The translations under genes and the position numbers were made by a program. A stretch of DNA of 64,000 nt from Planctomycetaceae bacterium. Its GTDB lineage: Bacteria; Planctomycetota; Phycisphaerae; SM23-33. Below are positions 1 through 64,000 of the stretch, one piece after another. A model generated the notes under the pieces. That model was not told the origin of the DNA and searched no databases. It worked only from the letters and a program-made list of their open reading frames with translations. The DNA is taken from contig JBDKTA010000022.1 in assembly GCA_039680605.1 (NCBI GenBank), positions 186,001 through 250,000 of the forward strand. The letters run 5' to 3'. Numbering within the stretch: position 1 is the first letter of the stretch; every line of letters starts with the position of its first letter.

Positions 1-1548
1 GCCGCCGCCAAGGCCGCCCAGGCCGTCGAGGACGCCGCCGAAGGCATCACGCCCCCGCCCGAACCCGAGCGCGAACCCGAACCCGACGAAGGCGAAGGGC
101 TCGGACCCGTCGATCGACCCAAGCCCGCCGCGCCCGATGAACCGTATGAAGAACCTGCCGGCGCCGATAATCGCGACCAGCAGGACAAACGCAGCGAGCA
201 TCGCCGTCGCTACGAAGCCGAGCTCGAAGGCGACGCCAGCGACGTCGTCGTCGCCGCCGCCCGCGAGACCCACGCCAAGTACGAAAAGGTCAAACGCGGC
301 AGCCTTCACATGACCGAGCTGCAGGCCATGGAACTGGCAGACCTGCACAAGATCGCCGAGGAAGAAGGCGTCAGCAAAACGCTGCCGCGCAACGAGCTGG
401 TCTTCGAGATCATCAAGACGCGCGTGCAGAAGACCGGCCTCATGTACGGCGAAGGCGTGCTGGAAATCCTCCCCGACGGGTTCGGGTTCCTGCGCAGCCC
501 CGAGTACAACTACCTGCCCAGCCCCGACGACATCTATGTTTCCCCCAGCCAGATCCGCCGCTTTAACCTTAAAGAAGGCTCGCTGGTGGCCGGGCAGATC
601 CGCCCTCCCAAGGAATCGGAAAAGTACTTCGCCCTGCTGCGCGTCGAAGCCATTAACTTCGGCAGCCCCGAAGATTCCGCCAAGCGCGGCGAGTTCGAAG
701 AACTCACCCCCACGCACCCCGACCGCAGAATCTTCCTGGAGACCACGGCCGACGACTACTCGATGCGCGTGGTCAACCTGATTACGCCGGTAGGCTTCGG
801 CCAGCGCATGCTGATCGTCGCCCCGCCGCGCACCGGAAAGACGATGCTGCTGCAGAAGATGGCCAACGCCATCGTCAAGAACCACCCCGATGCGCACGTG
901 ATCATCCTGCTGATCGACGAACGTCCGGAAGAAGTGACCTGGATGCAGCGCGGCTGCCCCGGCGCCGAGGTTGTCTCCTCGACCTTCGACGAAGGCTACG
1001 CCCGCCACCTGCAGATCGCTGAGATGATCCTGGCCAAGGCCAAGCGCATGGTCGAGTTCGGCAAGGACGTCGTGGTGCTGATGGATTCCATCACCCGCCT
1101 CGCCCGGGCGTACAACGCCGTCGCCCCCGGCAGCGGCCGCATCATGACCGGCGGCGTCGGCATCGACGCCCTGCAGAAACCCAAGCGGTTCTTCGGATCG
1201 GCCCGCGCGATCGAAAATGGCGGCTCGCTGACCGTGATCGCCACGGCCCTGATCGACACCGGAAGCCGCATGGACGAAGTCATCTTCGAAGAGTTCAAAG
1301 GCTCGGGCAACAGCGAGCTGTACCTCGACCGCAGACTCGTCGACCGACGCGTGTGGCCGGCAGTGGACATCTCCCGCTCCGGCAGCCGCAAGGAAGAACT
1401 CCTGCTCGACCCGGCCGAGGCGAGACTCGTCGGAGGCCTGCGAAAGGTCTTGGCCGACATGCAACCGACCGAGGCAATGGAACTGCTCCTGAGCAAACTC
1501 AAGAAGACGCACTCCAATGCAGAGTTCCTGATGTCGATGAATTTCTGA
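1..1548 (+). CDS. rho: Transcription termination factor Rho (5' end outside window)
   Basis: Hexameric RNA helicase that terminates transcription. The conserved core begins near the ATG at 310 (412 residues from there). It shows the N-terminal helical domain, the RNA-binding cold-shock-like domain ([20 protein letters not shown]), a Walker A loop [19 protein letters not shown] and the ITRLARAYN segment. The same frame is open without a stop from base 1 to 309. It encodes a Pro/Glu/Arg-rich charged extension of at least 103 residues, and there is no ribosome site before 310, so I treat the gene as running off the left edge. Rho proteins with charged N-terminal extensions are known in several phyla. 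The gene is followed by a hairpin terminator at 1619-1654. The true start is not visible. Confidence 0.95.
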
Positions 1549-1560
1549 CAACAGGAAACA

Positions 1561-1612
1561 GTAAACGGTAACCAGTAATCGGTAACCGGTAATCAGTGAT
1601 TGGTATGTAATC
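1561..1612 (+). repeat. Degenerate GTAATCG heptamer array after rho
   Basis: Tandem 7-base units of the type GTAATCG / GTAACCG / GTAATCA begin 12 bases after the rho stop codon. The same unit, in the same orientation relative to the gene it follows, occurs after rpoN (27879-27906) and after the M50-HlyD gene (47244-47299). Confidence 0.7.
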
Positions 1613-1618
1613 GCAATC

Positions 1619-1654
1619 AAGCTCCGGGGAGCACCCGTTCCCCGGAGCTTTTTT
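1619..1654 (+). terminator. Rho-independent terminator downstream of rho
   Basis: A perfect 11-bp stem (AAGCTCCGGGG, 1619-1629, pairing with CCCCGGAGCTT, 1640-1650) with a 10-base loop is followed by a run of Ts to 1654. It is the best intrinsic terminator in the window and sits 70 bases after the rho stop. Confidence 0.93.
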
Positions 1655-2115
1655 GCGCGCCCATCGTTAGCCCGAAAACTGCATGAACCGCAGAGACCGC
1701 AAAGTACGCAGAGAAGAAATTGGCTCAAAACAAGACCATCTAACGTCGCGAGCGGCGATAATCTGAAAAACAGATTGTCCATGAGACCCACTCCGCAAAA
1801 TTTCTGTAAGCCTTTTGATTCAAGACACCTCTGCGGTCTCAGCGATCTCCGCGGTGAAATATCCGGGTTAGCGGGGGGGGCTTGCCCCGCGCGTTTTGGG
1901 AGCGGACCTTATCGACCGTGGGGCACGCCAGCGGTTCATTCTGCCCCCCGGCCGCTTGCTCTTCCTTGTACTTTGTTGTACTTTTCACAGCACTTTGCGG
2001 GGAACCGCATCGGACCGCCGCCCTATGGCGCAGGAAATCAGCAGATCCATGAGCGTAACATCCCATAGCTAAAGGATTTATAGATAGGCCGGTATCAATT
2101 TTTGAAGTAACTTCT
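1655..2115. other. Non-coding gap with palindromic repeat fragments
   Basis: No convincing gene. It contains two inverted copies of an ACCGCAGAGACCGC-type repeat (1686-1715 and 1825-1860) and a GTTAGCGG...CTTGCCCCGCGCG palindrome (1867-1893). Both families recur elsewhere in the window. The rest looks unstructured. Confidence 0.6.
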
Positions 2116-2144
2116 TTGACAACAATATGTTACATTAATACCCC
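2116..2144 (+). promoter_or_regulatory. Possible promoter for the SGNH hydrolase gene
   Basis: An AT-rich stretch with a perfect TTGACA at 2116-2121 lies 54 bases before the GTG start of the next gene. No -10 box has ideal spacing (TAATAC at 2136 gives a 14-base spacer), so this is only a candidate. Confidence 0.3.
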
Positions 2145-2174
2145 CCTCCGGCGAGCTACTATAAGGAGACAGCC

Positions 2175-2951
2175 GTGAATCAGATCATCGCCTGCATGGT
2201 GACCATTCTTCTGCCCTTCCAGTTGGCTTTCGGGCAAGGGGCTGCGGCCAGCGCACCGCGCCCTGGCGGTCAGGCCGCCAGCCGGCCCACGACCAGACCT
2301 GCCGATGCCAAGGGGCCCATCGCCGTCGGGAATTACCTCAGGCCTGTTCGCGTGGCCTGTGTCGGCGACAGCATCACGGCGCGCACCGGCTTGCAGGACG
2401 GGACGCCCTACCCGCAGCAGTTGGGCAAGATGCTCGGGGGCAAGTGGCAGGTCGGCAACTTCGGCGTCAGCGGCGCAACGCTGCTCAACCACGGCGACTT
2501 CCCGTACCAGAAACAGCAGGCCTTCAAGTCCGTTCTCGCCTGGGAGCCCGACGTCGTGATCATCATGCTCGGCACCAACGACACCCAGGGGCAGAACTGG
2601 AAGTTCAAGGGCGAGTTCGCCGACGACTACAAGGACCTCATCAAGAAGTTCGCCGCCCTGGCGAGCAAGCCGCGAATCTTCATCTGTACGCCGCCGCCCA
2701 CGCGAAAAGGGGGCAACTACGGCATCCGGGAGGAAGGCGTGGTGGAGCAAATCCCGATCATCAACCGCGTCGCCGCCGAGATGAACGTCGGCCTCATCGA
2801 CATGTACGGCGCCCTCAAGGATCACCGCCGCCTGATCCCGGACAAGGTCCACCCCAGTACCGCCGGATCGCGCTTCATGGCCAAGGCCGCCTACCAGACC
2901 CTGACCGGAAGAGATTTCGAAGACCCCCCGCCCGCGTCGCGCCCAAAGTAG
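2175..2951 (+). CDS. Exported SGNH/GDSL-type esterase
   Basis: 258-residue secreted hydrolase, probably removing acyl groups from carbohydrate. The GTG start is preceded by AAGGAG six bases upstream. The N-terminus is a signal peptide ending near FGQG, followed by a Pro/Ala/Thr/Arg linker. The SGNH blocks are visible: GDSIT with the nucleophile Ser, the NFGVSG glycine block, GTND with Asn, and DKVHPS with the Asp-His pair near the C-terminus. It opens a block of exported enzymes for polysaccharide breakdown. The exact substrate cannot be read from sequence. Confidence 0.85.
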   Translation: MNQIIACMVTILLPFQLAFGQGAAASAPRPGGQAASRPTTRPADAKGPIAVGNYLRPVRVACVGDSITARTGLQDGTPYPQQLGKMLGGKWQVGNFGVSGATLLNHGDFPYQKQQAFKSVLAWEPDVVIIMLGTNDTQGQNWKFKGEFADDYKDLIKKFAALASKPRIFICTPPPTRKGGNYGIREEGVVEQIPIINRVAAEMNVGLIDMYGALKDHRRLIPDKVHPSTAGSRFMAKAAYQTLTGRDFEDPPPASRPK

Positions 2952-2995
2952 CACAGGTTGCACCGTCCGCCGAGACTCCCAGCCGCCCCTTGACG

Positions 2996-3089
2996 ACGCA
3001 CAACTCCGTTGTGCGTGTCCCAGAATGCTCAAAGCCGCAGAGCATGGGCGGGACGCCCATGCGACTCGCGGGCAAGATGCCCGTGCTAC
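2996..3089. repeat. Two palindromic repeats between convergent genes
   Basis: ACGCACAACTCCGTTGTGCG (2996-3017) is a palindrome also found at 15287-15315 and 15525-15550. It is followed by two GGGCGGGACGCCC-type palindromes (3041-3062 and 3068-3089). On the minus strand the last reads TAGCACGGGC, and its TAG is the stop codon of the PQQ-like gene. Confidence 0.75.
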
Positions 3090-6000
3090 TGGGCGAGCTT
3101 GACCTCGATGCCGCACAGGAGCGGCTTTTCGCTGCCCTTGGCGGTCAGGTCGATCGTCAGGTCGTCTTTGACGTCGATGTTCTCGAAGGTCAGCACCAGC
3201 GGGCGGTCGGGGCCTGCGGCGGCGGGGTCGACGCCCTCCTTCACGCTGTTGCCCTGGAGTTTGATGTCGAAGACGCGCTTGCCGGCGGCGTCGCCGGGCC
3301 AGGCGGCAAAGTGCAGCGTGACGGTGTACTTGCCCGGTCCGTCGGCGGCCTTGCGCAGGGGGAGCGTCAGTTGCTTGATGCCCACGGCGGCCGAGGCGTA
3401 GACCCACGGCGCGGGGGCGTCTTTAACGCCATTCCAGATGGAGTTGCGGCGGTCGTACTTCTCGTCGCCGTCGAAGGCGGTCTTGTAGGGCAGTTCGACC
3501 GAGCCGCCGTACTTGTTGCGCGGAAAGGCCAGCCAGAGCTGCCCGCCGGCGTCGCGGCGGTCGCCGGGGCCGGCGATATTCAGCGCCAGCGTGCGCACGG
3601 GCGTCAGGTCGCCTGAGAACGAGTAGTCGCCGTAGACGCGGTCTTCGTCGTCATGCACCAGCGCCACGCTGCACGAGATCGGCAGCCCGCAGCGACAGCC
3701 GGTGTCGCCGGCCGGCCACAGCGCCATGCCCTCAGCGGCGATGAAGCTCATCCAGCAGTTGGGGCGGTTGCTGGGGAACAGGCTCACGCCCGTGTCCCGC
3801 GTGGTGTCGTAGTACCCAAAGCCCTCGCAGCGGAAGAACAGCGTCTCGGCCGAGGCGTTGAAGGGGCCGCAGTGCTTGTACGGCCGCACGAACCGCCAGG
3901 GCACGGTCTGGCCCGTCAGGGGGTTGGGAATAGTCTTCTTCTCGCCGGTGGCCAGGTTGTACGCCCAGGGCTCGGCGAAGATCGTGTCGCCGGCGATGAC
4001 CGCGCGGCTGCGGTAGGACAGGTCCTTGAGCCAGACCAGGTCACCCGTGGCGGCCTTGCGCACCGACATGCCGCGCCCGGCGCCTTCGTTGACGTTGTAC
4101 CCGGTGAAGGCTTTCCAGCCGCCCTGGTCGGACATCTGCAGCAGCAGACCCTTGGTCAGCACCAGCGTGACGCGATGGCCGCCGGTGAAGGAGCAGTCGG
4201 CGGGCTTTTGCCACTTGAGCCCCTCGCGCAGATCGAAGCCCAGCAGCAGTTGAACCGTCGCGTTGACGGGCTTGCCCTTCTTGTCGACCTGCTTGCCGCC
4301 GCCGGGGAACTTGTCGGTGAAGGGCTTGCTCTCGGCGACGGCCGCGGCGACCTGGCCGTCGGGGACGTTGGGGTCGAGGCAGTAGACCATGGCCTTGCCG
4401 CCGGTGTCGCCGGCCGTTCCGGCGACGACGGAGTTATGGCTGAACCACGGCGACTGGTGCTGCCAGAGGATCTTTCCGGTCTTGGCGTCCATGGCGAACA
4501 GCAGGTCGCTGCAAAGCCAGTACGCGACCTCTTCGCCGCGCGACTTGGGCCACTTGGCCATATCAAGTTTTCCCAGCGTGCGCGAACCGACCAGCACGCC
4601 GTCGACCAGCGCCACATAGCCCCACATCTTGGCCTTGCCGTCGGCCGACGGCGGCACTTTGTACTCGCCCAGCAGTTTGCCCGTCGCCGGGTCGAGCCGG
4701 CGGCAGGTGTCGTCTACGGCGATGAAGTAGCCTTCCGGCCCGACCGCCACGTTGCTGGGCACGTCGGCGATGTGCGCCCGCGTGGCGTTCTTGAGCGGGA
4801 AACTCCAAAGCTCGACTCCCGTGTACGCGTCGTAGGCGGTGACCGAGCTGTACGAGCAGACGAACATGCGCCCGTCAAGGGCCAGCGGCGAGGCGCCCCA
4901 GTAATGGCGGTCGACGAAGTCGGCCGGACCCGGGTCGCCGAACCACTGCACGCGGAACGGCGCCCGCACTTCCTTATCCATGCTCGATGCCGTATTGCCC
5001 GGCACAGCGTACTGGTGCGTCCACGGGCGGGCGTCTTTCAGCGGCGGGCGGATGCAGACGATGCTGCCGGCGTCGGTTTTCGCCTGGGCCAGTTCGTCCG
5101 CAGGCACAAAATCTTTCGCCGCCTGAGGCAGCACGACCGTCCCACGCACCGGCTGGGTCATGCGATAGAGCTCCTTCCACGTGCCGGGGCACTTGCCGGT
5201 CAGTACGGCCGTCTCGGAGACCACCAGCGCCGCGAAGTACTTCGTGTACGGCACGCGGTCGAGGGGCCACTGCTGCACGATCACTCGCCCGCCATACAGG
5301 CCGGCCGAGTCGATCAGCTTCTGGGCGGCGGCGACTTTGGCGGCGTCATCCGAGACGGCTACCACCATCAGGTCGCTCTTGCGGGCGATCTCCAGGGCCA
5401 TCTCGCCGGTCTCGACACCATAGACCAGCGCAAAGCCCTTGCGGATCTCGGGCGCGAGTTTGAGGGCCGCGTCGGCGGCGGCCTGCATCGTATCGCTGAT
5501 CTTCACGTTGGGGTCTGCGGCGGGGCGCACTTCGCCGCCGGCGGCAGCGCCGCCGGCAAAGCAGTAGATCTTGCCCGTGTCGGTCGAGACGATCAGCCGC
5601 CCGTTGGCGACGGTCAGGCTCAGCGCCGAGCCGTCCACCTTGGCGGTCCAGGTTTCTTTGCCGCTATCGGCGTCAAGGGCGGCCACTTTGCCCGGCGCTC
5701 CGACGAAGAGCGTCTTGCCCGCCAGGATGATGCACTCGGGCGCCTCCATCGCGGCCGACCAGAGTTCCTTGCCATTCTCAGCCGGGGCGGCAGCCGCGCC
5801 ACCCTTGCCGCGGCGGGCCTCCTTTTCATTGACCGGCGGACCGTCGCTCGGCGGCGGCGTGAAGCGGATGGCCTTGACGGCCTTGGAGACGCCCTCGCCG
5901 TGGGGCAGGCCGCAGGAATAGACCCGCCCGGAGTCCGCGACGAGTTGCCCGCCGGGGAAGCTGCCGGCGCACTCGGTGTTGCCGCCTTCGCTCTTGAGGT

Positions 6001-6916
6001 TGGTTGTGTTGATGCGAAAGGCCCGCGCGCCCTCCCATCCGGTGTACAGCCATGCGTCGTCCAGCGCGGCGAACGTCCCGCCGCCGTAGTAGATCGAAAG
6101 CCGCAGCAGCGGGCCTTTGCCCGTCGCGCGGTCGTAGATGAACGGGCACAGGCGGCTGTTGGGCACGACGAGCTGGTTCTTGTTGGCCAGCAGGTACCCC
6201 TGCGGGCAGACCTGCAGCAGGCGCTGCTCGCCGGTGCTGTCATTCTTCCAGATCAGCTTGCCGGTCTTGGCGTCGACGGCGTAGAGGAACACCCCTTCGC
6301 TGGGGAAAATGCCCGCCGTGAAGTACGCGATGCCCGAGTCGACCATCACGCTGCTGCGAACCGGCCAGAGCGAGACCATCTTGCCCAGGCCGATCACGCG
6401 GCGGTCTTCCGGGGCGGCGCGGAACTTCCAGACTTCCTTGCCGTCGGCGGCGGAGAGGCAATAGATCCATCCGTCGTCGCTGCCGACGTAGACGTTGCCG
6501 GCGTCGACGGTCGGGGCCAGGCGCACGGGCCCGCCGGTGGGGTACGCCCACTTGACCTTGGCGGTGGCGGCGTCGAGGCAGTAGACCTTGCCGTCGCCGA
6601 CGGAGCCGAAGTAGATGCTGTCGCCGACGGCGACCGTGCTGTCGGCGCGGTCGAAGTCGATGCGTCGTTTCTCGACGCCGCCTTCCCAGTTGGTGTGCAG
6701 CGGGTAGCCCGGCCCGAACGCCGGGTGCGGCTGGAACGGCGGGACGAATACCCACGCCTGCGTCAGCGGCAGCGACAGCGACTCGTCGGTGACGCCGCTG
6801 CGGGCGATGTCTTTGCGGAACGTGGGCCAGTCCGCCGCGGCGGCGGGGTCAGCCGCCAGCACCAGCACCGGCACGGCCATGAGAACGGCTGCAAGGACAT
6901 ATCTGTAAGCACGCAT
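3086..6916 (-). CDS. Giant exported PQQ-type beta-propeller protein with a methyltransferase-like insert and malectin-like C-terminus
   Basis: 1276 residues. The start at 6916 is chosen because GGAG lies 8 bases upstream and a clean signal peptide follows (MRAYRYVLAAVLMAVPVLVL). After it comes DWPTFRKDIARSG, the usual opening of exported planctomycete PQQ-like propellers. Blade motifs such as VYCLDAATAKVKW, IYCLSAADGKEVW and LYAVDAKTGKLIW recur on both sides of a central segment. Around residues 488-600 the propeller is interrupted by a Rossmann-like stretch (FALVYGVETGEMALEIA, VVAVSDD) that resembles a class I methyltransferase but lacks a clear SAM-binding glycine motif. The last ~110 residues look like a malectin/carbohydrate-binding domain. 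No PQQ ligands can be confirmed, so a binding or scaffold role is as likely as an enzyme. Confidence 0.8.
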   Translation of the reverse strand: MRAYRYVLAAVLMAVPVLVLAADPAAAADWPTFRKDIARSGVTDESLSLPLTQAWVFVPPFQPHPAFGPGYPLHTNWEGGVEKRRIDFDRADSTVAVGDSIYFGSVGDGKVYCLDAATAKVKWAYPTGGPVRLAPTVDAGNVYVGSDDGWIYCLSAADGKEVWKFRAAPEDRRVIGLGKMVSLWPVRSSVMVDSGIAYFTAGIFPSEGVFLYAVDAKTGKLIWKNDSTGEQRLLQVCPQGYLLANKNQLVVPNSRLCPFIYDRATGKGPLLRLSIYYGGGTFAALDDAWLYTGWEGARAFRINTTNLKSEGGNTECAGSFPGGQLVADSGRVYSCGLPHGEGVSKAVKAIRFTPPPSDGPPVNEKEARRGKGGAAAAPAENGKELWSAAMEAPECIILAGKTLFVGAPGKVAALDADSGKETWTAKVDGSALSLTVANGRLIVSTDTGKIYCFAGGAAAGGEVRPAADPNVKISDTMQAAADAALKLAPEIRKGFALVYGVETGEMALEIARKSDLMVVAVSDDAAKVAAAQKLIDSAGLYGGRVIVQQWPLDRVPYTKYFAALVVSETAVLTGKCPGTWKELYRMTQPVRGTVVLPQAAKDFVPADELAQAKTDAGSIVCIRPPLKDARPWTHQYAVPGNTASSMDKEVRAPFRVQWFGDPGPADFVDRHYWGASPLALDGRMFVCSYSSVTAYDAYTGVELWSFPLKNATRAHIADVPSNVAVGPEGYFIAVDDTCRRLDPATGKLLGEYKVPPSADGKAKMWGYVALVDGVLVGSRTLGKLDMAKWPKSRGEEVAYWLCSDLLFAMDAKTGKILWQHQSPWFSHNSVVAGTAGDTGGKAMVYCLDPNVPDGQVAAAVAESKPFTDKFPGGGKQVDKKGKPVNATVQLLLGFDLREGLKWQKPADCSFTGGHRVTLVLTKGLLLQMSDQGGWKAFTGYNVNEGAGRGMSVRKAATGDLVWLKDLSYRSRAVIAGDTIFAEPWAYNLATGEKKTIPNPLTGQTVPWRFVRPYKHCGPFNASAETLFFRCEGFGYYDTTRDTGVSLFPSNRPNCWMSFIAAEGMALWPAGDTGCRCGLPISCSVALVHDDEDRVYGDYSFSGDLTPVRTLALNIAGPGDRRDAGGQLWLAFPRNKYGGSVELPYKTAFDGDEKYDRRNSIWNGVKDAPAPWVYASAAVGIKQLTLPLRKAADGPGKYTVTLHFAAWPGDAAGKRVFDIKLQGNSVKEGVDPAAAGPDRPLVLTFENIDVKDDLTIDLTAKGSEKPLLCGIEVKLAQ

Positions 6917-7175
6917 GAGCAAGTCTCCATTTCGCGGAAAAACGGACCGGCTCCAATTATGGCAGAGCCGGCGAACAGGTCCAAAAGTTTTCGAGAGTTT
7001 CTCGAAGCGCGCCCGGGCCTGTTTGAACAAACCGCAAAGGCTTGCTTTGCCCCTTGCTCAGGCTATGCGCCATCGCGAGAATAGTTGTCAAGGCTCCCCG
7101 GCACATTGGGGGCTTCCGCGGCTGCTGCGAGGGCGGCGGCAGGCAGTCCAAATGAAACTGGATAAAGGTCCGATC

Positions 7176-9065
7176 ATGAGCGTGCTCGCAGGCATCGTCA
7201 CCCTATTGGCTGCAGTCCTGGCCGGCGCGCCGCTGGCCGGGCAGGAAAAGCATTCCGTGGAAAAGGCCTCGTTGGACCGCGTCGCCGGGGCGATCAAGCA
7301 AGCCGGCAAGACTCATCCCTTTCTCTTTGCGGACGAGGCCGCCTTCGCCGCTCTCAAGCAGCGCTGCCGGAGCGAGACATTCGCCCGCATGGCGAGGAAC
7401 CGTCTGCTCGCGGACGCTGAGGCAATCCTGCCCCTGCCGCCCAGCATGCGGAAAATGGAGGGGCGGCGGCTCCTGGGCGTTTCGCGCCAGGTGCTTGGCC
7501 GCGTCTCGACACTGGCCATGGCCTACCGCCTGACCGGCAAGGCCGCACACCTGGAACGCTGCGCCGCCGAGATGCGCGCCGCCGCAGGCTTTACCGACTG
7601 GAACCCCTCGCACTTTCTGGACGTGGCCGAGATGACGCTGGCCCTGGCGGTCGGCTACGACTGGCTTTACCACGACCTGGACGCCGCGACGCGTCAGGCC
7701 GTCGCCGAGGCGATTCTGGACAAGGGTCTGCGCCCGTCGCTCAAGAGCGGCGGGTGGGTCGGCGCGACCAACAACTGGGGACAGGTCTGCCACGCCGGGA
7801 TGATCGCCGGCGCGTTGGCGCTGATGGACCGGCAGGAACCGCTGGCGGCGCAGATCGTCCACCGCGCGATCGCGAATCTGCCCCGATCGATGCACGTCTT
7901 CGCGCCCAACGGTTGTTATCCGGAAGGGCCGGGCTACTGGTCGTACGGGACCGACTTCAACGTGCTGGCCATCGCGATGCTCGATAGCGTGCTCAAGAGC
8001 GACTTCGCTCTGGCGGACCTGCCGGGTTTTGCGGCCACGGCCGACTACATGGACCTGGTCACCGGTCCCTCGGGCATGACGTTCAACTACGCCGACGGCG
8101 GCGCGGGGCGCGGCACCGACTTGGCCACATGGTGGCTGGCGCGGCGGTTCAAGCGGCCGGACATCCTGGCGTACTTCGAGAAGGACGCCTTCGTGAAGCA
8201 CTGCACGTCGCGCCCGGGAAAGGGCGGCAACCGGCTCTTTGCCTTTACGCTGCTGTGGGTGCAGGACGTGCCTGACGGCCAGGCGCCCAAGGCGCCGCTA
8301 TGCTGGTCGTCGCAGGGGACCGTGTCTGTCACCATTCAGCGAAGCTCGTGGGACAACGAGCGAGCGATCTTCGTGGGCCTCAAGGCCGGCTCGCCCTCGG
8401 CCAATCACGGCCACATGGATGGCGGCTCGTTCGTGCTCGACGCCGACGGCGTGCGATGGGCGCATGACCTGGGGGCCGAGAACTACCACCGCATCGAGTC
8501 GCGCAAGATGAGTCTTTGGAGCTCGGCCCAGAACTCCGACCGCTGGAAGATCTTCCGCCTGAACAGCCTCAGCCACAACACGCTGACGATCGACGGGCAG
8601 CTCCAGCAGGCCAAGGGCAGCGCCAAGGTCGTGTCGTTCCGCGCGGCCCCGCCCTCGCGGGCCGTGCTGGACCTGACCAGCCTGTACCCGCAGGCTTCGC
8701 AGATCATCCGCAGCGGCGAGCTGCTCGAAAGCGGCCAATACCGCATGACCGACACGATCAAAGGCCTCAAGGCCGGTACGCGCGTGCGCTGGGCGATGGC
8801 CACCAAGGCCAAGCCCGACGAGCTGGGCAAGAGCTCGCTCGTCCTGCGCCAGGGCGGCAAACAATTGCTCCTGACTGCCCTGCACGACAAGGCCGCCAAG
8901 TGGAAGACCTACGAGGCCGCCAAACCCGCCAACGAGTGGGACTCGCCCAACCCGGGCGTCGTGATGGTGGGCTTGGAAGCCCTCGCCCCGGCCTCGGGCG
9001 AGGTAACCTTGCAGGTCCTCTTTACCCCCGGCAGCGCGACTGCCGCCGCAGAGGATTCGCCATGA
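7176..9065 (+). CDS. Exported heparinase II/III-like polysaccharide lyase
   Basis: About 629 residues. I prefer the ATG at 7176, which has AAAGG seven bases upstream and leads directly into the signal peptide (MSVLAGIVTLLAAVLAGAPL). An in-frame ATG at 7152 is the alternative. The N-terminal half is an alpha/alpha-toroid type domain with TNNWGQVCHAGM and YGTDFN. The C-terminal half has the heparinase II/III beta-sandwich signature NHGHMDGGSFVLDADG. These families cleave uronic-acid polysaccharides by beta-elimination and leave unsaturated ends. The stop overlaps the start of the next gene by ATGA, so translation is coupled to the GH105-BNR_4 protein, which would remove such ends. The polysaccharide is unknown. 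Confidence 0.85.
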   Translation: MSVLAGIVTLLAAVLAGAPLAGQEKHSVEKASLDRVAGAIKQAGKTHPFLFADEAAFAALKQRCRSETFARMARNRLLADAEAILPLPPSMRKMEGRRLLGVSRQVLGRVSTLAMAYRLTGKAAHLERCAAEMRAAAGFTDWNPSHFLDVAEMTLALAVGYDWLYHDLDAATRQAVAEAILDKGLRPSLKSGGWVGATNNWGQVCHAGMIAGALALMDRQEPLAAQIVHRAIANLPRSMHVFAPNGCYPEGPGYWSYGTDFNVLAIAMLDSVLKSDFALADLPGFAATADYMDLVTGPSGMTFNYADGGAGRGTDLATWWLARRFKRPDILAYFEKDAFVKHCTSRPGKGGNRLFAFTLLWVQDVPDGQAPKAPLCWSSQGTVSVTIQRSSWDNERAIFVGLKAGSPSANHGHMDGGSFVLDADGVRWAHDLGAENYHRIESRKMSLWSSAQNSDRWKIFRLNSLSHNTLTIDGQLQQAKGSAKVVSFRAAPPSRAVLDLTSLYPQASQIIRSGELLESGQYRMTDTIKGLKAGTRVRWAMATKAKPDELGKSSLVLRQGGKQLLLTALHDKAAKWKTYEAAKPANEWDSPNPGVVMVGLEALAPASGEVTLQVLFTPGSATAAAEDSP

Positions 9066-11476
9066 GAAGATGCGTGCTTGCAGCGGCGGCCGTGCTGGCC
9101 GCGGCGCAGGGTCTGGCTGCCCAGGAGCCCCTGACGCCTCAGGCGGTGCTGGCGGTGATGAAGCGATCGGCCGACTGGCAGTTGGCCCATTCGCCAAAAC
9201 ACTCCCCGACCGACTGGACGCACGGGGCGTACTACGCCGGGATGATCGCCTTGGCGGGCGTGGCCGATACGCCCAAATATCACGACGCGATGATGCAGAT
9301 CGGCCGCCGCGGCGGATGGAAGTTGGGGCGGCGGGCGTACCACGCCGACGACCACTGCGTCGGCGCCGCCTGGTGCGAGTTGTACCTGCGGCACAAGGAC
9401 GCGGCGATGGTCGCTCCGCTGCTCGAGCGGCTTGATGCGATCCTGGCCAAGCCCTCGGCCGCCAAGCTTGACTTCAAGAGCCCCGGCAACCAGGATCGCT
9501 GGTCGTGGTGCGACGCGTTGTTCATGGCCCCGCCCGTCTGGGCGGCTGCGAGCAAGGCCACCGGCAACGCGAAGTATCTTGAGTTCATGGACAAGGAGTG
9601 GTGGGCGACGACGGAGTTTCTCTACGACAAGGCCGAGCACCTGTATTTCCGCGACAGCACGTATTTCAAGCGGCGCGAGAGCAATGGGCGCAAGATCTTC
9701 TGGGGCCGCGGCAACGGCTGGGCCATCGCCGGTCTGGCGAGGGTGCTCCAGCAGCTTCCGGCTGACTACGCCGGCCGACCGCGGTACGAGGTGCTCTTCA
9801 AGGAGATGGCCGCCAAGGTGCTGTCGCTTCAGCAGGGCGACGGGCTCTGGCGGGCGAGCCTGCTGGACCCGGCGGGCTACCCGCTCAAAGAGACCAGCGG
9901 CTCAGGGTTCTTCTGCTTCGCCCTGGTCTGGGGCATCAACAACGGCCTGCTCGACCGCGCGACATACGAACCGGCCGTGCGCAAGGCCTGGGCCGCCCTG
10001 GCCGGCTGCGTCGACGCCGAGGGCAAGCTCACGCACGTCCAGCCCATCGGCGCCGACCCCAAGAAGTTCGACCCCGCCTCGACGGAGGTCTACGGTGTCG
10101 GGGCGCTGCTGCTGGCAGGCAGCGAGATGTACCACCTGCTCGGCGGCGCAACCCCCGCTTCGCAGCCGGCGACGGCGACGGCAAATGAGGGTGCCATGGC
10201 GGCCGTTTCTCAGCCGCCATGTACCCACGATGCCTCGCTGGACGTGGCGGAAGTCTGCTCGGAGTTCCCCGTGCGGTTCTGCCTGCTGACGCACGGGCGG
10301 CGGCAGTACGTCGCCTATTACGACGCCCAGCGCCGCATGACGGTGGCCGCCCGCGACCTGGACAGCCGCACCTGGCGGTACCAAGTGCTGCCCCAGAAAG
10401 TCGGGTGGGACAGTCACAACTACATCACGATGACCGTCGATGATGACGGCCAGATTCACCTGGCCGGCAACATGCATTGCGTGCCCCTGATCTACTTCCG
10501 CACGAGCAAACCCGGCGACATCGCCACGTTCAAGCAGGTGCCGGAGATGACCGGCAAGAACGAGAGCCGCTGCACGTATCCGCGGTTCATGCGCGGGCCC
10601 GACGGGCAACTGATCTTCCATTACCGCGACGGTGGCAGCGGCAACGGCAACGAAATCTACAACGTCTACGACTGCGCGAAGAAGCGGTGGAAACGGATGC
10701 TCGACACGCCGCTGCTGGACGGGCGGGGTAAAATGAACGCCTACTCGGGCCTGACCCGCGGGCCCGACGGGCTGTTCCATCTCTGGTGGGTCTGGCGCGA
10801 CAGCCCCGACTGCGCGACCAACCACGACCCCTCCTATGCCCGCAGCCGCGACCTGATTCACTGGGAAACCGCCGACGGCAAGGCGCTCACGCTGCCGATC
10901 ACCCTCGCCGCCAAAGGCACTGTGATCGACCCGATCCCTGTCAAAGGCGGCATCATTAATGGGGGGCTGAGCCTCGGGTTCGACAGCGAGAAGCGGCCGG
11001 TGGCGGCGTACCACAAGTTCGACGCCGACGGTAAGACGCAGGCGTATGTCGCGCGGTTCGAGGAGGGGCGATGGCGGCCGCGGCAGGTTTCGGCCTGGGA
11101 GCACCGCTGGCAGTTCAGCGGCGGCGGGAGCATTGGGGCGAAAATCCGCTTGGGAGGCCCGAGGCCACTCGGCGAAGGCAAGCTGGGCCTGTCGTATTCG
11201 CACTGGAAACACGGCAGCGGCGTGCTGGTGATCGACGAGCAAACGCTCAAGCCGCTGGGTGTGCAGAAGGATGCCGCGAGCCGGCCCTCATATCCAGCCC
11301 AGTGGGCCAAGCCGCAGTCGACGTTCCCCGACATGACGGTGCAGTGGTTCGGCGACATCGGCCACGCACTCGGCGGCCGCTACGTCCTGCGATGGGAAAC
11401 CTTGCCGCCCAACCGCGACCGCCCGCGCAGCGGCCCGCTGCCCAAGCCGACCATGCTGCGGGTGCTCAAGCTATAG
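9062..11476 (+). CDS. GH105-type unsaturated uronyl hydrolase fused to a BNR_4 propeller
   Basis: 804 residues. The start overlaps the upstream stop (ATGA) and begins a signal peptide (MRRCVLAAAAVLAAAQG). Residues ~25-370 match the GH88/GH105 fold, with DDHCVGAAWCELY and WCDALFMAPPVW carrying the acidic catalytic positions expected for hydration of unsaturated uronides. Residues ~393-804 are a BNR_4-type propeller, with SHNYITMTVDDDG, GNMHCVPLIYFR and HYRDGGSGNGNE. BNR_4 relatives include ulvan-type lyases, so a lyase/hydrolase pair on one chain is plausible but inferred. The linker (residues ~376-389) is encoded by an intergenic-type palindrome, suggesting two genes were joined. No stop or frameshift is present. 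Confidence 0.85.
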   Translation: MRRCVLAAAAVLAAAQGLAAQEPLTPQAVLAVMKRSADWQLAHSPKHSPTDWTHGAYYAGMIALAGVADTPKYHDAMMQIGRRGGWKLGRRAYHADDHCVGAAWCELYLRHKDAAMVAPLLERLDAILAKPSAAKLDFKSPGNQDRWSWCDALFMAPPVWAAASKATGNAKYLEFMDKEWWATTEFLYDKAEHLYFRDSTYFKRRESNGRKIFWGRGNGWAIAGLARVLQQLPADYAGRPRYEVLFKEMAAKVLSLQQGDGLWRASLLDPAGYPLKETSGSGFFCFALVWGINNGLLDRATYEPAVRKAWAALAGCVDAEGKLTHVQPIGADPKKFDPASTEVYGVGALLLAGSEMYHLLGGATPASQPATATANEGAMAAVSQPPCTHDASLDVAEVCSEFPVRFCLLTHGRRQYVAYYDAQRRMTVAARDLDSRTWRYQVLPQKVGWDSHNYITMTVDDDGQIHLAGNMHCVPLIYFRTSKPGDIATFKQVPEMTGKNESRCTYPRFMRGPDGQLIFHYRDGGSGNGNEIYNVYDCAKKRWKRMLDTPLLDGRGKMNAYSGLTRGPDGLFHLWWVWRDSPDCATNHDPSYARSRDLIHWETADGKALTLPITLAAKGTVIDPIPVKGGIINGGLSLGFDSEKRPVAAYHKFDADGKTQAYVARFEEGRWRPRQVSAWEHRWQFSGGGSIGAKIRLGGPRPLGEGKLGLSYSHWKHGSGVLVIDEQTLKPLGVQKDAASRPSYPAQWAKPQSTFPDMTVQWFGDIGHALGGRYVLRWETLPPNRDRPRSGPLPKPTMLRVLKL
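10189..10228. repeat. Intergenic-type palindrome inside the GH105-BNR_4 coding sequence
   Basis: The 33 bases starting here match the intergenic repeat at 47147-47179 except for one base (GGTGCCATGGCGG at the 5' end, CTCAGCCGCCATG at the 3' end). Here it is translated as the linker between the two domains. Confidence 0.85.
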
Positions 11477-11489
11477 CAGGCGTGGCGGG

Positions 11490-11610
11490 TCAGTGCGCCA
11501 TTCGGAAGATGTGTACGCCGCGGGCGTCGGTGATCAGCAGGTCCTTGTCCCAGAACCACGCCTGAATCGCCTGCGTGGGGGGACCGCTACAGCCGTACGA
11601 GTTTCGCGGC
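11490..11610 (-). pseudogene. Possible C-terminal gene remnant
   Basis: The minus frame ending at 11490 reads AIQAWFWDKDLLITDARG then VHIFRMAH and stop. This looks like the last strand of a real protein, but nothing upstream is recognisable and the continuation is low-quality. I read it as a decayed fragment. It could also be chance in GC-rich DNA. Confidence 0.25.
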
Positions 11611-11704
11611 GCAGGCCGCCGCGGCCATGCTGCTGCAGGATGGGGCCAATTGCGATGCCCTGGACGTCGAGCAGCGCCCCCTGACGGAGGCCATTGCCGC
11701 GGAA

Positions 11705-12640
11705 TCATTGCCGCTGACTGGATGAATGAGCACGTGCTCTGCACACCTGCGACCTGGATTTGTCGCCAACCTTCTCATACATGACGGCGAGTGCATCAAG
11801 GTTATATACAAGGCGCCGATCGTCGGGGCTCCATGCTTTCTCCCGGATAGCCAACGCCCGTTGATACGTTGCCGCAGCCGCCGCAAACTGGTTTTGCCCA
11901 CGGTAGAGTTCCGCCAGCATGATCAGGCTTCTTGCGACCTCCGGATTTTCAGGGCCCAATGTTTTCTCACGCGAGGTCAAGGATTTCTGGTAGAGCGTTT
12001 CGGCTTTGTCGCAGTCGCCTATATTGCGGCAAATCGAACCAAGCCTGTCCTGGCTGTAGAGCGTGTCGGGGTGGTCGGGGCCAAAGGTCTTCTCCCGGAT
12101 CGCCACGGCTCGCTCGCAGAATGACTTCGACTGGGCATACTGGCTCCTGGAGTCCGAGAGCATCGCCAGGGACACAAGGGAGTCCGCCACATCAGGGTGG
12201 CTGGCACCCAGGGCTTTCTCCCGAATCGCCAGGGACCGCCTCAAGAGTGGCTCGGCCATATCATATTGCGCTTGGACGTAATAGAGTGTGGCAAGGTTCT
12301 TTAGCGACGTCGCCACGTCGGGGTGATCGCCTCCCAGGGCCCTTTCGCGGATCGCCAGCGCCCGCTTGTAGAGCGGTTCGGCCGTATCGTACTTGCCATC
12401 GTCGCGATAGAGATCGGCAAGACTGATGAGAGACCGCGCCACATCCGGGTGTCCGGTGCCCAGCGACTTTTCCCTGATCGACAGTGCCTGCTGGTAGAGC
12501 GGTAGGGCTTGAGCATACTTTCGCTGCTGATAGAAAGCGTCGGCCTGCACGTCGAGTTGGGATAGCTGCTGTGCCTGCTGGTCTGTACACGATGCCGCCA
12601 TCGCCAAGGCAATCACGGCTGATGCCACCCAGTATTTCAT
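11705..12640 (-). CDS. Exported TPR (kinesin-light-chain-type) repeat protein
   Basis: 311 residues. The ATG at 12640 has GGGAGG eight bases upstream and starts a signal sequence (MKYWVASAVIALAMAASC) whose cysteine could be lipidated, although the -3 residue is Ala. The mature protein is six near-identical 42-residue TPR units with the core ALPLYQQALSIREKSLG and HPDVA. This marks it as a protein-interaction scaffold, not an enzyme. It is monocistronic. The units are similar enough to suggest recent internal duplication. A partner cannot be named. Confidence 0.8.
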   Translation of the reverse strand: MKYWVASAVIALAMAASCTDQQAQQLSQLDVQADAFYQQRKYAQALPLYQQALSIREKSLGTGHPDVARSLISLADLYRDDGKYDTAEPLYKRALAIRERALGGDHPDVATSLKNLATLYYVQAQYDMAEPLLRRSLAIREKALGASHPDVADSLVSLAMLSDSRSQYAQSKSFCERAVAIREKTFGPDHPDTLYSQDRLGSICRNIGDCDKAETLYQKSLTSREKTLGPENPEVARSLIMLAELYRGQNQFAAAAATYQRALAIREKAWSPDDRRLVYNLDALAVMYEKVGDKSRSQVCRARAHSSSQRQ

Positions 12641-12947
12641 CGCTGAAACCTCCCCATCCGGATCCGCCGGCAGCGCACGGTTTTGTGACCATTGACCACC
12701 CGCCGAGGCTTGGGTGCAGCAGGACCAGGCCGCCGGCGGCGTGGGCAGGCTCCAAACAGAAGTCACCGGGGGCATTATCGCCTGCGCCGCGGCCAAATCA
12801 AGCTGTTCACAATTCCCTGGGCCGATTCCAATCTCTTCTCCCCCTCCGCGTTTTCATCCTCTTAATCTGCTTTTCTTAATCCCCTCAATCCCGCACTCCC
12901 CGTCCCCGTCCCCGCCCCCGTCCCCGACGCTGGCGCCGTAAAGGAAT
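12641..12947. repeat. Gap with a GTCCCC-rich repeat (12864-12927)
   Basis: No gene seen. At 12864-12927 there is CCCCGTCCCCGTCCCCG preceded by CTTAATCCCCTCAATCCCGC. The reverse complement of this whole element recurs at 40371-40420, where it codes for the end of the GH29 enzyme. The remainder, upstream of the TPR gene, shows nothing. Confidence 0.6.
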
Positions 12948-12977
12948 TTGCCATTGCCCGGCGGTTTCGGCTATGAT
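12948..12977 (+). promoter_or_regulatory. Sigma-70 type promoter for glnN
   Basis: TTGCCA (12948-12953), an 18-base spacer and TATGAT (12972-12977) each match five of six consensus bases. Transcription would start near 12984, leaving a leader of about 45 bases before glnN. I found no -24/-12 sigma-54 pair, although rpoN is in the window. Confidence 0.6.
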
Positions 12978-13028
12978 GCCCGCTTCGCTGGCAATCGCGG
13001 GCAGGCGACTTACTAAGCGAGTGATACG

Positions 13029-15197
<2,169 letters not shown>

Positions 15198-15230
15198 GCA
15201 GGAACAGGCCGAAGTTCGAAATGCGAAGTT

Positions 15231-15262
15231 CGAAGTGGTCGTCCCCTCGGGGGCGACCACTT
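15231..15262. terminator. Hairpin after glnN
   Basis: AAGTGGTCG (15231-15239) pairs with CGACCACTT, with a further four-bp CCCC/GGGG inner stem, 34 bases after the glnN stop. The T-tract is poor (CTTCTGCTATT), so it may stall or protect the 3' end more than terminate. Confidence 0.5.
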
Positions 15263-15286
15263 CTGCTATTGCGGGAGACCTTGACG

Positions 15287-15620
15287 GGTGCCACGCACAA
15301 CTCCCGTTGTGCGTGCATGCGCCCGACGGGCCGCTAGGAATCTAGCCGGGGGCGAAGCCCCCGGAACCGTCCCCTATCTTGTACCCGCCCCAACCGGTCG
15401 GGCAGGTTGTTGCGGCGGCAAAAACCTTTCGCCCCTCCGGCGCTCTGACCGACGGGGGGCTGCGCGGCGAAAAACATGCCGCTCCGCCCCCAACTAGATT
15501 CCGTTGCCCCTTCGGGGCAAGGACACGCACAACGGAGTTGTGCGTGGCACCCATCCCTTCCATTCATCCATCCATCCATTCATCCATCCATCCACCTTTC
15601 CATCATTCCAACATTCCGAG
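15287..15620. repeat. Stack of five or more different repeats between glnN and rtcB
   Basis: In order: ACGCACAACTCCCGTTGTGC palindrome (15287-15315); CCGGGGGCGAAGCCCCCGG hairpin (15346-15364); TTGCCCCTTCGGGGCAA hairpin (about 15504-15520); a second, inverted ACGCACAAC palindrome (15525-15550); an ATCC tetranucleotide microsatellite (15551-15596); and TTCCATCATTCCAACATTCC (15597-15617), which recurs at 17704 and 18705. No gene is present. Confidence 0.7.
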
Positions 15621-15622
15621 CG

Positions 15623-17083
15623 TCACCCTTTAATCACGCCCATCGGGCGCAGGCGCGCGACCTTGTGGCTGATTCCCGCCGCCGCGACGCAGTTGACCAC
15701 GTCGTCCACGTCCTTGTACGCGGCGGGCTGTTCCTCGGCCAGGCCTTCGCGGCTGCGGGACTTGGCGATCACGCCCATGGCGGCCAGTTCCTTGTCGATG
15801 CGCCGCCCGGCGGACTTGCGGATGGCCTCGCCGCGGCTGAGCACGCGCCCCGCGCCGTGGCAGGTGCTGCCGAAAGTTTGCTCCATCGCCGCGGCAGTGC
15901 CCAGCAGGACGTGGGAGGCCCGCCCCATGTCGCCGGGGATCAGCACCGGCTGGCCCAGGTGGCGGTACCGGTCCGGCAGGTCGGGGCTGCCTGGCCCGAA
16001 CGCCCGCGTGGCCCCCTTGCGGTGTACGCACAGGCGCCGCACCTTGCCGCCGACCTCGTAGCTTTCGACCTTGGCGATATTGTGCGCCACGTCGTACACC
16101 TGAGCCATGCCAAGCTGCGCCGCACTCTTGCCGAAGAAATGCGAGAACGCCTTGCGGATCTGCTCGGCCAGCAACTGCCGGTTGCACCAGGCGAAGTTTG
16201 CCGCCGCCCGCATCGCCGCCAGGTACTGCTGCGCCTCGGGGGCGTCGAAGGGCGCGCAGACGAGCTGGCGGTCGGGCAGGTCGATCCCGTATCGCTTGGG
16301 GGCGCTCTGCATGGTCTTGAGATAGTCGCCGCAGACCTGGTGCCCCAGCCCGCGCGAGCCGCTGTGGATCATCACCGTCACGCGCCCTTGCTCAAGCCCC
16401 AGCGCCGCGGCGGCTGGGGCGTCGTAAACCTGATCGACGTACTGAATCTCGGCGAAGTGGTTGCCCGAGCCCAGCGTGCCGCACTGATCGCCGCCGCGCT
16501 TGCGGGCTTCCATGCTTACCGCCGACACGTCAGCGCCCTCGATGCTTCCCGCCGATTCGGTAGCCGCCAGGTCGTCGTCACTGGCCAGGCCGCGGTGGTG
16601 CAGATACTTCATGCCTTCGTTCAGGAGGCGGCTGATCTCGCCGCCGGAGAAGGTGTACGGCCCGCCGACGCCCACGCCGCAGGGCACGTCGCGAAAGACC
16701 TGGTTGGTCAGCGCCTCCATCCGCGGCCGCACGTCGTCGGCGGTCAGATCGCTCGTCAGCAGCCGCACGCCGCAGTTGATGTCGTAGCCGACGCCGCCGG
16801 GGGAGATGACGCCGCCGGCGTCGATGTCCATGGCGGCCACCCCGCCGATGCAGAACCCGTAGCCCCAGTGAATATCCGGCATGGCCAGCGAGGCGGCGAC
16901 GATCCCCGGCAGCGTGGCGACGTTAGCCACCTGGTCCAGCCCGCCGCCGGCGACGACGTCGCCGATCAGTTCGTCGCTGGAATAGATAATCCCGTCCACG
17001 CGCATCCCCCGCGAGGCGTCGCGCGGAATCCGCCAGCGATTCCCATCCAGCCGCTCCAGCTTGCCTTCAAATTGCTTGGCCAT
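15623..17083 (-). CDS. rtcB: RNA-splicing ligase RtcB
   Basis: 486 residues. GTP- and Mn-dependent ligase joining 2',3'-cyclic phosphate or 3'-phosphate ends to 5'-OH ends of RNA. The start at 17083 has GAGG six bases upstream. Conserved metal and active-site blocks are intact: PDIHWGYGFCIGGVAA, SPGGVGYDINCGVR with the metal-binding Cys, HSGSRGLGHQV, and CHGAGRVLSRGEA with the His that is guanylylated in characterised RtcB. The archease gene lies directly upstream on the same strand. The pair suggests a tRNA or stress-induced RNA repair unit; no intron-containing tRNA is visible here. Confidence 0.95.
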   Translation of the reverse strand: MAKQFEGKLERLDGNRWRIPRDASRGMRVDGIIYSSDELIGDVVAGGGLDQVANVATLPGIVAASLAMPDIHWGYGFCIGGVAAMDIDAGGVISPGGVGYDINCGVRLLTSDLTADDVRPRMEALTNQVFRDVPCGVGVGGPYTFSGGEISRLLNEGMKYLHHRGLASDDDLAATESAGSIEGADVSAVSMEARKRGGDQCGTLGSGNHFAEIQYVDQVYDAPAAAALGLEQGRVTVMIHSGSRGLGHQVCGDYLKTMQSAPKRYGIDLPDRQLVCAPFDAPEAQQYLAAMRAAANFAWCNRQLLAEQIRKAFSHFFGKSAAQLGMAQVYDVAHNIAKVESYEVGGKVRRLCVHRKGATRAFGPGSPDLPDRYRHLGQPVLIPGDMGRASHVLLGTAAAMEQTFGSTCHGAGRVLSRGEAIRKSAGRRIDKELAAMGVIAKSRSREGLAEEQPAAYKDVDDVVNCVAAAGISHKVARLRPMGVIKG

Positions 17084-17100
17084 GGTAAACCTCGGAGATC

Positions 17101-17187
17101 TCACCGCAGAAATCGCGGAGGACGCAGAAAGGATATTGTTGTTTCATTTCTGGACCTCCGCGTTCTCAGCGATCTCTGCGGTGAATC
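17101..17187. repeat. Long imperfect inverted repeat between archease and rtcB
   Basis: TCACCGCAGAAATCGCGGAG at 17101 pairs imperfectly with the right arm ending GCGATCTCTGCGGTGA near 17184, around a 20-30 base AT-rich loop. Related half-sites occur at 1686 and 1825. It lies inside the two-gene unit, so it could act as a processing or attenuation hairpin. Confidence 0.65.
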
Positions 17188-17192
17188 GCCTT

Positions 17193-17609
17193 TTAAATAT
17201 CCAACAGCACCTGCCCTTCCCAGTGCCCGTCGGCTTCGCGAATCTCGAGCATGTGGTACGTGACGGCTTTGACTTCCGTGCCGGTCTCGTGGCGGGCGGG
17301 GTTGAGCGGTTCGCAGTCGACCTGGGCGTGTACGAAGTTGGGCTCGATCTTCATCACGCGCACCGCCGCGACGGCCTTGTGGTCGGTCTGGATCGTGTCC
17401 ATGATCTTCCAGAGAAACTCGACAGCCAGGGCCTCGATATCATCGGCCCGCGCTTCGATCGTGAAGGTCTCTTTCGTTCGCACCTGCTCGCGCCGGCAAA
17501 TGAAATCCGCCAGGCCTTCGGCGAAGGCCTCGAAGAGTTCGCCCAGCGTGTCGGCCGAGGCCCGCAGACCCACGTCGGCCGTGTGCTCGAATGTTTCGCA
17601 GTACTTCAT
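17193..17609 (-). CDS. Archease
   Basis: 138 residues. Archease stimulates RtcB turnover and widens its nucleotide use. The start at 17609 (MKYCETFEHTADVGLRA) is placed by family alignment; no strong ribosome site is seen. The conserved HTADVGLRA block with the metal-binding Asp, the FEAFAEGLADF helix and the C-terminal VKAVTYHMLEI strand are present. It is upstream of rtcB on the same strand, separated by an inverted repeat. Confidence 0.9.
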   Translation of the reverse strand: MKYCETFEHTADVGLRASADTLGELFEAFAEGLADFICRREQVRTKETFTIEARADDIEALAVEFLWKIMDTIQTDHKAVAAVRVMKIEPNFVHAQVDCEPLNPARHETGTEVKAVTYHMLEIREADGHWEGQVLLDI

Positions 17610-17626
17610 ATCGTTGTTCGACCAAC

Positions 17627-17724
17627 AATCCTTCGTCCTCGTCGTCGGTTTTTGCTTCCTCCGAACAACCGCGCGGGGCAAGCCCCGCCGCTAACAATTC
17701 CGTCTTCCATCATTCCAATCTTCC
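17627..17724. repeat. Three short repeats between archease and nfo
   Basis: TCCTCGTCGTCGGTT (about 17632-17646) is shared with the microsatellite at 40447. CGCGCGGGGCAAGCCCCGCC (17670-17689) leads into GCTAAC and is the inverted copy of the element at 1867. TTCCATCATTCCAATCTTCC (17704-17724) recurs at 15597 and 18705. Confidence 0.65.
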
Positions 17725-17773
17725 TTTCCCGCTATGCTTCAATTATAGATCGAGCGCGGTTAGGATGTCCTGC

Positions 17774-18643
17774 ATGCTTCTGGGCAGTCATCTGAGTATC
17801 GCCGGCGGAATCGAGCGCCCGCTGGCGGCGGCGGCCGACTACGGCTTCAACACCGTCGCCATGTTCCTGCGCAGCAATATGCAGTGGCGGGCGGCGCCGC
17901 TGGACGACGAGGCCGTCGCGATCTTTCGCCGCACGCGAAAGGCCCTGGGCATCGGACCGGTCGTCGCGCACGGGATGTACCTGACGAACCTCGCCGGACA
18001 GACCGAGGTGCGCGAGAAATCGCTGGCCGTCATCGCCAACGAAGTCGAGCGCTGCAGGCGCCTGGGCGTCGAGTACCTGGTGATCCACCCCGGCTCGCGA
18101 GAGGACGTGGGCGAGGGCATCGCGATGATCGCCGACGGGCTCGACGCGATCCTCGCCGAGCCGCGCGGGCCCAAGGTGCTGCTGGAAACCACCGCCGGGG
18201 CGGGCTTCACCATCGGGCGGCGGTTCGAGCACCTGGCGGCGATCATGACGGCCGCCCGCTGCCGCCCGCGCCTGGGCGTATGCCTGGACACCTGTCACAT
18301 TTTTGCCGCCGGGTACGACATCCGCACGCCGGAAACCTACGCGGCGACGATGAGGGAATTCGACCGCGCGATCGGCCTGCGGCATCTGCGGGCGATTCAT
18401 CTCAACGACTCGAAGAAGGGCCTGGGCAGCGGCGTCGACCGCCACGAGCACATCGGCCGCGGCAAACTCGGCCTCGATGCGTTCAGAAACTTGCTGAACG
18501 ACCGCCGCCTGGCAAAGGTGCCGATGATCCTCGAAACGCCCAAAGAGAAAGACGAGCACGGCCGCGACTGGGACCTGGTCAACGCCGAAGTGTTGCGGTC
18601 GCTGGAACAACCTACCACAGAGACACGGAGTTCACTGAGGTAG
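17774..18643 (+). CDS. nfo: Endonuclease IV (AP endonuclease)
   Basis: 289 residues. Cleaves DNA 5' of abasic sites in base-excision repair using three zinc ions. I place the start at 17774 (MLLGSHLSIAGG) because TAGGA lies eight bases upstream; ATG 17765 is possible. Zinc ligands are visible in GSHLS, VVAHGMYL, VIHPGS, LLETTAG, DTCHIFAAG, HLNDSK, DRHEHIG and ILETPKE. The final residues TTETRSSLR and the stop codon lie inside a dispersed CCACAGAGACACGGAG repeat and go past the usual family end, so the original C-terminus has probably been replaced. Confidence 0.93.
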   Translation: MLLGSHLSIAGGIERPLAAAADYGFNTVAMFLRSNMQWRAAPLDDEAVAIFRRTRKALGIGPVVAHGMYLTNLAGQTEVREKSLAVIANEVERCRRLGVEYLVIHPGSREDVGEGIAMIADGLDAILAEPRGPKVLLETTAGAGFTIGRRFEHLAAIMTAARCRPRLGVCLDTCHIFAAGYDIRTPETYAATMREFDRAIGLRHLRAIHLNDSKKGLGSGVDRHEHIGRGKLGLDAFRNLLNDRRLAKVPMILETPKEKDEHGRDWDLVNAEVLRSLEQPTTETRSSLR

Positions 18644-18765
18644 AAGCAAAACAGACTGTGGAAGGATGAAAGAATCGAATATTGGGGCGGGCGATCGGAC
18701 GCTTCTCCATCATTCCATCATTCCGTTCCCATCTGCGCCCTCTGTGTCTCTGTGGCAGGTTTCTA
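18612..18765. repeat. Inverted CCACAGAGACACGGAG repeat pair flanking a spacer
   Basis: Left arm 18612-18642 (overlapping the end of nfo) and right arm 18733-18765 (CTCTGTGTCTCTGTGGCAGG) are inverted. Between them is CTCCATCATTCCATCATTCC (18705-18724). The family recurs at 38071-38135 and 52931-52962. Confidence 0.7.
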
Positions 18766-18780
18766 ACGACTGGCCGGGAG

Positions 18781-19614
18781 CTAGTGGCTAAAGAACAGCG
18801 CGGTGGTTCCGGGAATCAGGATGCGGATGCTGACGAGCCCGAGAGCCCCGGCCAGACTTCGCATGATCCACCGCCCGTGGACGCGCCGCGAGAGCGCGGC
18901 CCCGACCTGCGCGCCGGCGATGGCGCCGCCGCCGAGCATGATCAATTCCGGCAGTTCGGCCCGGCCCAGCGATCCATCGATCACATGCACCAGCGTTCCC
19001 ACCAGCGTCATGGCCGCCAGGATGAAGTGACTGGTCGCCGTGGCAATATGCACGGGGAAGTCGAGCAAGTTCACCATTGCCGGCACGTGGATGATCCCCC
19101 CACCGATGCCCAGAATGCTCGACGCCAGCCCCACGCCGAAACTAATCGCCATGCCCAGCGCGAGACTGAAGGCGTATTCGTGATGAACTCCCTGCGCGTC
19201 AATGATCGTCCGCTTGAATGTGGCCCAGCGACCGTGGCTGCGAGGGGCGCCGTCGAAGGTCTTGATGAAGATATAACTCGCCACGCCCAGCAGCAACATG
19301 CCAAACACGAACTCGAACACGTGTCGCGGAATATATCGAACCAGGTATGCCCCCGCCGCCGCGCCGGGAACGCCCGTCACCAGAAACAGCAGACCGCTTT
19401 TGAAATCAATGCGCTTCATCCGCGCGTACGAGTACGACCCGCTGCTGGCGTTGAAAAAGACCATCGCCAGCGAGATCGCCGTCAGCGTCGTCGGCGCGCG
19501 ACTGGGGTACATCAGCAGCAGAATCGGCATCAGAATAAATCCGCCGCCGGCCCCGATGAGCGTGCCGAAAGTGCCCACCCCCACGCCCAACGCAAGCAGG
19601 TAAACATATTCCAT
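18781..19614 (-). CDS. TauE/SafE-family anion permease
   Basis: 277 residues, about eight transmembrane helices. The start at 19614 has AGAGG five bases upstream (a second ATG at 19629 is possible). The paired glycine motifs of the family are present in both halves: GTLIGAGGGFILMPILLL near the N-terminus and ASSILGIGGGIIHVPAMV in the second half. Family members export or import sulfite, sulfoacetate or other organosulfur anions; the substrate here is unknown. It is monocistronic, convergent with nfo and divergent from rsgA. Confidence 0.85.
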   Translation of the reverse strand: MEYVYLLALGVGVGTFGTLIGAGGGFILMPILLLMYPSRAPTTLTAISLAMVFFNASSGSYSYARMKRIDFKSGLLFLVTGVPGAAAGAYLVRYIPRHVFEFVFGMLLLGVASYIFIKTFDGAPRSHGRWATFKRTIIDAQGVHHEYAFSLALGMAISFGVGLASSILGIGGGIIHVPAMVNLLDFPVHIATATSHFILAAMTLVGTLVHVIDGSLGRAELPELIMLGGGAIAGAQVGAALSRRVHGRWIMRSLAGALGLVSIRILIPGTTALFFSH

Positions 19615-19750
19615 CGTCGCCTCTATCATTACATCATGCGGCAAAGGGCTGTATCCGGCCAATCTAGTGGACCCGCCCGCCGGGGGCAAGAAGGTTTCCC
19701 GCCACTTGTGCCGCCGCGCGCCGCATGGTACAGAAACAGCGGAAAGGCTC

Positions 19751-20875
19751 ATGGCTAAATACAAAGGCAAATCGCAGCGCCGCATGAAAGGCTGGCACCA
19801 GCGCGTCGTCTCCGGCGGCGAGGCCGACGATACCACCGACAGCCGCCGCCTGGGCTTTGGCCGGCGCGAGGTCAAGCTGCCGCCCGCGCGCCTGGAGGCG
19901 CCCCAGCAGAACCTCGACGACCTGCCCAAGACCGAGGGCATGGTCGTGGGCTTCTATCCCGGCGGCATCCTCGTGCGGAGCCTGCAGGGCACGTTGCAGT
20001 GCATGGTGGCTAAAACCTTCCGCGCCCTGGGAGGCACCAGCGCCCTGACCATCGGAGACAACGTCACCGTCGCCATCGTCCCCCACGATCAGGACGCCAC
20101 CAAGGCCGACAAGGCCCGCGCCGACGGCATGATCGTCGCCCGCGACAAACGCACCAGCGTGCTGGCCCGGCCCGCCCCCCGCAGCGCCAAACGCAACGAC
20201 CCCTACGCCGAAGAGGCCTTCGAAAAAGTGCTCGCCGCCAATATCGATCTGCTGGTCGTCGTCGTGGCGACCAAGAAGCCCGCCCTGCGCCGCGGCCTGC
20301 TCGACCGTTTCCTCATCATCGCCGACCGCGGCGGTCTCGATCCGGTCCTGGTCGTCAACAAGCTCGACCTGGGCGAGCCCAACCTCGAAGTGCTCGCCGA
20401 CCTGGAGCACCTCGACCTGCCCATGGCCTTCTGCTCGGCCGAGACCGGCCAGGGGCTCGACGATCTGCGCGAGATCCTCGCCGGGCGGCGCTCGGTGCTG
20501 GCCGGGGCATCCGGCGTCGGAAAGACCTCCCTCATCAACGCCATCATCCCCGGCGCGCAGGGCCTGACGCGCGAGATTCGCGCCAAGGACAACCGCGGCC
20601 GCCACACCACCACCGCCGCGGTGCTGTACGACCTGCCCGACGGCGGGTTGATCATCGACACGCCGGGCATCCGCGAGCTGTCGCTGCCGCTGAGCGCCCA
20701 GGACCTGCCCTGGTATTTCCCCGAGTTCGAACAGATCGCCCCGCAGTGCAAGTTCAACGACTGCACCCACACGCATGAGCCCGGCTGCGCCGTGCAGAAA
20801 GCCGTCGAGGAAGGCCAGATTCCCGCCGGGCGATATGAGAGCTATATCCGGATGCTGGAGACCATCGAAAGATAG
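19751..20875 (+). CDS. rsgA: Ribosome small-subunit maturation GTPase RsgA
   Basis: 374 residues. A GTPase that checks late 30S assembly. The ATG at 19751 has GGAAAGG just upstream. Motifs are in the circularly permuted order typical of RsgA: NKLD (G4), then GASGVGKTSLINAI (G1), RGRHTTTAA (G2) and DTPGIRELS (G3). The zinc-binding C-terminal domain CKFNDCTHTHEPGC is intact. The N-terminal OB-fold region is preceded by a basic leader (MAKYKGKSQRRMKGW). Its TAG stop overlaps the first unit of an AGATCCT repeat. Confidence 0.93.
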   Translation: MAKYKGKSQRRMKGWHQRVVSGGEADDTTDSRRLGFGRREVKLPPARLEAPQQNLDDLPKTEGMVVGFYPGGILVRSLQGTLQCMVAKTFRALGGTSALTIGDNVTVAIVPHDQDATKADKARADGMIVARDKRTSVLARPAPRSAKRNDPYAEEAFEKVLAANIDLLVVVVATKKPALRRGLLDRFLIIADRGGLDPVLVVNKLDLGEPNLEVLADLEHLDLPMAFCSAETGQGLDDLREILAGRRSVLAGASGVGKTSLINAIIPGAQGLTREIRAKDNRGRHTTTAAVLYDLPDGGLIIDTPGIRELSLPLSAQDLPWYFPEFEQIAPQCKFNDCTHTHEPGCAVQKAVEEGQIPAGRYESYIRMLETIER

Positions 20876-20966
20876 ATCCTAGATCCTAGATCCTCGATCC
20901 CAGGGAGAAACAAGACGTTGTCTGCCGCCCCTGGGATCGAGGATCTAGGATCGAGGATCTGTTTTA
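20874..20966. repeat. 32-bp inverted repeat made of AGATCCT heptamers
   Basis: The left arm 20874-20905 is built from AGATCCT, AGATCCT, AGATCCT, CGATCCC. The right arm 20929-20960 is its reverse complement with one mismatch, and the loop is 23 bases. GTTTT follows, then the AAAGGAG of the next gene. It begins in the rsgA stop codon. It could act as a terminator or mRNA-stability hairpin. Confidence 0.8.
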
Positions 20967-20978
20967 AAGGAGTTTCAC

Positions 20979-21947
20979 ATGCCTCGCGACACCCAATGGC
21001 TGCACGACGCCCGATGGGGCGTGATGACCCACTTCCTCGCCCGCCTGCCCGGGCCGGCGATCGACGACCGCGTCGTGACGGCCGACGAGTGGAACGAGCA
21101 GGTGGACTCGGTCGACGTCGAGGCGATGGCCGACACGCTGGCCGACCTCGGCGCGGGGTATCTCATCCTGACGCTGGGCCAGCTCAGCGGGCATTTCTGC
21201 TCGCCGAATGCGGCCATTGATCGCATCGGCGGGATCACGCCCAGCCTCTGCTCGCGGCGCGACCTGCCTGCCGAAATGGCCCGCGCCCTGCGCAAGCGAG
21301 GACTGCGGCTCATCGCGTACATCCACTCCGAACCGCCGCATCACGAACAGTGCCGTGACGCCTTCGAGACCACCCAAGCCGCACGCGAGGCCGACCGCCG
21401 CCGCCTGGGCATGCAGCGCAAGTGGCAGAGCGTGGTCGCCGAGTGGTCGGCGCGATGGGGCGACCTGGTCAGCGGCTGGTGGATCGACGGCTGCTACGAC
21501 CCGCCGATGTACAAGTCGCTGGAAGAGCCCAACTGGCACAGCTTCGCCGCCGCCCTGCGGGCCGGCAACGATCAGTCACTGCTGGCGTTCAACCACGGGA
21601 TCATGTGGCCGCCCAAGAGCATCACCGACGAAGACGATTATCTCGCCGGCGAAGTCGACGGCGCCTTCTTCACCGGCTATTGGGAAGGCAGCCGCTACTG
21701 CCAGGTGCCGGCGATCTACCAGGGGGTGCGGCTTCACATCCTCTCGTTCCTGGGCACGATGTGGTGCCAGGGCGAGGCGCCGCGATTCCCCGACGAGTTC
21801 GTGATCGGCTACACCAAGTTTATCGCCAGCCGCGGCGGCGCGACGACCTGGGACGTCCCCATCGAACGCGACTGCACCATCCGCGAGACCTTCATGCCGC
21901 AGCTCAAAGCGATAGGCCAAGCCGTAGCACGGGCGTCCCGCCCGTGA
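20979..21947 (+). CDS. GH29-related alpha-fucosidase-like protein
   Basis: 322 residues, cytoplasmic (no signal peptide). AAAGGAG lies six bases before the ATG. The N-terminal HDARWGVMTHFLA and the segment GDLVSGWWIDGCYDPPMY, with an Asp at the GH29 nucleophile position, resemble the catalytic barrel of alpha-L-fucosidases. Only one domain is present and the general acid is not identifiable, so activity is uncertain. The last residues (ARASRP) and the stop lie within a palindromic GTAGCACGGGCG repeat. A sugar isomerase-type gene follows on the same strand. Confidence 0.65.
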   Translation: MPRDTQWLHDARWGVMTHFLARLPGPAIDDRVVTADEWNEQVDSVDVEAMADTLADLGAGYLILTLGQLSGHFCSPNAAIDRIGGITPSLCSRRDLPAEMARALRKRGLRLIAYIHSEPPHHEQCRDAFETTQAAREADRRRLGMQRKWQSVVAEWSARWGDLVSGWWIDGCYDPPMYKSLEEPNWHSFAAALRAGNDQSLLAFNHGIMWPPKSITDEDDYLAGEVDGAFFTGYWEGSRYCQVPAIYQGVRLHILSFLGTMWCQGEAPRFPDEFVIGYTKFIASRGGATTWDVPIERDCTIRETFMPQLKAIGQAVARASRP

Positions 21948-21972
21948 GTAGCATGGGCGTCCCGCCCATGAG
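21923..21972. repeat. Two tandem GTAGCACGGGCGTCCCGCCC palindromes
   Basis: 21923-21947 (GCACGGGCGTCCCGCCCGTG) and 21948-21972 (GCATGGGCGTCCCGCCCATG) lie back to back at the end of the GH29-like gene. Family copies are at 3041-3089, 22770-22793, 24755-24778 and 41889-41934. Confidence 0.8.
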
Positions 21973-21982
21973 GACCGATGAC

Positions 21983-22765
21983 ATGAAGAAAGCCATCTGC
22001 CTGGACAGCCTCCCCGGCGGCATGAGCATCCTGGAGCGGTTCACGCTGGCAAGAGATGCCGGCTTCACAGCCGTCGAACCGGTCGCGCCCGCCAACGACC
22101 AGACGCTGGACGAGATCAAAAGCGCGGCCGAGCGCACGGGCGTAGCCGTCGCCTCGGTGATGGACATCGCCTGCTGGTCCTGTCCATTCTCCTCGCCCGA
22201 CGCAGCCGAAGTCGAACGGGGCTTGGAGGCCGCGCGGCGGGCCATTGACTGCGCCGCCGCTCTCAACGCTGGCGCCGTACTGATCGTGCCAGCCGTCGTG
22301 AACGAAGCAGTGACGTACGAAGATGCCTACGAGCGATCGCAACGGCAGATTCGAGAGCTCATTCCCCTGGCGGCCGTGCGAAAGATCGTGCTGGCCCTGG
22401 AAAACGTCTGGAACAAGTTCCTGCTGAGCCCCATGGAGTTCGCCCGCTACATCGACGAACTGGCCAGCCCATGGGTGAAAGCCTACTTCGACGTGGGCAA
22501 CATCCTGCTCTACGGATTTCCGCAGCACTGGATCAAAACCCTGGGCCCGCGCATCGCCCGGATTCACCTGAAGGACTTCCAGATCGGCCCAAAGGCGTTC
22601 GCCGACCTGCTCGAAGGCGACGTGAACTGGCCAGCCGTGATAGCGGCCCTCAGAGCCATCGGCTATGACGGTTGCTTGACCGCGGAGGTAGGCGTCGCCG
22701 CCGAGGACCCCGTCGCGGGCGTTCACAAAGTCAGCAAGGCCCTGGACCAGATCCTGGCGATGTAG
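21983..22765 (+). CDS. Sugar phosphate isomerase/epimerase family TIM barrel
   Basis: 260 residues. The xylose-isomerase-like barrel is recognisable from FTLARDAGFTAVEPVAP, VLIVPAVV, VLALENVWNKFLLSP, VKAYFDVGNIL, IARIHLKDF and CLTAEVG, with the Glu, Asp/His and Glu metal positions at strand ends. The start at 21983 is weakly supported by GAGG nine bases upstream. It follows the GH29-like gene after two palindromes. The reaction cannot be assigned beyond isomerisation or epimerisation of a sugar or hydroxypyruvate-like substrate. Confidence 0.8.
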   Translation: MKKAICLDSLPGGMSILERFTLARDAGFTAVEPVAPANDQTLDEIKSAAERTGVAVASVMDIACWSCPFSSPDAAEVERGLEAARRAIDCAAALNAGAVLIVPAVVNEAVTYEDAYERSQRQIRELIPLAAVRKIVLALENVWNKFLLSPMEFARYIDELASPWVKAYFDVGNILLYGFPQHWIKTLGPRIARIHLKDFQIGPKAFADLLEGDVNWPAVIAALRAIGYDGCLTAEVGVAAEDPVAGVHKVSKALDQILAM

Positions 22766-22869
22766 GCCCGTAGCACGGGCGTCGTACCCGTGCAACTCAT
22801 GGGCGAGGCACCTGACATATGGTATATTGCGGCCGTGATTGATCCCTCCCTTTTGAAAGGAAGCGGGCG

Positions 22870-23574
22870 ATGAAGAAACTTATAGTGGGCATAATTGTTG
22901 TCGCGGGCGTGTCCTTGGCCTTGGCGGCCGAGAAGAAGGATCTCAAGAAGGTCGATACCGAAGCCCTGACCAATGAGACCCAAAAGAGTGCCGAGCCTTC
23001 GGAGGGCATCAATATCGTTTGGTGGGTCCCGACGGAGTTCTGGGCGGCCTCACTGGGGCAGAGCAAGGACGTCAGTGCGGCAGACGCGGACAAGATCATC
23101 ACGGCGATTGAAAAGTACCTGATTGTTGCGGTTGTGCGCGCCGACATTTCCCCACTGGGCGGGTTCAAGTTCCACAGCCAGAATGTCGTTTCCAGGAACC
23201 TCAAGGCCGCCTACAAGGACAAGGAAGGAAAGGAAACGCTCCTGGTCCTGGAGACAGACCTCGATGAAGACACGAGGGTTCTTCTCGACGTCATCAAGCC
23301 GATCCTGAAGAACGCGATGGGCCGCATGGGAGAGAATTTCCATTTCTTCGTCTATAGGGGCACCGATGCCAAGGGCAGGCGGATCGTCTCGCCATACGAG
23401 AAGGGCTGCCTGACCGTGGAGATGAAGAAGGTCTCCAATGAGGCCGGCGGCAAAGTGGAGTTCAACTGCCCCCTGAACTCACTGTTCCTTCCCCGAACCT
23501 GCGCCGGATGCACAAAACAAGCCCACATAAGCTGGAACTTCTGCCCCTGGTGCGGCAAGAAACTGCCCGAGTAA
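22870..23574 (+). CDS. Exported protein with C-terminal zinc ribbon
   Basis: 234 residues, not a family I recognise. AAAGGAAG precedes the ATG at 22870, and a signal peptide follows (MKKLIVGIIVVAGVSLALA). The middle part is a mixed alpha/beta domain (KYLIVAVVRADISPLGGFKF, LLVLETDLDEDTRVLLDVIK). The end is a four-cysteine ribbon, CAGC and CPWCGKK, which is unusual for an exported protein. Lower GC than its neighbours. It starts a run of three small genes on the plus strand. Confidence 0.7.
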   Translation: MKKLIVGIIVVAGVSLALAAEKKDLKKVDTEALTNETQKSAEPSEGINIVWWVPTEFWAASLGQSKDVSAADADKIITAIEKYLIVAVVRADISPLGGFKFHSQNVVSRNLKAAYKDKEGKETLLVLETDLDEDTRVLLDVIKPILKNAMGRMGENFHFFVYRGTDAKGRRIVSPYEKGCLTVEMKKVSNEAGGKVEFNCPLNSLFLPRTCAGCTKQAHISWNFCPWCGKKLPE

Positions 23575-23580
23575 GGATCG

Positions 23581-24261
23581 ATGGCACAGGGGATGGCAAT
23601 GGCCATACACTTTCGCATAGCGGCAATGACGAGGACGGGCAGATTTGCCATCGTCTATCTTGTACTGGTGACGATCCTCCTGGCATTATCGGATTTGCTG
23701 CGCATACCCAAGTTGGCGTTTTCGATGGGTGACGCTCTGATGCTGCTGTCATCGCTCATTCTATTGCTCCCGCTCGGGCTCTTTGGAGCCGCATTTATGT
23801 CCGGCCAGAGCTCGCCGGAAGTTGTTCTCGGAGGTGCTTTGCTTATCGTGCTGAATGGCTATCTATGGGGATCGATCTATTCGCATCGTGTCGAATTGAG
23901 GGCAAGGCGTCGCGGCCATGCAACTGCTGAAGCCCCTCCGGATGATTCGACGCGTCCCGCCAGGTCAAGTCTCCCCATGCATGTGGGGCTGATCATCGCC
24001 GGGCTGAATGTTTTCGGGCGGGCCTTTCTGGTGTTGATCGAGGGCAATGGCTGGCGGCGGGTTTTGTCCTTTCCACTGGAGCAACCGATGGAAAAGGCTC
24101 TGGCTGCGTTTTTCACTCTGGGTACAGGCTCCCTGAAGCCGCTCTATTTTCAGATGAGTGTTGTTGCGATCAATGCCGTTCTCTGGGGTGCAGCGACCGC
24201 GGCCGCGCTGGCGCTCTTAAGGTGGACCTGGCTCAGGTGTCGGCGACCTGCATGCCATTGA
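23581..24261 (+). CDS. Membrane protein of unknown function
   Basis: Up to 226 residues. It begins six bases after the zinc-ribbon gene; the start could be 23581 (AAGGA just upstream), 23593 or 23599. Hydrophobic helices lie at FAIVYLVLVTILLALSDLL, LMLLSSLILLLPLGLFGAAF, VVLGGALLIVLNGYLWG, HVGLIIAGLNVFGRAFLVLI and a final AVLWGAATAAALALL. A charged Arg-rich loop follows the third helix. No family recognised. Probably co-transcribed with the preceding gene. Confidence 0.6.
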   Translation: MAQGMAMAIHFRIAAMTRTGRFAIVYLVLVTILLALSDLLRIPKLAFSMGDALMLLSSLILLLPLGLFGAAFMSGQSSPEVVLGGALLIVLNGYLWGSIYSHRVELRARRRGHATAEAPPDDSTRPARSSLPMHVGLIIAGLNVFGRAFLVLIEGNGWRRVLSFPLEQPMEKALAAFFTLGTGSLKPLYFQMSVVAINAVLWGAATAAALALLRWTWLRCRRPACH

Positions 24262-24413
24262 GCCAATGGCTGCCCCGCGAAACTCATGGGTAAGATGTCG
24301 CCGCCCACAATTCCGTTGTGCTCGTCAATGTGCCTGGAGAAGATAATGGCAATCGGCTGCAGCAAGTTCATCCGCAGCCACAGCGGTGCGATAGTTGATG
24401 GGAGCAACCGACA

Positions 24414-24743
24414 ATGGACTCGTCTGGGGCAAAGAAGACGTTCGGAAGGGGCGCCTTTACCTGTCTTGGCCTCTGGACACTGGGCATTGTTGGCGCGTTT
24501 CTCTATCACTACACCTTTCCTTGGTATCATGGCCGTGACTCCTGCTGGTCATGGATATGCATCGGATTCGGATTGCTTCCATTTGGCATTTCATGGGGAT
24601 GGGGAGCGACCCTCGTGTGGCTTTGGCTCAGGCCTTACCGCCCTCTTTGGAAAATATGCCTTTCGCTACTGGCGACGGCGGTTGCATTGCCCGCTGTTCT
24701 GGCAACAGGCTTCGTATGGCTGATCACACATATGGCCCCCTGA
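24414..24743 (+). CDS. Small membrane protein, unknown
   Basis: 109 residues, three transmembrane helices (GLWTLGIVGAFLYHYTF; WICIGFGLLPFGISWGWG; SLLATAVALPAVLATGFVWL). GGGAG lies nine bases before the ATG. Chosen over the overlapping frame 24286-24723 because of its hydrophobic pattern. 150 bases of unremarkable DNA separate it from the previous gene. Function unknown. Confidence 0.55.
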   Translation: MDSSGAKKTFGRGAFTCLGLWTLGIVGAFLYHYTFPWYHGRDSCWSWICIGFGLLPFGISWGWGATLVWLWLRPYRPLWKICLSLLATAVALPAVLATGFVWLITHMAP

Positions 24744-24797
24744 TATTCTCGCCACGTACGGGCGGCACGCCCGTGCCACTCACAACGCACCACTATC

Positions 24798-25769
24798 CTA
24801 CTGCCCCGCCATGGCGTACTTCACGGCCAGCATGCTTTCTTCCGGCGGGCAACGATCGACGGGCTTGTTGTCGCGGATGCACTGGAGGAAATAGCGATCC
24901 TCGGGCAAAAAGCCCCAGCCGGTGTCGACGGGGAGGGTTTCAACTTTGCCGGCCTGTATGACCTGCAGGCCGCCTTCGATGTTGGCGCCGAATCGCAGGG
25001 TGGCTTTTTCCATCGTCACGCAGCACTCGAAGTTGAACGGCGTGCCGACGTCCCAGCGGGCTTCGAAGATGCACGCCGGGCCGTTGTCGTAGCGCCAGTG
25101 GCTGACGATCACGTGTATGGGGTTCAGGTCGCCGCGGACGGTGGCGGTCACTTCGTCCGGGCGGCCGAACCACGCCAACGCCGTGTCGGCGTCGTGAATG
25201 TGCAGGTCCAGCGGCACGCCGCCGCTGCGGGCTTCCTCAGCGAACCACCGCCCGGGGTTGCCGCCGTAGCGGCGGAAGACGGCCGACAGCGGTTTGCCAT
25301 ACGTGCCGGACTTGATCAGCCTCGCGGCCTCGACGTACGTCGGCCAGAACCGCAGCACCTGCCCGACCATGAGCTTTTTGCCGCTGGCGGCCGCCGCGTC
25401 GAGCATGCGGCGGCAATCGGCTTCGTTGAGCGCCATCGGTTTTTCAGTGAAGACGTGCTTGCCGTTTTCGAGCGCCATGACGGCCGCGGCGGCGTGCAGG
25501 TCGCTGGGCGTGGCGATGGCGATGACGTCGATGTCCTTATCGCGGCACAGGCCGCTGTAGTCGTCGTAGGAGCGGATGTTCGTGGCGACCTCGACGGCCG
25601 CGGCGCCGGCATCGAAGTTAACCGCCGACATGCCGAGCTTTCCGGGCGTGCGGCGGTCTTCGATCGGGTCGGCCAGCGCCTCGACTCGCACCAGGTCGGC
25701 CAACTGCAGATAATTCTTGAGATGAAGCTGGCCCAAACCGCCCACGCCGGCAATACCCAGTCGAAGCAC
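24798..25769 (-). CDS. Gfo/Idh/MocA-family NAD(P)-dependent oxidoreductase
   Basis: 323 residues. I use the GTG at 25769 (reading MLRLGIAGVGGLG), which has AAGGAG six bases upstream; the longer frame would run into a repeat. The Rossmann motif GIAGVGGLGQ, the IATPSDLHAA strand and the EKPMALNEADC block with the family EKP motif are clear. LDLHIHDADTALAWFG carries the His usually involved in catalysis. Substrates in this family are mainly sugars and inositols. It is downstream of a URO-D-family gene on the same strand. Confidence 0.88.
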   Translation of the reverse strand: MLRLGIAGVGGLGQLHLKNYLQLADLVRVEALADPIEDRRTPGKLGMSAVNFDAGAAAVEVATNIRSYDDYSGLCRDKDIDVIAIATPSDLHAAAAVMALENGKHVFTEKPMALNEADCRRMLDAAAASGKKLMVGQVLRFWPTYVEAARLIKSGTYGKPLSAVFRRYGGNPGRWFAEEARSGGVPLDLHIHDADTALAWFGRPDEVTATVRGDLNPIHVIVSHWRYDNGPACIFEARWDVGTPFNFECCVTMEKATLRFGANIEGGLQVIQAGKVETLPVDTGWGFLPEDRYFLQCIRDNKPVDRCPPEESMLAVKYAMAGQ

Positions 25770-25810
25770 GATCTTCTCCTTCAAATAATTCCGCCCATTA
25801 GCGGCTGCCT

Positions 25811-25848
25811 CATGGCGACCCGCGGTACCGCGTGTCGCCATGCCACCC
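25811..25848. repeat. ATGGCGACCCGC palindrome
   Basis: CATGGCGACCCGCGGTACCG (25811-25830) pairs with the following CGTGTCGCCATGCCACC. The same element is at 38135-38181 and 41631-41669. It lies just upstream of the Gfo/Idh gene. Confidence 0.75.
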
Positions 25849-25865
25849 TGCGACGAGTTAACCCG

Positions 25866-27008
25866 TCAACCAGTTAGCGAGTCAACCACTCTAACCATCG
25901 TCTGGTAATTCGTCATCGTCCTGCGTGTGATTTCGCGGCCGTAGGGGCAGGCGGAGGGGTGCAGGACGAATCGGCTGCCGTTTTTGTCGGGGCCTTGCTC
26001 GATCGCGCGGCGGACCTTGTCCTCGAAGAGCCCGGGGGCGAGGTTCTCGATGTCGCTGGCCTCGATGTTGCCAAAGAGGATCATTTCGGGGGCGGCCAGA
26101 CGAATCTCGGAAAGGGTCATGTCGCCCTGGGGCGGCGGTTCGCACGGGTCCAGGCCGTCGGCCATCTCGGCGATCATGCCCAGGATTCCGCGCAGGCGGC
26201 CGTGGCTGTGGATCCGCGGCCAGCCGCCGTGCTTGCGGATGATGTCGCACATGGGTTTGGTGTAGTTATACAAAAACTCGCGGTACAGCCGCGGGGGCAC
26301 GAAGGGCTCCGAGAGATACTCCGACCCAACCACGCGCCACAGGTGTCCGGGGAATGCCTTGGCGATCTGCTCGACGCGGCTGTAGCAGCTCGGGGCAGCC
26401 TGCTCCATCAGTTTGTGAAACAGCGCCGGCTCGGTCAACGCCAGCACAGTGTAATCTTCCATGGAAAACAGCGGCGCGACGCCGCAGATCGGGTCGCCAT
26501 GGTCGACCATGATGATGCCCGCCTCGCCCAGCGTCTTTTCAGCATCAAGCAGATTGCCCACATCAATGCGGCCGGGCGCGAATACCTCGGCAGGAAGCTG
26601 CAGATATGCCTTAATATCGTCAAGATCCTTGAGCAGATGCTCCGGCGTCCAGGTGGTGTTGACGTCGCGATCGCGCCGCCATGTCGAGTGCATCTGGCGC
26701 CCGGCGATGCGCAGCGTCGTGCGGCCAAATTGGCTGGCCCCTTCGGTCCAGTTTTCGGTGGTGAAAAACTCGTCGCGTGGGTTGTCGCCCGTGGGATGCT
26801 CGCGCGGCCCGGTCATGCGGATGATGTCGGTCTGCTGCTCGGCCAGGTCGATCAGCTCGCGCCAACCGGGACCATTGTAGATGTTGTACGGATCGGGATT
26901 ATCGCAGTCGAGCCGCCACCCGCCGATCTCATAAAAGCTCACCGGCGGACGGTCCACCGCCTGGCCGGTCAATGTCGCCATCAGTCGCTGTCGTCGGGTC
27001 ATGGCCAT
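25866..27008 (-). CDS. Uroporphyrinogen decarboxylase (URO-D) superfamily protein
   Basis: 380 residues (start 27008 or 27002; the ribosome site GAAG fits 27002 slightly better). The N-terminus MTRRQRLMATLTGQAVDRPP is typical of the non-haem URO-D branch related to corrinoid methyltransferases such as MtaA/CmuA. The central DHGDPICG and the HSHGRLRGILGMIAEMADG segment with paired histidines match that branch; true HemE motifs are missing. The likely role is methyl transfer or demethylation, not haem synthesis. It precedes the Gfo/Idh gene. A second, diverged member is at 40520-41623. Confidence 0.8.
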   Translation of the reverse strand: MAMTRRQRLMATLTGQAVDRPPVSFYEIGGWRLDCDNPDPYNIYNGPGWRELIDLAEQQTDIIRMTGPREHPTGDNPRDEFFTTENWTEGASQFGRTTLRIAGRQMHSTWRRDRDVNTTWTPEHLLKDLDDIKAYLQLPAEVFAPGRIDVGNLLDAEKTLGEAGIIMVDHGDPICGVAPLFSMEDYTVLALTEPALFHKLMEQAAPSCYSRVEQIAKAFPGHLWRVVGSEYLSEPFVPPRLYREFLYNYTKPMCDIIRKHGGWPRIHSHGRLRGILGMIAEMADGLDPCEPPPQGDMTLSEIRLAAPEMILFGNIEASDIENLAPGLFEDKVRRAIEQGPDKNGSRFVLHPSACPYGREITRRTMTNYQTMVRVVDSLTG

Positions 27009-27071
27009 TTCTTCAATCCAGTTCGTCCACGAATGTCACGAATGACACGAATGCGGAAAAAGAACTCAAGC

Positions 27072-27563
27072 TTACCGCCGTGGCGGCCGGCGCCGGCGGA
27101 TGGGTCGCAGACCCTTCTCCGTCCCGCCGAGCCGTGCGAGCTTTCGTTGCGCGACAAAAGCCTCTGGCGACTGCAACATCATCCAGAACTCCCGCGGAGA
27201 CAATATCGGCATCGACGCGATTTGTCCTAGCGAGAGAACTTCCTTATCCCCGGTGACAAACGCGTCAGCTTTAGCTCCAGCCGCAGCGGACAGAATAGGC
27301 AGGTCTGCCTTGTCGGAAATGTCGAGTTCCAGTTGATCGCCAGGTTCGACGACAATGGCGTCGCGGGCAATCTCATCGACAGCCGCCCGCGCCGCATCCG
27401 CCGGGAGCGAGAATTTGCCAGTCAATACCCGCTGCAACTCGTCGAGAACCTGCCCAGAGACCAGCAATTCATGGAATTTTCCGGTTTCCCGAAACAGGTC
27501 CGCGCAAAGCCCGCGCGTGGAGAGGGCACTGGCGATGACGTTGGTGTCGAGAAAGATTCTCAT
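27072..27563 (-). CDS. PIN-domain toxin
   Basis: 163 residues. A ribonuclease-type toxin of the PIN family (COG1569-like). The four acidic active-site positions are visible: D6 in MRIFLDTNVI, E42 in VLDELQRVL, D87 and D106 in AFVTGDKEVLSLG. The start overlaps the antitoxin stop by four bases (ATGA). The C-terminus has a basic Arg-rich tail (RPIRRRRPPRR) beyond the usual domain. Confidence 0.85.
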   Translation of the reverse strand: MRIFLDTNVIASALSTRGLCADLFRETGKFHELLVSGQVLDELQRVLTGKFSLPADAARAAVDEIARDAIVVEPGDQLELDISDKADLPILSAAAGAKADAFVTGDKEVLSLGQIASMPILSPREFWMMLQSPEAFVAQRKLARLGGTEKGLRPIRRRRPPRR

Positions 27564-27781
27564 GAGACGTCTTCAAAGACATCCTCATCCGTAAGGTATC
27601 CCTTGGCCTGGGCGTACGGCATGATCTTTCTGCGCAGGGTCTCGAATCGGCTGAGGCGGAAATGACGCCGAAGCGCCTCGCGCGCCACATCGCTGCGATT
27701 GCGCCTGGAACGCTTGGACTCCTGCGACAGCATCGTTTCGAGATCCTTGTCCAGCCGGATTGTCAGTGTCGAAGTCTTCAT
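27560..27781 (-). CDS. Ribbon-helix-helix antitoxin
   Basis: 73 residues. The N-terminal STLTIRLDKDLETMLSQES strand-helix and RRNRSDVAREALRRHF helix form a CopG-type ribbon-helix-helix DNA-binding fold. The C-terminal tail probably wraps the toxin. It is first in a two-gene unit with the PIN toxin. Its start codon lies within a 21-bp palindrome and only seven bases from a -10 box, so the mRNA is probably leaderless and autorepressed. Confidence 0.88.
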   Translation of the reverse strand: MKTSTLTIRLDKDLETMLSQESKRSRRNRSDVAREALRRHFRLSRFETLRRKIMPYAQAKGYLTDEDVFEDVS

Positions 27782-27817
27782 GTATTACAATGTAGTACAT
27801 CTGGACGCAAGAGTCAA
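27780..27817 (-). promoter_or_regulatory. Promoter and palindromic operator of the toxin-antitoxin pair
   Basis: On the minus strand: TTGACT (27812-27817), a 17-base spacer, TACATT (27789-27794), then seven bases to the ATG. Overlapping the -10 box and start codon is the palindrome ATGTACTACA-T-TGTAATACAT (27780-27800, one mismatch), a fitting operator for the ribbon-helix-helix protein. Confidence 0.75.
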
Positions 27818-27878
27818 GCTAAGAGCGTGGGAGAAACTGGGGCATGTGCATGCGGAGCCAGTCCCCATCTTTCTTCCT

Positions 27879-27906
27879 GATTACTGGTCACGGATCACGG
27901 ATTACT
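27879..27906 (-). repeat. Four-unit GATTACT-type heptamer array after rpoN
   Basis: GATTACT, GGTCACG, GATCACG, GATTACT (plus-strand reading), ending four bases from the rpoN stop codon. Same unit, register and orientation relative to the gene as after the M50-HlyD gene and rho. Confidence 0.7.
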
Positions 27907-27910
27907 GCTT

Positions 27911-29401
27911 CTAGAACTGCTTGCGCTTTCGCGCCGGGGGGATGTCCAGCAGCTTGCGGTATTTCACCACCGTGCGGCGGGCGATGGTCAGGCCTTTCTC
28001 CGACAGCGCCGCGGCGAGTTGATCGTCATTGAGGGGGTTGGACTTGTCCTCGGCATCGATGACTTCCTTGAGCTTGACGCGGATGGCGTCCCAGGCGACG
28101 TCTTCGCCCTGGGAAGTGGTCTTGCCGCCGCTGAAGAACATCCGCAGCGGGAAGATCCCGCGCGGGGTCTGGACGTATTTGCCCGCCACGGCCCGGCTGA
28201 CGGTCGCCACATGCACGCCGACCTTGCCCGCCACGTCGGCCATCGGAAGGGGCTTGAGCGCCTCGGCGCCTTCGTCGAGGAAGTCGCGCTGGACCTTGAA
28301 GACTTCCTCGGTCACGCGCCGCACGGTATGGCGCCGCTGGGCGATGGCGCCGATGAGCCAGTGGGCGGACTGGATGTTCCGCTGCAGAAACTGCCGCGCC
28401 GCGCTTTCGGTCTGGCGGTTCTTGGCCATGCGCCGGTACGACCGCGAGACGCGCAGGTCGGGAAAGTTGCCGTCGTCCATATCGATAATCAGCTCGCCGT
28501 CCTGCCCCACCTCCACCGCCACGTCAGGGTGGATGCCCGGCGCCGACGACTGCCCCACCAGCGACCCCGGACGCGGGTTGAGGTGAGCAAGGTTCTCGAT
28601 GGCGGCCTTGATGTCCTCGACGCTGCGCCCGAGTCGCTTGGCGATCTGGGGCAGGTGGTTCATCTCGATGTCGCGCAGAAAATGCGTCACCAGTTCGGTC
28701 TCGAGCGAGACGTCGAGCCCGGCGGCCGCCTCGGCGGCAAGCTGCAGGCGCAGGCACTCGCTCAGGTCACGGGCGGCCACGCCCACCGGTTCGAGTTGCT
28801 GCACGAGCACCAGCCCCTGGCGCAGGGTCGTCAGCGGGACCGCCGGCTGGACCGCCGCGGCGATCTCCTCCAGCGGCGTGCGGAGATAACCGTCGGCGTC
28901 GACGTAGCTGATGATGAGTTCGCCGGCCGCTCGCACGTCGTCGCCGACTTCGACGAAGGCCCACTGGTCGAGCAGGTACTCGGCCAGCGACTGCCCCGGC
29001 GCAGGGGCGTTGGCCATGGCTTCCATTTTGGGGTCGCGATCGTCGCTGCTGGCCCGTCGCTGGGGTGAAAACTCGCTGGGCGAGAAGTCCGGCGAAAAGT
29101 CGCTGCCGTACTCCTCGGTCATGTCGTCGAGGCGGGTGAAGTCTTCGTTCTGCCCGTTGCCTTCCTTGACGACCAGCGGCTGTTCGCCGCGTTCGGTGGG
29201 CATCTCGTCGGGCGCCGGCGGGGCCTCGTCGTCGACGCCGGTGTCTTTCATCTCCAGCACCGGGTTGCGCTCGAGCTCCTGGTCGATGCGCTCCTGGAGC
29301 TCCATCATCGGAAGCTGCAGGATCTCCATCGCCTGGATGATCCGCGGCGAGAGCTTCATCCGCTGCTCCAGCCGCGCGTGTTGTGATACGTCGAGCCTCA
29401 T
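27911..29401 (-). CDS. rpoN: RNA polymerase sigma-54 factor
   Basis: 496 residues, normal length. The N-terminal activator-interaction region (QRMKLSPRIIQAMEILQLP) is followed by an acidic linker, the core-binding region, the helix-turn-helix and the RpoN box ARRTVVKYRKLLDIP that reads the -24 element. AAGG lies five bases before the ATG. It directs promoters that need enhancer-binding ATPases; no such activator gene is in the window. Confidence 0.96.
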   Translation of the reverse strand: MRLDVSQHARLEQRMKLSPRIIQAMEILQLPMMELQERIDQELERNPVLEMKDTGVDDEAPPAPDEMPTERGEQPLVVKEGNGQNEDFTRLDDMTEEYGSDFSPDFSPSEFSPQRRASSDDRDPKMEAMANAPAPGQSLAEYLLDQWAFVEVGDDVRAAGELIISYVDADGYLRTPLEEIAAAVQPAVPLTTLRQGLVLVQQLEPVGVAARDLSECLRLQLAAEAAAGLDVSLETELVTHFLRDIEMNHLPQIAKRLGRSVEDIKAAIENLAHLNPRPGSLVGQSSAPGIHPDVAVEVGQDGELIIDMDDGNFPDLRVSRSYRRMAKNRQTESAARQFLQRNIQSAHWLIGAIAQRRHTVRRVTEEVFKVQRDFLDEGAEALKPLPMADVAGKVGVHVATVSRAVAGKYVQTPRGIFPLRMFFSGGKTTSQGEDVAWDAIRVKLKEVIDAEDKSNPLNDDQLAAALSEKGLTIARRTVVKYRKLLDIPPARKRKQF

Positions 29402-29443
29402 CTCTACCTTATTCTACACGACCCCCGCCCCCGGGCAAGCCAC

Positions 29444-29520
29444 GGGGCACAGCCTTTCCAGGCTGTGGGCGGGCGGCGGTGTCCGTATTGGCGTTTCACA
29501 GGCTGGAAAGCCTGTGCCAC
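29444..29520. repeat. Inverted pair of CACAGGCTGGAAAGCCTGTG repeats
   Basis: Copies at 29444-29467 and 29497-29520 in opposite orientation, upstream of both rpoN and the divergent membrane-protein operon. The same family occurs at 49522-49580 and 62943-63039. Confidence 0.85.
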
Positions 29521-29619
29521 CTACGATATCGGCCCCGCGCGGCCGGCGATTGAGCAGCGCCTTGCAAGCGCCGCGGCGGCGCGATAGGGTTAGTATTCAG
29601 CTTGGGGAGCCTATTGCCC

Positions 29620-30615
29620 ATGCATCCACAACCGGTCCCACGCCTGCCTCTTGAGCGACGAATCGCGATGCTGGTTCTGGCCTGCGCCGCCGGGGCCGGC
29701 GCGGGGCACGTCTTCGGATACGCCGGCGAAACGGTCCTGGAGAATTACAACCGGACCTTGGCCGCCGTCGGTTCCCTCTCGGGAATCATCAGTGGCATTG
29801 TGGCAGCCATCGGCTGGCACTGGGCGATGATCGTGGCGCTGCCGACGCGGCAGAAGTTCGGCTTCCTCGGGCGCGGCGTGCTGTGGGGGATGCTGGCGGG
29901 GGTCGTATCGGCCGCGGCGGTGTTCGTCTCGGTCGCCATCGCCGGGGGTGTTGGCGTTTCTCTGCTGCTGCGCCGGTTCGCGGGCTTTGGCCTGCGGTAC
30001 GGCGTCTTTGCCGGGGCGTTCATGGGGCTGTATTGCGCGGCGGCGTACCTGGTGCTTGCCGGCCGCCGCGGCGACGCCCGCACGCCCGCCGTCAGCGAAT
30101 GGGATCATTTCCACAACTTCCTGCCGGCGTTACGGCACCCGCTCAACGCGCTGCTGATTCTCCTGTTGTGCGCGGGCGGCCTGGTGGCGGGTTTTCTGGC
30201 AGCGTTCTTTCTCGGCATTGATGACTGGACGCGCATGTATCTGCCGCTGGGGTTCATCAGCGCGGTCATCTGGATACGCCTGGTGCTGGTCGGGCGCCTG
30301 CGCATGCCGCGGCGACAGTTGCTGCGCACGTTCTGGCGTTTCATGGCCGCGGCCGTCGCCTGGGGGGCGGTCGTCATGCCCAGCCTGTTCATCTTCGTCC
30401 TGGTCACCGGCGAGGTCTACCCGCGCCCGACGTACGACCCGCTGAGCCTCTACCTCAAGACCAGCATCGCCACCGTCGCCGCCATCGGCGCCGCCTGCGG
30501 CCTCCTGGCGGGGTTGGTCTCGCTGGCTTTCAACCTTCTCAGCGCCGGGCGATGGAACGCCCGCCCGGGACAGAAAGATCTTACTGCAATCCAGAAGGAA
30601 CACTCGCATGAATGA
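29620..30615 (+). CDS. Multi-pass membrane protein, unknown
   Basis: 331 residues with about nine hydrophobic helices. The ATG at 29620 has GGGGAG ten bases upstream; a TTG at 29602 is the alternative. Several glycine-rich helices (SLSGIISGIVAAIGWHW, GLVAGFLAAFFLGI) but no transporter motif I know. The stop overlaps the next start (30608-30615), so this is the first gene of a coupled four-gene operon ending in a radical SAM enzyme. Confidence 0.7.
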   Translation: MHPQPVPRLPLERRIAMLVLACAAGAGAGHVFGYAGETVLENYNRTLAAVGSLSGIISGIVAAIGWHWAMIVALPTRQKFGFLGRGVLWGMLAGVVSAAAVFVSVAIAGGVGVSLLLRRFAGFGLRYGVFAGAFMGLYCAAAYLVLAGRRGDARTPAVSEWDHFHNFLPALRHPLNALLILLLCAGGLVAGFLAAFFLGIDDWTRMYLPLGFISAVIWIRLVLVGRLRMPRRQLLRTFWRFMAAAVAWGAVVMPSLFIFVLVTGEVYPRPTYDPLSLYLKTSIATVAAIGAACGLLAGLVSLAFNLLSAGRWNARPGQKDLTAIQKEHSHE

Positions 30616-31108
30616 CCCGGCCATAGTCCGTCGCCGCCGACGGCTGGCATTCGCCATTACCGCCGGTAGCATTCTTATCGGGGGCGCGTGCGGCTATCTT
30701 GGCGGTGTGGCCGTGGGGTCCGGCTATGGCTACTTTGAGGTCATCGCACTGTTGCCCGTGGCATGGGGCGTCTTGTGTGGCGCGATAGGCGGGCTGGCGG
30801 CGGGCTTGTTCTGGTGCCGGTTAATGATTCATAGCCGGCTGGCCCGTACAAACTACGTAAGCTTTGGCTTTGTTTTTCTGGGCATTGGTCTGGGCCTGGT
30901 CGCAGGGTGTGGTGCAACAGTGATCCTCCATCTTGGCCTTCTTCCGCTCTACGACGATCCGTCGCAAATGATTCTGTCCGTGATGGTCGGCGGGCTGTTC
31001 TTCGGCACGCCAGCCGGACTGGGCTATGGCCTGATCGCATCGCTGCTGTGCTTCATCGGCGTCGACAGGATCCGACCATCTGCCCAAGAGGAGGCTGATC
31101 GTGCATAG
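30608..31108 (+). CDS. Four-helix membrane protein, unknown
   Basis: 166 residues. AAGGA before the ATG; overlaps the upstream gene by eight bases. Helices: LAFAITAGSILIGGACGYLGG, VIALLPVAWGVLCGAIGGLA, FVFLGIGLGLVAGCGATVIL, and VGGLFFGTPAGLGYGLIASL. The spaced Gly-x-x-Gly pattern and length resemble the next protein, so the two are probably diverged duplicates. Lower GC than neighbours. Confidence 0.7.
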   Translation: MNDPAIVRRRRRLAFAITAGSILIGGACGYLGGVAVGSGYGYFEVIALLPVAWGVLCGAIGGLAAGLFWCRLMIHSRLARTNYVSFGFVFLGIGLGLVAGCGATVILHLGLLPLYDDPSQMILSVMVGGLFFGTPAGLGYGLIASLLCFIGVDRIRPSAQEEADRA

Positions 31109-31559
31109 AACCATGCAGGTAGTGCTTAGCATGGGAGTAATCATTGCCGGTGGGTTTGTCGGAGAATTCTTCGGCGGTTTGGCCGCGTGGGCTTACATTC
31201 CGGTCGGCAGGACAACTGCAGAAGGTAATGTCGCCTACACATTCTGCGCTGACCTGGGCCAAGCAGGGGGCTTGGCGGCTGGTGTCTTCTGGTCCTGGTG
31301 TGTGATCTGGCGGAAGCTTCCGCCTTGTAGGACCCGAGCAGGGCGAGGAGGCCTATATGGCGTCTATGCCGGCATCATAGCCACATTGATCCTGCATCTG
31401 CCGTTGATGATTGCTTTCTGGAGCGAAGTCTGGGGATTCATCCTCTTCATTCCTATTGGCATGGTGGTCGGTGCAATCGTCGGATTGATCTGTGGCTCCA
31501 TATGCCAATACTCACTTCGCGCGGCCGCCCCCGATGCCGCCAAAGACTCCTCGCCATGA
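31101..31559 (+). CDS. Four-helix membrane protein, paralogue-like
   Basis: 152 residues from a GTG at 31101, with GAGGAGG ahead of it and an eight-base overlap with the previous gene. Helix pattern GVIIAGGFVGEFFGGLAAW, LGQAGGLAAGVFWSWCVIW, YGVYAGIIATLILHLPLMI and FILFIPIGMVVGAIVGLI matches the preceding protein. Its stop overlaps the radical SAM start (ATGA). Function unknown. Confidence 0.7.
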   Translation: MHRTMQVVLSMGVIIAGGFVGEFFGGLAAWAYIPVGRTTAEGNVAYTFCADLGQAGGLAAGVFWSWCVIWRKLPPCRTRAGRGGLYGVYAGIIATLILHLPLMIAFWSEVWGFILFIPIGMVVGAIVGLICGSICQYSLRAAAPDAAKDSSP

Positions 31560-32737
31560 GACTTCTTCACCTTCCCATCGTCGCCCGCGCGTTTGGCCGG
31601 ATGATCGGCAAGGTGCCGGCCGGGCACTTGTGGTATCTGCTGCGGCAGATGCGGTTCGAGAAGCCGCATCGCTTTGGTGGACAGGTGCGGTTCAACACGT
31701 TCTTTCCGCCGTATCCGTCGGCCGCGTTCGATCGGTTCTGCAACGCGGTCGTCGGGCGGCGCCGCGTGCCGTTCTCGACCTACGTCGCCGTCACGGGCCG
31801 CTGCCCCTTTGCCTGCGAGCACTGCAGCTACGCCCGCCGCGAGGCGACAGACATGCCGGCCGACCTGCTGCTGGACGTCGTGCGGCAGGTGAAAGAACTC
31901 GGCACATGCACGATCGGCTTCACCGGCGGCGAGCCGCTGTTGCACGAAGGGCTCGAGGCCGCCGTGGCGGCGGCGGGGCCGGAAATGAGCCCCATCATTT
32001 TCACCACCGGCGCGGGGCTCGATATTGCTTGCGCCCGCAGGCTCGCCCGGGCGGGCGCCGCGTGCGTGACGGTGGGCATCGAGTCGGCCGACGTAGCGGC
32101 CCACGATGCCGCCCGCAAGAGCGCCGGCTCGTTTGAACAGGCCCGCGCCGCCGTCGCGGCAGGCAATGCAGCGGGCCTGTACATGGCGGTCTCGACCACT
32201 GCCCTGCGCGGGCGCATCGCCTCAGGTGAACTGGAACGCATGTACGCTCTGGCGGCTGACTGGGGCGCGCGGGAGTTTCGCGTGCTGGCGCCGGTGGCTA
32301 CCGGCGGCATCACCGGATGTGCGGCCGCCATGCTCGGGGCGAACGAACTGGCGTATCTGAGGGACTTTCATCGCCGCTGCAATCGGCGCCGCGGGGGGCC
32401 TGTCGTGGCGTCATTCGCGCACCTGGAAAGCGACGAGATGTTCGGCTGCGGGGCGGGGTATCATCACCTTTTTATCGACGCGGCAGGCAACGTCTGCCCC
32501 TGCGACCTGACGCCGCTGAGCTTCGGGAACATCCACGAGCAGCCGCTGGCGGAGATCTGGACTCAGATGGCCGAGTACTTTCCCCGCCCGCGCTGCGGGT
32601 GCCTGATGGGCAAGATCGGCGGCGACATCAACGCCGGTGCGCCGTTGCCGATCCCGCCCCAACAGAGCCGCCAGATGATTCCTCCACCGGCCGACGAGCC
32701 CCTGCCCGGCGGATACCAGCGGCTGCTGCGACCGTAG
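31556..32737 (+). CDS. Radical SAM enzyme with SPASM-like C-terminus
   Basis: 393 residues; start overlaps the upstream stop. The [4Fe-4S] motif CPFACEHCSY (Cx3Cx2C) is followed by GFTGGEPLLHEG, the typical GGEP motif. The C-terminal part has extra cysteines (EMFGCGAGYHHLFIDAAG, NVCPCDLTPLSFGN, RCGCLMG) as in SPASM/twitch domains that carry auxiliary clusters. These enzymes often modify peptides or cofactors. No precursor peptide is evident. The convergent UbiA-type and methyltransferase genes suggest a lipid or quinone-like cofactor as another option. Confidence 0.82.
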   Translation: MRLLHLPIVARAFGRMIGKVPAGHLWYLLRQMRFEKPHRFGGQVRFNTFFPPYPSAAFDRFCNAVVGRRRVPFSTYVAVTGRCPFACEHCSYARREATDMPADLLLDVVRQVKELGTCTIGFTGGEPLLHEGLEAAVAAAGPEMSPIIFTTGAGLDIACARRLARAGAACVTVGIESADVAAHDAARKSAGSFEQARAAVAAGNAAGLYMAVSTTALRGRIASGELERMYALAADWGAREFRVLAPVATGGITGCAAAMLGANELAYLRDFHRRCNRRRGGPVVASFAHLESDEMFGCGAGYHHLFIDAAGNVCPCDLTPLSFGNIHEQPLAEIWTQMAEYFPRPRCGCLMGKIGGDINAGAPLPIPPQQSRQMIPPPADEPLPGGYQRLLRP

Positions 32738-32747
32738 CACGCCCATA

Positions 32748-32833
32748 TGGAGTGCGGCAGCCCTAGCTGCCGCTTTGGCAGTTTCCCGCCGTCGAACAAC
32801 TTCTAAAGCGGCAGCTAAGGCTGCCGCACTCCA
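32748..32833. terminator. 29-bp inverted repeat between convergent genes
   Basis: Left arm 32748-32776 (TGGAGTGCGGCAGCC...) and right arm 32805-32833 are reverse complements with a single mismatch and a 28-base loop. It sits between the radical SAM stop and the UbiA-type gene stop, well placed for bidirectional termination, but it lacks a T-tract. The sequence type looks like a dispersed repeat. Confidence 0.6.
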
Positions 32834-32836
32834 TAA

Positions 32837-33669
32837 TCAAAACCCCAGCACGAGAATGTCGGCCGTCGCGGCAATGCCCACCAGCACGCACTCGACGTAG
32901 ATCAGTCGCAGGCCCCACTTGAGCCCGACCGTGCCGGCCATGGCCGCCGCGGCCATCGCCAGCAGCGCCGTGTAGAAATACACCCACCCGCAACCGAGCC
33001 ACGCCGGGGCCGCCAGCATCGCGGCGCCACACCAGAGGATAATCGCCCCGACGCGCTGCCAGCGCTGCGGCTGGCGCTGAAGCGCCGACGGCCGCGGCGC
33101 GACAGCCTGGTCGCCTGCGGCGTCGCGAAGGTCCTTGAGGATCTGGTACCCCAGCGCCGTCAGGAAGAACCATCCGGCAAAAGCCGCCAGCGCCCACCGC
33201 CGCGGACCCGTCCACTCCCCCGCCTGCGCAACCGCCAGCGGATAGATGCTCACCGCCAGGGCGGCCACCACGAACGGTTTGACCACCCCCAGACGCTTGG
33301 ACAGCAGGTTGTATCCCGCCAGCACCACTGCCACGCCGGCCAGCACCGCCATGAACGCCGGACGGGCCCACGCGGCCGCCATCCCCGAAGACGCCAGCAG
33401 CACCCGCATAGCAGCGCCCCCTCGCGCCGCCTCACCCGCCCGGCCGCCAGGGGACGACGCGGGTTGTTGATCCGGTCGGCCGCCACGTCGCACACGTCGT
33501 TCATCACGTGCCCGAACGCGATCAGCAGCGCCAGCGCCACCGTCGAGGCCGACGCCGAAGCCCACTGCGCGCCCAGCGAACCGCCCATCACGTAGACCAG
33601 CGTCAGCAGATACGTCAGCGACAGCGGCAGGGCGTAATACAGGCGGCACAGGCGAATGAAATCTAGCAT
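32837..33669 (-). pseudogene. UbiA-family prenyltransferase, one-base frameshift
   Basis: The N-terminal half from ATG 33669 (MLDFIRLCRLYYALPLSLTY) contains the first Asp-rich motif NDVCDVAADRINNPRRPLAAG. The second half continues in another frame with LAGYNLLSKRLG and the second motif LKDLRDAAGD. The switch falls at a five-G run (33417-33421 on the plus strand). One extra G would restore a single 277-residue, roughly nine-helix protein. UbiA enzymes attach isoprenoid chains to aromatic or other acceptors. The start overlaps the methyltransferase stop, so the two are coupled. A sequencing error is as likely as true decay. Confidence 0.75.
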
Positions 33670-34490
33670 GGCCGCACCCCCACCGCCGCCAGGTACCGGT
33701 GCGTGAACGCCACGCCCTCGCCGCCGGCCCGCTCGTCCATCACCTCCGCAAAGCGGGCGAAGATCGCCTCGCGATCGGCGTCCGTCGCCGCGAACTCGAA
33801 CCCCGCCGCCGCCCCGGTGGCCGTGAGCCGCGCGAGCGCCGCCGCGCCGTCGGACACCTGGTACGTGCGGCTGCCCTTCCACGCCGCAACCACCCGCAGG
33901 CCCGACAGGCGCATCGCCGCCCGCAGCGATAGTGGACCGCTCAGGAACCGCACCCGCGCCGCGTGCGCCAGGGCCTGGGGTTTCTCGGCGAAGACTTTGC
34001 AGGCGGCTGCCAGCACGCCCGCCAGCGAAAACAACGAATTGTCGATGATCCCGACGCGCCCGCCGCCGGCCAGCACGCGGGCGATCTGTCGCAGCACCGC
34101 GCGCGGGCGGCTGTACCCCAGCGCCCAGCCGCAGGTGACCACATCGAAGCTCCCGCCCTTGCACGCGCGGAGATATTCCAGCGCGTCGGCCTGGACAAAG
34201 TCGCACGCATGGCCGTGCGCGGCGCGGGCAGCCGCGAGCATGCCGTCGGAGGCATCGATCCCGACGGCCCGCGCGCCGCTTCGCCGCGCGAGTTCGCCGG
34301 TGATAAACCCCGTCCCGCAGGCCAGATCGAGACACCGCGAGCCGGAAGGCACCTTCAGCCGCTCGAGCATCTCCAGCGACAGGTCCCGCATGTGCGTGGT
34401 CCACGCCTGGTCATACCCGCCGGCGATGCGGTCATAACTGCGTCGCACGAGAACGCTGGTTTCGCAGGAAGGCTTGAGATAGAGATGCAT
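33663..34490 (-). CDS. Class I SAM-dependent methyltransferase (UbiE/MenG-like)
   Basis: About 275 residues from ATG 34490; an upstream in-frame ATG at 34544 is possible. Motif I CLDLACGTGFITGELA, motif II GIDASDGMLAAAR and the FDVVTCGWALGYSRP post-motif are intact. The helix RRSYDRIAGGYDQAW near the N-terminus resembles the quinone C-methyltransferase group. The next gene is a UbiA-type prenyltransferase with overlapping start, which suggests joint action on one prenylated or polar-lipid product. Substrate unknown. Confidence 0.8.
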   Translation of the reverse strand: MHLYLKPSCETSVLVRRSYDRIAGGYDQAWTTHMRDLSLEMLERLKVPSGSRCLDLACGTGFITGELARRSGARAVGIDASDGMLAAARAAHGHACDFVQADALEYLRACKGGSFDVVTCGWALGYSRPRAVLRQIARVLAGGGRVGIIDNSLFSLAGVLAAACKVFAEKPQALAHAARVRFLSGPLSLRAAMRLSGLRVVAAWKGSRTYQVSDGAAALARLTATGAAAGFEFAATDADREAIFARFAEVMDERAGGEGVAFTHRYLAAVGVRPC

Positions 34491-34688
34491 CACCCGCCAC
34501 CCCAGAGCCAACCAGTGCCGTGAAGATTTTCCCTCGGAAGCCATTGCGGACGATCCCGTTGCAGGAGCATTTGACACAGTGATCATACCCGATGCGGACA
34601 CGGGCTTCCAGTTCCAGACACACACCACCACGTTGTGCTGGCACCCCCATTACGCCGGGTGCCATCGCCATGGCACCCAGAGCCGAGG

Positions 34689-35288
34689 CTACTTCACATC
34701 GCGGCGTTCGGTGAGGGCGTCAGAAAGGATGGAGCGGCTGGAGTATTCGATCTGTCCGCCGGCGGGCAGGCCTCGGGCGAGGCGCGTGAGCTTGACGCCC
34801 GTCGGCGTGAGTTGGTCGATGATGTGCAGCGCGGTGGCGTCGCCGGTGACGGTGGGATTGGTCGCCAGGATCACCTCTCGCACGCCGCCGGCCTTGACGC
34901 GCTCGATCAGCGGGGCGATGGTCAGGTCCTCGGGCTCCATGCCCTCCAGCGGGGCGATCTGGCCCATGAGCACGTGATACACGCCACGGTACGCGCCGGT
35001 TGACTCGATGCTCAGCAGGTCCTTGGGCTGCTCGACGACGCAGATGGTCGAGGCGTCGCGCGAGGGATCGTCGCAGACGCTGCAGAGCTCGCCCTCGGCC
35101 AGGTTGAAGCAGCGACCGCACGGGCGGATCTTCGTCTTGACGTCGCGAATGGCGTCGGCCAGCGCCAGCGCCTCGGCGTCGTCGGCCTTGAGCAGATGAA
35201 ACGCCAACCGCTCAGCCGACCGTGCGCCGATGCCGGGCAGATTGCCCAGCAGTTCAATCAACTTCGCGATGGTTTCACTGTATGCCAT
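34689..35288 (-). CDS. recR: Recombination mediator RecR
   Basis: 199 residues, standard size. It works with RecF/RecO to load RecA at gaps. The helix-hairpin-helix LGNLPGIGARSAERLAFHLL, the four-cysteine zinc finger (CGRCFNLAEGELCSVC) and a Toprim domain (VVEQPKDLLSIESTG) are present. It is last in the dnaX-ybaB-recR run, a gene order conserved in many bacteria. Start placed at MAYSETIAKLIELLG. Confidence 0.95.
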   Translation of the reverse strand: MAYSETIAKLIELLGNLPGIGARSAERLAFHLLKADDAEALALADAIRDVKTKIRPCGRCFNLAEGELCSVCDDPSRDASTICVVEQPKDLLSIESTGAYRGVYHVLMGQIAPLEGMEPEDLTIAPLIERVKAGGVREVILATNPTVTGDATALHIIDQLTPTGVKLTRLARGLPAGGQIEYSSRSILSDALTERRDVK

Positions 35289-35303
35289 GTCGGGAACCGG
35301 AAA

Positions 35304-35378
35304 GTTAGCGGTCGAGCTTGCTCGACGCGTGTTGCAGCGGTCCGCTGCCAAACGCGCGGAGCAAGCTCCGCCGCTAAC
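35304..35378. repeat. Two inverted GTTAGCGG...GAGCTTGCTC palindromes
   Basis: 35304-35329 (GTTAGCGGTCGAGCTTGCTC) and 35353-35378 (ending GCTCCGCCGCTAAC) face each other between ybaB and recR. The family also occurs at 1867-1893 and 17670-17695. Confidence 0.75.
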
Positions 35379-35389
35379 GGTTGATGCTC

Positions 35390-35719
35390 CTACCCCAACA
35401 TCCCTTCCATGCCGGGAGGCAGGCCCATGTCGGTGGCCAGCTTCTTCATGACTTCGGCGGCGTACGTGACGGCCTTGTTCTGCGCGGCGCTGACAGCCGC
35501 CTTGACCAGATCTTCCAGCAGCGCCGCGTCGCCCTCGGCGAGTGCCTTGGGATCTATCCTGATGTCGATCAGCGCCCCGCGGCCATTGACCGTGGCCGAC
35601 ACCGCATCGCCGCCGGCCGAGGCGGAATGCTGCGACGCCTCGATCTGCGCCTGGACCTCAGGCAGCTTGCTCTTCATCTCCTGAGCCATCTTCATCATCT
35701 TGCCAAGGTTGCCGAACAT
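35390..35719 (-). CDS. ybaB: YbaB/EbfC nucleoid-associated protein
   Basis: 109 residues. Small dimeric DNA-binding protein. GGAG lies six bases before the ATG. Typical features are the MFGNLGKMMKMAQEMKSK start, the GRGALIDIRIDPKALAEGD strand region and a C-terminal helix (VMKKLATDMGLPPGMEGML). Located between dnaX and recR as in many genomes. Confidence 0.93.
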   Translation of the reverse strand: MFGNLGKMMKMAQEMKSKLPEVQAQIEASQHSASAGGDAVSATVNGRGALIDIRIDPKALAEGDAALLEDLVKAAVSAAQNKAVTYAAEVMKKLATDMGLPPGMEGMLG

Positions 35720-35746
35720 GTTTGTCTCCAGGTCTGGCGTGCAGTT

Positions 35747-37564
35747 TTATTGTATGGGTTCCGTTGCGTCAACATCGTCGCTCGCGGCTGCAACGGTGCC
35801 GTTACCGGCCCCCTCGCGGCGGACGTCGGCCACTTCGGCGTCGAACAGGGCTGCAATCTTCCGGATAGCGGGGTCTTTGGCGATGGCGGCTCGCTGATCG
35901 GTCGAGAACCCGCCCATGGCCGGGGCGACGGGACCGGCCGCCTGCTCGGCCCCGCCGGCGGGCAGGAACTTGCAGTGGACCGGCGTGCCGGCCAGTTCGC
36001 TCAGGGCCGCATCGAGCCGGTCGCTCTGTGCCTCGCAGCGGCGGCGGACGTGTTCGTGGTCGGCCTCGTACAGCAGCGTCAGCGACTGCCCTTCCAGCGA
36101 CTGGACGGCTCCGGGCCCGAGCAGACCCGCCTCCTGCATCCGCTTGGAACGAAAGAGCGTTTCGACGACCGTCTTCCAGTTCTCCGCGAGCCACGAGGCC
36201 TGCCACACGATGTTTGTCGCCGGCGAAGGCGCTGCCGCATCAAGGTCGGGCGAAGCTTCATGCGGCGGAATCGCCGCGGAAGGCGCCGAGGGCGCCGAGG
36301 GCGGAGTACGGACAGGGGCGTCAGTGGTCAGCGGGGAATTTTTTTTTTGCTCCGCGGTATCCGGAGCGGTCGCGCCCACAGCGGGTCTTTGTTGGACTGG
36401 TCGGTTCACCGACCCGGTTCCCCGGCTTGCAGGGTTCTCAAGGCGTTCGATCAGCGACGCCGGGTCGACGAACTGGTCCGCCTGCGCCAGTCGGACGATG
36501 GCCGCCTCGACCAGCGCCCGCCCGACGCTTGATCCGCGAACGTTTCGCCCCGTCGCCTGCAGCACGCTCACCGCGTACACCAGCGACGGCAGCGAGAATT
36601 TGGCAGCCAGGTCCCCCACGGTCTTTCGCTGCGACTCGGGCAGCTCGATCAGTTCGCTGGCCGGCCCGCACGTGCGGGCCAGCATCATGTTGCGGAACGT
36701 CTCGCACAGCGACTGCACGACGCTCGAAAGCGTCACGCCCATTTCCAGAGCGCCGGAAAGCTCGCCCAGCGCGTCGGCCGCGTTGCCCGCGGCGATGGCG
36801 GCCGCCAGGGCGATCATCCGCTCGTCACCGGCGGTGCCCAGCACGCGGACAACCTCGGCGTCGGTGACGCGGTCGGTGCCGCTGAGCATCTGGTCGAGCA
36901 GGCTCAGCCCGTCGCGCATCGACCCGGCGGCCGACCGCGCGATGCGGTACAGCGCGTCGTCGTCGGCAGGGACGTTCTCGGCTTTGCACAGGGCCTTGAG
37001 GTGGTCGCAGATGCGGGCGGTGGCGATGTTGCGAAAGTCGAACCGCTGGCACCGCGAGAGGATGGTGGCGGGGATCTTTTCCGGCTCGGTCGTGGCGAAG
37101 ACGAACTTCACGTGCGCCGGCGGCTCTTCAAGGGTCTTGAGGAGGGCGTTGAACGCGTCCTTGGTCAGCGCATGCACTTCGTCGATGTAGTAGATGCGGT
37201 AGCGGCTGCGCGAGGGCCGGAACGCCGCGTTGGCCCGCAGCTCGCGGATCTCGTCGATCCCGCGATTCGAGGCGCCGTCGATCTCGATCACGTCGATGTC
37301 GTCGCCGCGGGCGATAGCCGCACAGGCGTCGCACGTGCCGCAGGGCGTCTGCGTGGGCTCATCCGTCGCCAGGCAGTTCAAGGCCTTGGCCAGGATCCGG
37401 GCCATCGTCGTCTTGCCGACGCCTCGCGTGCCGGTAAACAGGTACGCGTGGGCGATGCGCCCCGCCGCGATGGCGTTCTTGAGCGTCTGCGCAATATGCT
37501 CCTGCCCGACGACCTCGTCGAACGTGTTGGAGCGGTATTTTCGGGCTAGTACGAGGTAAGCCAT
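35747..37564 (-). CDS. dnaX: DNA polymerase III subunits gamma/tau
   Basis: 605 residues. Clamp-loader ATPase. The start at 37564 (MAYLVLARKYRSNTFDEVVG) is set by the family; the longer frame runs into a repeat. Walker A GTRGVGKTTMARIL, the zinc module CGTCDAC, DEVHALTKDAFNALLK and sensor 1 FATTEPEKIPATILSRCQ are intact. Domains I-III end near residue 370. Then come a Pro/Ala-rich linker and the tau-specific C-terminus. Codons 406-409 contain a ten-A run where slippage either way meets a stop within three to six codons, so a short gamma form (about 411-414 residues) is likely. The SRP RNA lies upstream on the same strand. Confidence 0.96.
   Translation of the reverse strand: MAYLVLARKYRSNTFDEVVGQEHIAQTLKNAIAAGRIAHAYLFTGTRGVGKTTMARILAKALNCLATDEPTQTPCGTCDACAAIARGDDIDVIEIDGASNRGIDEIRELRANAAFRPSRSRYRIYYIDEVHALTKDAFNALLKTLEEPPAHVKFVFATTEPEKIPATILSRCQRFDFRNIATARICDHLKALCKAENVPADDDALYRIARSAAGSMRDGLSLLDQMLSGTDRVTDAEVVRVLGTAGDERMIALAAAIAAGNAADALGELSGALEMGVTLSSVVQSLCETFRNMMLARTCGPASELIELPESQRKTVGDLAAKFSLPSLVYAVSVLQATGRNVRGSSVGRALVEAAIVRLAQADQFVDPASLIERLENPASRGTGSVNRPVQQRPAVGATAPDTAEQKKNSPLTTDAPVRTPPSAPSAPSAAIPPHEASPDLDAAAPSPATNIVWQASWLAENWKTVVETLFRSKRMQEAGLLGPGAVQSLEGQSLTLLYEADHEHVRRRCEAQSDRLDAALSELAGTPVHCKFLPAGGAEQAAGPVAPAMGGFSTDQRAAIAKDPAIRKIAALFDAEVADVRREGAGNGTVAAASDDVDATEPIQ
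36339..36348 (-). promoter_or_regulatory. dnaX: A10 slippage site in dnaX
   Basis: The minus strand reads CAA AAA AAA AAT TCC. One extra A gives AAA TTC CCC GCT GAC CAC TGA. One fewer gives ATT CCC CGC TGA. Both end just after domain III, as in the dnaX genes known to make gamma by ribosomal or transcriptional slippage. Confidence 0.8.
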
Positions 37565-37674
37565 TGGCAATTTCCAATTGGCAATTTCCAATTTCCAATT
37601 GGCCGTCGCTGACACCGCGTGTTCTCTGTGCGATGTCAATTGGCAATTGCAAATCGGAAATTGGAAATTAAAAA
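37562..37674. repeat. CAATTTCCAATTTCCAATTG repeats upstream of dnaX
   Basis: AT-rich copies at 37562-37607 and, inverted, 37634-37674, between the SRP RNA and dnaX. The first abuts the dnaX start codon. On the minus strand they translate as NWKLEIANWKL, an artefact often seen in predicted proteins. Another copy is at 47078-47124. The second copy includes the A6 run (T6 on the minus strand) that may end the SRP RNA transcript. Confidence 0.75.
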
Positions 37675-37734
37675 AGTGCCGTGCACTCCGCGTCGAGGAC
37701 CTTGCACAGGGCCCGGCGCACGCGACGGCTCCAG

Positions 37735-37831
37735 TCAGGCAACCCTCCGGCACACGCTGACGAATCGCTTATGGCTGCTTCCTTCCGGACCTGACCAGGT
37801 TCACGTCACAGCGTTGCAGAGGACCCAACCT
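37735..37831 (-). ncRNA. ffs: Signal recognition particle RNA (4.5S-like)
   Basis: On the minus strand the conserved domain IV reads ACCTGGTCAGGTCCGGAAGG then AAGCAGCCATAAGCG, including the GGAA tetraloop and the asymmetric AGCA internal loop that bind Ffh. The flanks CGCTG and CAGCG, CTC and GAG extend the helix, and GTGTGCCGG matches the E. coli 3' strand. The ends are approximate. GGCGGCGG (37838-37845) could pair with GCCGTC near 37725, and a weak hairpin with six Ts lies at about 37668-37686, so the transcript may be longer than the small form. Confidence 0.9.
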
Positions 37832-38274
37832 TCAACACCGCCGCCCACGTCGGGGGATCCTGAACCAGGAACCCTCGGCGGAGAGTTCAGTCCCGCTATA
37901 GCGGATTGCGGGTCTTGCCGACAAGTCGGCAATCAGGGCACCGCTAACGCCCCACCTAGCACGGCAACTACATTTATACCACCCTCAAGCCCCAATTGCC
38001 AGTTCCCATCCCGACAACGTGCGGGGAGTGTGCGACCGAACCTTCTGGCAGCACATAACAGCAACGACTTTGCCACAGAGCACACAGAGACCGCAGAGTA
38101 AATCCGGACCTTTTCTCCGTGAACTCTGTGGCAGGGTGGCATGGCGACACGCGTTGTTGTTTCTCGCGGGTCGCCATGGGGCTGACGAGTAGGAGACGAA
38201 ATCTAATCCGCAATCCGCAATCCCAAATCCGCAATCCTGATGTATCATCCAGCGAATCTTAAGGAACCTCCGCG
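37832..38274. other. Non-coding gap upstream of SRP RNA and GH29 gene
   Basis: No gene seen. It holds two short palindromes upstream of the SRP RNA (CCGCTATAGCGG near 37895 and TTGCCGACAAGTCGGCAA near 37916), a CCACAGAGCACACAGAGACC/CTCTGTGGCAGG inverted pair (38071-38135) and an ATGGCGACACGCG...CGGGTCGCCATGGGG palindrome (38135-38181). A promoter for the RNA is likely near 37890 on the minus strand (TTGTCG and TATAGC, 18 apart) but is weak. Confidence 0.5.
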
Positions 38275-40407
38275 ATGCCATTGACCGATATGCCCCCCTA
38301 CCAGTATCCGCCCCAGCCGGTCTCTGCCGCCAACGCTGCGAACTGGCAGTGGATGCAGGCATTCTACGATCGAGAAGTCTCTCGCCCGCCCGAGGCCGAC
38401 GAGACGCCGGACCAGGCTCTGCGGCGGGCGGCCGCGGTCAGGCCCACGCCGGAAAAACTTGCCTATCTCGACATGGAGCTCATCACCTTCCCGCACTTCG
38501 GCATGAGCACCGTGTCCGGCCATCAGCAGGGCACGGGCAAGGAAGACCCGCGGCTGTTCAACCCCCAGGCCTTCGACGCCCGCCAGTGGGTGCAGTTCCA
38601 CCAGGACATCGGCGCCAAGATGATCGTCTTCGTCGCCAAGCACCACGATGGGTACGCCCTGTGGCCGACCCGGCTCAACGACTACTGCATCCGCAGCAGC
38701 CCCTGGCGCGGCGGGCGCGGGGACATGGTCGCCGAGATCGCCGGCGCCTGCCGCGAAGGCGGGCTCAAGCTCGGGCTCTACATCTCGCTCTGGGACGCCC
38801 ACGACAGCCGCTGCGACAATCCGCGAAAAGGCCCCGAGCACATGACGCCCGCCCAGCGCGAGGCTTACCAGGCCTACGTCGAGCAGCAGCTCATCGAGAC
38901 GCTCGTCCCCTACGGCGAGATCACCGAACTGTGGTTCGACGGCGCCGGCACCAACGGCGCGGAGGACTGGAACCGCATCTACGAGATCATCCATCGCCTT
39001 CAGCCGCGGTGCCTGGTCGCCATGTGCGGCTTCGGCGCGCGGTGGTGCGGCAACGAGTCGGCCGTCGGCGACGTGGTGAACTGGAACACCCTGCCCCTGC
39101 TGCCACAACTGCGCAGCCATCAGTGGGTGCCCTTCCACTACGAACAGTTGATCAGCAAGAACCTGCCGACCATCACCGATGACATCCAGCAACTCCGAAA
39201 CCAGGAGCTGTTCTTCATCCCCCAGGAGGGCGACACGCGCGTGCTCTGCGGCGGCTGGCACTGGGATGGCCGCGGCGAGCCCCGCAGCCTCGAGTGCCTC
39301 ATCGACATCTACTACGCGTCGATCGGCTCGGGAGCGGTGCTGATCCTGAGCCCCTCGCCGGACCCCCGAGGCGAGTTCAACGACCTCCAGCGGGAGCGCC
39401 TGGGCCAGTGGCGCCGGTGGATCGAGGATTCATTCAGCGACAACCTCCTCCGCGGCGCCACGCTCACCCTCAGCGGCGCAGCGGAAGATTACGACTCGCA
39501 AGACATCCTGCGCACCCAGCGCGACCGCCCCTGGTTCGCCACGCAGACAACGGACCTGTCGCTGGTGGCCGAGTTCTCCCAGCCGCGCACGTTCAACAAC
39601 CTCCTCGTCGAGGAACACCTCGCCGACGGTCAGCGGATCGCCGCCTTCGTTCTCGATGCCTGGCAGGAGGGGCGATGGACGAGCGTGGTCCAGGGGCGCA
39701 CCGTCGGGCACAAGCGCATCCTGCCCTTCAGCGACATCACGGCCGAAAAAGTGCGGCTGCGGATTCTGGAATCGCGCGACGCCCCGGCGCTGCGGTTTGT
39801 GGGATTGTACAAGGCCCTGCCCTACCGCCAGGGCAAGCGCACCTATACCAACGCCGATTATCGCCCGGCGCTGCCCGATCGGCCCGGCCTGCAGCGCGGC
39901 CTGGCGTGGTCGTTCTACGAAGACGCCAACAACGGCTTTCTGCCCTACCAGGAGATGTTCAGCAATCTGCCCGCGCCGAACGTTGCGCCCGTGGCGACGG
40001 GCTTTGCCGCCGAAGCGATCCAGGCCTTCAGCTCCGTCGCGGCTGATCGAGATCGAACGCAGCATTTCGCCATGCGGCTCGACGGATACTTCAATGCCCC
40101 GGCCCGGGCGGTCTATACCTTCAAGGCCGCCGCCACCAGCGGCTGCCGACTCTACATCGACCGTCAGCCCGCGATCGAAAACGACGCCTCGGCCGGCGCC
40201 GCCGCGACGGCGGACGTTCCTCTCCAAGCCGGACTGCACGCCCTGACGGTGCTGGCGTATTTCGGTTCGGCCGGCAAGGCCGCGCTGAGCCTGGAGGTCG
40301 AGTGGCCCGGCAACGCCGGCGGCGACGGATTCGGCTGGTCGTCGCAGCAGCGATTGCTGCCGCTGCTCTGCGGGGACGGGGAACAGGGACGGGGAGTGCT
40401 GGATTAA
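38275..40407 (+). CDS. GH29 alpha-L-fucosidase-type enzyme with PA14-like domain
   Basis: 710 residues, no signal peptide. AAGGAACC lies before the ATG; a second ATG at 38287 is possible. The GH29 barrel covers residues ~60-390, with MELITFPHFGMSTVSG, KMIVFVAKHHDGYALWPT, the nucleophile strand ITELWFDGAGTNG and LKLGLYISLWDAHD. A beta-sandwich follows, and residues ~590-695 look like a PA14-type carbohydrate-binding domain. It retains the family's usual catalytic Asp. The last dozen residues (CGDGEQGRGVLD) and the stop are encoded by a GGGGACGGGG repeat also seen at 12864. Confidence 0.85.
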   Translation: MPLTDMPPYQYPPQPVSAANAANWQWMQAFYDREVSRPPEADETPDQALRRAAAVRPTPEKLAYLDMELITFPHFGMSTVSGHQQGTGKEDPRLFNPQAFDARQWVQFHQDIGAKMIVFVAKHHDGYALWPTRLNDYCIRSSPWRGGRGDMVAEIAGACREGGLKLGLYISLWDAHDSRCDNPRKGPEHMTPAQREAYQAYVEQQLIETLVPYGEITELWFDGAGTNGAEDWNRIYEIIHRLQPRCLVAMCGFGARWCGNESAVGDVVNWNTLPLLPQLRSHQWVPFHYEQLISKNLPTITDDIQQLRNQELFFIPQEGDTRVLCGGWHWDGRGEPRSLECLIDIYYASIGSGAVLILSPSPDPRGEFNDLQRERLGQWRRWIEDSFSDNLLRGATLTLSGAAEDYDSQDILRTQRDRPWFATQTTDLSLVAEFSQPRTFNNLLVEEHLADGQRIAAFVLDAWQEGRWTSVVQGRTVGHKRILPFSDITAEKVRLRILESRDAPALRFVGLYKALPYRQGKRTYTNADYRPALPDRPGLQRGLAWSFYEDANNGFLPYQEMFSNLPAPNVAPVATGFAAEAIQAFSSVAADRDRTQHFAMRLDGYFNAPARAVYTFKAAATSGCRLYIDRQPAIENDASAGAAATADVPLQAGLHALTVLAYFGSAGKAALSLEVEWPGNAGGDGFGWSSQQRLLPLLCGDGEQGRGVLD

Positions 40408-40469
40408 TGGGATTCTATCCTCCTCCTCCTCGTCGTCGTCCTCGTTCTCGTCCTCGTCGTCGGTTCTTC
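40371..40469. repeat. GGGGACGGGG element and trinucleotide microsatellite
   Basis: 40371-40420 is the inverted copy of the element at 12864-12927 and supplies the GH29 gene's last codons and stop. 40420-40469 is a CCTCCTCGTCGTCGTCCTCG-type run; its core is shared with 17632-17646. Confidence 0.75.
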
Positions 40470-40519
40470 GTCGCTGACATACAGTTGATTCCACCGCCAG
40501 CGGAGCATTCAATACGGCC

Positions 40520-41623
40520 ATGAATCCCAAACGCTCACTCTGCGGGCCCGAGAAGATGTCTTCCAAGCAGCGCGTTCGGCGAACGCTGGCATGCCAGGAA
40601 GCCGACCGTGTGCCCATCAACTACAGCGGCAACGGCGATATCAACCGCCGCATGATGGAATACCTCGGCCTTGAAAGCCACGACTGGGAAGGCTTCAACC
40701 GCGCCCTGGGCGTGGACTTCCGCGGCGTCGGCGCTCCGTACACCGGCCCGCGCCTGCACGAAGATCAGCTGCCCATGCACGTCGACCCGTGCTGGGGCTG
40801 GCGCACGCGCTGGGTCGAGCATGAGTTCGGCGGGTACTGGGACTACTGCCAGTGGCCGCTCACCGACGCCGGCGTCGACGAGATCGCCCGCTGGCCGATG
40901 CCCGACCCGGACCGGTTCGACTACAGCGTCGTCGCCCCCGCCTGCCGGGCCAACAAGGACTACGCCGTGCATATCGGCCACCCCGGCCTGGCGTGCATCA
41001 TCAACACTGCCGGCTTCCTTCGCACGATGGGGCAGGTCTTTGTCGACCTGATCACCGACGACGAAGCCGGGCTGCTGCTGATCGATCGCATGCTCGACGT
41101 ACACTACGAAACCGCCCGCCGCACGCTCGAGGCCGCCGAGGGGGGCGTCGATTTCATGTGGATGGGCGAGGACCTCGGCACGCAGATCGGGCCCATCATC
41201 AGCATGGACCTCTTCCGCCGCCACATCAAGCCGCGCCACCAGCGGTTCATCGACCTGGCCAAACAGTACGGCCTGCCCGTGATGATCCACACCTGCGGCT
41301 CGAGCAGTTGGGCGTACGAGGAGTACATCTCGATGGGCATGAACGCCGTCGACACGCTGCAGCCCGAGGCCGCCAACATGTCCCCGGACTACCTCAAGCG
41401 CACCTTCGGCGGCCGCCTGGCGTTCCACGGCTGCATCTCGACCGCCGGCCCCGTCGCCACCGCCGGCGTGGAAGAGACGATCGCCTACTGCCGCGACACG
41501 CTGGCAACAATGATGCCCGGCGGCGGCTACTGCTTCTCCCCGACGCACTCCCTGCAAGACAACTCCCCCACCGAAAACGTGGTAGCGATGTACGAAACCG
41601 CCCACAAGTACGGCCGCTATTGA
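40520..41623 (+). CDS. URO-D superfamily protein (second copy)
   Basis: 367 residues (or 355 from ATG 40556). No good ribosome site. The N-terminal SSKQRVRRTLACQEADRVPI, WMGEDLGTQIGPIISMDLFR and MIHTCGSSSWAYEEYISMG mark the corrinoid-methyltransferase-related URO-D branch: a His-x-Cys zinc-type motif (HTCG) as in MtaA/CmuA, rather than haem-pathway HemE. The inferred role is methyl transfer or O-demethylation. It lies downstream of a GH29 gene with 112 bases between, so possibly co-expressed in breakdown of methylated sugars. Confidence 0.8.
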   Translation: MNPKRSLCGPEKMSSKQRVRRTLACQEADRVPINYSGNGDINRRMMEYLGLESHDWEGFNRALGVDFRGVGAPYTGPRLHEDQLPMHVDPCWGWRTRWVEHEFGGYWDYCQWPLTDAGVDEIARWPMPDPDRFDYSVVAPACRANKDYAVHIGHPGLACIINTAGFLRTMGQVFVDLITDDEAGLLLIDRMLDVHYETARRTLEAAEGGVDFMWMGEDLGTQIGPIISMDLFRRHIKPRHQRFIDLAKQYGLPVMIHTCGSSSWAYEEYISMGMNAVDTLQPEAANMSPDYLKRTFGGRLAFHGCISTAGPVATAGVEETIAYCRDTLATMMPGGGYCFSPTHSLQDNSPTENVVAMYETAHKYGRY

Positions 41624-41630
41624 TCAAACG

Positions 41631-41943
41631 GGTGGCATGGCGACACGCGCAGCGGGTCGCCATGGGGACAGAGAGTGCGGGCCTGCCCGCCGAAGCCTTG
41701 GCGAAGGCGGGATTACCGGGATCTCCCGTTGTCCGTCCGTTGTCTATTCTTGTCTGTTTTCGAGCACTCCAGAATCCATCCAATATCCGAAGTCTTTGTA
41801 TGACAAGGTGTTACTAGCTTTTGCCGCCTCGGCTGGCGTCAGGGTAGACAATGGCGCCACCGCGGTGAATCGACAGCGCCAGGACGTGTCGCGGGCGTCT
41901 CGCCCGCGCGTGCCGAGGGCATCTTGCCCTCGCCTGACGGACA
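41631..41943. repeat. Gap with ATGGCGACACGCG, GCCCGCCGAAGCC and CGGGCGTCTCGCCC palindromes
   Basis: 41631-41669 is an ATGGCGACACGCG...GGGTCGCCATGGGG palindrome. About 41678-41710 is the inverted repeat GCCCGCCGAAGCCTTGGCG then AAGGCGG. 41889-41934 holds two GCGGGCGTCTCGCCCGC-type palindromes that interrupt the remnant described next. No intact gene. Confidence 0.65.
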
Positions 41944-42090
41944 TGCTTCTCCAGTGTCGCGACCGAGCCGCCCCGCAGCACTCGTCCCCAAGGGAGATGA
42001 GCGTCACCTGCCGTATCCGTCAGGCCTTGACACTCCCGCACGGAAACCCCGATTTTGAAGAACGGGTTCCACGCATAAGTGGGGCCTGAA
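41944..42090 (-). pseudogene. Possible remnant of a formylglycine-generating-enzyme-type domain
   Basis: The minus strand reads VRECQGLTDTAGDAHLPWG then RVLRGGSVATLEKH. RVLRGGS is a hallmark of the FGE-sulfatase / SUMF1 domain. The frame then runs into repeats and cannot be followed. I read it as a decayed fragment; too short to be sure. Confidence 0.3.
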
Positions 42091-42121
42091 TGGCCTTTCT
42101 ACAGAGCATTCTTGATCCCTT

Positions 42122-44908
42122 TCAGCGGAGGAAAGCAAGAACTGCCCTTGTCGCCTCAAGCTTGATTTTGGTTAGAGCGCTATTCGTGTGGGAGTTCCGT
42201 GCAGCACCGGTTGGAGCGATAAGACTGCAGAACTGGTTTCTGGGCTCGATGCACATGTAAATGAATTCGTTGCATTTGTTCCGCAGTACACAATACAGAT
42301 CAGCGTTGATCGCAGTCACATCCATCCTCTTGAAGTCCCCGAGATCCACCGTCATCTTTGTCCCATCAAGTCTCTGAAGATCCTTGCGCTCAGCCAACTC
42401 GTTCAGCATCTGATAAGATTCATCTTCTGTCACTGCAATGCCATCAGCACAGCCGAGTGCCTGCCAGCTTTCGTCGCTCTGCAGGCTTGCAGGTGCGTCT
42501 GCCGCGCCCACACACATACCAAGGTTGAGCCGTAGCCCTGTGCCAATTCTGCGCCAGTATTCTTCTGGGGGACAAGCCTTTGGAAACTCGCTTGGGGTGA
42601 GTTTCAACGAAGACAGTGAAGAGTCGGATCTGAGCCAAGGAAGTACAAGGCCGGCGGAAGTCCGAGTGGAAGAAAGCAAGTACAGATCTAGGGCGAAGAA
42701 GGGGAGATTGGCTACATGCGTCCTTTCTATGTGGTTGGCCTGCTTGGCCCACTTTCCAAGCTCCTCTGTGGCTTGCGCGCAGGCACGGAACAATATCTTC
42801 GGGCCTCGGGCTTCTAACTTGGCAAATGATTCCAACAATGGCTCCGGACGAAACCCACCATCGCGTAGTGATATTAGGATGTTTAATATGCCCTCTGATA
42901 AACCCGAGGCTTGAATATTCACATCTGAAAGCTCCTTGTCAACACACTCCAGATACGAATGGAACCCAACAGCCCATCGTGTATACTCACGAATCCATCC
43001 TAATGAAAGCTGGTCCTCAGGATTCAGATGCTCTTTGTAAGTGGTGAGGGCATCGAGAACCTCCCAATAGGAGGCTATGGGATCTTTCAGAATCATGCTG
43101 TGGGATGAGAGAGCAATCAACGCCTGGTGCAGTGGGCTCTTTTGTGCTCCGCCCGAAGGAAACACGGCCTCAATGGCCCCGATTGGCCTACGGTCATAGA
43201 CGAAAACGCCTATGAAAGCCCCAGCCTTCAAACTGTCGAACGCCGGATCGTCAGGGCGGAGGCAAACTCTTGGATGAGGGCCAGCCAATGGCATTGGTCC
43301 AGGGCCCGGTCTTGGCAAAGAGGGTATCTTACCCATAACAGTTACCGTCAGAAGCCCACCAAATCGAGCTTCCCAAGGCCAGACCAGCAACCCGATCGGG
43401 CAAACAGGTATTGATGGCTGACACATCTCTTCGATGGCGGCCGCATCAGCCCCATCGGCTATCCTGAACAGGAGCACAGGCGGTCTTCCCTGCATTGCGG
43501 CACCATCAAAGCGATGCTTTGAGGCAGAACGTTCCAGGAGATGAGCAACCGTATCGGAAGGGACCATATCTAGATCGATATTCCTGACTTGTATCGAGCG
43601 AATTATGCCTTCCACCAAATCCGGCAACATTTTCTTAGGTCTGAGGGCCTCCTTCTTCTTAAACCAGACGCGCTTTACAGGTTCGAGAAAGTTTGGTGAC
43701 ACTTGGTTCTCTTCGGCTACCTCTTCCAGAGTCACACCTTCATTGCTCCGGATAATGTCACATTTTAGCGAAATGGCCTCATCATCTCTCGAAAGAGCAT
43801 ATAGCGCCAGCATTTCTCGTCGCTCGGAAGATTGTCCAGCTTGCCTGTGGGGGTACTTTGCATCGTATGGAGCCCACCACATCTCTCCGATTGCGATAAT
43901 AGCTTCGGCACCTGTTCTTTCAACGTCCCCGGCAATTGCACGCCAGACGAGATATTTCTCTATTTGCTCATCCAGCTTGAGGCAAATACTTAGCATGCCT
44001 CTATCGGGCAAGAGAAGAAAGACTATAGGAACATGATAGCCATCAACAAGAAATATCTCCCGCGCACACTCGAACAACCACTCACTGGTCTTACGAAGGT
44101 TTCCAGATCCCATTTGTTCTAAGGAGATGATGGGAAAACCTCCGTACTGAGCCTTCATAACCTCCTGCCCCATCTCAGAGAAAGCGACCCTTCGTGTGAC
44201 CGCAATTCGGTCACCGTTTGAAAGCCGAACGCATATCGTCCGGAACTCGGGCTCGCCTCTCATATAAGCAGGGAGGTTGCCGATGTCGCCCGACTGTCCT
44301 GACTCCGAGGAGTCTCTGTCCAGTCTGAGAATATTCCGATCTGCGTCATGTAGAAGCTCTGACAGGACCCCGCAGGCATGTACCAATGCATCAAGCAACT
44401 CAAAGGCCGGCAGGTCTTCTGCAATCCACTTTCTTTCTATACGGACAAATCCGTCTTCCCGCACCTCCTGTGGTACTTGCCTTAAGTCCAGTGCGCCGAT
44501 TATTTCATCAACTGAGGCAAGTGGGTCCGCTTCCATCTCAAGGGAGGTGGGCTCGAAATAACAAGCGACAACAGCAATCCGGACGGTGCTCTTAGTGATC
44601 AGGTCTCCTTCTTTCACGATTTGATTTCGTGCATCAACCAACCACGTCATGATAGGGTCGTTAGCAAGACGTTCTCGCCAGGCGCCGTACCAGTCGTCAA
44701 ACTGCGGTATTTCTTTCTTCTGTTTCTGAAGTACCCATGTGACATTTCTGAGTGCCTGAATACTGGCATTTAGAAAGGTTCTGAACTCGGGTGGATCGAA
44801 GTAAGCTACGGCGGCTCGTCGCCAGAGCCTCATCGCCTCATCGAGTCTAGCGTGTGCCGTCGCCGATGGACATTTCCGCTTGCCATCGGGACTGTGCAAC
44901 ATGCCCAT
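42122..44908 (-). CDS. Large orphan protein, unknown, lower GC
   Basis: 928 residues, not recognised. Base composition is clearly lower in GC than all neighbours, and the gene stands alone between a repeat-rich gap and the secA-like gene. The N-terminal ~130 residues form a helical domain with LNASIQALRNVTWVLQKQK and WLVDARNQIVKEGD. RN followed by I/V-K recalls non-catalytic HEPN-like domains, but the RNxxxH motif is not met. The middle contains a helical segment EEVAEENQVSPNFLEPVKR. No membrane segment or signal peptide. It could be a defence or stress gene acquired by transfer; this is inference from composition and isolation only. Confidence 0.7.
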   Translation of the reverse strand: MGMLHSPDGKRKCPSATAHARLDEAMRLWRRAAVAYFDPPEFRTFLNASIQALRNVTWVLQKQKKEIPQFDDWYGAWRERLANDPIMTWLVDARNQIVKEGDLITKSTVRIAVVACYFEPTSLEMEADPLASVDEIIGALDLRQVPQEVREDGFVRIERKWIAEDLPAFELLDALVHACGVLSELLHDADRNILRLDRDSSESGQSGDIGNLPAYMRGEPEFRTICVRLSNGDRIAVTRRVAFSEMGQEVMKAQYGGFPIISLEQMGSGNLRKTSEWLFECAREIFLVDGYHVPIVFLLLPDRGMLSICLKLDEQIEKYLVWRAIAGDVERTGAEAIIAIGEMWWAPYDAKYPHRQAGQSSERREMLALYALSRDDEAISLKCDIIRSNEGVTLEEVAEENQVSPNFLEPVKRVWFKKKEALRPKKMLPDLVEGIIRSIQVRNIDLDMVPSDTVAHLLERSASKHRFDGAAMQGRPPVLLFRIADGADAAAIEEMCQPSIPVCPIGLLVWPWEARFGGLLTVTVMGKIPSLPRPGPGPMPLAGPHPRVCLRPDDPAFDSLKAGAFIGVFVYDRRPIGAIEAVFPSGGAQKSPLHQALIALSSHSMILKDPIASYWEVLDALTTYKEHLNPEDQLSLGWIREYTRWAVGFHSYLECVDKELSDVNIQASGLSEGILNILISLRDGGFRPEPLLESFAKLEARGPKILFRACAQATEELGKWAKQANHIERTHVANLPFFALDLYLLSSTRTSAGLVLPWLRSDSSLSSLKLTPSEFPKACPPEEYWRRIGTGLRLNLGMCVGAADAPASLQSDESWQALGCADGIAVTEDESYQMLNELAERKDLQRLDGTKMTVDLGDFKRMDVTAINADLYCVLRNKCNEFIYMCIEPRNQFCSLIAPTGAARNSHTNSALTKIKLEATRAVLAFLR

Positions 44909-45098
44909 GTAATCACTCCCGCTACTGTTTAAGATGCCATCCCGTCTAAACCCAGCACTAAGAAGCTTCTGCTTCGATGGTACCGCAATAGTCGTGGGCA
45001 GGCGAGGAGATTCGTCGACCGGTGTTGGGAAATCCGGTGATATATGGGCAATGGGAGGATTACGGGTCTGTTTACTCTCGGGGAATAATGGCAGCAGT
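44909..45098. other. 190-base gap, nothing recognised
   Basis: Mixed-composition DNA between the orphan gene and the secA-like gene. No repeat, hairpin or small frame stood out. Confidence 0.5.
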
Positions 45099-47057
45099 TC
45101 ACGTCTGGGACCCGGCGAAGCCTAGATATTCGTCGAGCCAGTCGTCGGTTTTGAGGACGCCTTTGCGCTGGGCGAGGGCTTGGCGGCTGGCGGTGCGCTG
45201 GGCGCTGGTGAAGATCCGGCGGGTGAAGGGGGTGGAGATTTCGTTCTCGGCGGCGCGGTGGCGGGTTCGCAGGAGGGAGGAGCTGTGAGGGGCGTGGCGG
45301 CGGACCAACTCGTCCTCGAGGCTGACGAACGTCTCGGCGTGGCCGGGGTCGCCCTGGCGGGCGCAGCGGCCTATCAGCTGGCGGTCTACGCGGCGGGACT
45401 CGTGGCGCTCGGTGGCGATCACGTGCAGGCCGCCGAGGTCCGCCACGCCGCGAGCGAGCTTGATGTCGGTGCCGCGGCCAGCCATGTTCGTCGCCACGGT
45501 GATGCGCCCGGGCGCGCCCGCGCCGGCGACGATCTGGGCCTCCTCGGCGTGGCGCACGGCGTTGAGCACCTGGTGAGCGAGGCCGACGGCTGTCAGCATG
45601 CCCGAGAGTTGCTCGCTGGCCCGGACGCTGCGGGTGCCGATGAGGATCGGGGCGGCGGTTTCGTGCAGGGCTTTGGCGCGGGCGATCACGGCTGCCCACT
45701 TGGCGGTTTCGGTAGCGAAGACGCGGTCGGGGGCGACCTTGCGGATGCATGGGCGGTTGGTGGGGATGACGGCCACGGGCAGATGGTAGATCTGCCAGAA
45801 CTCCAGCGTCGCCTCGGCCGCGGTGCCGGTCATACCCGAGAGCTTCCTGTACTGGCGGAAGAACCGCTGGAAGCTGATGCGGGCGTGGGTGTCCTTGGGG
45901 GCCTGCACGTCGAGGCCTTCCTTGGCCTGCACGGCCTGGTGGAGCCCGTCGCGCCACTCGCGGTCGGGCATGAGGCGGCCGGTGAACTCGTCGACGATGA
46001 CGACCTTCTCGTCCTTGACGACGTACTGCTTGTCTCGGCGGTAGAACGTGGCGGCAGTCAGGGCCTGGACGACCAGCTCCTCGCTGCGTCGCCGCCGGGA
46101 CCAGGATCCGCCCAGTTCGCCCCCCAGTTCGTTCAGCCGGGTCTTTCCGGCGTCGGTCAGGTCCACCTCGCGATAGCGTTCATTGACGCGGTAGTGGGTG
46201 TGGAGTTCGAGGCGGCGGGCCAGGTCCACGGCCTGCGTGAACGCGGCGACCTGTTCGCGGTTGGGCGCCTGGCCGGAGATGATCAGCGGGGTGACGGCTT
46301 CGTCGATCAGGACCGAGTCGGCCTCGTCGATGATGGCACAGTGCAGACCGGTCTGGAGGAGCCGGTCGGTCCCGCGGCCGCTGCCCTCGACGATCTTGGC
46401 CAGCAGCGCGTCGGTGAGCCCGCGGAGCTTGCCCAGCGCCAGTCGGTCGCGGAGGAAATCGGCGGTCACTTCCTTGTTGGTGCAGTAGGTGATGTCGGCC
46501 TGGTACGCCGCTCGGCGGTCGTCGCCTTCCATCTCGCCTTCAATGTGCGCCGCTCGCAGTCCGCAGAAGCGGTAGACCTTGCTCATCCACTCGGCGTCGC
46601 GCTTGGCCAGATAGTCATTGACGGTGATGACGTGGCAGCCGCGCCCTCGCCAGCCGGCGATCGTCGCGGGCATGGTAGCCGTGAGCGTTTTGCCCTCGCC
46701 GGTGGCCATCTCGGCGATGCACCCCGCCTCGATCGCCAGCGCCCCGGCCACCTGCACGCGGTACGGCCGCTCGCCAAGCTGGCGGAATGCGACCTCGCGA
46801 ATGACGGCGAAGGCGGCTAACAGGTCGGGCTTCTTCTGGCGATTGCGGCGGAAGAGTTCACGGAAGTGCCGGGCCTGCTCGGCGAGTTTGGCGTCGGTCA
46901 GTTCGGCGAAGGATTTTTCCATCGCCAGCACCGCGTCGGCTTGGGCGAGGAACCGCCGCGTGCGGGGCAGGAGGTTGTTGGCCAGACCCAGGGCGGTATC
47001 CCAGGCAGCGTCGAGCGTGCGCGGCAAGGCCTCGCTGCCGGACGGCTGGGAGAGCAT
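45099..47057 (-). CDS. Short SecA-like preprotein translocase ATPase
   Basis: About 652 residues (ATG 47057; the frame is open to a TTG at 47084) versus 840-950 for housekeeping SecA. Walker A EMATGEGKTLTATMPA, DEADSVLIDEAVTPLIISG, the preprotein-binding region, RKLSGMTGTAAEA and the motor-2 motif ATNMAGRGTDIKLARGV, plus IGRCARQGDPG, are intact. The helical wing and scaffold is shortened, and the C-terminal zinc finger (CxCxSGxxxxxCH) is missing. It lies downstream of PqqD-M50-HlyD, GAF-HlyD and adaptor genes on the same strand. It is probably a specialised accessory SecA rather than the cell's only SecA. Confidence 0.9.
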   Translation of the reverse strand: MLSQPSGSEALPRTLDAAWDTALGLANNLLPRTRRFLAQADAVLAMEKSFAELTDAKLAEQARHFRELFRRNRQKKPDLLAAFAVIREVAFRQLGERPYRVQVAGALAIEAGCIAEMATGEGKTLTATMPATIAGWRGRGCHVITVNDYLAKRDAEWMSKVYRFCGLRAAHIEGEMEGDDRRAAYQADITYCTNKEVTADFLRDRLALGKLRGLTDALLAKIVEGSGRGTDRLLQTGLHCAIIDEADSVLIDEAVTPLIISGQAPNREQVAAFTQAVDLARRLELHTHYRVNERYREVDLTDAGKTRLNELGGELGGSWSRRRRSEELVVQALTAATFYRRDKQYVVKDEKVVIVDEFTGRLMPDREWRDGLHQAVQAKEGLDVQAPKDTHARISFQRFFRQYRKLSGMTGTAAEATLEFWQIYHLPVAVIPTNRPCIRKVAPDRVFATETAKWAAVIARAKALHETAAPILIGTRSVRASEQLSGMLTAVGLAHQVLNAVRHAEEAQIVAGAGAPGRITVATNMAGRGTDIKLARGVADLGGLHVIATERHESRRVDRQLIGRCARQGDPGHAETFVSLEDELVRRHAPHSSSLLRTRHRAAENEISTPFTRRIFTSAQRTASRQALAQRKGVLKTDDWLDEYLGFAGSQT

Positions 47058-47077
47058 TCGCCAGGTTGTGCTGGGCA

Positions 47078-47300
47078 GGGGCAATTTCCAATTTCCAATT
47101 TGGAATTTACAATTTCCGATTGAACAACATTGGCCGGGGGACTACCGGGTGCCATGGCGGTCGTTTCTCAGCCGCCATGCTTGCGGCACGACGCGGTCGG
47201 GGACATGGCGGCGGGATAACGGCCGCCATGGCACCCAGCTACTGATTACCGATTACTGATTACCGATTACTGATTACCGATTACCGATTACCGATTACTA
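47078..47300. repeat. Composite of three repeat families upstream of the secA-like gene
   Basis: CAATTTCCAATTTCCAATTT (47078-47124); an ATGGCGG...CCGCCATG palindrome pair (47147-47179 and 47202-47238), the first matching the linker repeat at 10189; and eight perfect units of GATTACC/GATTACT (47244-47299) whose far end touches the stop codon of the M50-HlyD gene (47298-47300). Confidence 0.85.
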
Positions 47301-49517
47301 AATACGGAATCGTTTCTGCACCACCTGCGTCAATTCGTGCCACCACTGGACGGCCAGGGGTTTGGCGGGCAGGTCGATTCTCGCCACGACGCGCTGGCGG
47401 GGCAGCAGTCGCAGGGCCTGCGCGTCGCCCGCCGCGTCCGGCACGATACGCAGTTCGAAGAACGCCTGCGCCGCGGTCATTCCCTGGCGGTCGTCCGTCT
47501 TGGTCTGCACCGACCCGCCGGCGGCGTATCCCAGGGCGGCCGAGGGCAGGTTCTCCTGTGCGGCCTTGAAGATCGCCTCGATGCGCCCGCCGAGCGGCCG
47601 TCCGCCGACGGTCACGTCCGGCCGACCCTGGAGGCGTACTTCGACGTTGAGCCCCGGGTCGCGGGCCAGTTCGTTCATCAGCACGGCGGCGACGTCCTGC
47701 TTTGCGACAGCCCGGATCAGCAGGTGGTCCATGTCGGCCACGACCCCGATCTGGCGGTCGCGGCTGAGGAAGGCGCCCTCGTAGCGGTCCAGGTCCGGCG
47801 AGACCCACAGGCCGTCGATGGGCGCTTTGATCGTCAGCGAGTCCAGTTGCCCCTTGAGGTCGGCGATCTTCTTGTCCATCGCCTCGATCATCGCGTCGAG
47901 CACCTGCACCTCGGCGGCGTTTTCCGTGCGGGCGATGGCCCGCTGGGTCTCCAGCGCGCTGCGGTTGTGCTGGTGGGCCTTAAACTGGGCCTCGAGCTCC
48001 GGATTGGCCAGCACCGCCAGCACCTGCCCGCGTGTGACATTTTGCCCCGGCGTTGCGACGATGCGCTGCAGCACGCCCTCGGCAGCAGGATAGATCACCT
48101 GCATCTGGCGCGGCTCTGTGACGCCCTCGACGCGCGTCGTGTCGCCGGCGCGCACCAGGCCCAGGCCCCCCGCCAACAGCGCCGCAGCGAGCAGCACGCC
48201 AGCCACCGCACGGCCGCGAACGCGGGCCAGCTCGGGGCTCGTCGCCAGGTAGTACACGAACTTGCCCAGCGGCGCCGCGACCCACGCCCCGGCGGCCGCC
48301 ACGGCCAGAATCGCCCCGACGAAGAACAGCTTGTCGGCGATGAACGCCAGGATTCCCACGCAGACGACCACGCGGTAGACCGTCGAGGCCGGTCCGTAGA
48401 AGAGGAACCACGCCTTCTCGCCGGCCGAGTGTGCCGGGTTATCCGCCTTCGGGACCGACCAGAGGTACCGCTTGACCAGGTAGTAGAGGTACTGCTTGGA
48501 GCGGCCGGCGAGGTTGGGAATCTCCAGCAGGTCCGAGAGGATGTAATAGCCGTCGTACCGCAGCAGCGGGTTGAGGTTGAACAGCAGCGTCGAGACGCCC
48601 GCGATGAACATCACGTTGTAGGCGATGGCGTTGAGCGGCGTGGGCGTGGGGCTGAAGGTCATCGCCCAGACGATCGCGGCGACGGCGGCAACGCCCAGCT
48701 CGACGAGCATTCCGGCGGCCCCGACGATCACGCGCTGGAACTTGCTGCGCAGGGCCCAGGCGCTCGAGGCGTCGACGTAGGGCATGGGCGTGAAGATCAG
48801 CATCATCACGCCCATCGCATGCACCTCGCCGCCGCCCCCGCCGGCGAGACCGAACTTCTTGCAGGCAAAGGCGTGGCCGAACTCGTGGAAGAGCTTGATG
48901 AAGATGAAGCTGACGTACAGCAGCGGCAGGTTGGCGGTTTCGAGCACGCCGGCGCCGCGCGAGAGCAGCTCGTCGCCGCGCCCGGCCAGCAGGTAGGCGG
49001 CCGCGCCCACCAGCGCCAGCAGGATCACCGCGCCGACGGGACCAAACAGCCCGCCCAGGGCGCCGGCCCAGCGATCGAGGAAGTTGTTGGGGTCCAGCAG
49101 CGGGATTCGCACGAACAGCAGGTTCGACAGGCGTCCGCGCATCTCGCGGCTGACGCGCTGGTGGTGGCGATTGAACAGGCCCCGCGCGTCGGGGGGCACC
49201 TGGGCGGCCAGCAGGTTGCTGGTGTAGAGCTGGCCCAGCAGCGAGATGACTTCGCCCTGCGTGGGGGCCTCGTCGGCGAGTTTGTCGTTGCAGATTTTCC
49301 AGGCCTGCTCGACGGTGCGTTTGCCATCGAGCAGCCCCACCAGCATGTACGCCGGTTCGTTGAGGCGGAAGAACTGATTGCTCGAGGGGTCCTGCAGCAC
49401 GTGCCACATCTGCCCGCGGAAGAACTGGCGGCTGACCTGCACCGTGCCCCGCAGGCGCGGCGTCAGGGACGTCACGCGGTACCACGACTCGCTGAATGTC
49501 GGACGTTGTATCGGCAT
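47298..49517 (-). CDS. PqqD-like, M50 membrane metalloprotease and HlyD adaptor fusion
   Basis: 739 residues. Residues ~30-110 resemble the PqqD/RRE-type peptide-binding fold (GQMWHVLQDPSSNQFFRLNE, LDGKRTVEQAW). Residues ~155-450 are a multi-helix M50 site-2 protease with HEFGH (211-215) and the third zinc ligand in NLNPLLRYDGYY (Asp322). From ~470 the chain is a HlyD-type adaptor with a lipoyl half-motif (YPAAEGVLQRIVATPGQNV) and a coiled coil. The combination suggests capture of a peptide or protein, intramembrane cleavage and hand-over to an exporter. It is third of four genes with two more HlyD proteins and a SecA-like ATPase. Confidence 0.85.
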   Translation of the reverse strand: MPIQRPTFSESWYRVTSLTPRLRGTVQVSRQFFRGQMWHVLQDPSSNQFFRLNEPAYMLVGLLDGKRTVEQAWKICNDKLADEAPTQGEVISLLGQLYTSNLLAAQVPPDARGLFNRHHQRVSREMRGRLSNLLFVRIPLLDPNNFLDRWAGALGGLFGPVGAVILLALVGAAAYLLAGRGDELLSRGAGVLETANLPLLYVSFIFIKLFHEFGHAFACKKFGLAGGGGGEVHAMGVMMLIFTPMPYVDASSAWALRSKFQRVIVGAAGMLVELGVAAVAAIVWAMTFSPTPTPLNAIAYNVMFIAGVSTLLFNLNPLLRYDGYYILSDLLEIPNLAGRSKQYLYYLVKRYLWSVPKADNPAHSAGEKAWFLFYGPASTVYRVVVCVGILAFIADKLFFVGAILAVAAAGAWVAAPLGKFVYYLATSPELARVRGRAVAGVLLAAALLAGGLGLVRAGDTTRVEGVTEPRQMQVIYPAAEGVLQRIVATPGQNVTRGQVLAVLANPELEAQFKAHQHNRSALETQRAIARTENAAEVQVLDAMIEAMDKKIADLKGQLDSLTIKAPIDGLWVSPDLDRYEGAFLSRDRQIGVVADMDHLLIRAVAKQDVAAVLMNELARDPGLNVEVRLQGRPDVTVGGRPLGGRIEAIFKAAQENLPSAALGYAAGGSVQTKTDDRQGMTAAQAFFELRIVPDAAGDAQALRLLPRQRVVARIDLPAKPLAVQWWHELTQVVQKRFRI

Positions 49518-49521
49518 CTTG

Positions 49522-49580
49522 GTGGCACAGCCTTTCCAGGCTGTGCTCCTCTAAGACACAGGCTGGAAAGCCTGTGCCAC
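49522..49580. repeat. Inverted pair of CACAGGCTGGAAAGCCTGTG repeats
   Basis: Copies at 49522-49545 and 49557-49580 between two cluster genes. The stop codon (TAG) of the GAF-HlyD gene ends on the first base of the repeat. Confidence 0.85.
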
Positions 49581-51457
49581 TACAACCACAGCTTCATGCG
49601 GACCCAGTTCACCAGGCGGCGCGACCAGAGCCACCCCAGGGGTTTCTTGTCCAGGTCGATCTTCGCCACGCCGGTCATTCCCGGTCTCAGCCAGGGCGGC
49701 GTGGAGTGGAGCCTGACGCGCACCTTGAAGACGTTGTCCTGCTCGGACACCTCCGCCAGCGGCGTGATGCGTTCGACCGTGAAGGCGATGCGCTGCTGCG
49801 GGTACGACTCGCTGGCCAGTTCGCCGCTCTGCCCGACGCGGACGGGGGTGATCTGGTCTTCGCTGACTGACAGGTCGGCGTACAGGTCGTCGACCGGCGC
49901 CACCTCGAACAGCACGTCGCGCCGCGAGACCGGAACGCCGATGCGTTTCTTCAGGTCCCCTACCAGCACCAGCCCCGCCACCGGCGAGACGATGCGGGCC
50001 CGCTTGATCTGGTCGCCCAGCAGCTCGGCCTCGACGCCGGCGGCAGCGGCGTTCTCGCGTGCGATCTGCGCCTCGGCGGTCTTGCCCTCAGCCATCGCCA
50101 CGTCGGCCTGCTTGGTGAACTTGGCGCTTTCGGTGACCGCCCGGCGGAGCTGGGCCTGCAGGTCGCGCGTCTCGAGCTGGGCCAGCACCGCGCCGGCCTC
50201 GACGCGGCTGTCGGGTTCGACGAACGTCTTCTCCAGGTAGCCGTCGAAAGGCGCGGTGATGACCCGGCGTTGGGCGGCCTCGGTCATGAACGACGCCTGG
50301 GCCTGGTAGTCGCCCTGGACAAAGATCAGGCACAGCACGGCCGCCAGGACGCCCGCGGCAGCGAGCTTGGCCCAGGTGTGCTTGGGACCCAGCACCCCGC
50401 CCAGCCCGCGATACGCGCTGGAGGCGATACGCGCCCCCGCCCAGCGGTCAGTCTCGCGCAGAGCGATCAACCGCGCCGAAGACAGGTCCAGCACCAGGCG
50501 GAGGGTCTCGGCCTCGTCCAGAACGAAGGGCTTCTCAAAGTCGCGCTCGAGCACGAGCACGGCTTCGGGCCGCCCCGCCCGCCTCAGCGGCAGCGCCAGC
50601 ACCGAGCTGGGACCCTGGCGGCGGGCCAGCTCTCCGCAGGCGCGGCTGACGTAGCTGGCACCCTCCGGCGCGGGGTAGAGCACCTCCACGTCCTGGTCGA
50701 TGCACTCCTCGGCGGCCGCCTCGATATCTTGCACGAGCTTCATCTTGCGGCTGAACTTCTCGGTGTGGCTGGTGGCGGTCAGGATGACATAACGCCCCTT
50801 GAGGAATCCGACCGACACGCGGTGGCACTGCCATCGCGCGGCCAGTTCGTTGCACAGCGCCATGGCCGTGGCGGCGAATCGTTCATGGGCATTGACGGCA
50901 GAGAGCACTTCCATCGCCGCGCGCAGGCGGGCGAAGTCGCCCTCGCGCCGCTGCTGCGCCAGGCGCATCTCGTAGAGGCTCAGCAGACTGGCTGACAGCT
51001 CCAGCCGCTGGCGCGCCGCGGCGAGCACGCGCGAGTCGGAGCTTTCGATCAGAAACGCCGCAGTTGCGGGGGAGCAGTTGTCCGTCGAGACGGACATGAC
51101 CAGCAGGTGCTGGGCGGCATTCTGTCCGTAGAGTTCGCTGCCCTGATGCAGGGCGTGAAGCGAGGTGCGCCCCTTGGCGAGGGTCTGCGGGGCCAGTTGG
51201 GCCGCGGTGGCCAACCACGCCGGCGCGGGGGCCTCTGGCGGCGGAGGCGGATATACAGCCGCCACCTCGACGGTTCCCGCGTCGTTGCGGCGAAGGATCG
51301 CCCCGGCCGAAGCGGCGCTGAGGCGGCACTGAACGGTCAGCAGTTCCAGAAGGAACTGCTGGGCCGGACCGTTAAAGCGGCGCAGGCGCTCGACGAGATC
51401 GAGCGCGCCCGACAATTCGGCGCTGCCGCTGGACGATTGCGTTTGGCTGGTTGTCAT
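49580..51457 (-). CDS. GAF-domain HlyD-family membrane adaptor
   Basis: 625 residues from ATG 51457 (a GTG at 51469 is possible). The N-terminal ~360 residues are cytoplasmic, with two GAF-like segments (around LLELLTVQCRLSAASAGAIL and ATAMALCNELAARWQCHRVS). A single transmembrane helix follows at ~365-385 (LAAAGVLAAVLCLIFVQGDY), then a periplasmic HlyD-type barrel-sandwich and coiled coil (VITAPFDGYLEKTFVEPDS, IVSPVAGLVLVG). The architecture implies a sensor or assembly domain inside and an adaptor outside. It begins about 20 bases after the small adaptor gene's stop, so it is translated as part of the same operon. Confidence 0.85.
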   Translation of the reverse strand: MTTSQTQSSSGSAELSGALDLVERLRRFNGPAQQFLLELLTVQCRLSAASAGAILRRNDAGTVEVAAVYPPPPPEAPAPAWLATAAQLAPQTLAKGRTSLHALHQGSELYGQNAAQHLLVMSVSTDNCSPATAAFLIESSDSRVLAAARQRLELSASLLSLYEMRLAQQRREGDFARLRAAMEVLSAVNAHERFAATAMALCNELAARWQCHRVSVGFLKGRYVILTATSHTEKFSRKMKLVQDIEAAAEECIDQDVEVLYPAPEGASYVSRACGELARRQGPSSVLALPLRRAGRPEAVLVLERDFEKPFVLDEAETLRLVLDLSSARLIALRETDRWAGARIASSAYRGLGGVLGPKHTWAKLAAAGVLAAVLCLIFVQGDYQAQASFMTEAAQRRVITAPFDGYLEKTFVEPDSRVEAGAVLAQLETRDLQAQLRRAVTESAKFTKQADVAMAEGKTAEAQIARENAAAAGVEAELLGDQIKRARIVSPVAGLVLVGDLKKRIGVPVSRRDVLFEVAPVDDLYADLSVSEDQITPVRVGQSGELASESYPQQRIAFTVERITPLAEVSEQDNVFKVRVRLHSTPPWLRPGMTGVAKIDLDKKPLGWLWSRRLVNWVRMKLWL

Positions 51458-51476
51458 AGGCACCTGCACGCCAGGG

Positions 51477-52361
51477 TCAGTCGGTCTTGTCCGGGTCGAT
51501 CGCCGCGGATGGGCGCGTGGTTGCCGAGGCGGCCGCGGTCGACATGGTAAATCTCACCGTGACGTGGTCGCCGCCGCCGCGGGACTGGGCATTGGGAATT
51601 TCCACGCGGATGGTGCGGGTCTGGCTGGCCGCGTCGGCCATCGCCGCCACATAGACCACTTTGGCCTCGATGACGCGCCCGGCGCCGAAGTCGACTTTGG
51701 CCGCGTCGCCAAGCTTGATCGCCGCGGCCTGCTCCACCGGAACCGGCGCGTCGGCCCAGAGCGGGTCGATCACCACCAGCGTCATGATTTTGGCCTGAAG
51801 GTCCACCGATTGTCCGACCTGTCCGATCACGTCCTCGACCTGCCCGTCGACGGGGCTGACGATCGCCATGCGCTCGAGCTGGGCCTGGGCTTCCTGGTGC
51901 TTCAGGACGTTCAGCTCCTGCTCGTGGCGGGCCAGCGCCAGCGACAACTCGCCGATGGTGACCTCAAGCCGCGCGTGCTCGTATTCGTACTTGCTGGCGA
52001 CCTGCTTCTTGAACAGCCCTTCCGTGCGCTCCAGGTCCACGCGCTTCTGAGCGAGTTGTGCCTCGGCGGCCTTGACGCGGGTCTGATCCTCCGCGGCGGC
52101 CTTGAGCTGGGCGGTCTTGAGCCGCTCGGCCGAATCGTCCAGCCGCGCCAGCAGTTGGCCCTTGCGGACGGGCTGGCCGGCCTTGACGGGGATCTCGGCG
52201 ATTCGTCCCGGCACGACGAACGCCAGCGTGACGTTATCCCGCGGGCGCGTCAGGGCCTTGATGCCCCCCTCCTGCGCCAGGGCGGCGGAGGCGGAGGCTG
52301 TACACAATGCGATGAGCGTCAGAGCGAGTTTGTGCAGAGTCAAAGCATGTCTCCCCGGCAT
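51477..52361 (-). CDS. Periplasmic adaptor of the HlyD/RND type
   Basis: 294 residues. Signal peptide (LALTLIALCTASASAALAQ), then a barrel-sandwich hybrid (LAFVVPGRIAEIPVKAGQPV and IVSPVDGQVEDVIGQVGQSV) split by a coiled-coil hairpin, then a beta-barrel. No transmembrane anchor beyond the signal. First gene of the four-gene cluster. It would bridge inner-membrane partners to an outer-membrane channel; no TolC-like channel is in the window. Confidence 0.88.
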   Translation of the reverse strand: MPGRHALTLHKLALTLIALCTASASAALAQEGGIKALTRPRDNVTLAFVVPGRIAEIPVKAGQPVRKGQLLARLDDSAERLKTAQLKAAAEDQTRVKAAEAQLAQKRVDLERTEGLFKKQVASKYEYEHARLEVTIGELSLALARHEQELNVLKHQEAQAQLERMAIVSPVDGQVEDVIGQVGQSVDLQAKIMTLVVIDPLWADAPVPVEQAAAIKLGDAAKVDFGAGRVIEAKVVYVAAMADAASQTRTIRVEIPNAQSRGGGDHVTVRFTMSTAAASATTRPSAAIDPDKTD

Positions 52362-52463
52362 GAGGTCCCGTTATCAAGACTATTGTACTGAAACTGGGGG
52401 TGGGAAGTTCAGATTTGTTCACCCGCCAAGGAACTATACTTGAAGCTGAACAAGGAGAAGCCC

Positions 52464-52805
52464 ATGGCCGACCGGAACGAGTCGAAGGCGCCCCAGGACC
52501 AGGACCCCGCCCAGAACAAGAACGTCTCCGTGCGCGTGGACGAGCGCACGATGGCCACGGTGTACGCCAACGTCGTCCTCAGCCACGCCTCGGAAGAGGA
52601 AGTGATGCTGGACTTCGGCGTCAAGGGGGTGGCCCCGCCCCAGGACCCCAAGCAGCCCGAGGTCATCCTGCAGATCACCAATCGCGTGGTGCTGAACTAC
52701 TTCAGCGCCAAACGCCTGGCGATGGCCCTGTCGCAACTCATCCGCCGATACGAAGACCAGTTCGGCGAGATCGAACTCGACGCGAGCAAGAGAAAGAGAT
52801 CTTAG
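52464..52805 (+). CDS. DUF3467 family protein
   Basis: 113 residues. The start at 52464 has AAGGAG six bases upstream. NVSVRVDERTMATVYANVVL, EEEVMLDFGV and NYFSAKRLAMALSQLIRRYE match the DUF3467 pattern, a small alpha/beta protein of unknown function common in Planctomycetota and Bacteroidota. Divergent from the HlyD/SecA cluster. Its TAG stop is the start of an AGATCCT-type heptamer run (52804-52818). Confidence 0.85.
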   Translation: MADRNESKAPQDQDPAQNKNVSVRVDERTMATVYANVVLSHASEEEVMLDFGVKGVAPPQDPKQPEVILQITNRVVLNYFSAKRLAMALSQLIRRYEDQFGEIELDASKRKRS

Positions 52806-52904
52806 ATCCTCAGTCCTTGATGCCGATGGCAGATGAATGCTGGGCGCTGTATCATTCCCAGCCGCTGCTGCTACGCATCTTCCCGTCTTGTCTCGGAGTG
52901 CGTC

Positions 52905-54202
52905 ATGAAAAGATTGATGTTCCTTTTCTTCTCTCTGATCCCTCTGTGCCTCTGTGGTAGTCTTTTGGCCCAGGCGTCGCAGCCGGCGTCCAAGGGCGCG
53001 CGCTATCATCCGCCGAGCAAGTGGGTGCTGGGGCCGTGGTACGGGACGGGGTTTCCGGATTTCGGCAGAAGCTGCGGCAGCTATGGCAAGACGCTTGAAG
53101 ATGAGATCAACTACGACCTGGACAACCTCATCAAGCACGACATCCCGATCACGTGCTACCACTGCGACGGCACGTCCTGGGCGCGTAACGACACGATCAC
53201 CCTCAGTGATGCGATGATCCAGCGGCTGCGGGAGAAGAAGATCCGCCTGCTGCTGCACCTGTGGGGGCAGGACGACCTGCCTGGGCGTCGACTGGGGGCG
53301 GGCTGCGGACGGGCATCCGCCGCGTGTTTTCAAAGAGCCAGTTCCTGCCCGCGCCCTACAACGAGTTCACGGCCTACGACGTTGACAAGAACCGCCGCCC
53401 GGCCGAGGAGGTCTATTTCCGCCGTCTGCATTGGGGCTCGATGCAGGTCGTGATGGACAACAGCCCCTGGGTCGATTGCGACCCCTGGACGTGGGGCTAC
53501 AGCCCAAAGCTCCTTGACGCCTACCGGTACTGGTCGTGGCTGCACCTGGAACTGGCGGCATACCTGCACAGTTACGACTACCACGCCTACGAAACCAACG
53601 AGATGATCTTCCGCCAGCCTAGTCCCGAAAAGTATGCGACGAAACTGGGCGAAGAGATCTTTGTGGCCTACGTGACCGATGCCATGACGGAACTGGACAT
53701 CGAGCTGCCGCCAGGCGAATGGATCAATTACTGGGACCAAAGCCAGGTCGTCAGCGGCAAGATCAAGTACCCCGTGCCGCTGGGCCGCGAGCCCATCTTT
53801 GTCCGCAACGGCTCACTGATTCCCCTCGACGTCAGTCGCGCGTACACCGGCCACGGCACCGCCGAGTCGGCCGGCAGCCTGACGGTGCTGGTCTTCCCCA
53901 GGGGCCGGTGCGCGTTCAAGTACCGCGACGTCGGGCTGGACGCCTGGGTAACATTTCAGGCCGTTCAGGAAGGCGACGGGCTTACGCTTGCGGCTTCGCG
54001 GGCGCCTTCTCAGAACGTGCTGTACCGCATCGCCGGCGTGGCGGCGCTGCAGTCGGTGGGCGTGGAGGGGCTGTCCGTGAAGATCAACCAGGGCGGCACC
54101 CTCGCCCGCGCCGCATCGGAAAAGGAAGTCAACGGCGCCGCGTCCAGCGCGTGGTTTTATGACGCCGCCGCCAAGCGCCTGATCGTCAAGCTATGCCGCT
54201 GA
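52905..54202 (+). pseudogene. GH31-like glycosidase, internally deleted and frameshifted
   Basis: From ATG 52905 a signal peptide (MKRLMFLFFSLIPLCLCG) leads into KWVLGPWYGTGFPDFGR and IPITCYHCDGTSWARND, the N-terminal part of a GH31-type barrel. At about 53270-53290 the frame changes to one reading RRVFSKSQFLPAPYNE, ELAAYLHSYDYHAYETNE and EWINYWDQSQ, typical of the GH31 C-terminal barrel and beta domains. The middle, including the catalytic nucleophile region, is missing, so the gene is about two-thirds of normal length. The signal peptide is encoded partly by a CTCTGTGCCTCTGTGG dispersed repeat (52931-52962). Confidence 0.75.
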
Positions 54203-54207
54203 CGAGT

Positions 54208-54378
54208 TCATCGCGGTGGCGTTCGCGTGTCTGTGTGCGTGCGGCGACACCTGCTCTTGCCCACGGCCATGCCGATCAGGAACATGCCGGGGATAGCGAT
54301 CAGGTGGACCAGCCACCACCCCCAGTTCAGAAAATGAAGCGCTTCGGGCAATACCTCTGCTCCAAGCATCGTAAACAT
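54208..54378 (-). CDS. 56-residue single-helix membrane protein
   Basis: The ATG at 54378 is preceded by GAGGGGG. The product starts MFTMLGAEVLPEALHFLNW, has one strong helix (WWLVHLIAIPGMFLIGMAVG) and ends in a basic tail (KSRCRRTHTDTRTPPR). Convergent with the broken GH31 gene. Too short to place in a family; the ribosome site and clean helix make it credible. Confidence 0.55.
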   Translation of the reverse strand: MFTMLGAEVLPEALHFLNWGWWLVHLIAIPGMFLIGMAVGKSRCRRTHTDTRTPPR

Positions 54379-54468
54379 GATTCCCCCTCTCTATGATCAG
54401 TCCCGGCACAGAATGATAGCGCACCAGAGAGCAAGCTGCCAAGCCGGAGCGGGCGCCGTGGCGGCGGG

Positions 54469-57400
54469 TCAGAGCTGTTCGCGCGTATAGAACAGCCGCG
54501 TGGCGCGGGTTCGCTGTGACAGGACAAGGCGGGTCCATTTGACCAGTTCGAACCGCGGGCAGCGCTGCCAGGCCAGAGTTGCGCGCAGCAGTTGGTCGCG
54601 GTCGGGCCTGGTCTGCAGTTGCATCACTGCCGCCGTCGCCAGCGGCTGGGGCGCCCATCCGGCCAGGCGTACCAGGTCGGCGAGGTACTGCTCATCGGCT
54701 GTCGCGTGCGCCAGAGCCTCTCGCGGCAGGGCGCCGGCCTCGATGGCGGCCTGGAGCAGGCAGGAGCGCCTGTCGGCGAAGGCGGGCTCTTCCAGGCGGC
54801 GTCGCCACTGTCGCTGAAGCTGGCGCCAGGCGTTCATGTCGAACAGCGAGGGCGGGTCGACCCATCGGCCGCTGAGGCGCATCAGTCGCGCCGAGGCGCG
54901 CATGCGGTGCCACCATCTGGGATGCGTCAGTTCGGCGACGGCCTGTTCGAGCCCCTGGCGCCACCATTGTGCGGGCGTGGCGGTGCGGTTGTCCCGCCAC
55001 CAGGCCCGCCACAGATCGAACAGCTCCGCGCCGTTGCGGGCACGGTCGGCGAACTGCACGTAGAAGCTTGGTTCCAGGTGCTGTTCCAGCAGACACGGGC
55101 GCTGGAACACGGTTTCAGAAGAATAAGACGAGCCGCCGCTGAGGCCCTCCAGGGGCAGTCCGTTGTCGCGAAGCTTCGGCGCCAGCAGCGAAGAGCCTTG
55201 GAAGCTCATCTCCGACAGGTCGGAGCAGACCGCCGGGGGGACAGTCGCAGGCTCGTCCGCCGATTCGCCATCGCGGTCTCTCGTGGGCGCGTCCTGGAAG
55301 CGGGACAGTGAGTCCGCCCATGACGGCAGGGCCGCCGAGGGCGCGTCCGGGCGCTCGTAGCCCCGCCGCATGTGCATCATCCTGCGATACACGAGTTCCC
55401 GCATGTCGTCGTCTTCGTCGCGGTCGGTGGGTTGGGGCATCGAGGCCGCAATCACGGCTGCCCGCGCCGACAACAGCGTTTTGAGTTCTTGCGCCCGGGC
55501 GATATCGGCGTCGCCGGCGGAACTGCCCATCATCCGCAACAGGCAGGCCAGGTGGACGCGCAGGTCGAAGTCCTTCTGCTGCGCGTACGCTCGGGCGATC
55601 GGCTCGATGGCCTTGTCAGAGTCGAGGATGGCCAGCGCCCAGGCGGCCTCAATGATCTCGACGGGTTCTTTCCTATCCAGACCCGCCGCCACCTGCCCGC
55701 GCAGGGCGGTCAACTGCCATCGTGCCGCTTGGCGCATGGCAAAGGTGCGGACGGAGGTCGCCTGGGCGGAAAACATCGGCGCCAGTGCCTCGGCGATCTC
55801 CGCCGGCGGAAGGAGTGTCGCGACGGCGTCGCCGGGCTCTGACAGGGACCGCAGGTAGTACATCTCGGCGCCTTGTAGCCCCTCGACATCCTCCTGAGAG
55901 ATGACGCCGTCCCTGACCAGACCAATCATCTGCCGGATGGAATAGTCCTCGGACACCATACCCTGCCTGAGCATCAAAGCCTTTCTGACATCAGCGCCGA
56001 GCTTGGGATCGGAGATGTTCCTGATCAGTCCGGCCAATTGTTCATGCACCTCTTCGGTGGTGCGATGGACCAGCGCTTTGTCCCGGGATTCATTCCAGGG
56101 CGGCATGAGGAAGCGCACGGCCGTGCCGTCATCAGGCTGTAAGCTATTGTCATCCGCCTGGGAGGTCGCGGCGCCGGAGGCAGGCTGCGTCTGGGCAGCG
56201 TTCTGCCGCAAGTTCATCAGGACAGACGAAAAGGAGGACTGCATGTAGCGTATTGGGGAATCGTCCTGCATGTCCACCTTCGCGTCGTCCGCCACTGACG
56301 GAAGAATGCCGCGCGCGACGTACCAGAGCCTGTCGTTTCGGGCGCCGGAGTTTTTCAGCCACTCAAATGCCGCATTCGGGTCGACGGTGGCGGCGGCCTG
56401 GAATAATACCATCGACTCCCTGAGCCGGTCGCTGTCGCTATCGTCGGCGGTGCAGGAGGCCAGCAGGGCCTTGGCGGTTTCTCCGTCGCCGGTGATTGAC
56501 AGCGTGCTCGATGCCAGGGTCTTGAGTTGCCGCTCCTGCGGCGACGAAGATGATCGCGACGACCCCAGCCCGATCAGCGAGAGCAGCCCCCCCGACCGCG
56601 AGGCGCGCGGTCTGCGCGTGAGGGTCTGGATGAGCGCCTGGCGGGCCTGGGGCAGCTTCCACTTGAAATCGGCCACGGCGGCGGCCGTCACGCCGCTGCG
56701 CGTGGTTGAGGAGATCATCGCCACCACGGCCGGGTCGGGGGTATCGCCGGCCCATTCCAGCAGCAACGGGCTGATGGACATGGCCGTCGTCATGTTAGGC
56801 TCCCCGTAGTACTCGTGTTCAATGGGGTCTGCCGCGGCGGCGCCGCTGCCCCGGATCAGGCGAGGCAGGTCGCCGTCGAGGGGCTTCTGGACGCAACCGG
56901 CCAATGCCAGGCGGGCAAACAGAACGTCGTTCTTGTCGGCCCGGGCCTTGCTCACCAGGGCGTCGATAGCGGGCTGGATCTTCTTGCAGTCCTCGCCGCT
57001 CAGCGCGTCGAGGTTGTCGATCAGCAGTTGCGCATCGCCGCAGGCGACGACGAAGCGAGTCCAGTTGGGCACGTGGGGGATGCGGCCGCGGCAGCTCTTG
57101 ACGTCCTCGAGATAGGAGGGGTGGTACGAGCGGCTGGCGACGAGCAGCGCCTTGTTGATGGCGACCGGATCGGCCTGCGGGGCGTCGGCCGGCGCGCTGG
57201 CGGGCGATCTCAGCGCCGGTCCGCGCAGGATGTCGCCGATGCGCCGGCGGAAGCCCTCGGGCACCTTGTCCCCGTGAGCCAGGGCGGCTTCGAGCATCGC
57301 ATTGGTCGTCGGAATATCGCCGGGGGCGATCCCGCGCAGCACGTCGGGACACGCCGCCGACAGCGCCTGCGCCGCCAGGTGGGCCATCGCGACGTCGCGG

Positions 57401-60400
57401 GAGTTGACGCCTGCCACCAGCGCCGCCTGCGCCCGCGGCGACACCGCCTCGCCAGGCCGCACCAGAATCGAGTACGCCATAGCCGCCAAAGCCCCCGCCG
57501 CTACCGGCGCACGCGGGTCGTCGAGATACGGTTCGACAAGCTTGCGCCCGTCGCGCCAGTTGGCGGCCGCACTGAGAACGGCAGCCAGAGTATCCGGCGG
57601 GACCTTGGCCAGATCGACCGCGGGCGCTGCATCAGGGCAGGCCGTCGCGATGGCCATCGCGAGGTTCTCACGCAGGTAGGTGTCGCCCGCTTTGAGGGTG
57701 AGCAGGACTGCCAGGTCCGACTGCTTCATCACGCGCGCCAAGCGGGCGTAGGCCGCCTGGCGGATCACCGCCGGCGCGGTGTTAAGAGCCGGCGCGAGAT
57801 GTTTGCGGAAGGCCTCCTCAGGAAATGCGGCGACAACCTGGCCCCAGCGCGATGAGACGGGCGCGTTGGTTTTGCCCAGCGCGTCGATCGCCTTCATGAG
57901 CAGCGGCACCAGCGCATCGCTCACCTCGCCGCTGAGGATGCTCTCCACCGCCGCATCCTGTACGGCCATGGTCTTTGACGATAGCGCGGCCACGAGTTCC
58001 GCGCCGGCGCCCTGGGGGTCCAGTTCGGCCAGGCGGCGGCGGACCTGTGCCATCATGCTTCGATCTTGCGCCAACTGGCGAACCTTAAGGGCGCCGGAGA
58101 GTATCTTCTTGAGCAAGGCGACGGCCGACGGATCCTGGTTCTGCAACAGGGCGCCGATGAGGCCTCGGTAGTCGACGTCGGGGCGGGACAAAGCCCACTC
58201 GATGAACCGCACGGCGCCTGGGCCCTTGAGCAAGGCGACGCGCTGCGTCAATTCATAGAGCGTGTAAGATCTGCTTTTTTCCAGTCTTTTGAAGACGACG
58301 TCCATCGCCCGCTCGTCGCCGCTGCTCAAGAGCAGCCACATCAGGGTGGAGTTGCTGGAGTCGCTGGGGGCCTTCTCGGCCAGATCCATCAGGTCGCGCA
58401 GATATCTGCCCGGCCCGACCTTCGCGATCATCTGCAGGGCGACCTCCGACGTCTGGGGATTCTTCAGGACCTCCGCTATGTCGAAGTCGGCCAGAAACTC
58501 CTGCGGCTGATCGACGATCGCGGTAATGGCGAGGCTTCTGTCGGCCCCGCCGGACTTGAGACCGCTGTGGAGGATGTCCTTGACGGTCGCATCGCTGCGA
58601 GAGGCCGTGCGGAACAGGATCACCGCGGCCATCAACCGCACCTGCGGGTCAGCGTGGGTCAGCAGCGCGGCGACTTTCCGCCCCTCCTGGGCCGGCAGGG
58701 GCGGTCGGGCACGGTCGGCGCTTTCGGGTCCGAAGGACGAGCTGCGGCTGACGTAGAAGTCCTGTCCGAGATTGTCCTCGAAGGCCCTGGCGGCGATCAT
58801 GCCCAGGGCGAGGCGCACCACGGAGGCATCGGCGTGAGCCAGGCCGGCGAGCACTCTGGTACCGTCGCCGCCATGGTAGGCGGCGAACAGGGCCCATTGC
58901 GGGCGATCGGGCCGGCTCGAGGCCATCAGCCGCTCCTGCACGTCCGCCGGAAGGCGGCGCTGCGACACGCGCGAGCCGAGCGATTCCCAGGCGGCCGTGG
59001 CCAGCGCGTCGTCGGGGCTTTCCAGATGCATGCAGAGCGTGGCGAAGAACGATTGCCATCGCTCGCGGCGACCGGCCTGTCGCACCAGTTGGGGCCAGTG
59101 CTTTCTGAAGGCGTCATCCTTGATCGCCTGCCCCAGGCGGCGGTCGATCTCGGCGTCGGGGTCCCAGGCGTCGGCCATGGCCAGCAGTTCGCTCTTGCGT
59201 GCGGCGTCGGTGGCGGCGTCATACTGCTTGAGCAGGTGGGATCGCGCCTGGGGGTCCTTCAGAGTAGCCAACGCCTCCATGGCGGCGCGCTCGGGGATCT
59301 TTCCGTCCATGGCCATTTTGAACAAGACCGGTCCGGCGGGGGCATAGTTCCACGAGGCCAGGAGTTTGACGGCCAGGCCGCGGACGTAGCCGTCGGAGTC
59401 GCTGAGGCACTGCATGACGCGCTGGGCCAGGGCGCGGTCTTCGGAGCGGCTGACCAGGGTGCCCAGGGCTTCCAGCGCCGCGGCGCGGAGTCGCCACTGG
59501 GGGTGGTCCAGCAGCGGCACGATGTACCGCTGGGCGCGGGAGTCGCGCGAGAAGCCCATCGCCTTGATGACCGTGGTGCGCACTTCGATCGACTCGTCGT
59601 CGAGCAGTTCGGCCAGTGCGTCGACGCTGACGGCGCCGGTCTTGGCTGCCGCTCCGACGGCCAACAGGCGGATGTTGCGGCTGTCGTCTTTGAGGACGCT
59701 GACGAGCAGGCGAGAGAGTTCCTTGCGGGCCTTGGTGGCATTGGACAGGGCGGCGGAGTTGTCCTCGCTGTCACTGTCGCGCTCGCCGGTCTTCTGCCAG
59801 GCCACGACAAGCCCCTCGATGGCCTGCTGGCGGACATAGGGCTGCGGATCGGCGAGGCACTCGGCCAGGAAAGGCACGCTGGCGGCATCGGCGGCCTTGA
59901 TCGCCGCGTCCACCAGCGTGGCGCGGGCCTGGCGGTCCTGCCCGCTCATGATCTCGACCAGGTCGCCCTGCTGGGCCAGCAGCGACGCCGAGGCCGCCCG
60001 GCGCCATCGCAGGCGCGACGCCAGACGCTGGGCCTTGCGGCGCAGGTCGAAGTCGCTGCTCATCTCGGCCAGTTTCAGCGGGGTGACAGCCGCCTCGCCC
60101 AGGGCGAGTAGTTGCTTTTCGATCTGGGCGGTGGCGGCCTCGTCGGCCTTGGCCAGCGTGTCGACCAGGGCCTGGGCCTGGCGTCGTTTTGCCGCCGCTT
60201 CGCGCAGCGCCGCGACGGTCGGCGCCGAGGCGGGCATGGTGGCCGGGTCGCCTTTGCTGAGAACCTCCCCCAACTGCGGATAGTGGCGCACGAGCATGCG
60301 GGCCATCTCGGGGTTGCGCCGGGCATCGGCGATCAACCGTCGCACCATCGACTTGGACATGCCGTCAACGTCCGGCAGCACATCCTGCGAGACGGCGGCG

Positions 60401-60645
60401 GTTGCGCCCCGGGAATGCGGCCGCGTGGTGGCTTCATCGTCATCCGAATCAAATGGCTCGCGGAGGGTCACTAATGGGACCGGTACGCCAGAGACGCCTC
60501 GAAGCCGGCTGTCGTCGGAGTCGTCCGCTTCTTGCGTTGCTGCGGCGCGGGGAAGGATATCCAGGCGCGCCGGCAGTTGGCTGGAAACCAACGTGATCGC
60601 CGCCAGTAGAACAATGCCAAGACCGAAGGTTCGCCGGGGGGTCAT
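54469..60645 (-). CDS. Giant exported HEAT-repeat protein
   Basis: 2058 residues. The start at 60645 overlaps the upstream stop by four bases (ATGA) with GGAGG just ahead, and gives an N-terminal signal/anchor (FGLGIVLLAAITLVSSQL). After an acidic linker the chain is almost entirely HEAT-like helical repeats, for example LAECLADPQPYVRQQAIEGL, ALAELLDDESIEVRTTVIKA and IVPLLDHPQWRLRAAALEAL. Occasional disordered Ser/Arg/Asp stretches interrupt them. It is a scaffold rather than an enzyme. Being last in a run with a thioredoxin-like protein and a multihaem cytochrome suggests it organises a periplasmic or cell-surface complex. Confidence 0.85.
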   Translation of the reverse strand: MTPRRTFGLGIVLLAAITLVSSQLPARLDILPRAAATQEADDSDDSRLRGVSGVPVPLVTLREPFDSDDDEATTRPHSRGATAAVSQDVLPDVDGMSKSMVRRLIADARRNPEMARMLVRHYPQLGEVLSKGDPATMPASAPTVAALREAAAKRRQAQALVDTLAKADEAATAQIEKQLLALGEAAVTPLKLAEMSSDFDLRRKAQRLASRLRWRRAASASLLAQQGDLVEIMSGQDRQARATLVDAAIKAADAASVPFLAECLADPQPYVRQQAIEGLVVAWQKTGERDSDSEDNSAALSNATKARKELSRLLVSVLKDDSRNIRLLAVGAAAKTGAVSVDALAELLDDESIEVRTTVIKAMGFSRDSRAQRYIVPLLDHPQWRLRAAALEALGTLVSRSEDRALAQRVMQCLSDSDGYVRGLAVKLLASWNYAPAGPVLFKMAMDGKIPERAAMEALATLKDPQARSHLLKQYDAATDAARKSELLAMADAWDPDAEIDRRLGQAIKDDAFRKHWPQLVRQAGRRERWQSFFATLCMHLESPDDALATAAWESLGSRVSQRRLPADVQERLMASSRPDRPQWALFAAYHGGDGTRVLAGLAHADASVVRLALGMIAARAFEDNLGQDFYVSRSSSFGPESADRARPPLPAQEGRKVAALLTHADPQVRLMAAVILFRTASRSDATVKDILHSGLKSGGADRSLAITAIVDQPQEFLADFDIAEVLKNPQTSEVALQMIAKVGPGRYLRDLMDLAEKAPSDSSNSTLMWLLLSSGDERAMDVVFKRLEKSRSYTLYELTQRVALLKGPGAVRFIEWALSRPDVDYRGLIGALLQNQDPSAVALLKKILSGALKVRQLAQDRSMMAQVRRRLAELDPQGAGAELVAALSSKTMAVQDAAVESILSGEVSDALVPLLMKAIDALGKTNAPVSSRWGQVVAAFPEEAFRKHLAPALNTAPAVIRQAAYARLARVMKQSDLAVLLTLKAGDTYLRENLAMAIATACPDAAPAVDLAKVPPDTLAAVLSAAANWRDGRKLVEPYLDDPRAPVAAGALAAMAYSILVRPGEAVSPRAQAALVAGVNSRDVAMAHLAAQALSAACPDVLRGIAPGDIPTTNAMLEAALAHGDKVPEGFRRRIGDILRGPALRSPASAPADAPQADPVAINKALLVASRSYHPSYLEDVKSCRGRIPHVPNWTRFVVACGDAQLLIDNLDALSGEDCKKIQPAIDALVSKARADKNDVLFARLALAGCVQKPLDGDLPRLIRGSGAAAADPIEHEYYGEPNMTTAMSISPLLLEWAGDTPDPAVVAMISSTTRSGVTAAAVADFKWKLPQARQALIQTLTRRPRASRSGGLLSLIGLGSSRSSSSPQERQLKTLASSTLSITGDGETAKALLASCTADDSDSDRLRESMVLFQAAATVDPNAAFEWLKNSGARNDRLWYVARGILPSVADDAKVDMQDDSPIRYMQSSFSSVLMNLRQNAAQTQPASGAATSQADDNSLQPDDGTAVRFLMPPWNESRDKALVHRTTEEVHEQLAGLIRNISDPKLGADVRKALMLRQGMVSEDYSIRQMIGLVRDGVISQEDVEGLQGAEMYYLRSLSEPGDAVATLLPPAEIAEALAPMFSAQATSVRTFAMRQAARWQLTALRGQVAAGLDRKEPVEIIEAAWALAILDSDKAIEPIARAYAQQKDFDLRVHLACLLRMMGSSAGDADIARAQELKTLLSARAAVIAASMPQPTDRDEDDDMRELVYRRMMHMRRGYERPDAPSAALPSWADSLSRFQDAPTRDRDGESADEPATVPPAVCSDLSEMSFQGSSLLAPKLRDNGLPLEGLSGGSSYSSETVFQRPCLLEQHLEPSFYVQFADRARNGAELFDLWRAWWRDNRTATPAQWWRQGLEQAVAELTHPRWWHRMRASARLMRLSGRWVDPPSLFDMNAWRQLQRQWRRRLEEPAFADRRSCLLQAAIEAGALPREALAHATADEQYLADLVRLAGWAPQPLATAAVMQLQTRPDRDQLLRATLAWQRCPRFELVKWTRLVLSQRTRATRLFYTREQL

Positions 60646-61484
60646 TTTGCCTCCGATGTTGCCGTAGCAGGGCGGGTAGCCGCGTGGGCGGCAATCCACG
60701 CCCGCCACGCGGCGACCTGGGCGGCGCGCTGCGGCGCGTCGGCGAAGGGGTCGAACGGCAATTGAGCTCCGGTGGCATAGGCCAACGCCCCTGCCGCGGC
60801 GGCGCGCTTGGCCAGCGGCGACTCGGCCATCAGGTCGCACAGGACCGGCCACGCCGGACGACCAATCGCCTTGAACCCCTCGAGCATCGCCGGACGCACG
60901 GAGCGGTCGGTCTGCGCCAGGCGGTTGACCGCCATTCCCACAGCCGCCTGCAGGCGCGGCGAGGGTTCGCCGCCAGCCGCGGCGGTCCGGATCGCCTCGA
61001 TCAACTCGACGCCGCTGGACTCCGGAGGCGCGTTGGCCTTGTCCAGCGACTTGCGCAGAAACTCCGTCAGCGCCTCGGGCGCCACGTATCCGCCGCAGGA
61101 ATTGACCACGCGGCCGTCGGCAGCGATGACGAAGATGGCCGGCACGCCGCTCACCTCCAGCACGCCCGCCAGGTCCGGCCGGTCGTTGGGATCGACCTTG
61201 ACCCAAACGAACCGCTCCGACAGCGCCAGCACTGGCCGGGCGGTGAAGGTGCTGACTTCCATCTTGCGGCACCACACGCAGGCCGCACCGCCAAAGTACA
61301 GCACGACGGGCTTGCGGGCCGCTGCGCCCTGGCGCATGGCCGCCTCGAAGTCCTGGCCGAAGACCAGCCGCGGCTCGTACGTCTGGGCCGGCGGCGCGGT
61401 CGACGAGGCCCAGGCCCCGGCCAGCACCATGCCCATGACCGCCGCGGCGAACAGGGCCGGTTTAACGAGTCTTGTTCTTGCCAT
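60642..61484 (-). CDS. Exported thioredoxin-like protein
   Basis: 280 residues. Signal peptide (MARTRLVKPALFAAAVMGMV), then a thioredoxin fold with the active site CVWC in VLYFGGAACVWCRKMEVST and the cis-Pro strand GVPAIFVIAADG. About 110 C-terminal residues of helical repeats follow. The start lies inside the end of the cytochrome gene (23-base overlap) and the stop overlaps the HEAT gene, so the three are translationally linked. Probable role: thiol redox or haem-attachment chemistry for the neighbouring c-type cytochrome. Confidence 0.88.
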   Translation of the reverse strand: MARTRLVKPALFAAAVMGMVLAGAWASSTAPPAQTYEPRLVFGQDFEAAMRQGAAARKPVVLYFGGAACVWCRKMEVSTFTARPVLALSERFVWVKVDPNDRPDLAGVLEVSGVPAIFVIAADGRVVNSCGGYVAPEALTEFLRKSLDKANAPPESSGVELIEAIRTAAAGGEPSPRLQAAVGMAVNRLAQTDRSVRPAMLEGFKAIGRPAWPVLCDLMAESPLAKRAAAAGALAYATGAQLPFDPFADAPQRAAQVAAWRAWIAAHAATRPATATSEAK

Positions 61485-62934
61485 GTTGAATCTTCTTCCA
61501 GTAAACGGAGAAGTTGAAATCGGGGCTGCGCGTGCAGTCGTGGCAGGACACACAACTTTGGGGCGACACTTTTGGCAGCAGCGCGTCCGCCTCCGAAACG
61601 CCCGTGCCCAGGTTGCGGTTGGCAACATGGCGGTTCGCCGGACCGTGGCATGATTCGCACTGCACGTTGCCCCGCAGTGCCGCCGACTCCATGCCCGCGT
61701 ACCCCTGTGGCGCGCCCGCGTCCAGCACGTGGCATCGCAGGCAGTCGGGGTTGCTGTCGCGGCGGCGCTGGGTCAGCGACGCAAGAGCGCGGCTGTGGGC
61801 CGACGCGATCCAGACCGCGTGGGCTTCGGCGTGGCACGAGCGGCAGGCCTCGCTGCCGGCATACGAGCCCGCTGCCGCCGCAGGGGTAGAGGAGTTCAGC
61901 CCCAGTTTGGCCAGCCCGCTCTTTTGCGCGATGGCGGCCAATTGAGCGTTGTACTGCTCGACCAGGCTGAGCATGTCCGCCGGTTCGGCGACGGATTCGT
62001 CAAGAAGCACCACGCCAGCAGTAGCATCGCCGGGGCGGCCGCTGTCGCGGATGGCAACGTCCATGCGCCCCAGCAGTTGCCCGTGGTCGGCCTGGTACGC
62101 CAGGCGGCAGGCGCCGACGCGTTCGATGGTTCGGCTGGCGGCCGTGACTCGCCCGCCAAGGATCACGTCGATCTGCGGATGGGCGCTGGCCAGCGCCCGC
62201 ATCGTCTCGATATCGCACGCCGCCAGCAGCACCAGCACGTCGCTGCGGGCGGCCAGGCCCGGAAGCAATGACTCCAGCGAGCGGCTGGGATCGGCGATGG
62301 CCAGCCCCGCCCCCGGCGCCGCGCGCGGGTCGTTCTGCACCACGCCCACGACCGACACGCGAAGATTGCTCACCTCGAACGACACGTGCGTGGGCGCCAC
62401 GGGCGAACCGGTGGCGGCGTCGACCACGTTGGCGCTGATCAGCGGCACGGGCGAGGCCGCCGCGACGCGCCGCAGGTCGTCAACCGCCAGCGACGCCTCG
62501 CGCGCACCGAGGTTCGCCGCGCGGTAACCGGCGGCGCCCATCGCTCGCAGGGCGTGCTCCCACCCCTGCTGCTGCCACGCCAGCGGCCCGGCCGTCATCT
62601 CGCCCACATCCATCGCCAGCACGATAGGCGGATCGGTGACGGACTGGATATACCCGGCGGTGCGGGCAATGCCGCCCCACCGCCGGCGGGTGCATCCGGC
62701 AGGTTCGAGTTGCCCGCCGATGTCGCTGGAGAAGACCAGCGCGATGCGGTCCGGCGCCGGTCCGCTCCGCTGCCACGGACGCTCCAGCAGCCACCCGGGC
62801 CAGACCCAAAGTCCCGCGGCCGCCACCGCGACCACCGCCGCCACGGCGATGGCCACGCCACGGATGAACGCCCAGGGAATGACCCGGGGCAGTCGCTGGT
62901 CTTCAAACTCAAGTTTCCAGTTTCGAAACGCCAT
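61462..62934 (-). CDS. Degenerate 5'-nucleotidase-like domain fused to a tetrahaem cytochrome c
   Basis: 490 residues from ATG 62934 (no clear ribosome site). An N-terminal membrane anchor (GVAIAVAAVVAVAAAGLWVW) is followed by a calcineurin/UshA-like domain (IALVFSSDIGGQLEPAGC, MDVGEMTAG, ANLGAREASL). The usual metal ligands D-x-H and GNHE are replaced by D-x-G and GARE, so it is probably inactive. The C-terminal ~130 residues hold four haem-binding motifs: CRSCH, CLRCH, CESCH and CVSCH. The product would sit in the periplasm as an electron carrier. Followed by the thioredoxin-like gene. Confidence 0.85.
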   Translation of the reverse strand: MAFRNWKLEFEDQRLPRVIPWAFIRGVAIAVAAVVAVAAAGLWVWPGWLLERPWQRSGPAPDRIALVFSSDIGGQLEPAGCTRRRWGGIARTAGYIQSVTDPPIVLAMDVGEMTAGPLAWQQQGWEHALRAMGAAGYRAANLGAREASLAVDDLRRVAAASPVPLISANVVDAATGSPVAPTHVSFEVSNLRVSVVGVVQNDPRAAPGAGLAIADPSRSLESLLPGLAARSDVLVLLAACDIETMRALASAHPQIDVILGGRVTAASRTIERVGACRLAYQADHGQLLGRMDVAIRDSGRPGDATAGVVLLDESVAEPADMLSLVEQYNAQLAAIAQKSGLAKLGLNSSTPAAAAGSYAGSEACRSCHAEAHAVWIASAHSRALASLTQRRRDSNPDCLRCHVLDAGAPQGYAGMESAALRGNVQCESCHGPANRHVANRNLGTGVSEADALLPKVSPQSCVSCHDCTRSPDFNFSVYWKKIQHGKNKTR

Positions 62935-62942
62935 AATGTCTT

Positions 62943-63039
62943 GTGGCACAGCCTTTCCAGGCCGTGGCCGTTTCTTCTCATCTCACCACAGGCTGGAAAG
63001 CCTGTGCTACGGGGACACAGGCTGGAAAGCCTGTGCCAC
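62943..63039. repeat. Three CACAGGCTGGAAAGCCTGTG repeats
   Basis: Copies at 62943-62966 (one orientation), 62987-63010 and 63016-63039 (the other). They fill the space between the DUF4159 stop and the cytochrome start. Confidence 0.88.
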
Positions 63040-63042
63040 CGC

Positions 63043-63747
63043 TCAATGCGTCAGGGCGTACGCCAGGAGGTTCACGTTGACCTTTCGGGCGACGTAGATC
63101 TCGTTGCCGCCGCAACAGCAGCAGCCCGGTCCGGCCGCCGAGGTGTCGTTGAGCCCGTCCTTGGAGTAGACCATGACGATCTTCTTGTCGATCTCCAGGG
63201 CCTCGATATACGTCCCGGCGGAACGCTTGTTGTCCAGGGCGTCAATGTCGTAGACGGTGTGAAAGATCGGGTGCGACAGATCGATCTTCTGCAATTTCAA
63301 CTCAGGAAAGATGATGTGCATCTCGGCGCGGAAGCTGGCGTCCCACGTCGGCGAGCTGCAGCCGGCCGAGGCGACGAGGAACCCGCCGCGTTTGAGATAG
63401 CTGCGCAGGTTCGTTCGCTGGGCGTCGGTAAGGATGAAGTTGCCCTCGCCGGTCATCACGGCGAAGGGGTACCCGAACAGCTCGTTGTCGTCGAGCTTCA
63501 CCGGGCAGAACCTCCGGTTGGTGCAGATGGTGGTGTCCTTCTGCGCCTGGGCGAGGAACTCGTCGCTGAAACACACCGAGCTCTTGTTCTGCCCATAGAT
63601 AAGGTTGGCGCACTGCGTGATGCCCTGGCGACTGTCCGCGCTGGCGGGCGATTCAGCGCCCGATCGCTGTGAATGCACGCGCGCCGCGCACAGCGCCATC
63701 GCCGCCCCCGCCGCCACCACTGCCACCAGCGTCTTGTGATGAATCAT
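63043..63747 (-). CDS. Exported DUF4159-domain protein
   Basis: 234 residues. AAGGAG eight bases before the ATG; signal peptide (LVAVVAAGAAMALCAARVHS). The DUF4159 fold is recognisable from CANLIYGQNKSSVCFSDEF, FAVMTGEGNFILTDAQRTNL and LKRGGFLVASAGC, similar to the glutamine-amidotransferase-like surface domains common in Planctomycetota. An unusual CCCC cluster lies near the C-terminus (GPGCCCCGGNE), possibly a metal site. Upstream in the cytochrome/HEAT run. Confidence 0.85.
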   Translation of the reverse strand: MIHHKTLVAVVAAGAAMALCAARVHSQRSGAESPASADSRQGITQCANLIYGQNKSSVCFSDEFLAQAQKDTTICTNRRFCPVKLDDNELFGYPFAVMTGEGNFILTDAQRTNLRSYLKRGGFLVASAGCSSPTWDASFRAEMHIIFPELKLQKIDLSHPIFHTVYDIDALDNKRSAGTYIEALEIDKKIVMVYSKDGLNDTSAAGPGCCCCGGNEIYVARKVNVNLLAYALTH

Positions 63748-63757
63748 GACCGGCTCC

Positions 63758-64000
63758 TTACTTGCTCTCGTCCGCCAGGCGGCGGAAGTAGCGTTCAGCC
63801 AGCGAACGAAATCGCGTCGGAACGCCGGGCATGGCCGCGGCGTTGGCGTCCTGGTCGGTACGGGCGTCGGGGGCCAGCGTCTCGGCGCCGCCGGAGGGCT
63901 GTTCGGCGACCGGCGGTCCGGTCTTTGCCTGCCCCAGTCCGCGGCGTCCGGCGGAGAGGTTGCCCTTGCCCATGTGCGGGCCCATCAGCGTGACGGTCGT
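63758..64000 (-). CDS. C-terminus of an unknown protein (5' end outside window)
   Basis: The frame is open from the TAA at 63758-63760 to the right edge. The visible end is a Gly/Ala/Pro-rich, probably disordered stretch closing with RFRSLAERYFRRLADESK. It lies ten bases upstream of the DUF4159 gene on the same strand, so it is probably part of the same operon. No domain visible. Confidence 0.6.
   Translation of the reverse strand, partial: TTVTLMGPHMGKGNLSAGRRGLGQAKTGPPVAEQPSGGAETLAPDARTDQDANAAAMPGVPTRFRSLAERYFRRLADESK

Follow-up and report, generated by a model that had tools for sequence, protein, structure and literature searches.

A short SecA, a PqqD-M50-HlyD fusion and HlyD-type adaptors as a probable export machine for proteins with an LEPR-XLL-type leader

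We report on a gene cluster of a Planctomycetaceae bacterium which, including the mechanistic steps proposed below, is probably a dedicated export machine for large surface or extracellular proteins with an N-terminal leader of the LEPR-XLL type. The cluster lies in a stretch of 64,000 nucleotides (assembly GCA_039680605.1, contig JBDKTA010000022.1, positions 186,001 to 250,000), which we call the window. That LEPR-type proteins have an export system of their own is well supported; the details of how export proceeds are offered as a hypothesis. A preliminary description of this DNA had proposed an undescribed export and processing system, and this proposal holds: the cluster is conserved, a full-length SecA is encoded elsewhere in the genome, and giant proteins bearing the leader are co-encoded and co-occur with the cluster. 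Because the probable cargo and its leader could be identified, the locus is more informative than its four genes alone.

The genes follow each other on the minus strand in the order HlyD, GAF-HlyD, PqqD-M50-HlyD and short SecA (Table 1), tightly spaced as one operon. Coordinates and common strand of these four genes had been described correctly, and their domain reading is supported by Pfam and NCBIfam matches, which recognize three HlyD-type proteins in the window. The four-gene set is thus real but incomplete, as a DUF3467 protein had been missed as fifth component. Its reading frame opens at 52440 with TTG, and the ATG at 52464 is favored by the homologues. The interval C22:186001-250000 contains no ABC ATPase and no member of the TolC/OEP family, as had been claimed. 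The lack of TolC is true of the window, but some relatives co-encode a TolC-type channel, and a TolC-type gene is present elsewhere in the genome of the window. Neither a substrate gene nor TolC adjoins the cluster in the window itself. Just downstream of the short SecA a protein of 928 aa is encoded (42122-44908, minus strand), which we rejected as a component, having found neither a Pfam/NCBIfam match nor a homologue in the cluster loci. On the other side a GH31-like gene (52833-54202, plus strand) is apparently broken or shortened, with two overlapping open reading frames in different frames (52833-53453 and 53261-54202), the latter with the GH31 C-terminal domain.

Table 1. Position of the cluster genes and of selected domains in the window
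Feature	Position	Strand	Remarks
Short SecA, 661 aa	45099-47084	-	TTG start; NBD1, PPXD, NBD2 and first scaffold-helix turns only
PqqD-M50-HlyD fusion, 739 aa	47298-49517	-	Pfam/NCBIfam; AF2 model, pLDDT 89.3
PqqD/RRE-like predicted leader-binding domain of the fusion, residues about 14-106	49200-49478	-	PF05402 above cut-off; model match to 6jx3
Zinc motif HEFGH (H211, E212, H215; partner D322) in the M50 domain	48873-48887	-	Invariant in 53/53 aligned homologues
Periplasmic HlyD/MacA-type adaptor part of the fusion, residues 455-729	47331-48155	-	Model match
GAF-HlyD, 629 aa	49580-51469	-	GAF region in the cytoplasm and HlyD in the periplasm, with one TM between (about residues 364-382)
Free periplasmic HlyD/RND-type adaptor, 294 aa	51477-52361	-	RND_mfp 1.5e-37, above cut-off
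DUF3467 protein	52464-52805	+	PF11950 3e-21; divergent, beside the operon

The short SecA matches SecA_DEAD (1e-100), P-loop_SecA and SecA_PP_bind; of the Pfam and NCBIfam models SecA_SW and SEC-C are not matched, in line with the earlier statement that the zinc-finger tail is lacking. SecA_DEAD, PPXD and NBD2 are found in 44/44 members of the short SecA family, and SecA_SW in two of these 44, weakly in both. The Walker A motif reads GEGKT, and GEGK is invariant in the 44 homologues. The protein aligns to residues 18-650 of the 901 residues of E. coli SecA, and its alignment with B. subtilis SecA stops at residue 606-609. From this end point we take it that the protein lacks the wing, the two-helix finger, which is the part of SecA that enters SecY, and most of the scaffold. 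The preliminary description had suggested looking for a second, full-length secA in the same genome; we found one coding for 1233 aa with SecA_SW and SEC-C. The organism thus has another SecA besides the short one. SecY is encoded once in the genome. In a phylogenetic tree 49 short SecAs are split from 17 long SecAs, among them those of E. coli and Priestia and an L. reuteri SecA encoded beside a secY gene, by one branch with 100% support. The housekeeping SecA of the group is itself unusually long, with 1233 aa here (L102:6046-9744, G000) and up to 1436 aa in relatives, an extra length for which its Pfam domains do not account.

In the M50 fusion HlyD domains are matched in addition to PqqD, and with HExxH and a distal Asp the protein fits the M50/S2P intramembrane metalloproteases; PF02163 is matched in 48 of its 53 homologues. 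The best NCBIfam match is a daptide-type HExxH metalloprotease (2e-45), below the curated cut-off: the fusion scores 155.6 vs 300 bits for NF041824 and 34 vs 225 for NF058609. In the AF2 model the adaptor part matches MacA, AcrA and MexA with Z about 16, and residues 18-105 match the lasso-peptide B1 protein with bound leader (Z 10.2, rmsd 2.6, 83 residues). Judged by its predicted fold, the PqqD part resembles a leader-binding RRE domain. As to the GAF-HlyD protein, the HlyD assignment stands; the GAF domain (PF01590) falls short of its cut-off in the protein from the window (E 0.003) but is secure in the family, where 35/39 homologues match it. The free HlyD starts with a signal-like hydrophobic segment (residues 11-29). 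The DUF3467 protein is the sole one of its genome, and its gene, on the opposite strand in the window, lies inside the operon in many relatives. It is modeled as a small beta-beta-beta-alpha fold (pLDDT 80.6) whose best PDB match reaches Z 4.9; SecB is not among the matches listed.

We surveyed 197 sampled genomes of the phylum for the M50 fusion, excluding weak matches to HlyD or protease alone. A clear homologue is present in 44/197 Planctomycetota genomes, and most of the sampled relatives from the family and order encode the short SecA, at 51-71% identity. Within 12 kb of the M50 fusion (52 loci) we found GAF-HlyD at 45, the short SecA at 42, the free HlyD at 37 and DUF3467 at 31 loci; all five gene families come together at 21 loci and four of them at 17 more. 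This clustering is far beyond chance. DUF3467 is encoded in 28/44 genomes with the M50 fusion vs 11/153 others (p=3e-14). HlyD-DUF3467-GAF-M50-SecA is the commonest gene order at the 52 loci, and other orders of the same genes are found at L091, L095, L098 and L100, which argues for a common function rather than an inherited order. The cluster is thus kept in many families of the Planctomycetota, and also on plasmids of Alphaproteobacteria. Otherwise similar loci from Thalassospira (L165), Azospirillum (L164) and an E. coli plasmid (L166) carry no SecA, and some Planctomycetota families (f28; L219, L220, L235, L237) encode the short SecA away from the M50 fusion. The role of SecA may therefore be auxiliary, and since versions devoid of it exist, SecA may be replaceable.

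The alphaproteobacterial operons came to light in a search of plasmids for the M50 fusion, and they point to the cargo. Here one or more giant genes are followed by DUF3467, GAF-HlyD, M50, SecA and HlyD. In Methylosinus TolC comes after HlyD; by locus, an adjoining TolC is co-encoded in L157 and L165. The giants beside the plasmid operons have 3,500 to 12,900 aa (about 12,900, 12,700, 10,600, 10,500 and 8,800 codons from record coordinates), and all open with an LEPR-x-LL leader; two are annotated as 'LEPR-XLL domain-containing'. The leader stands at the N-terminus in all nine alphaproteobacterial loci with a readable giant gene (L155/167, L156/168, L157/169, L159/170, L161/171, L160/243, L162/245, L158/244 and L165/175, the last being the SecA-less Thalassospira locus). 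Examples are EALEPRFLLSAD, ETLEPRYLLSAD and EQLEPRLLLAAD. In sequence the leader is a K/R-rich stretch followed by LExRxLL, devoid of a long hydrophobic core. A SapC-family gene (PF07277) lies in or beside some of the alphaproteobacterial clusters (L155:16263-17084, L244:12069-12848). The SecA-less relatives have variant leaders, namely LEPRFMFDAA on the Azospirillum plasmid and LESRQLFDGA, followed by DUF4347, on E. coli plasmids. The cluster of two adaptors and M50/HlyD from the latter (L166, L173, NZ_CP081687.1) was matched in 24/5,426 E. coli genomes, in 22 of the 24 over most of its length; it is mostly plasmid-borne and, where read, stands behind TolC and a DUF4347 protein of 4,459 aa with the LESRQLFDGA leader.

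These plasmid operons also bear on whether, in the manner of daptide biosynthesis, small peptides are trimmed by the PqqD-M50 part and then exported by the HlyD proteins. Such a RiPP-like maturation system would agree with the daptide metalloprotease as best NCBIfam match, below cut-off as it is, and with the RRE-like domain, which in lasso systems binds RiPP leaders. We regard it as very improbable, as the annotation of the plasmid operons shows no ABC exporter, radical SAM protein or modifying enzyme and the consistent neighbors are kb-scale giant genes with a common leader.

In the Planctomycetota, leader genes are found directly upstream of GAF-M50-SecA (L152) and in or near the cluster (L098, L100); in L237 one immediately precedes a short SecA gene that is not linked to the M50 fusion. 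A protein of G048, with an open frame of 9,725 aa, has LEPRTLFSG and behind it a region similar to that which follows the E. coli leader LESRQLFDGA. The genome of the window has one leader protein, G000:C54 (L144), with the leader MDPAFGPKFEQLEDRLLLS and the motif LEDRLLLS; its gene is not adjacent to the cluster. The protein contains Big_9/cadherin-like repeats, GH115_C-type modules and a beta-helix. It is the one real match of a codon-pattern search of this genome; the others are mostly chance matches, with a control of the same order. The leader proteins vary in size, starting from about 440 aa, and 'giant' is not apt for all of them. Those at L098:4922-8434 and L100:5390-8920 have a cyclophilin-type prolyl isomerase domain before the Big_9 repeats.

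For the co-occurrence of leader and machine NF012209 was rejected as sole detector: it finds 9/197 genomes, and the match in G153 (L110) apparently lies in a spurious frame. As these were too few, we built a 24-column leader profile (alignment A9, E<=0.01) and searched the 197 phylum genomes with it, all frames being free. The matches that we examined begin 22 to 131 residues past the upstream stop despite the all-frame search, and are thus real N-terminal leaders. The leader was matched in 18/197 genomes, and 18/18 carry the M50 fusion, which is present in 44/197 overall (Fisher p=7e-14). After removal of the seven genomes that gave seed sequences, 11/11 leader genomes have the fusion (p=2e-8), and at the level of families it is 11/11 vs 24/77 (p=4e-7); these p-values take close relatives within families as independent. 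At the profile threshold, 26 of the 44 M50-positive genomes have no leader match. One might argue that we deal with a cluster of adaptors for multidrug or metal efflux with chance neighbors, and that the LEPR proteins merely have the same taxonomic spread. The adaptors do resemble AcrA, MacA and CzcB; the operons are, however, linked to giants in two phyla, there is no pump, and the co-occurrence is complete at the family level. We therefore give this explanation hardly any credence.

We suggest that export by the machine proceeds as follows. In the cytoplasm, the LExRxLL leader would be captured by the M50 fusion through its PqqD domain with the RRE-like fold. As ATP-driven unfoldase or pusher, the short SecA would then act at a membrane complex formed by the M50 fusion and GAF-HlyD, in which GAF might serve as a regulatory gate. 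Together with the free HlyD, the two adaptors anchored in the membrane could build up a tube through the periplasm that leads to a TolC-type channel in the outer membrane; this channel would be drawn from the genome's own set where the operon has none. The M50 domain may clip the leader during or after export, and DUF3467 could be a small accessory protein or chaperone. The whole machine would be a type I-like tripartite system in which SecA and the M50 membrane domain replace the ABC transporter. This scheme of leader reading, SecA push and adaptor conduit is drawn from the RRE-like and MacA-like model matches and from the reduction of SecA to its core; the leader on the co-encoded and co-occurring giants and the invariance of the M50 catalytic residues lend its steps indirect support.

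How the inner membrane is crossed is the point on which we are most cautious. A SecA-derived motor of the NBDs and the preprotein-binding domain, independent of SecY, might drive RRE-selected giants through the M50/HlyD complex to TolC; we hold this to be possible, a little short of an even chance. With the same reserve we suggest that RRE would then read both the LEPR-XLL leader and the LExRxLF leader of the DUF4347 giants. Alternatively, the short SecA might feed the housekeeping SecYEG in the manner of SecA2, the M50/HlyD/HlyD set coming into play later and serving processing and outer-membrane passage only. The SecA ancestry of the motor, the one SecY of the genome, which could be shared, and the adaptors retained in the SecA-less variants are compatible with such a route. 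It is nevertheless unlikely in our view. The module of wing, scaffold and two-helix finger is missing, SecA_SW being weak and confined to two homologues, and the observed leaders, K/R-rich and then LExRxLL, have no long hydrophobic core. Furthermore, the presence of a TolC gene beside adaptors anchored in the inner membrane points to a conduit that is passed in one step.

In the open-access literature we found no description of a machine joining SecA, HlyD and an M50/site-2 protease or PqqD, nor of a cognate exporter for LEPR-XLL or DUF4347 giants; LEPR-XLL is named in two papers, DUF3467 in one and DUF4347 in four, and an LEPR-XLL protein of ~8000 aa is mentioned merely in passing in a Vibrio paper (PMC10868602). 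The components of the machine come from known families. LEPR-XLL proteins of 8,000 to 13,000 residues are among the largest bacterial proteins, and a probable exporter can now be proposed for them, with a PqqD/RRE-like domain as the proposed leader-recognition domain. RiPP-style leader reading would thereby be tied to giant-protein secretion, and a SecA that may work independently of SecY is implied. The proposal is testable in cultured alphaproteobacteria, for example Methylosinus, Ensifer and Thalassospira.

Type I secretion (HlyB/HlyD/TolC, and the export of giant adhesins of the LapA type) shares with the present system the HlyD-type adaptors, a TolC-type channel in some loci and giant repeat-rich substrates, Ig- or cadherin-like, in the same operon. 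In contrast, the ABC transporter is absent here, the plasmid operons having none annotated among their core genes or next to these, and a SecA-type ATPase is present instead; moreover, the leader is N-terminal and conserved in sequence, and an M50 protease is fused to the adaptor. Accessory Sec systems (SecA2/SecY2 or SecA2-only) likewise use a second SecA paralogue, and large surface proteins are likely cargo. Here, however, SecA is truncated after NBD2 and thus without wing, scaffold and two-helix finger, it is grouped with HlyD and M50 proteins rather than with a second SecY, and the secY-linked L. reuteri SecA lies across the fully supported branch from the short SecAs. The daptide protease and the YydH-LiaK epipeptide protease are similar as HExxH intramembrane proteases, the daptide type also by its PqqD-like N-terminus; they differ by the HlyD fusion found here, by scores far below the cut-offs and by the likely substrates, which are large proteins and not RiPPs. 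Closest in gene content are the SecA-less TolC-HlyD-HlyD-M50/HlyD clusters of the E. coli and Azospirillum plasmids, with the same fusion and adaptors, a giant with an LExRx(L/M)F leader and TolC in those seen, although SecA and DUF3467 are absent from the cluster. Finally, the LEPR-XLL proteins (NF012209) and the DUF4347 giants are the leader family itself, publicly annotated beside these operons.
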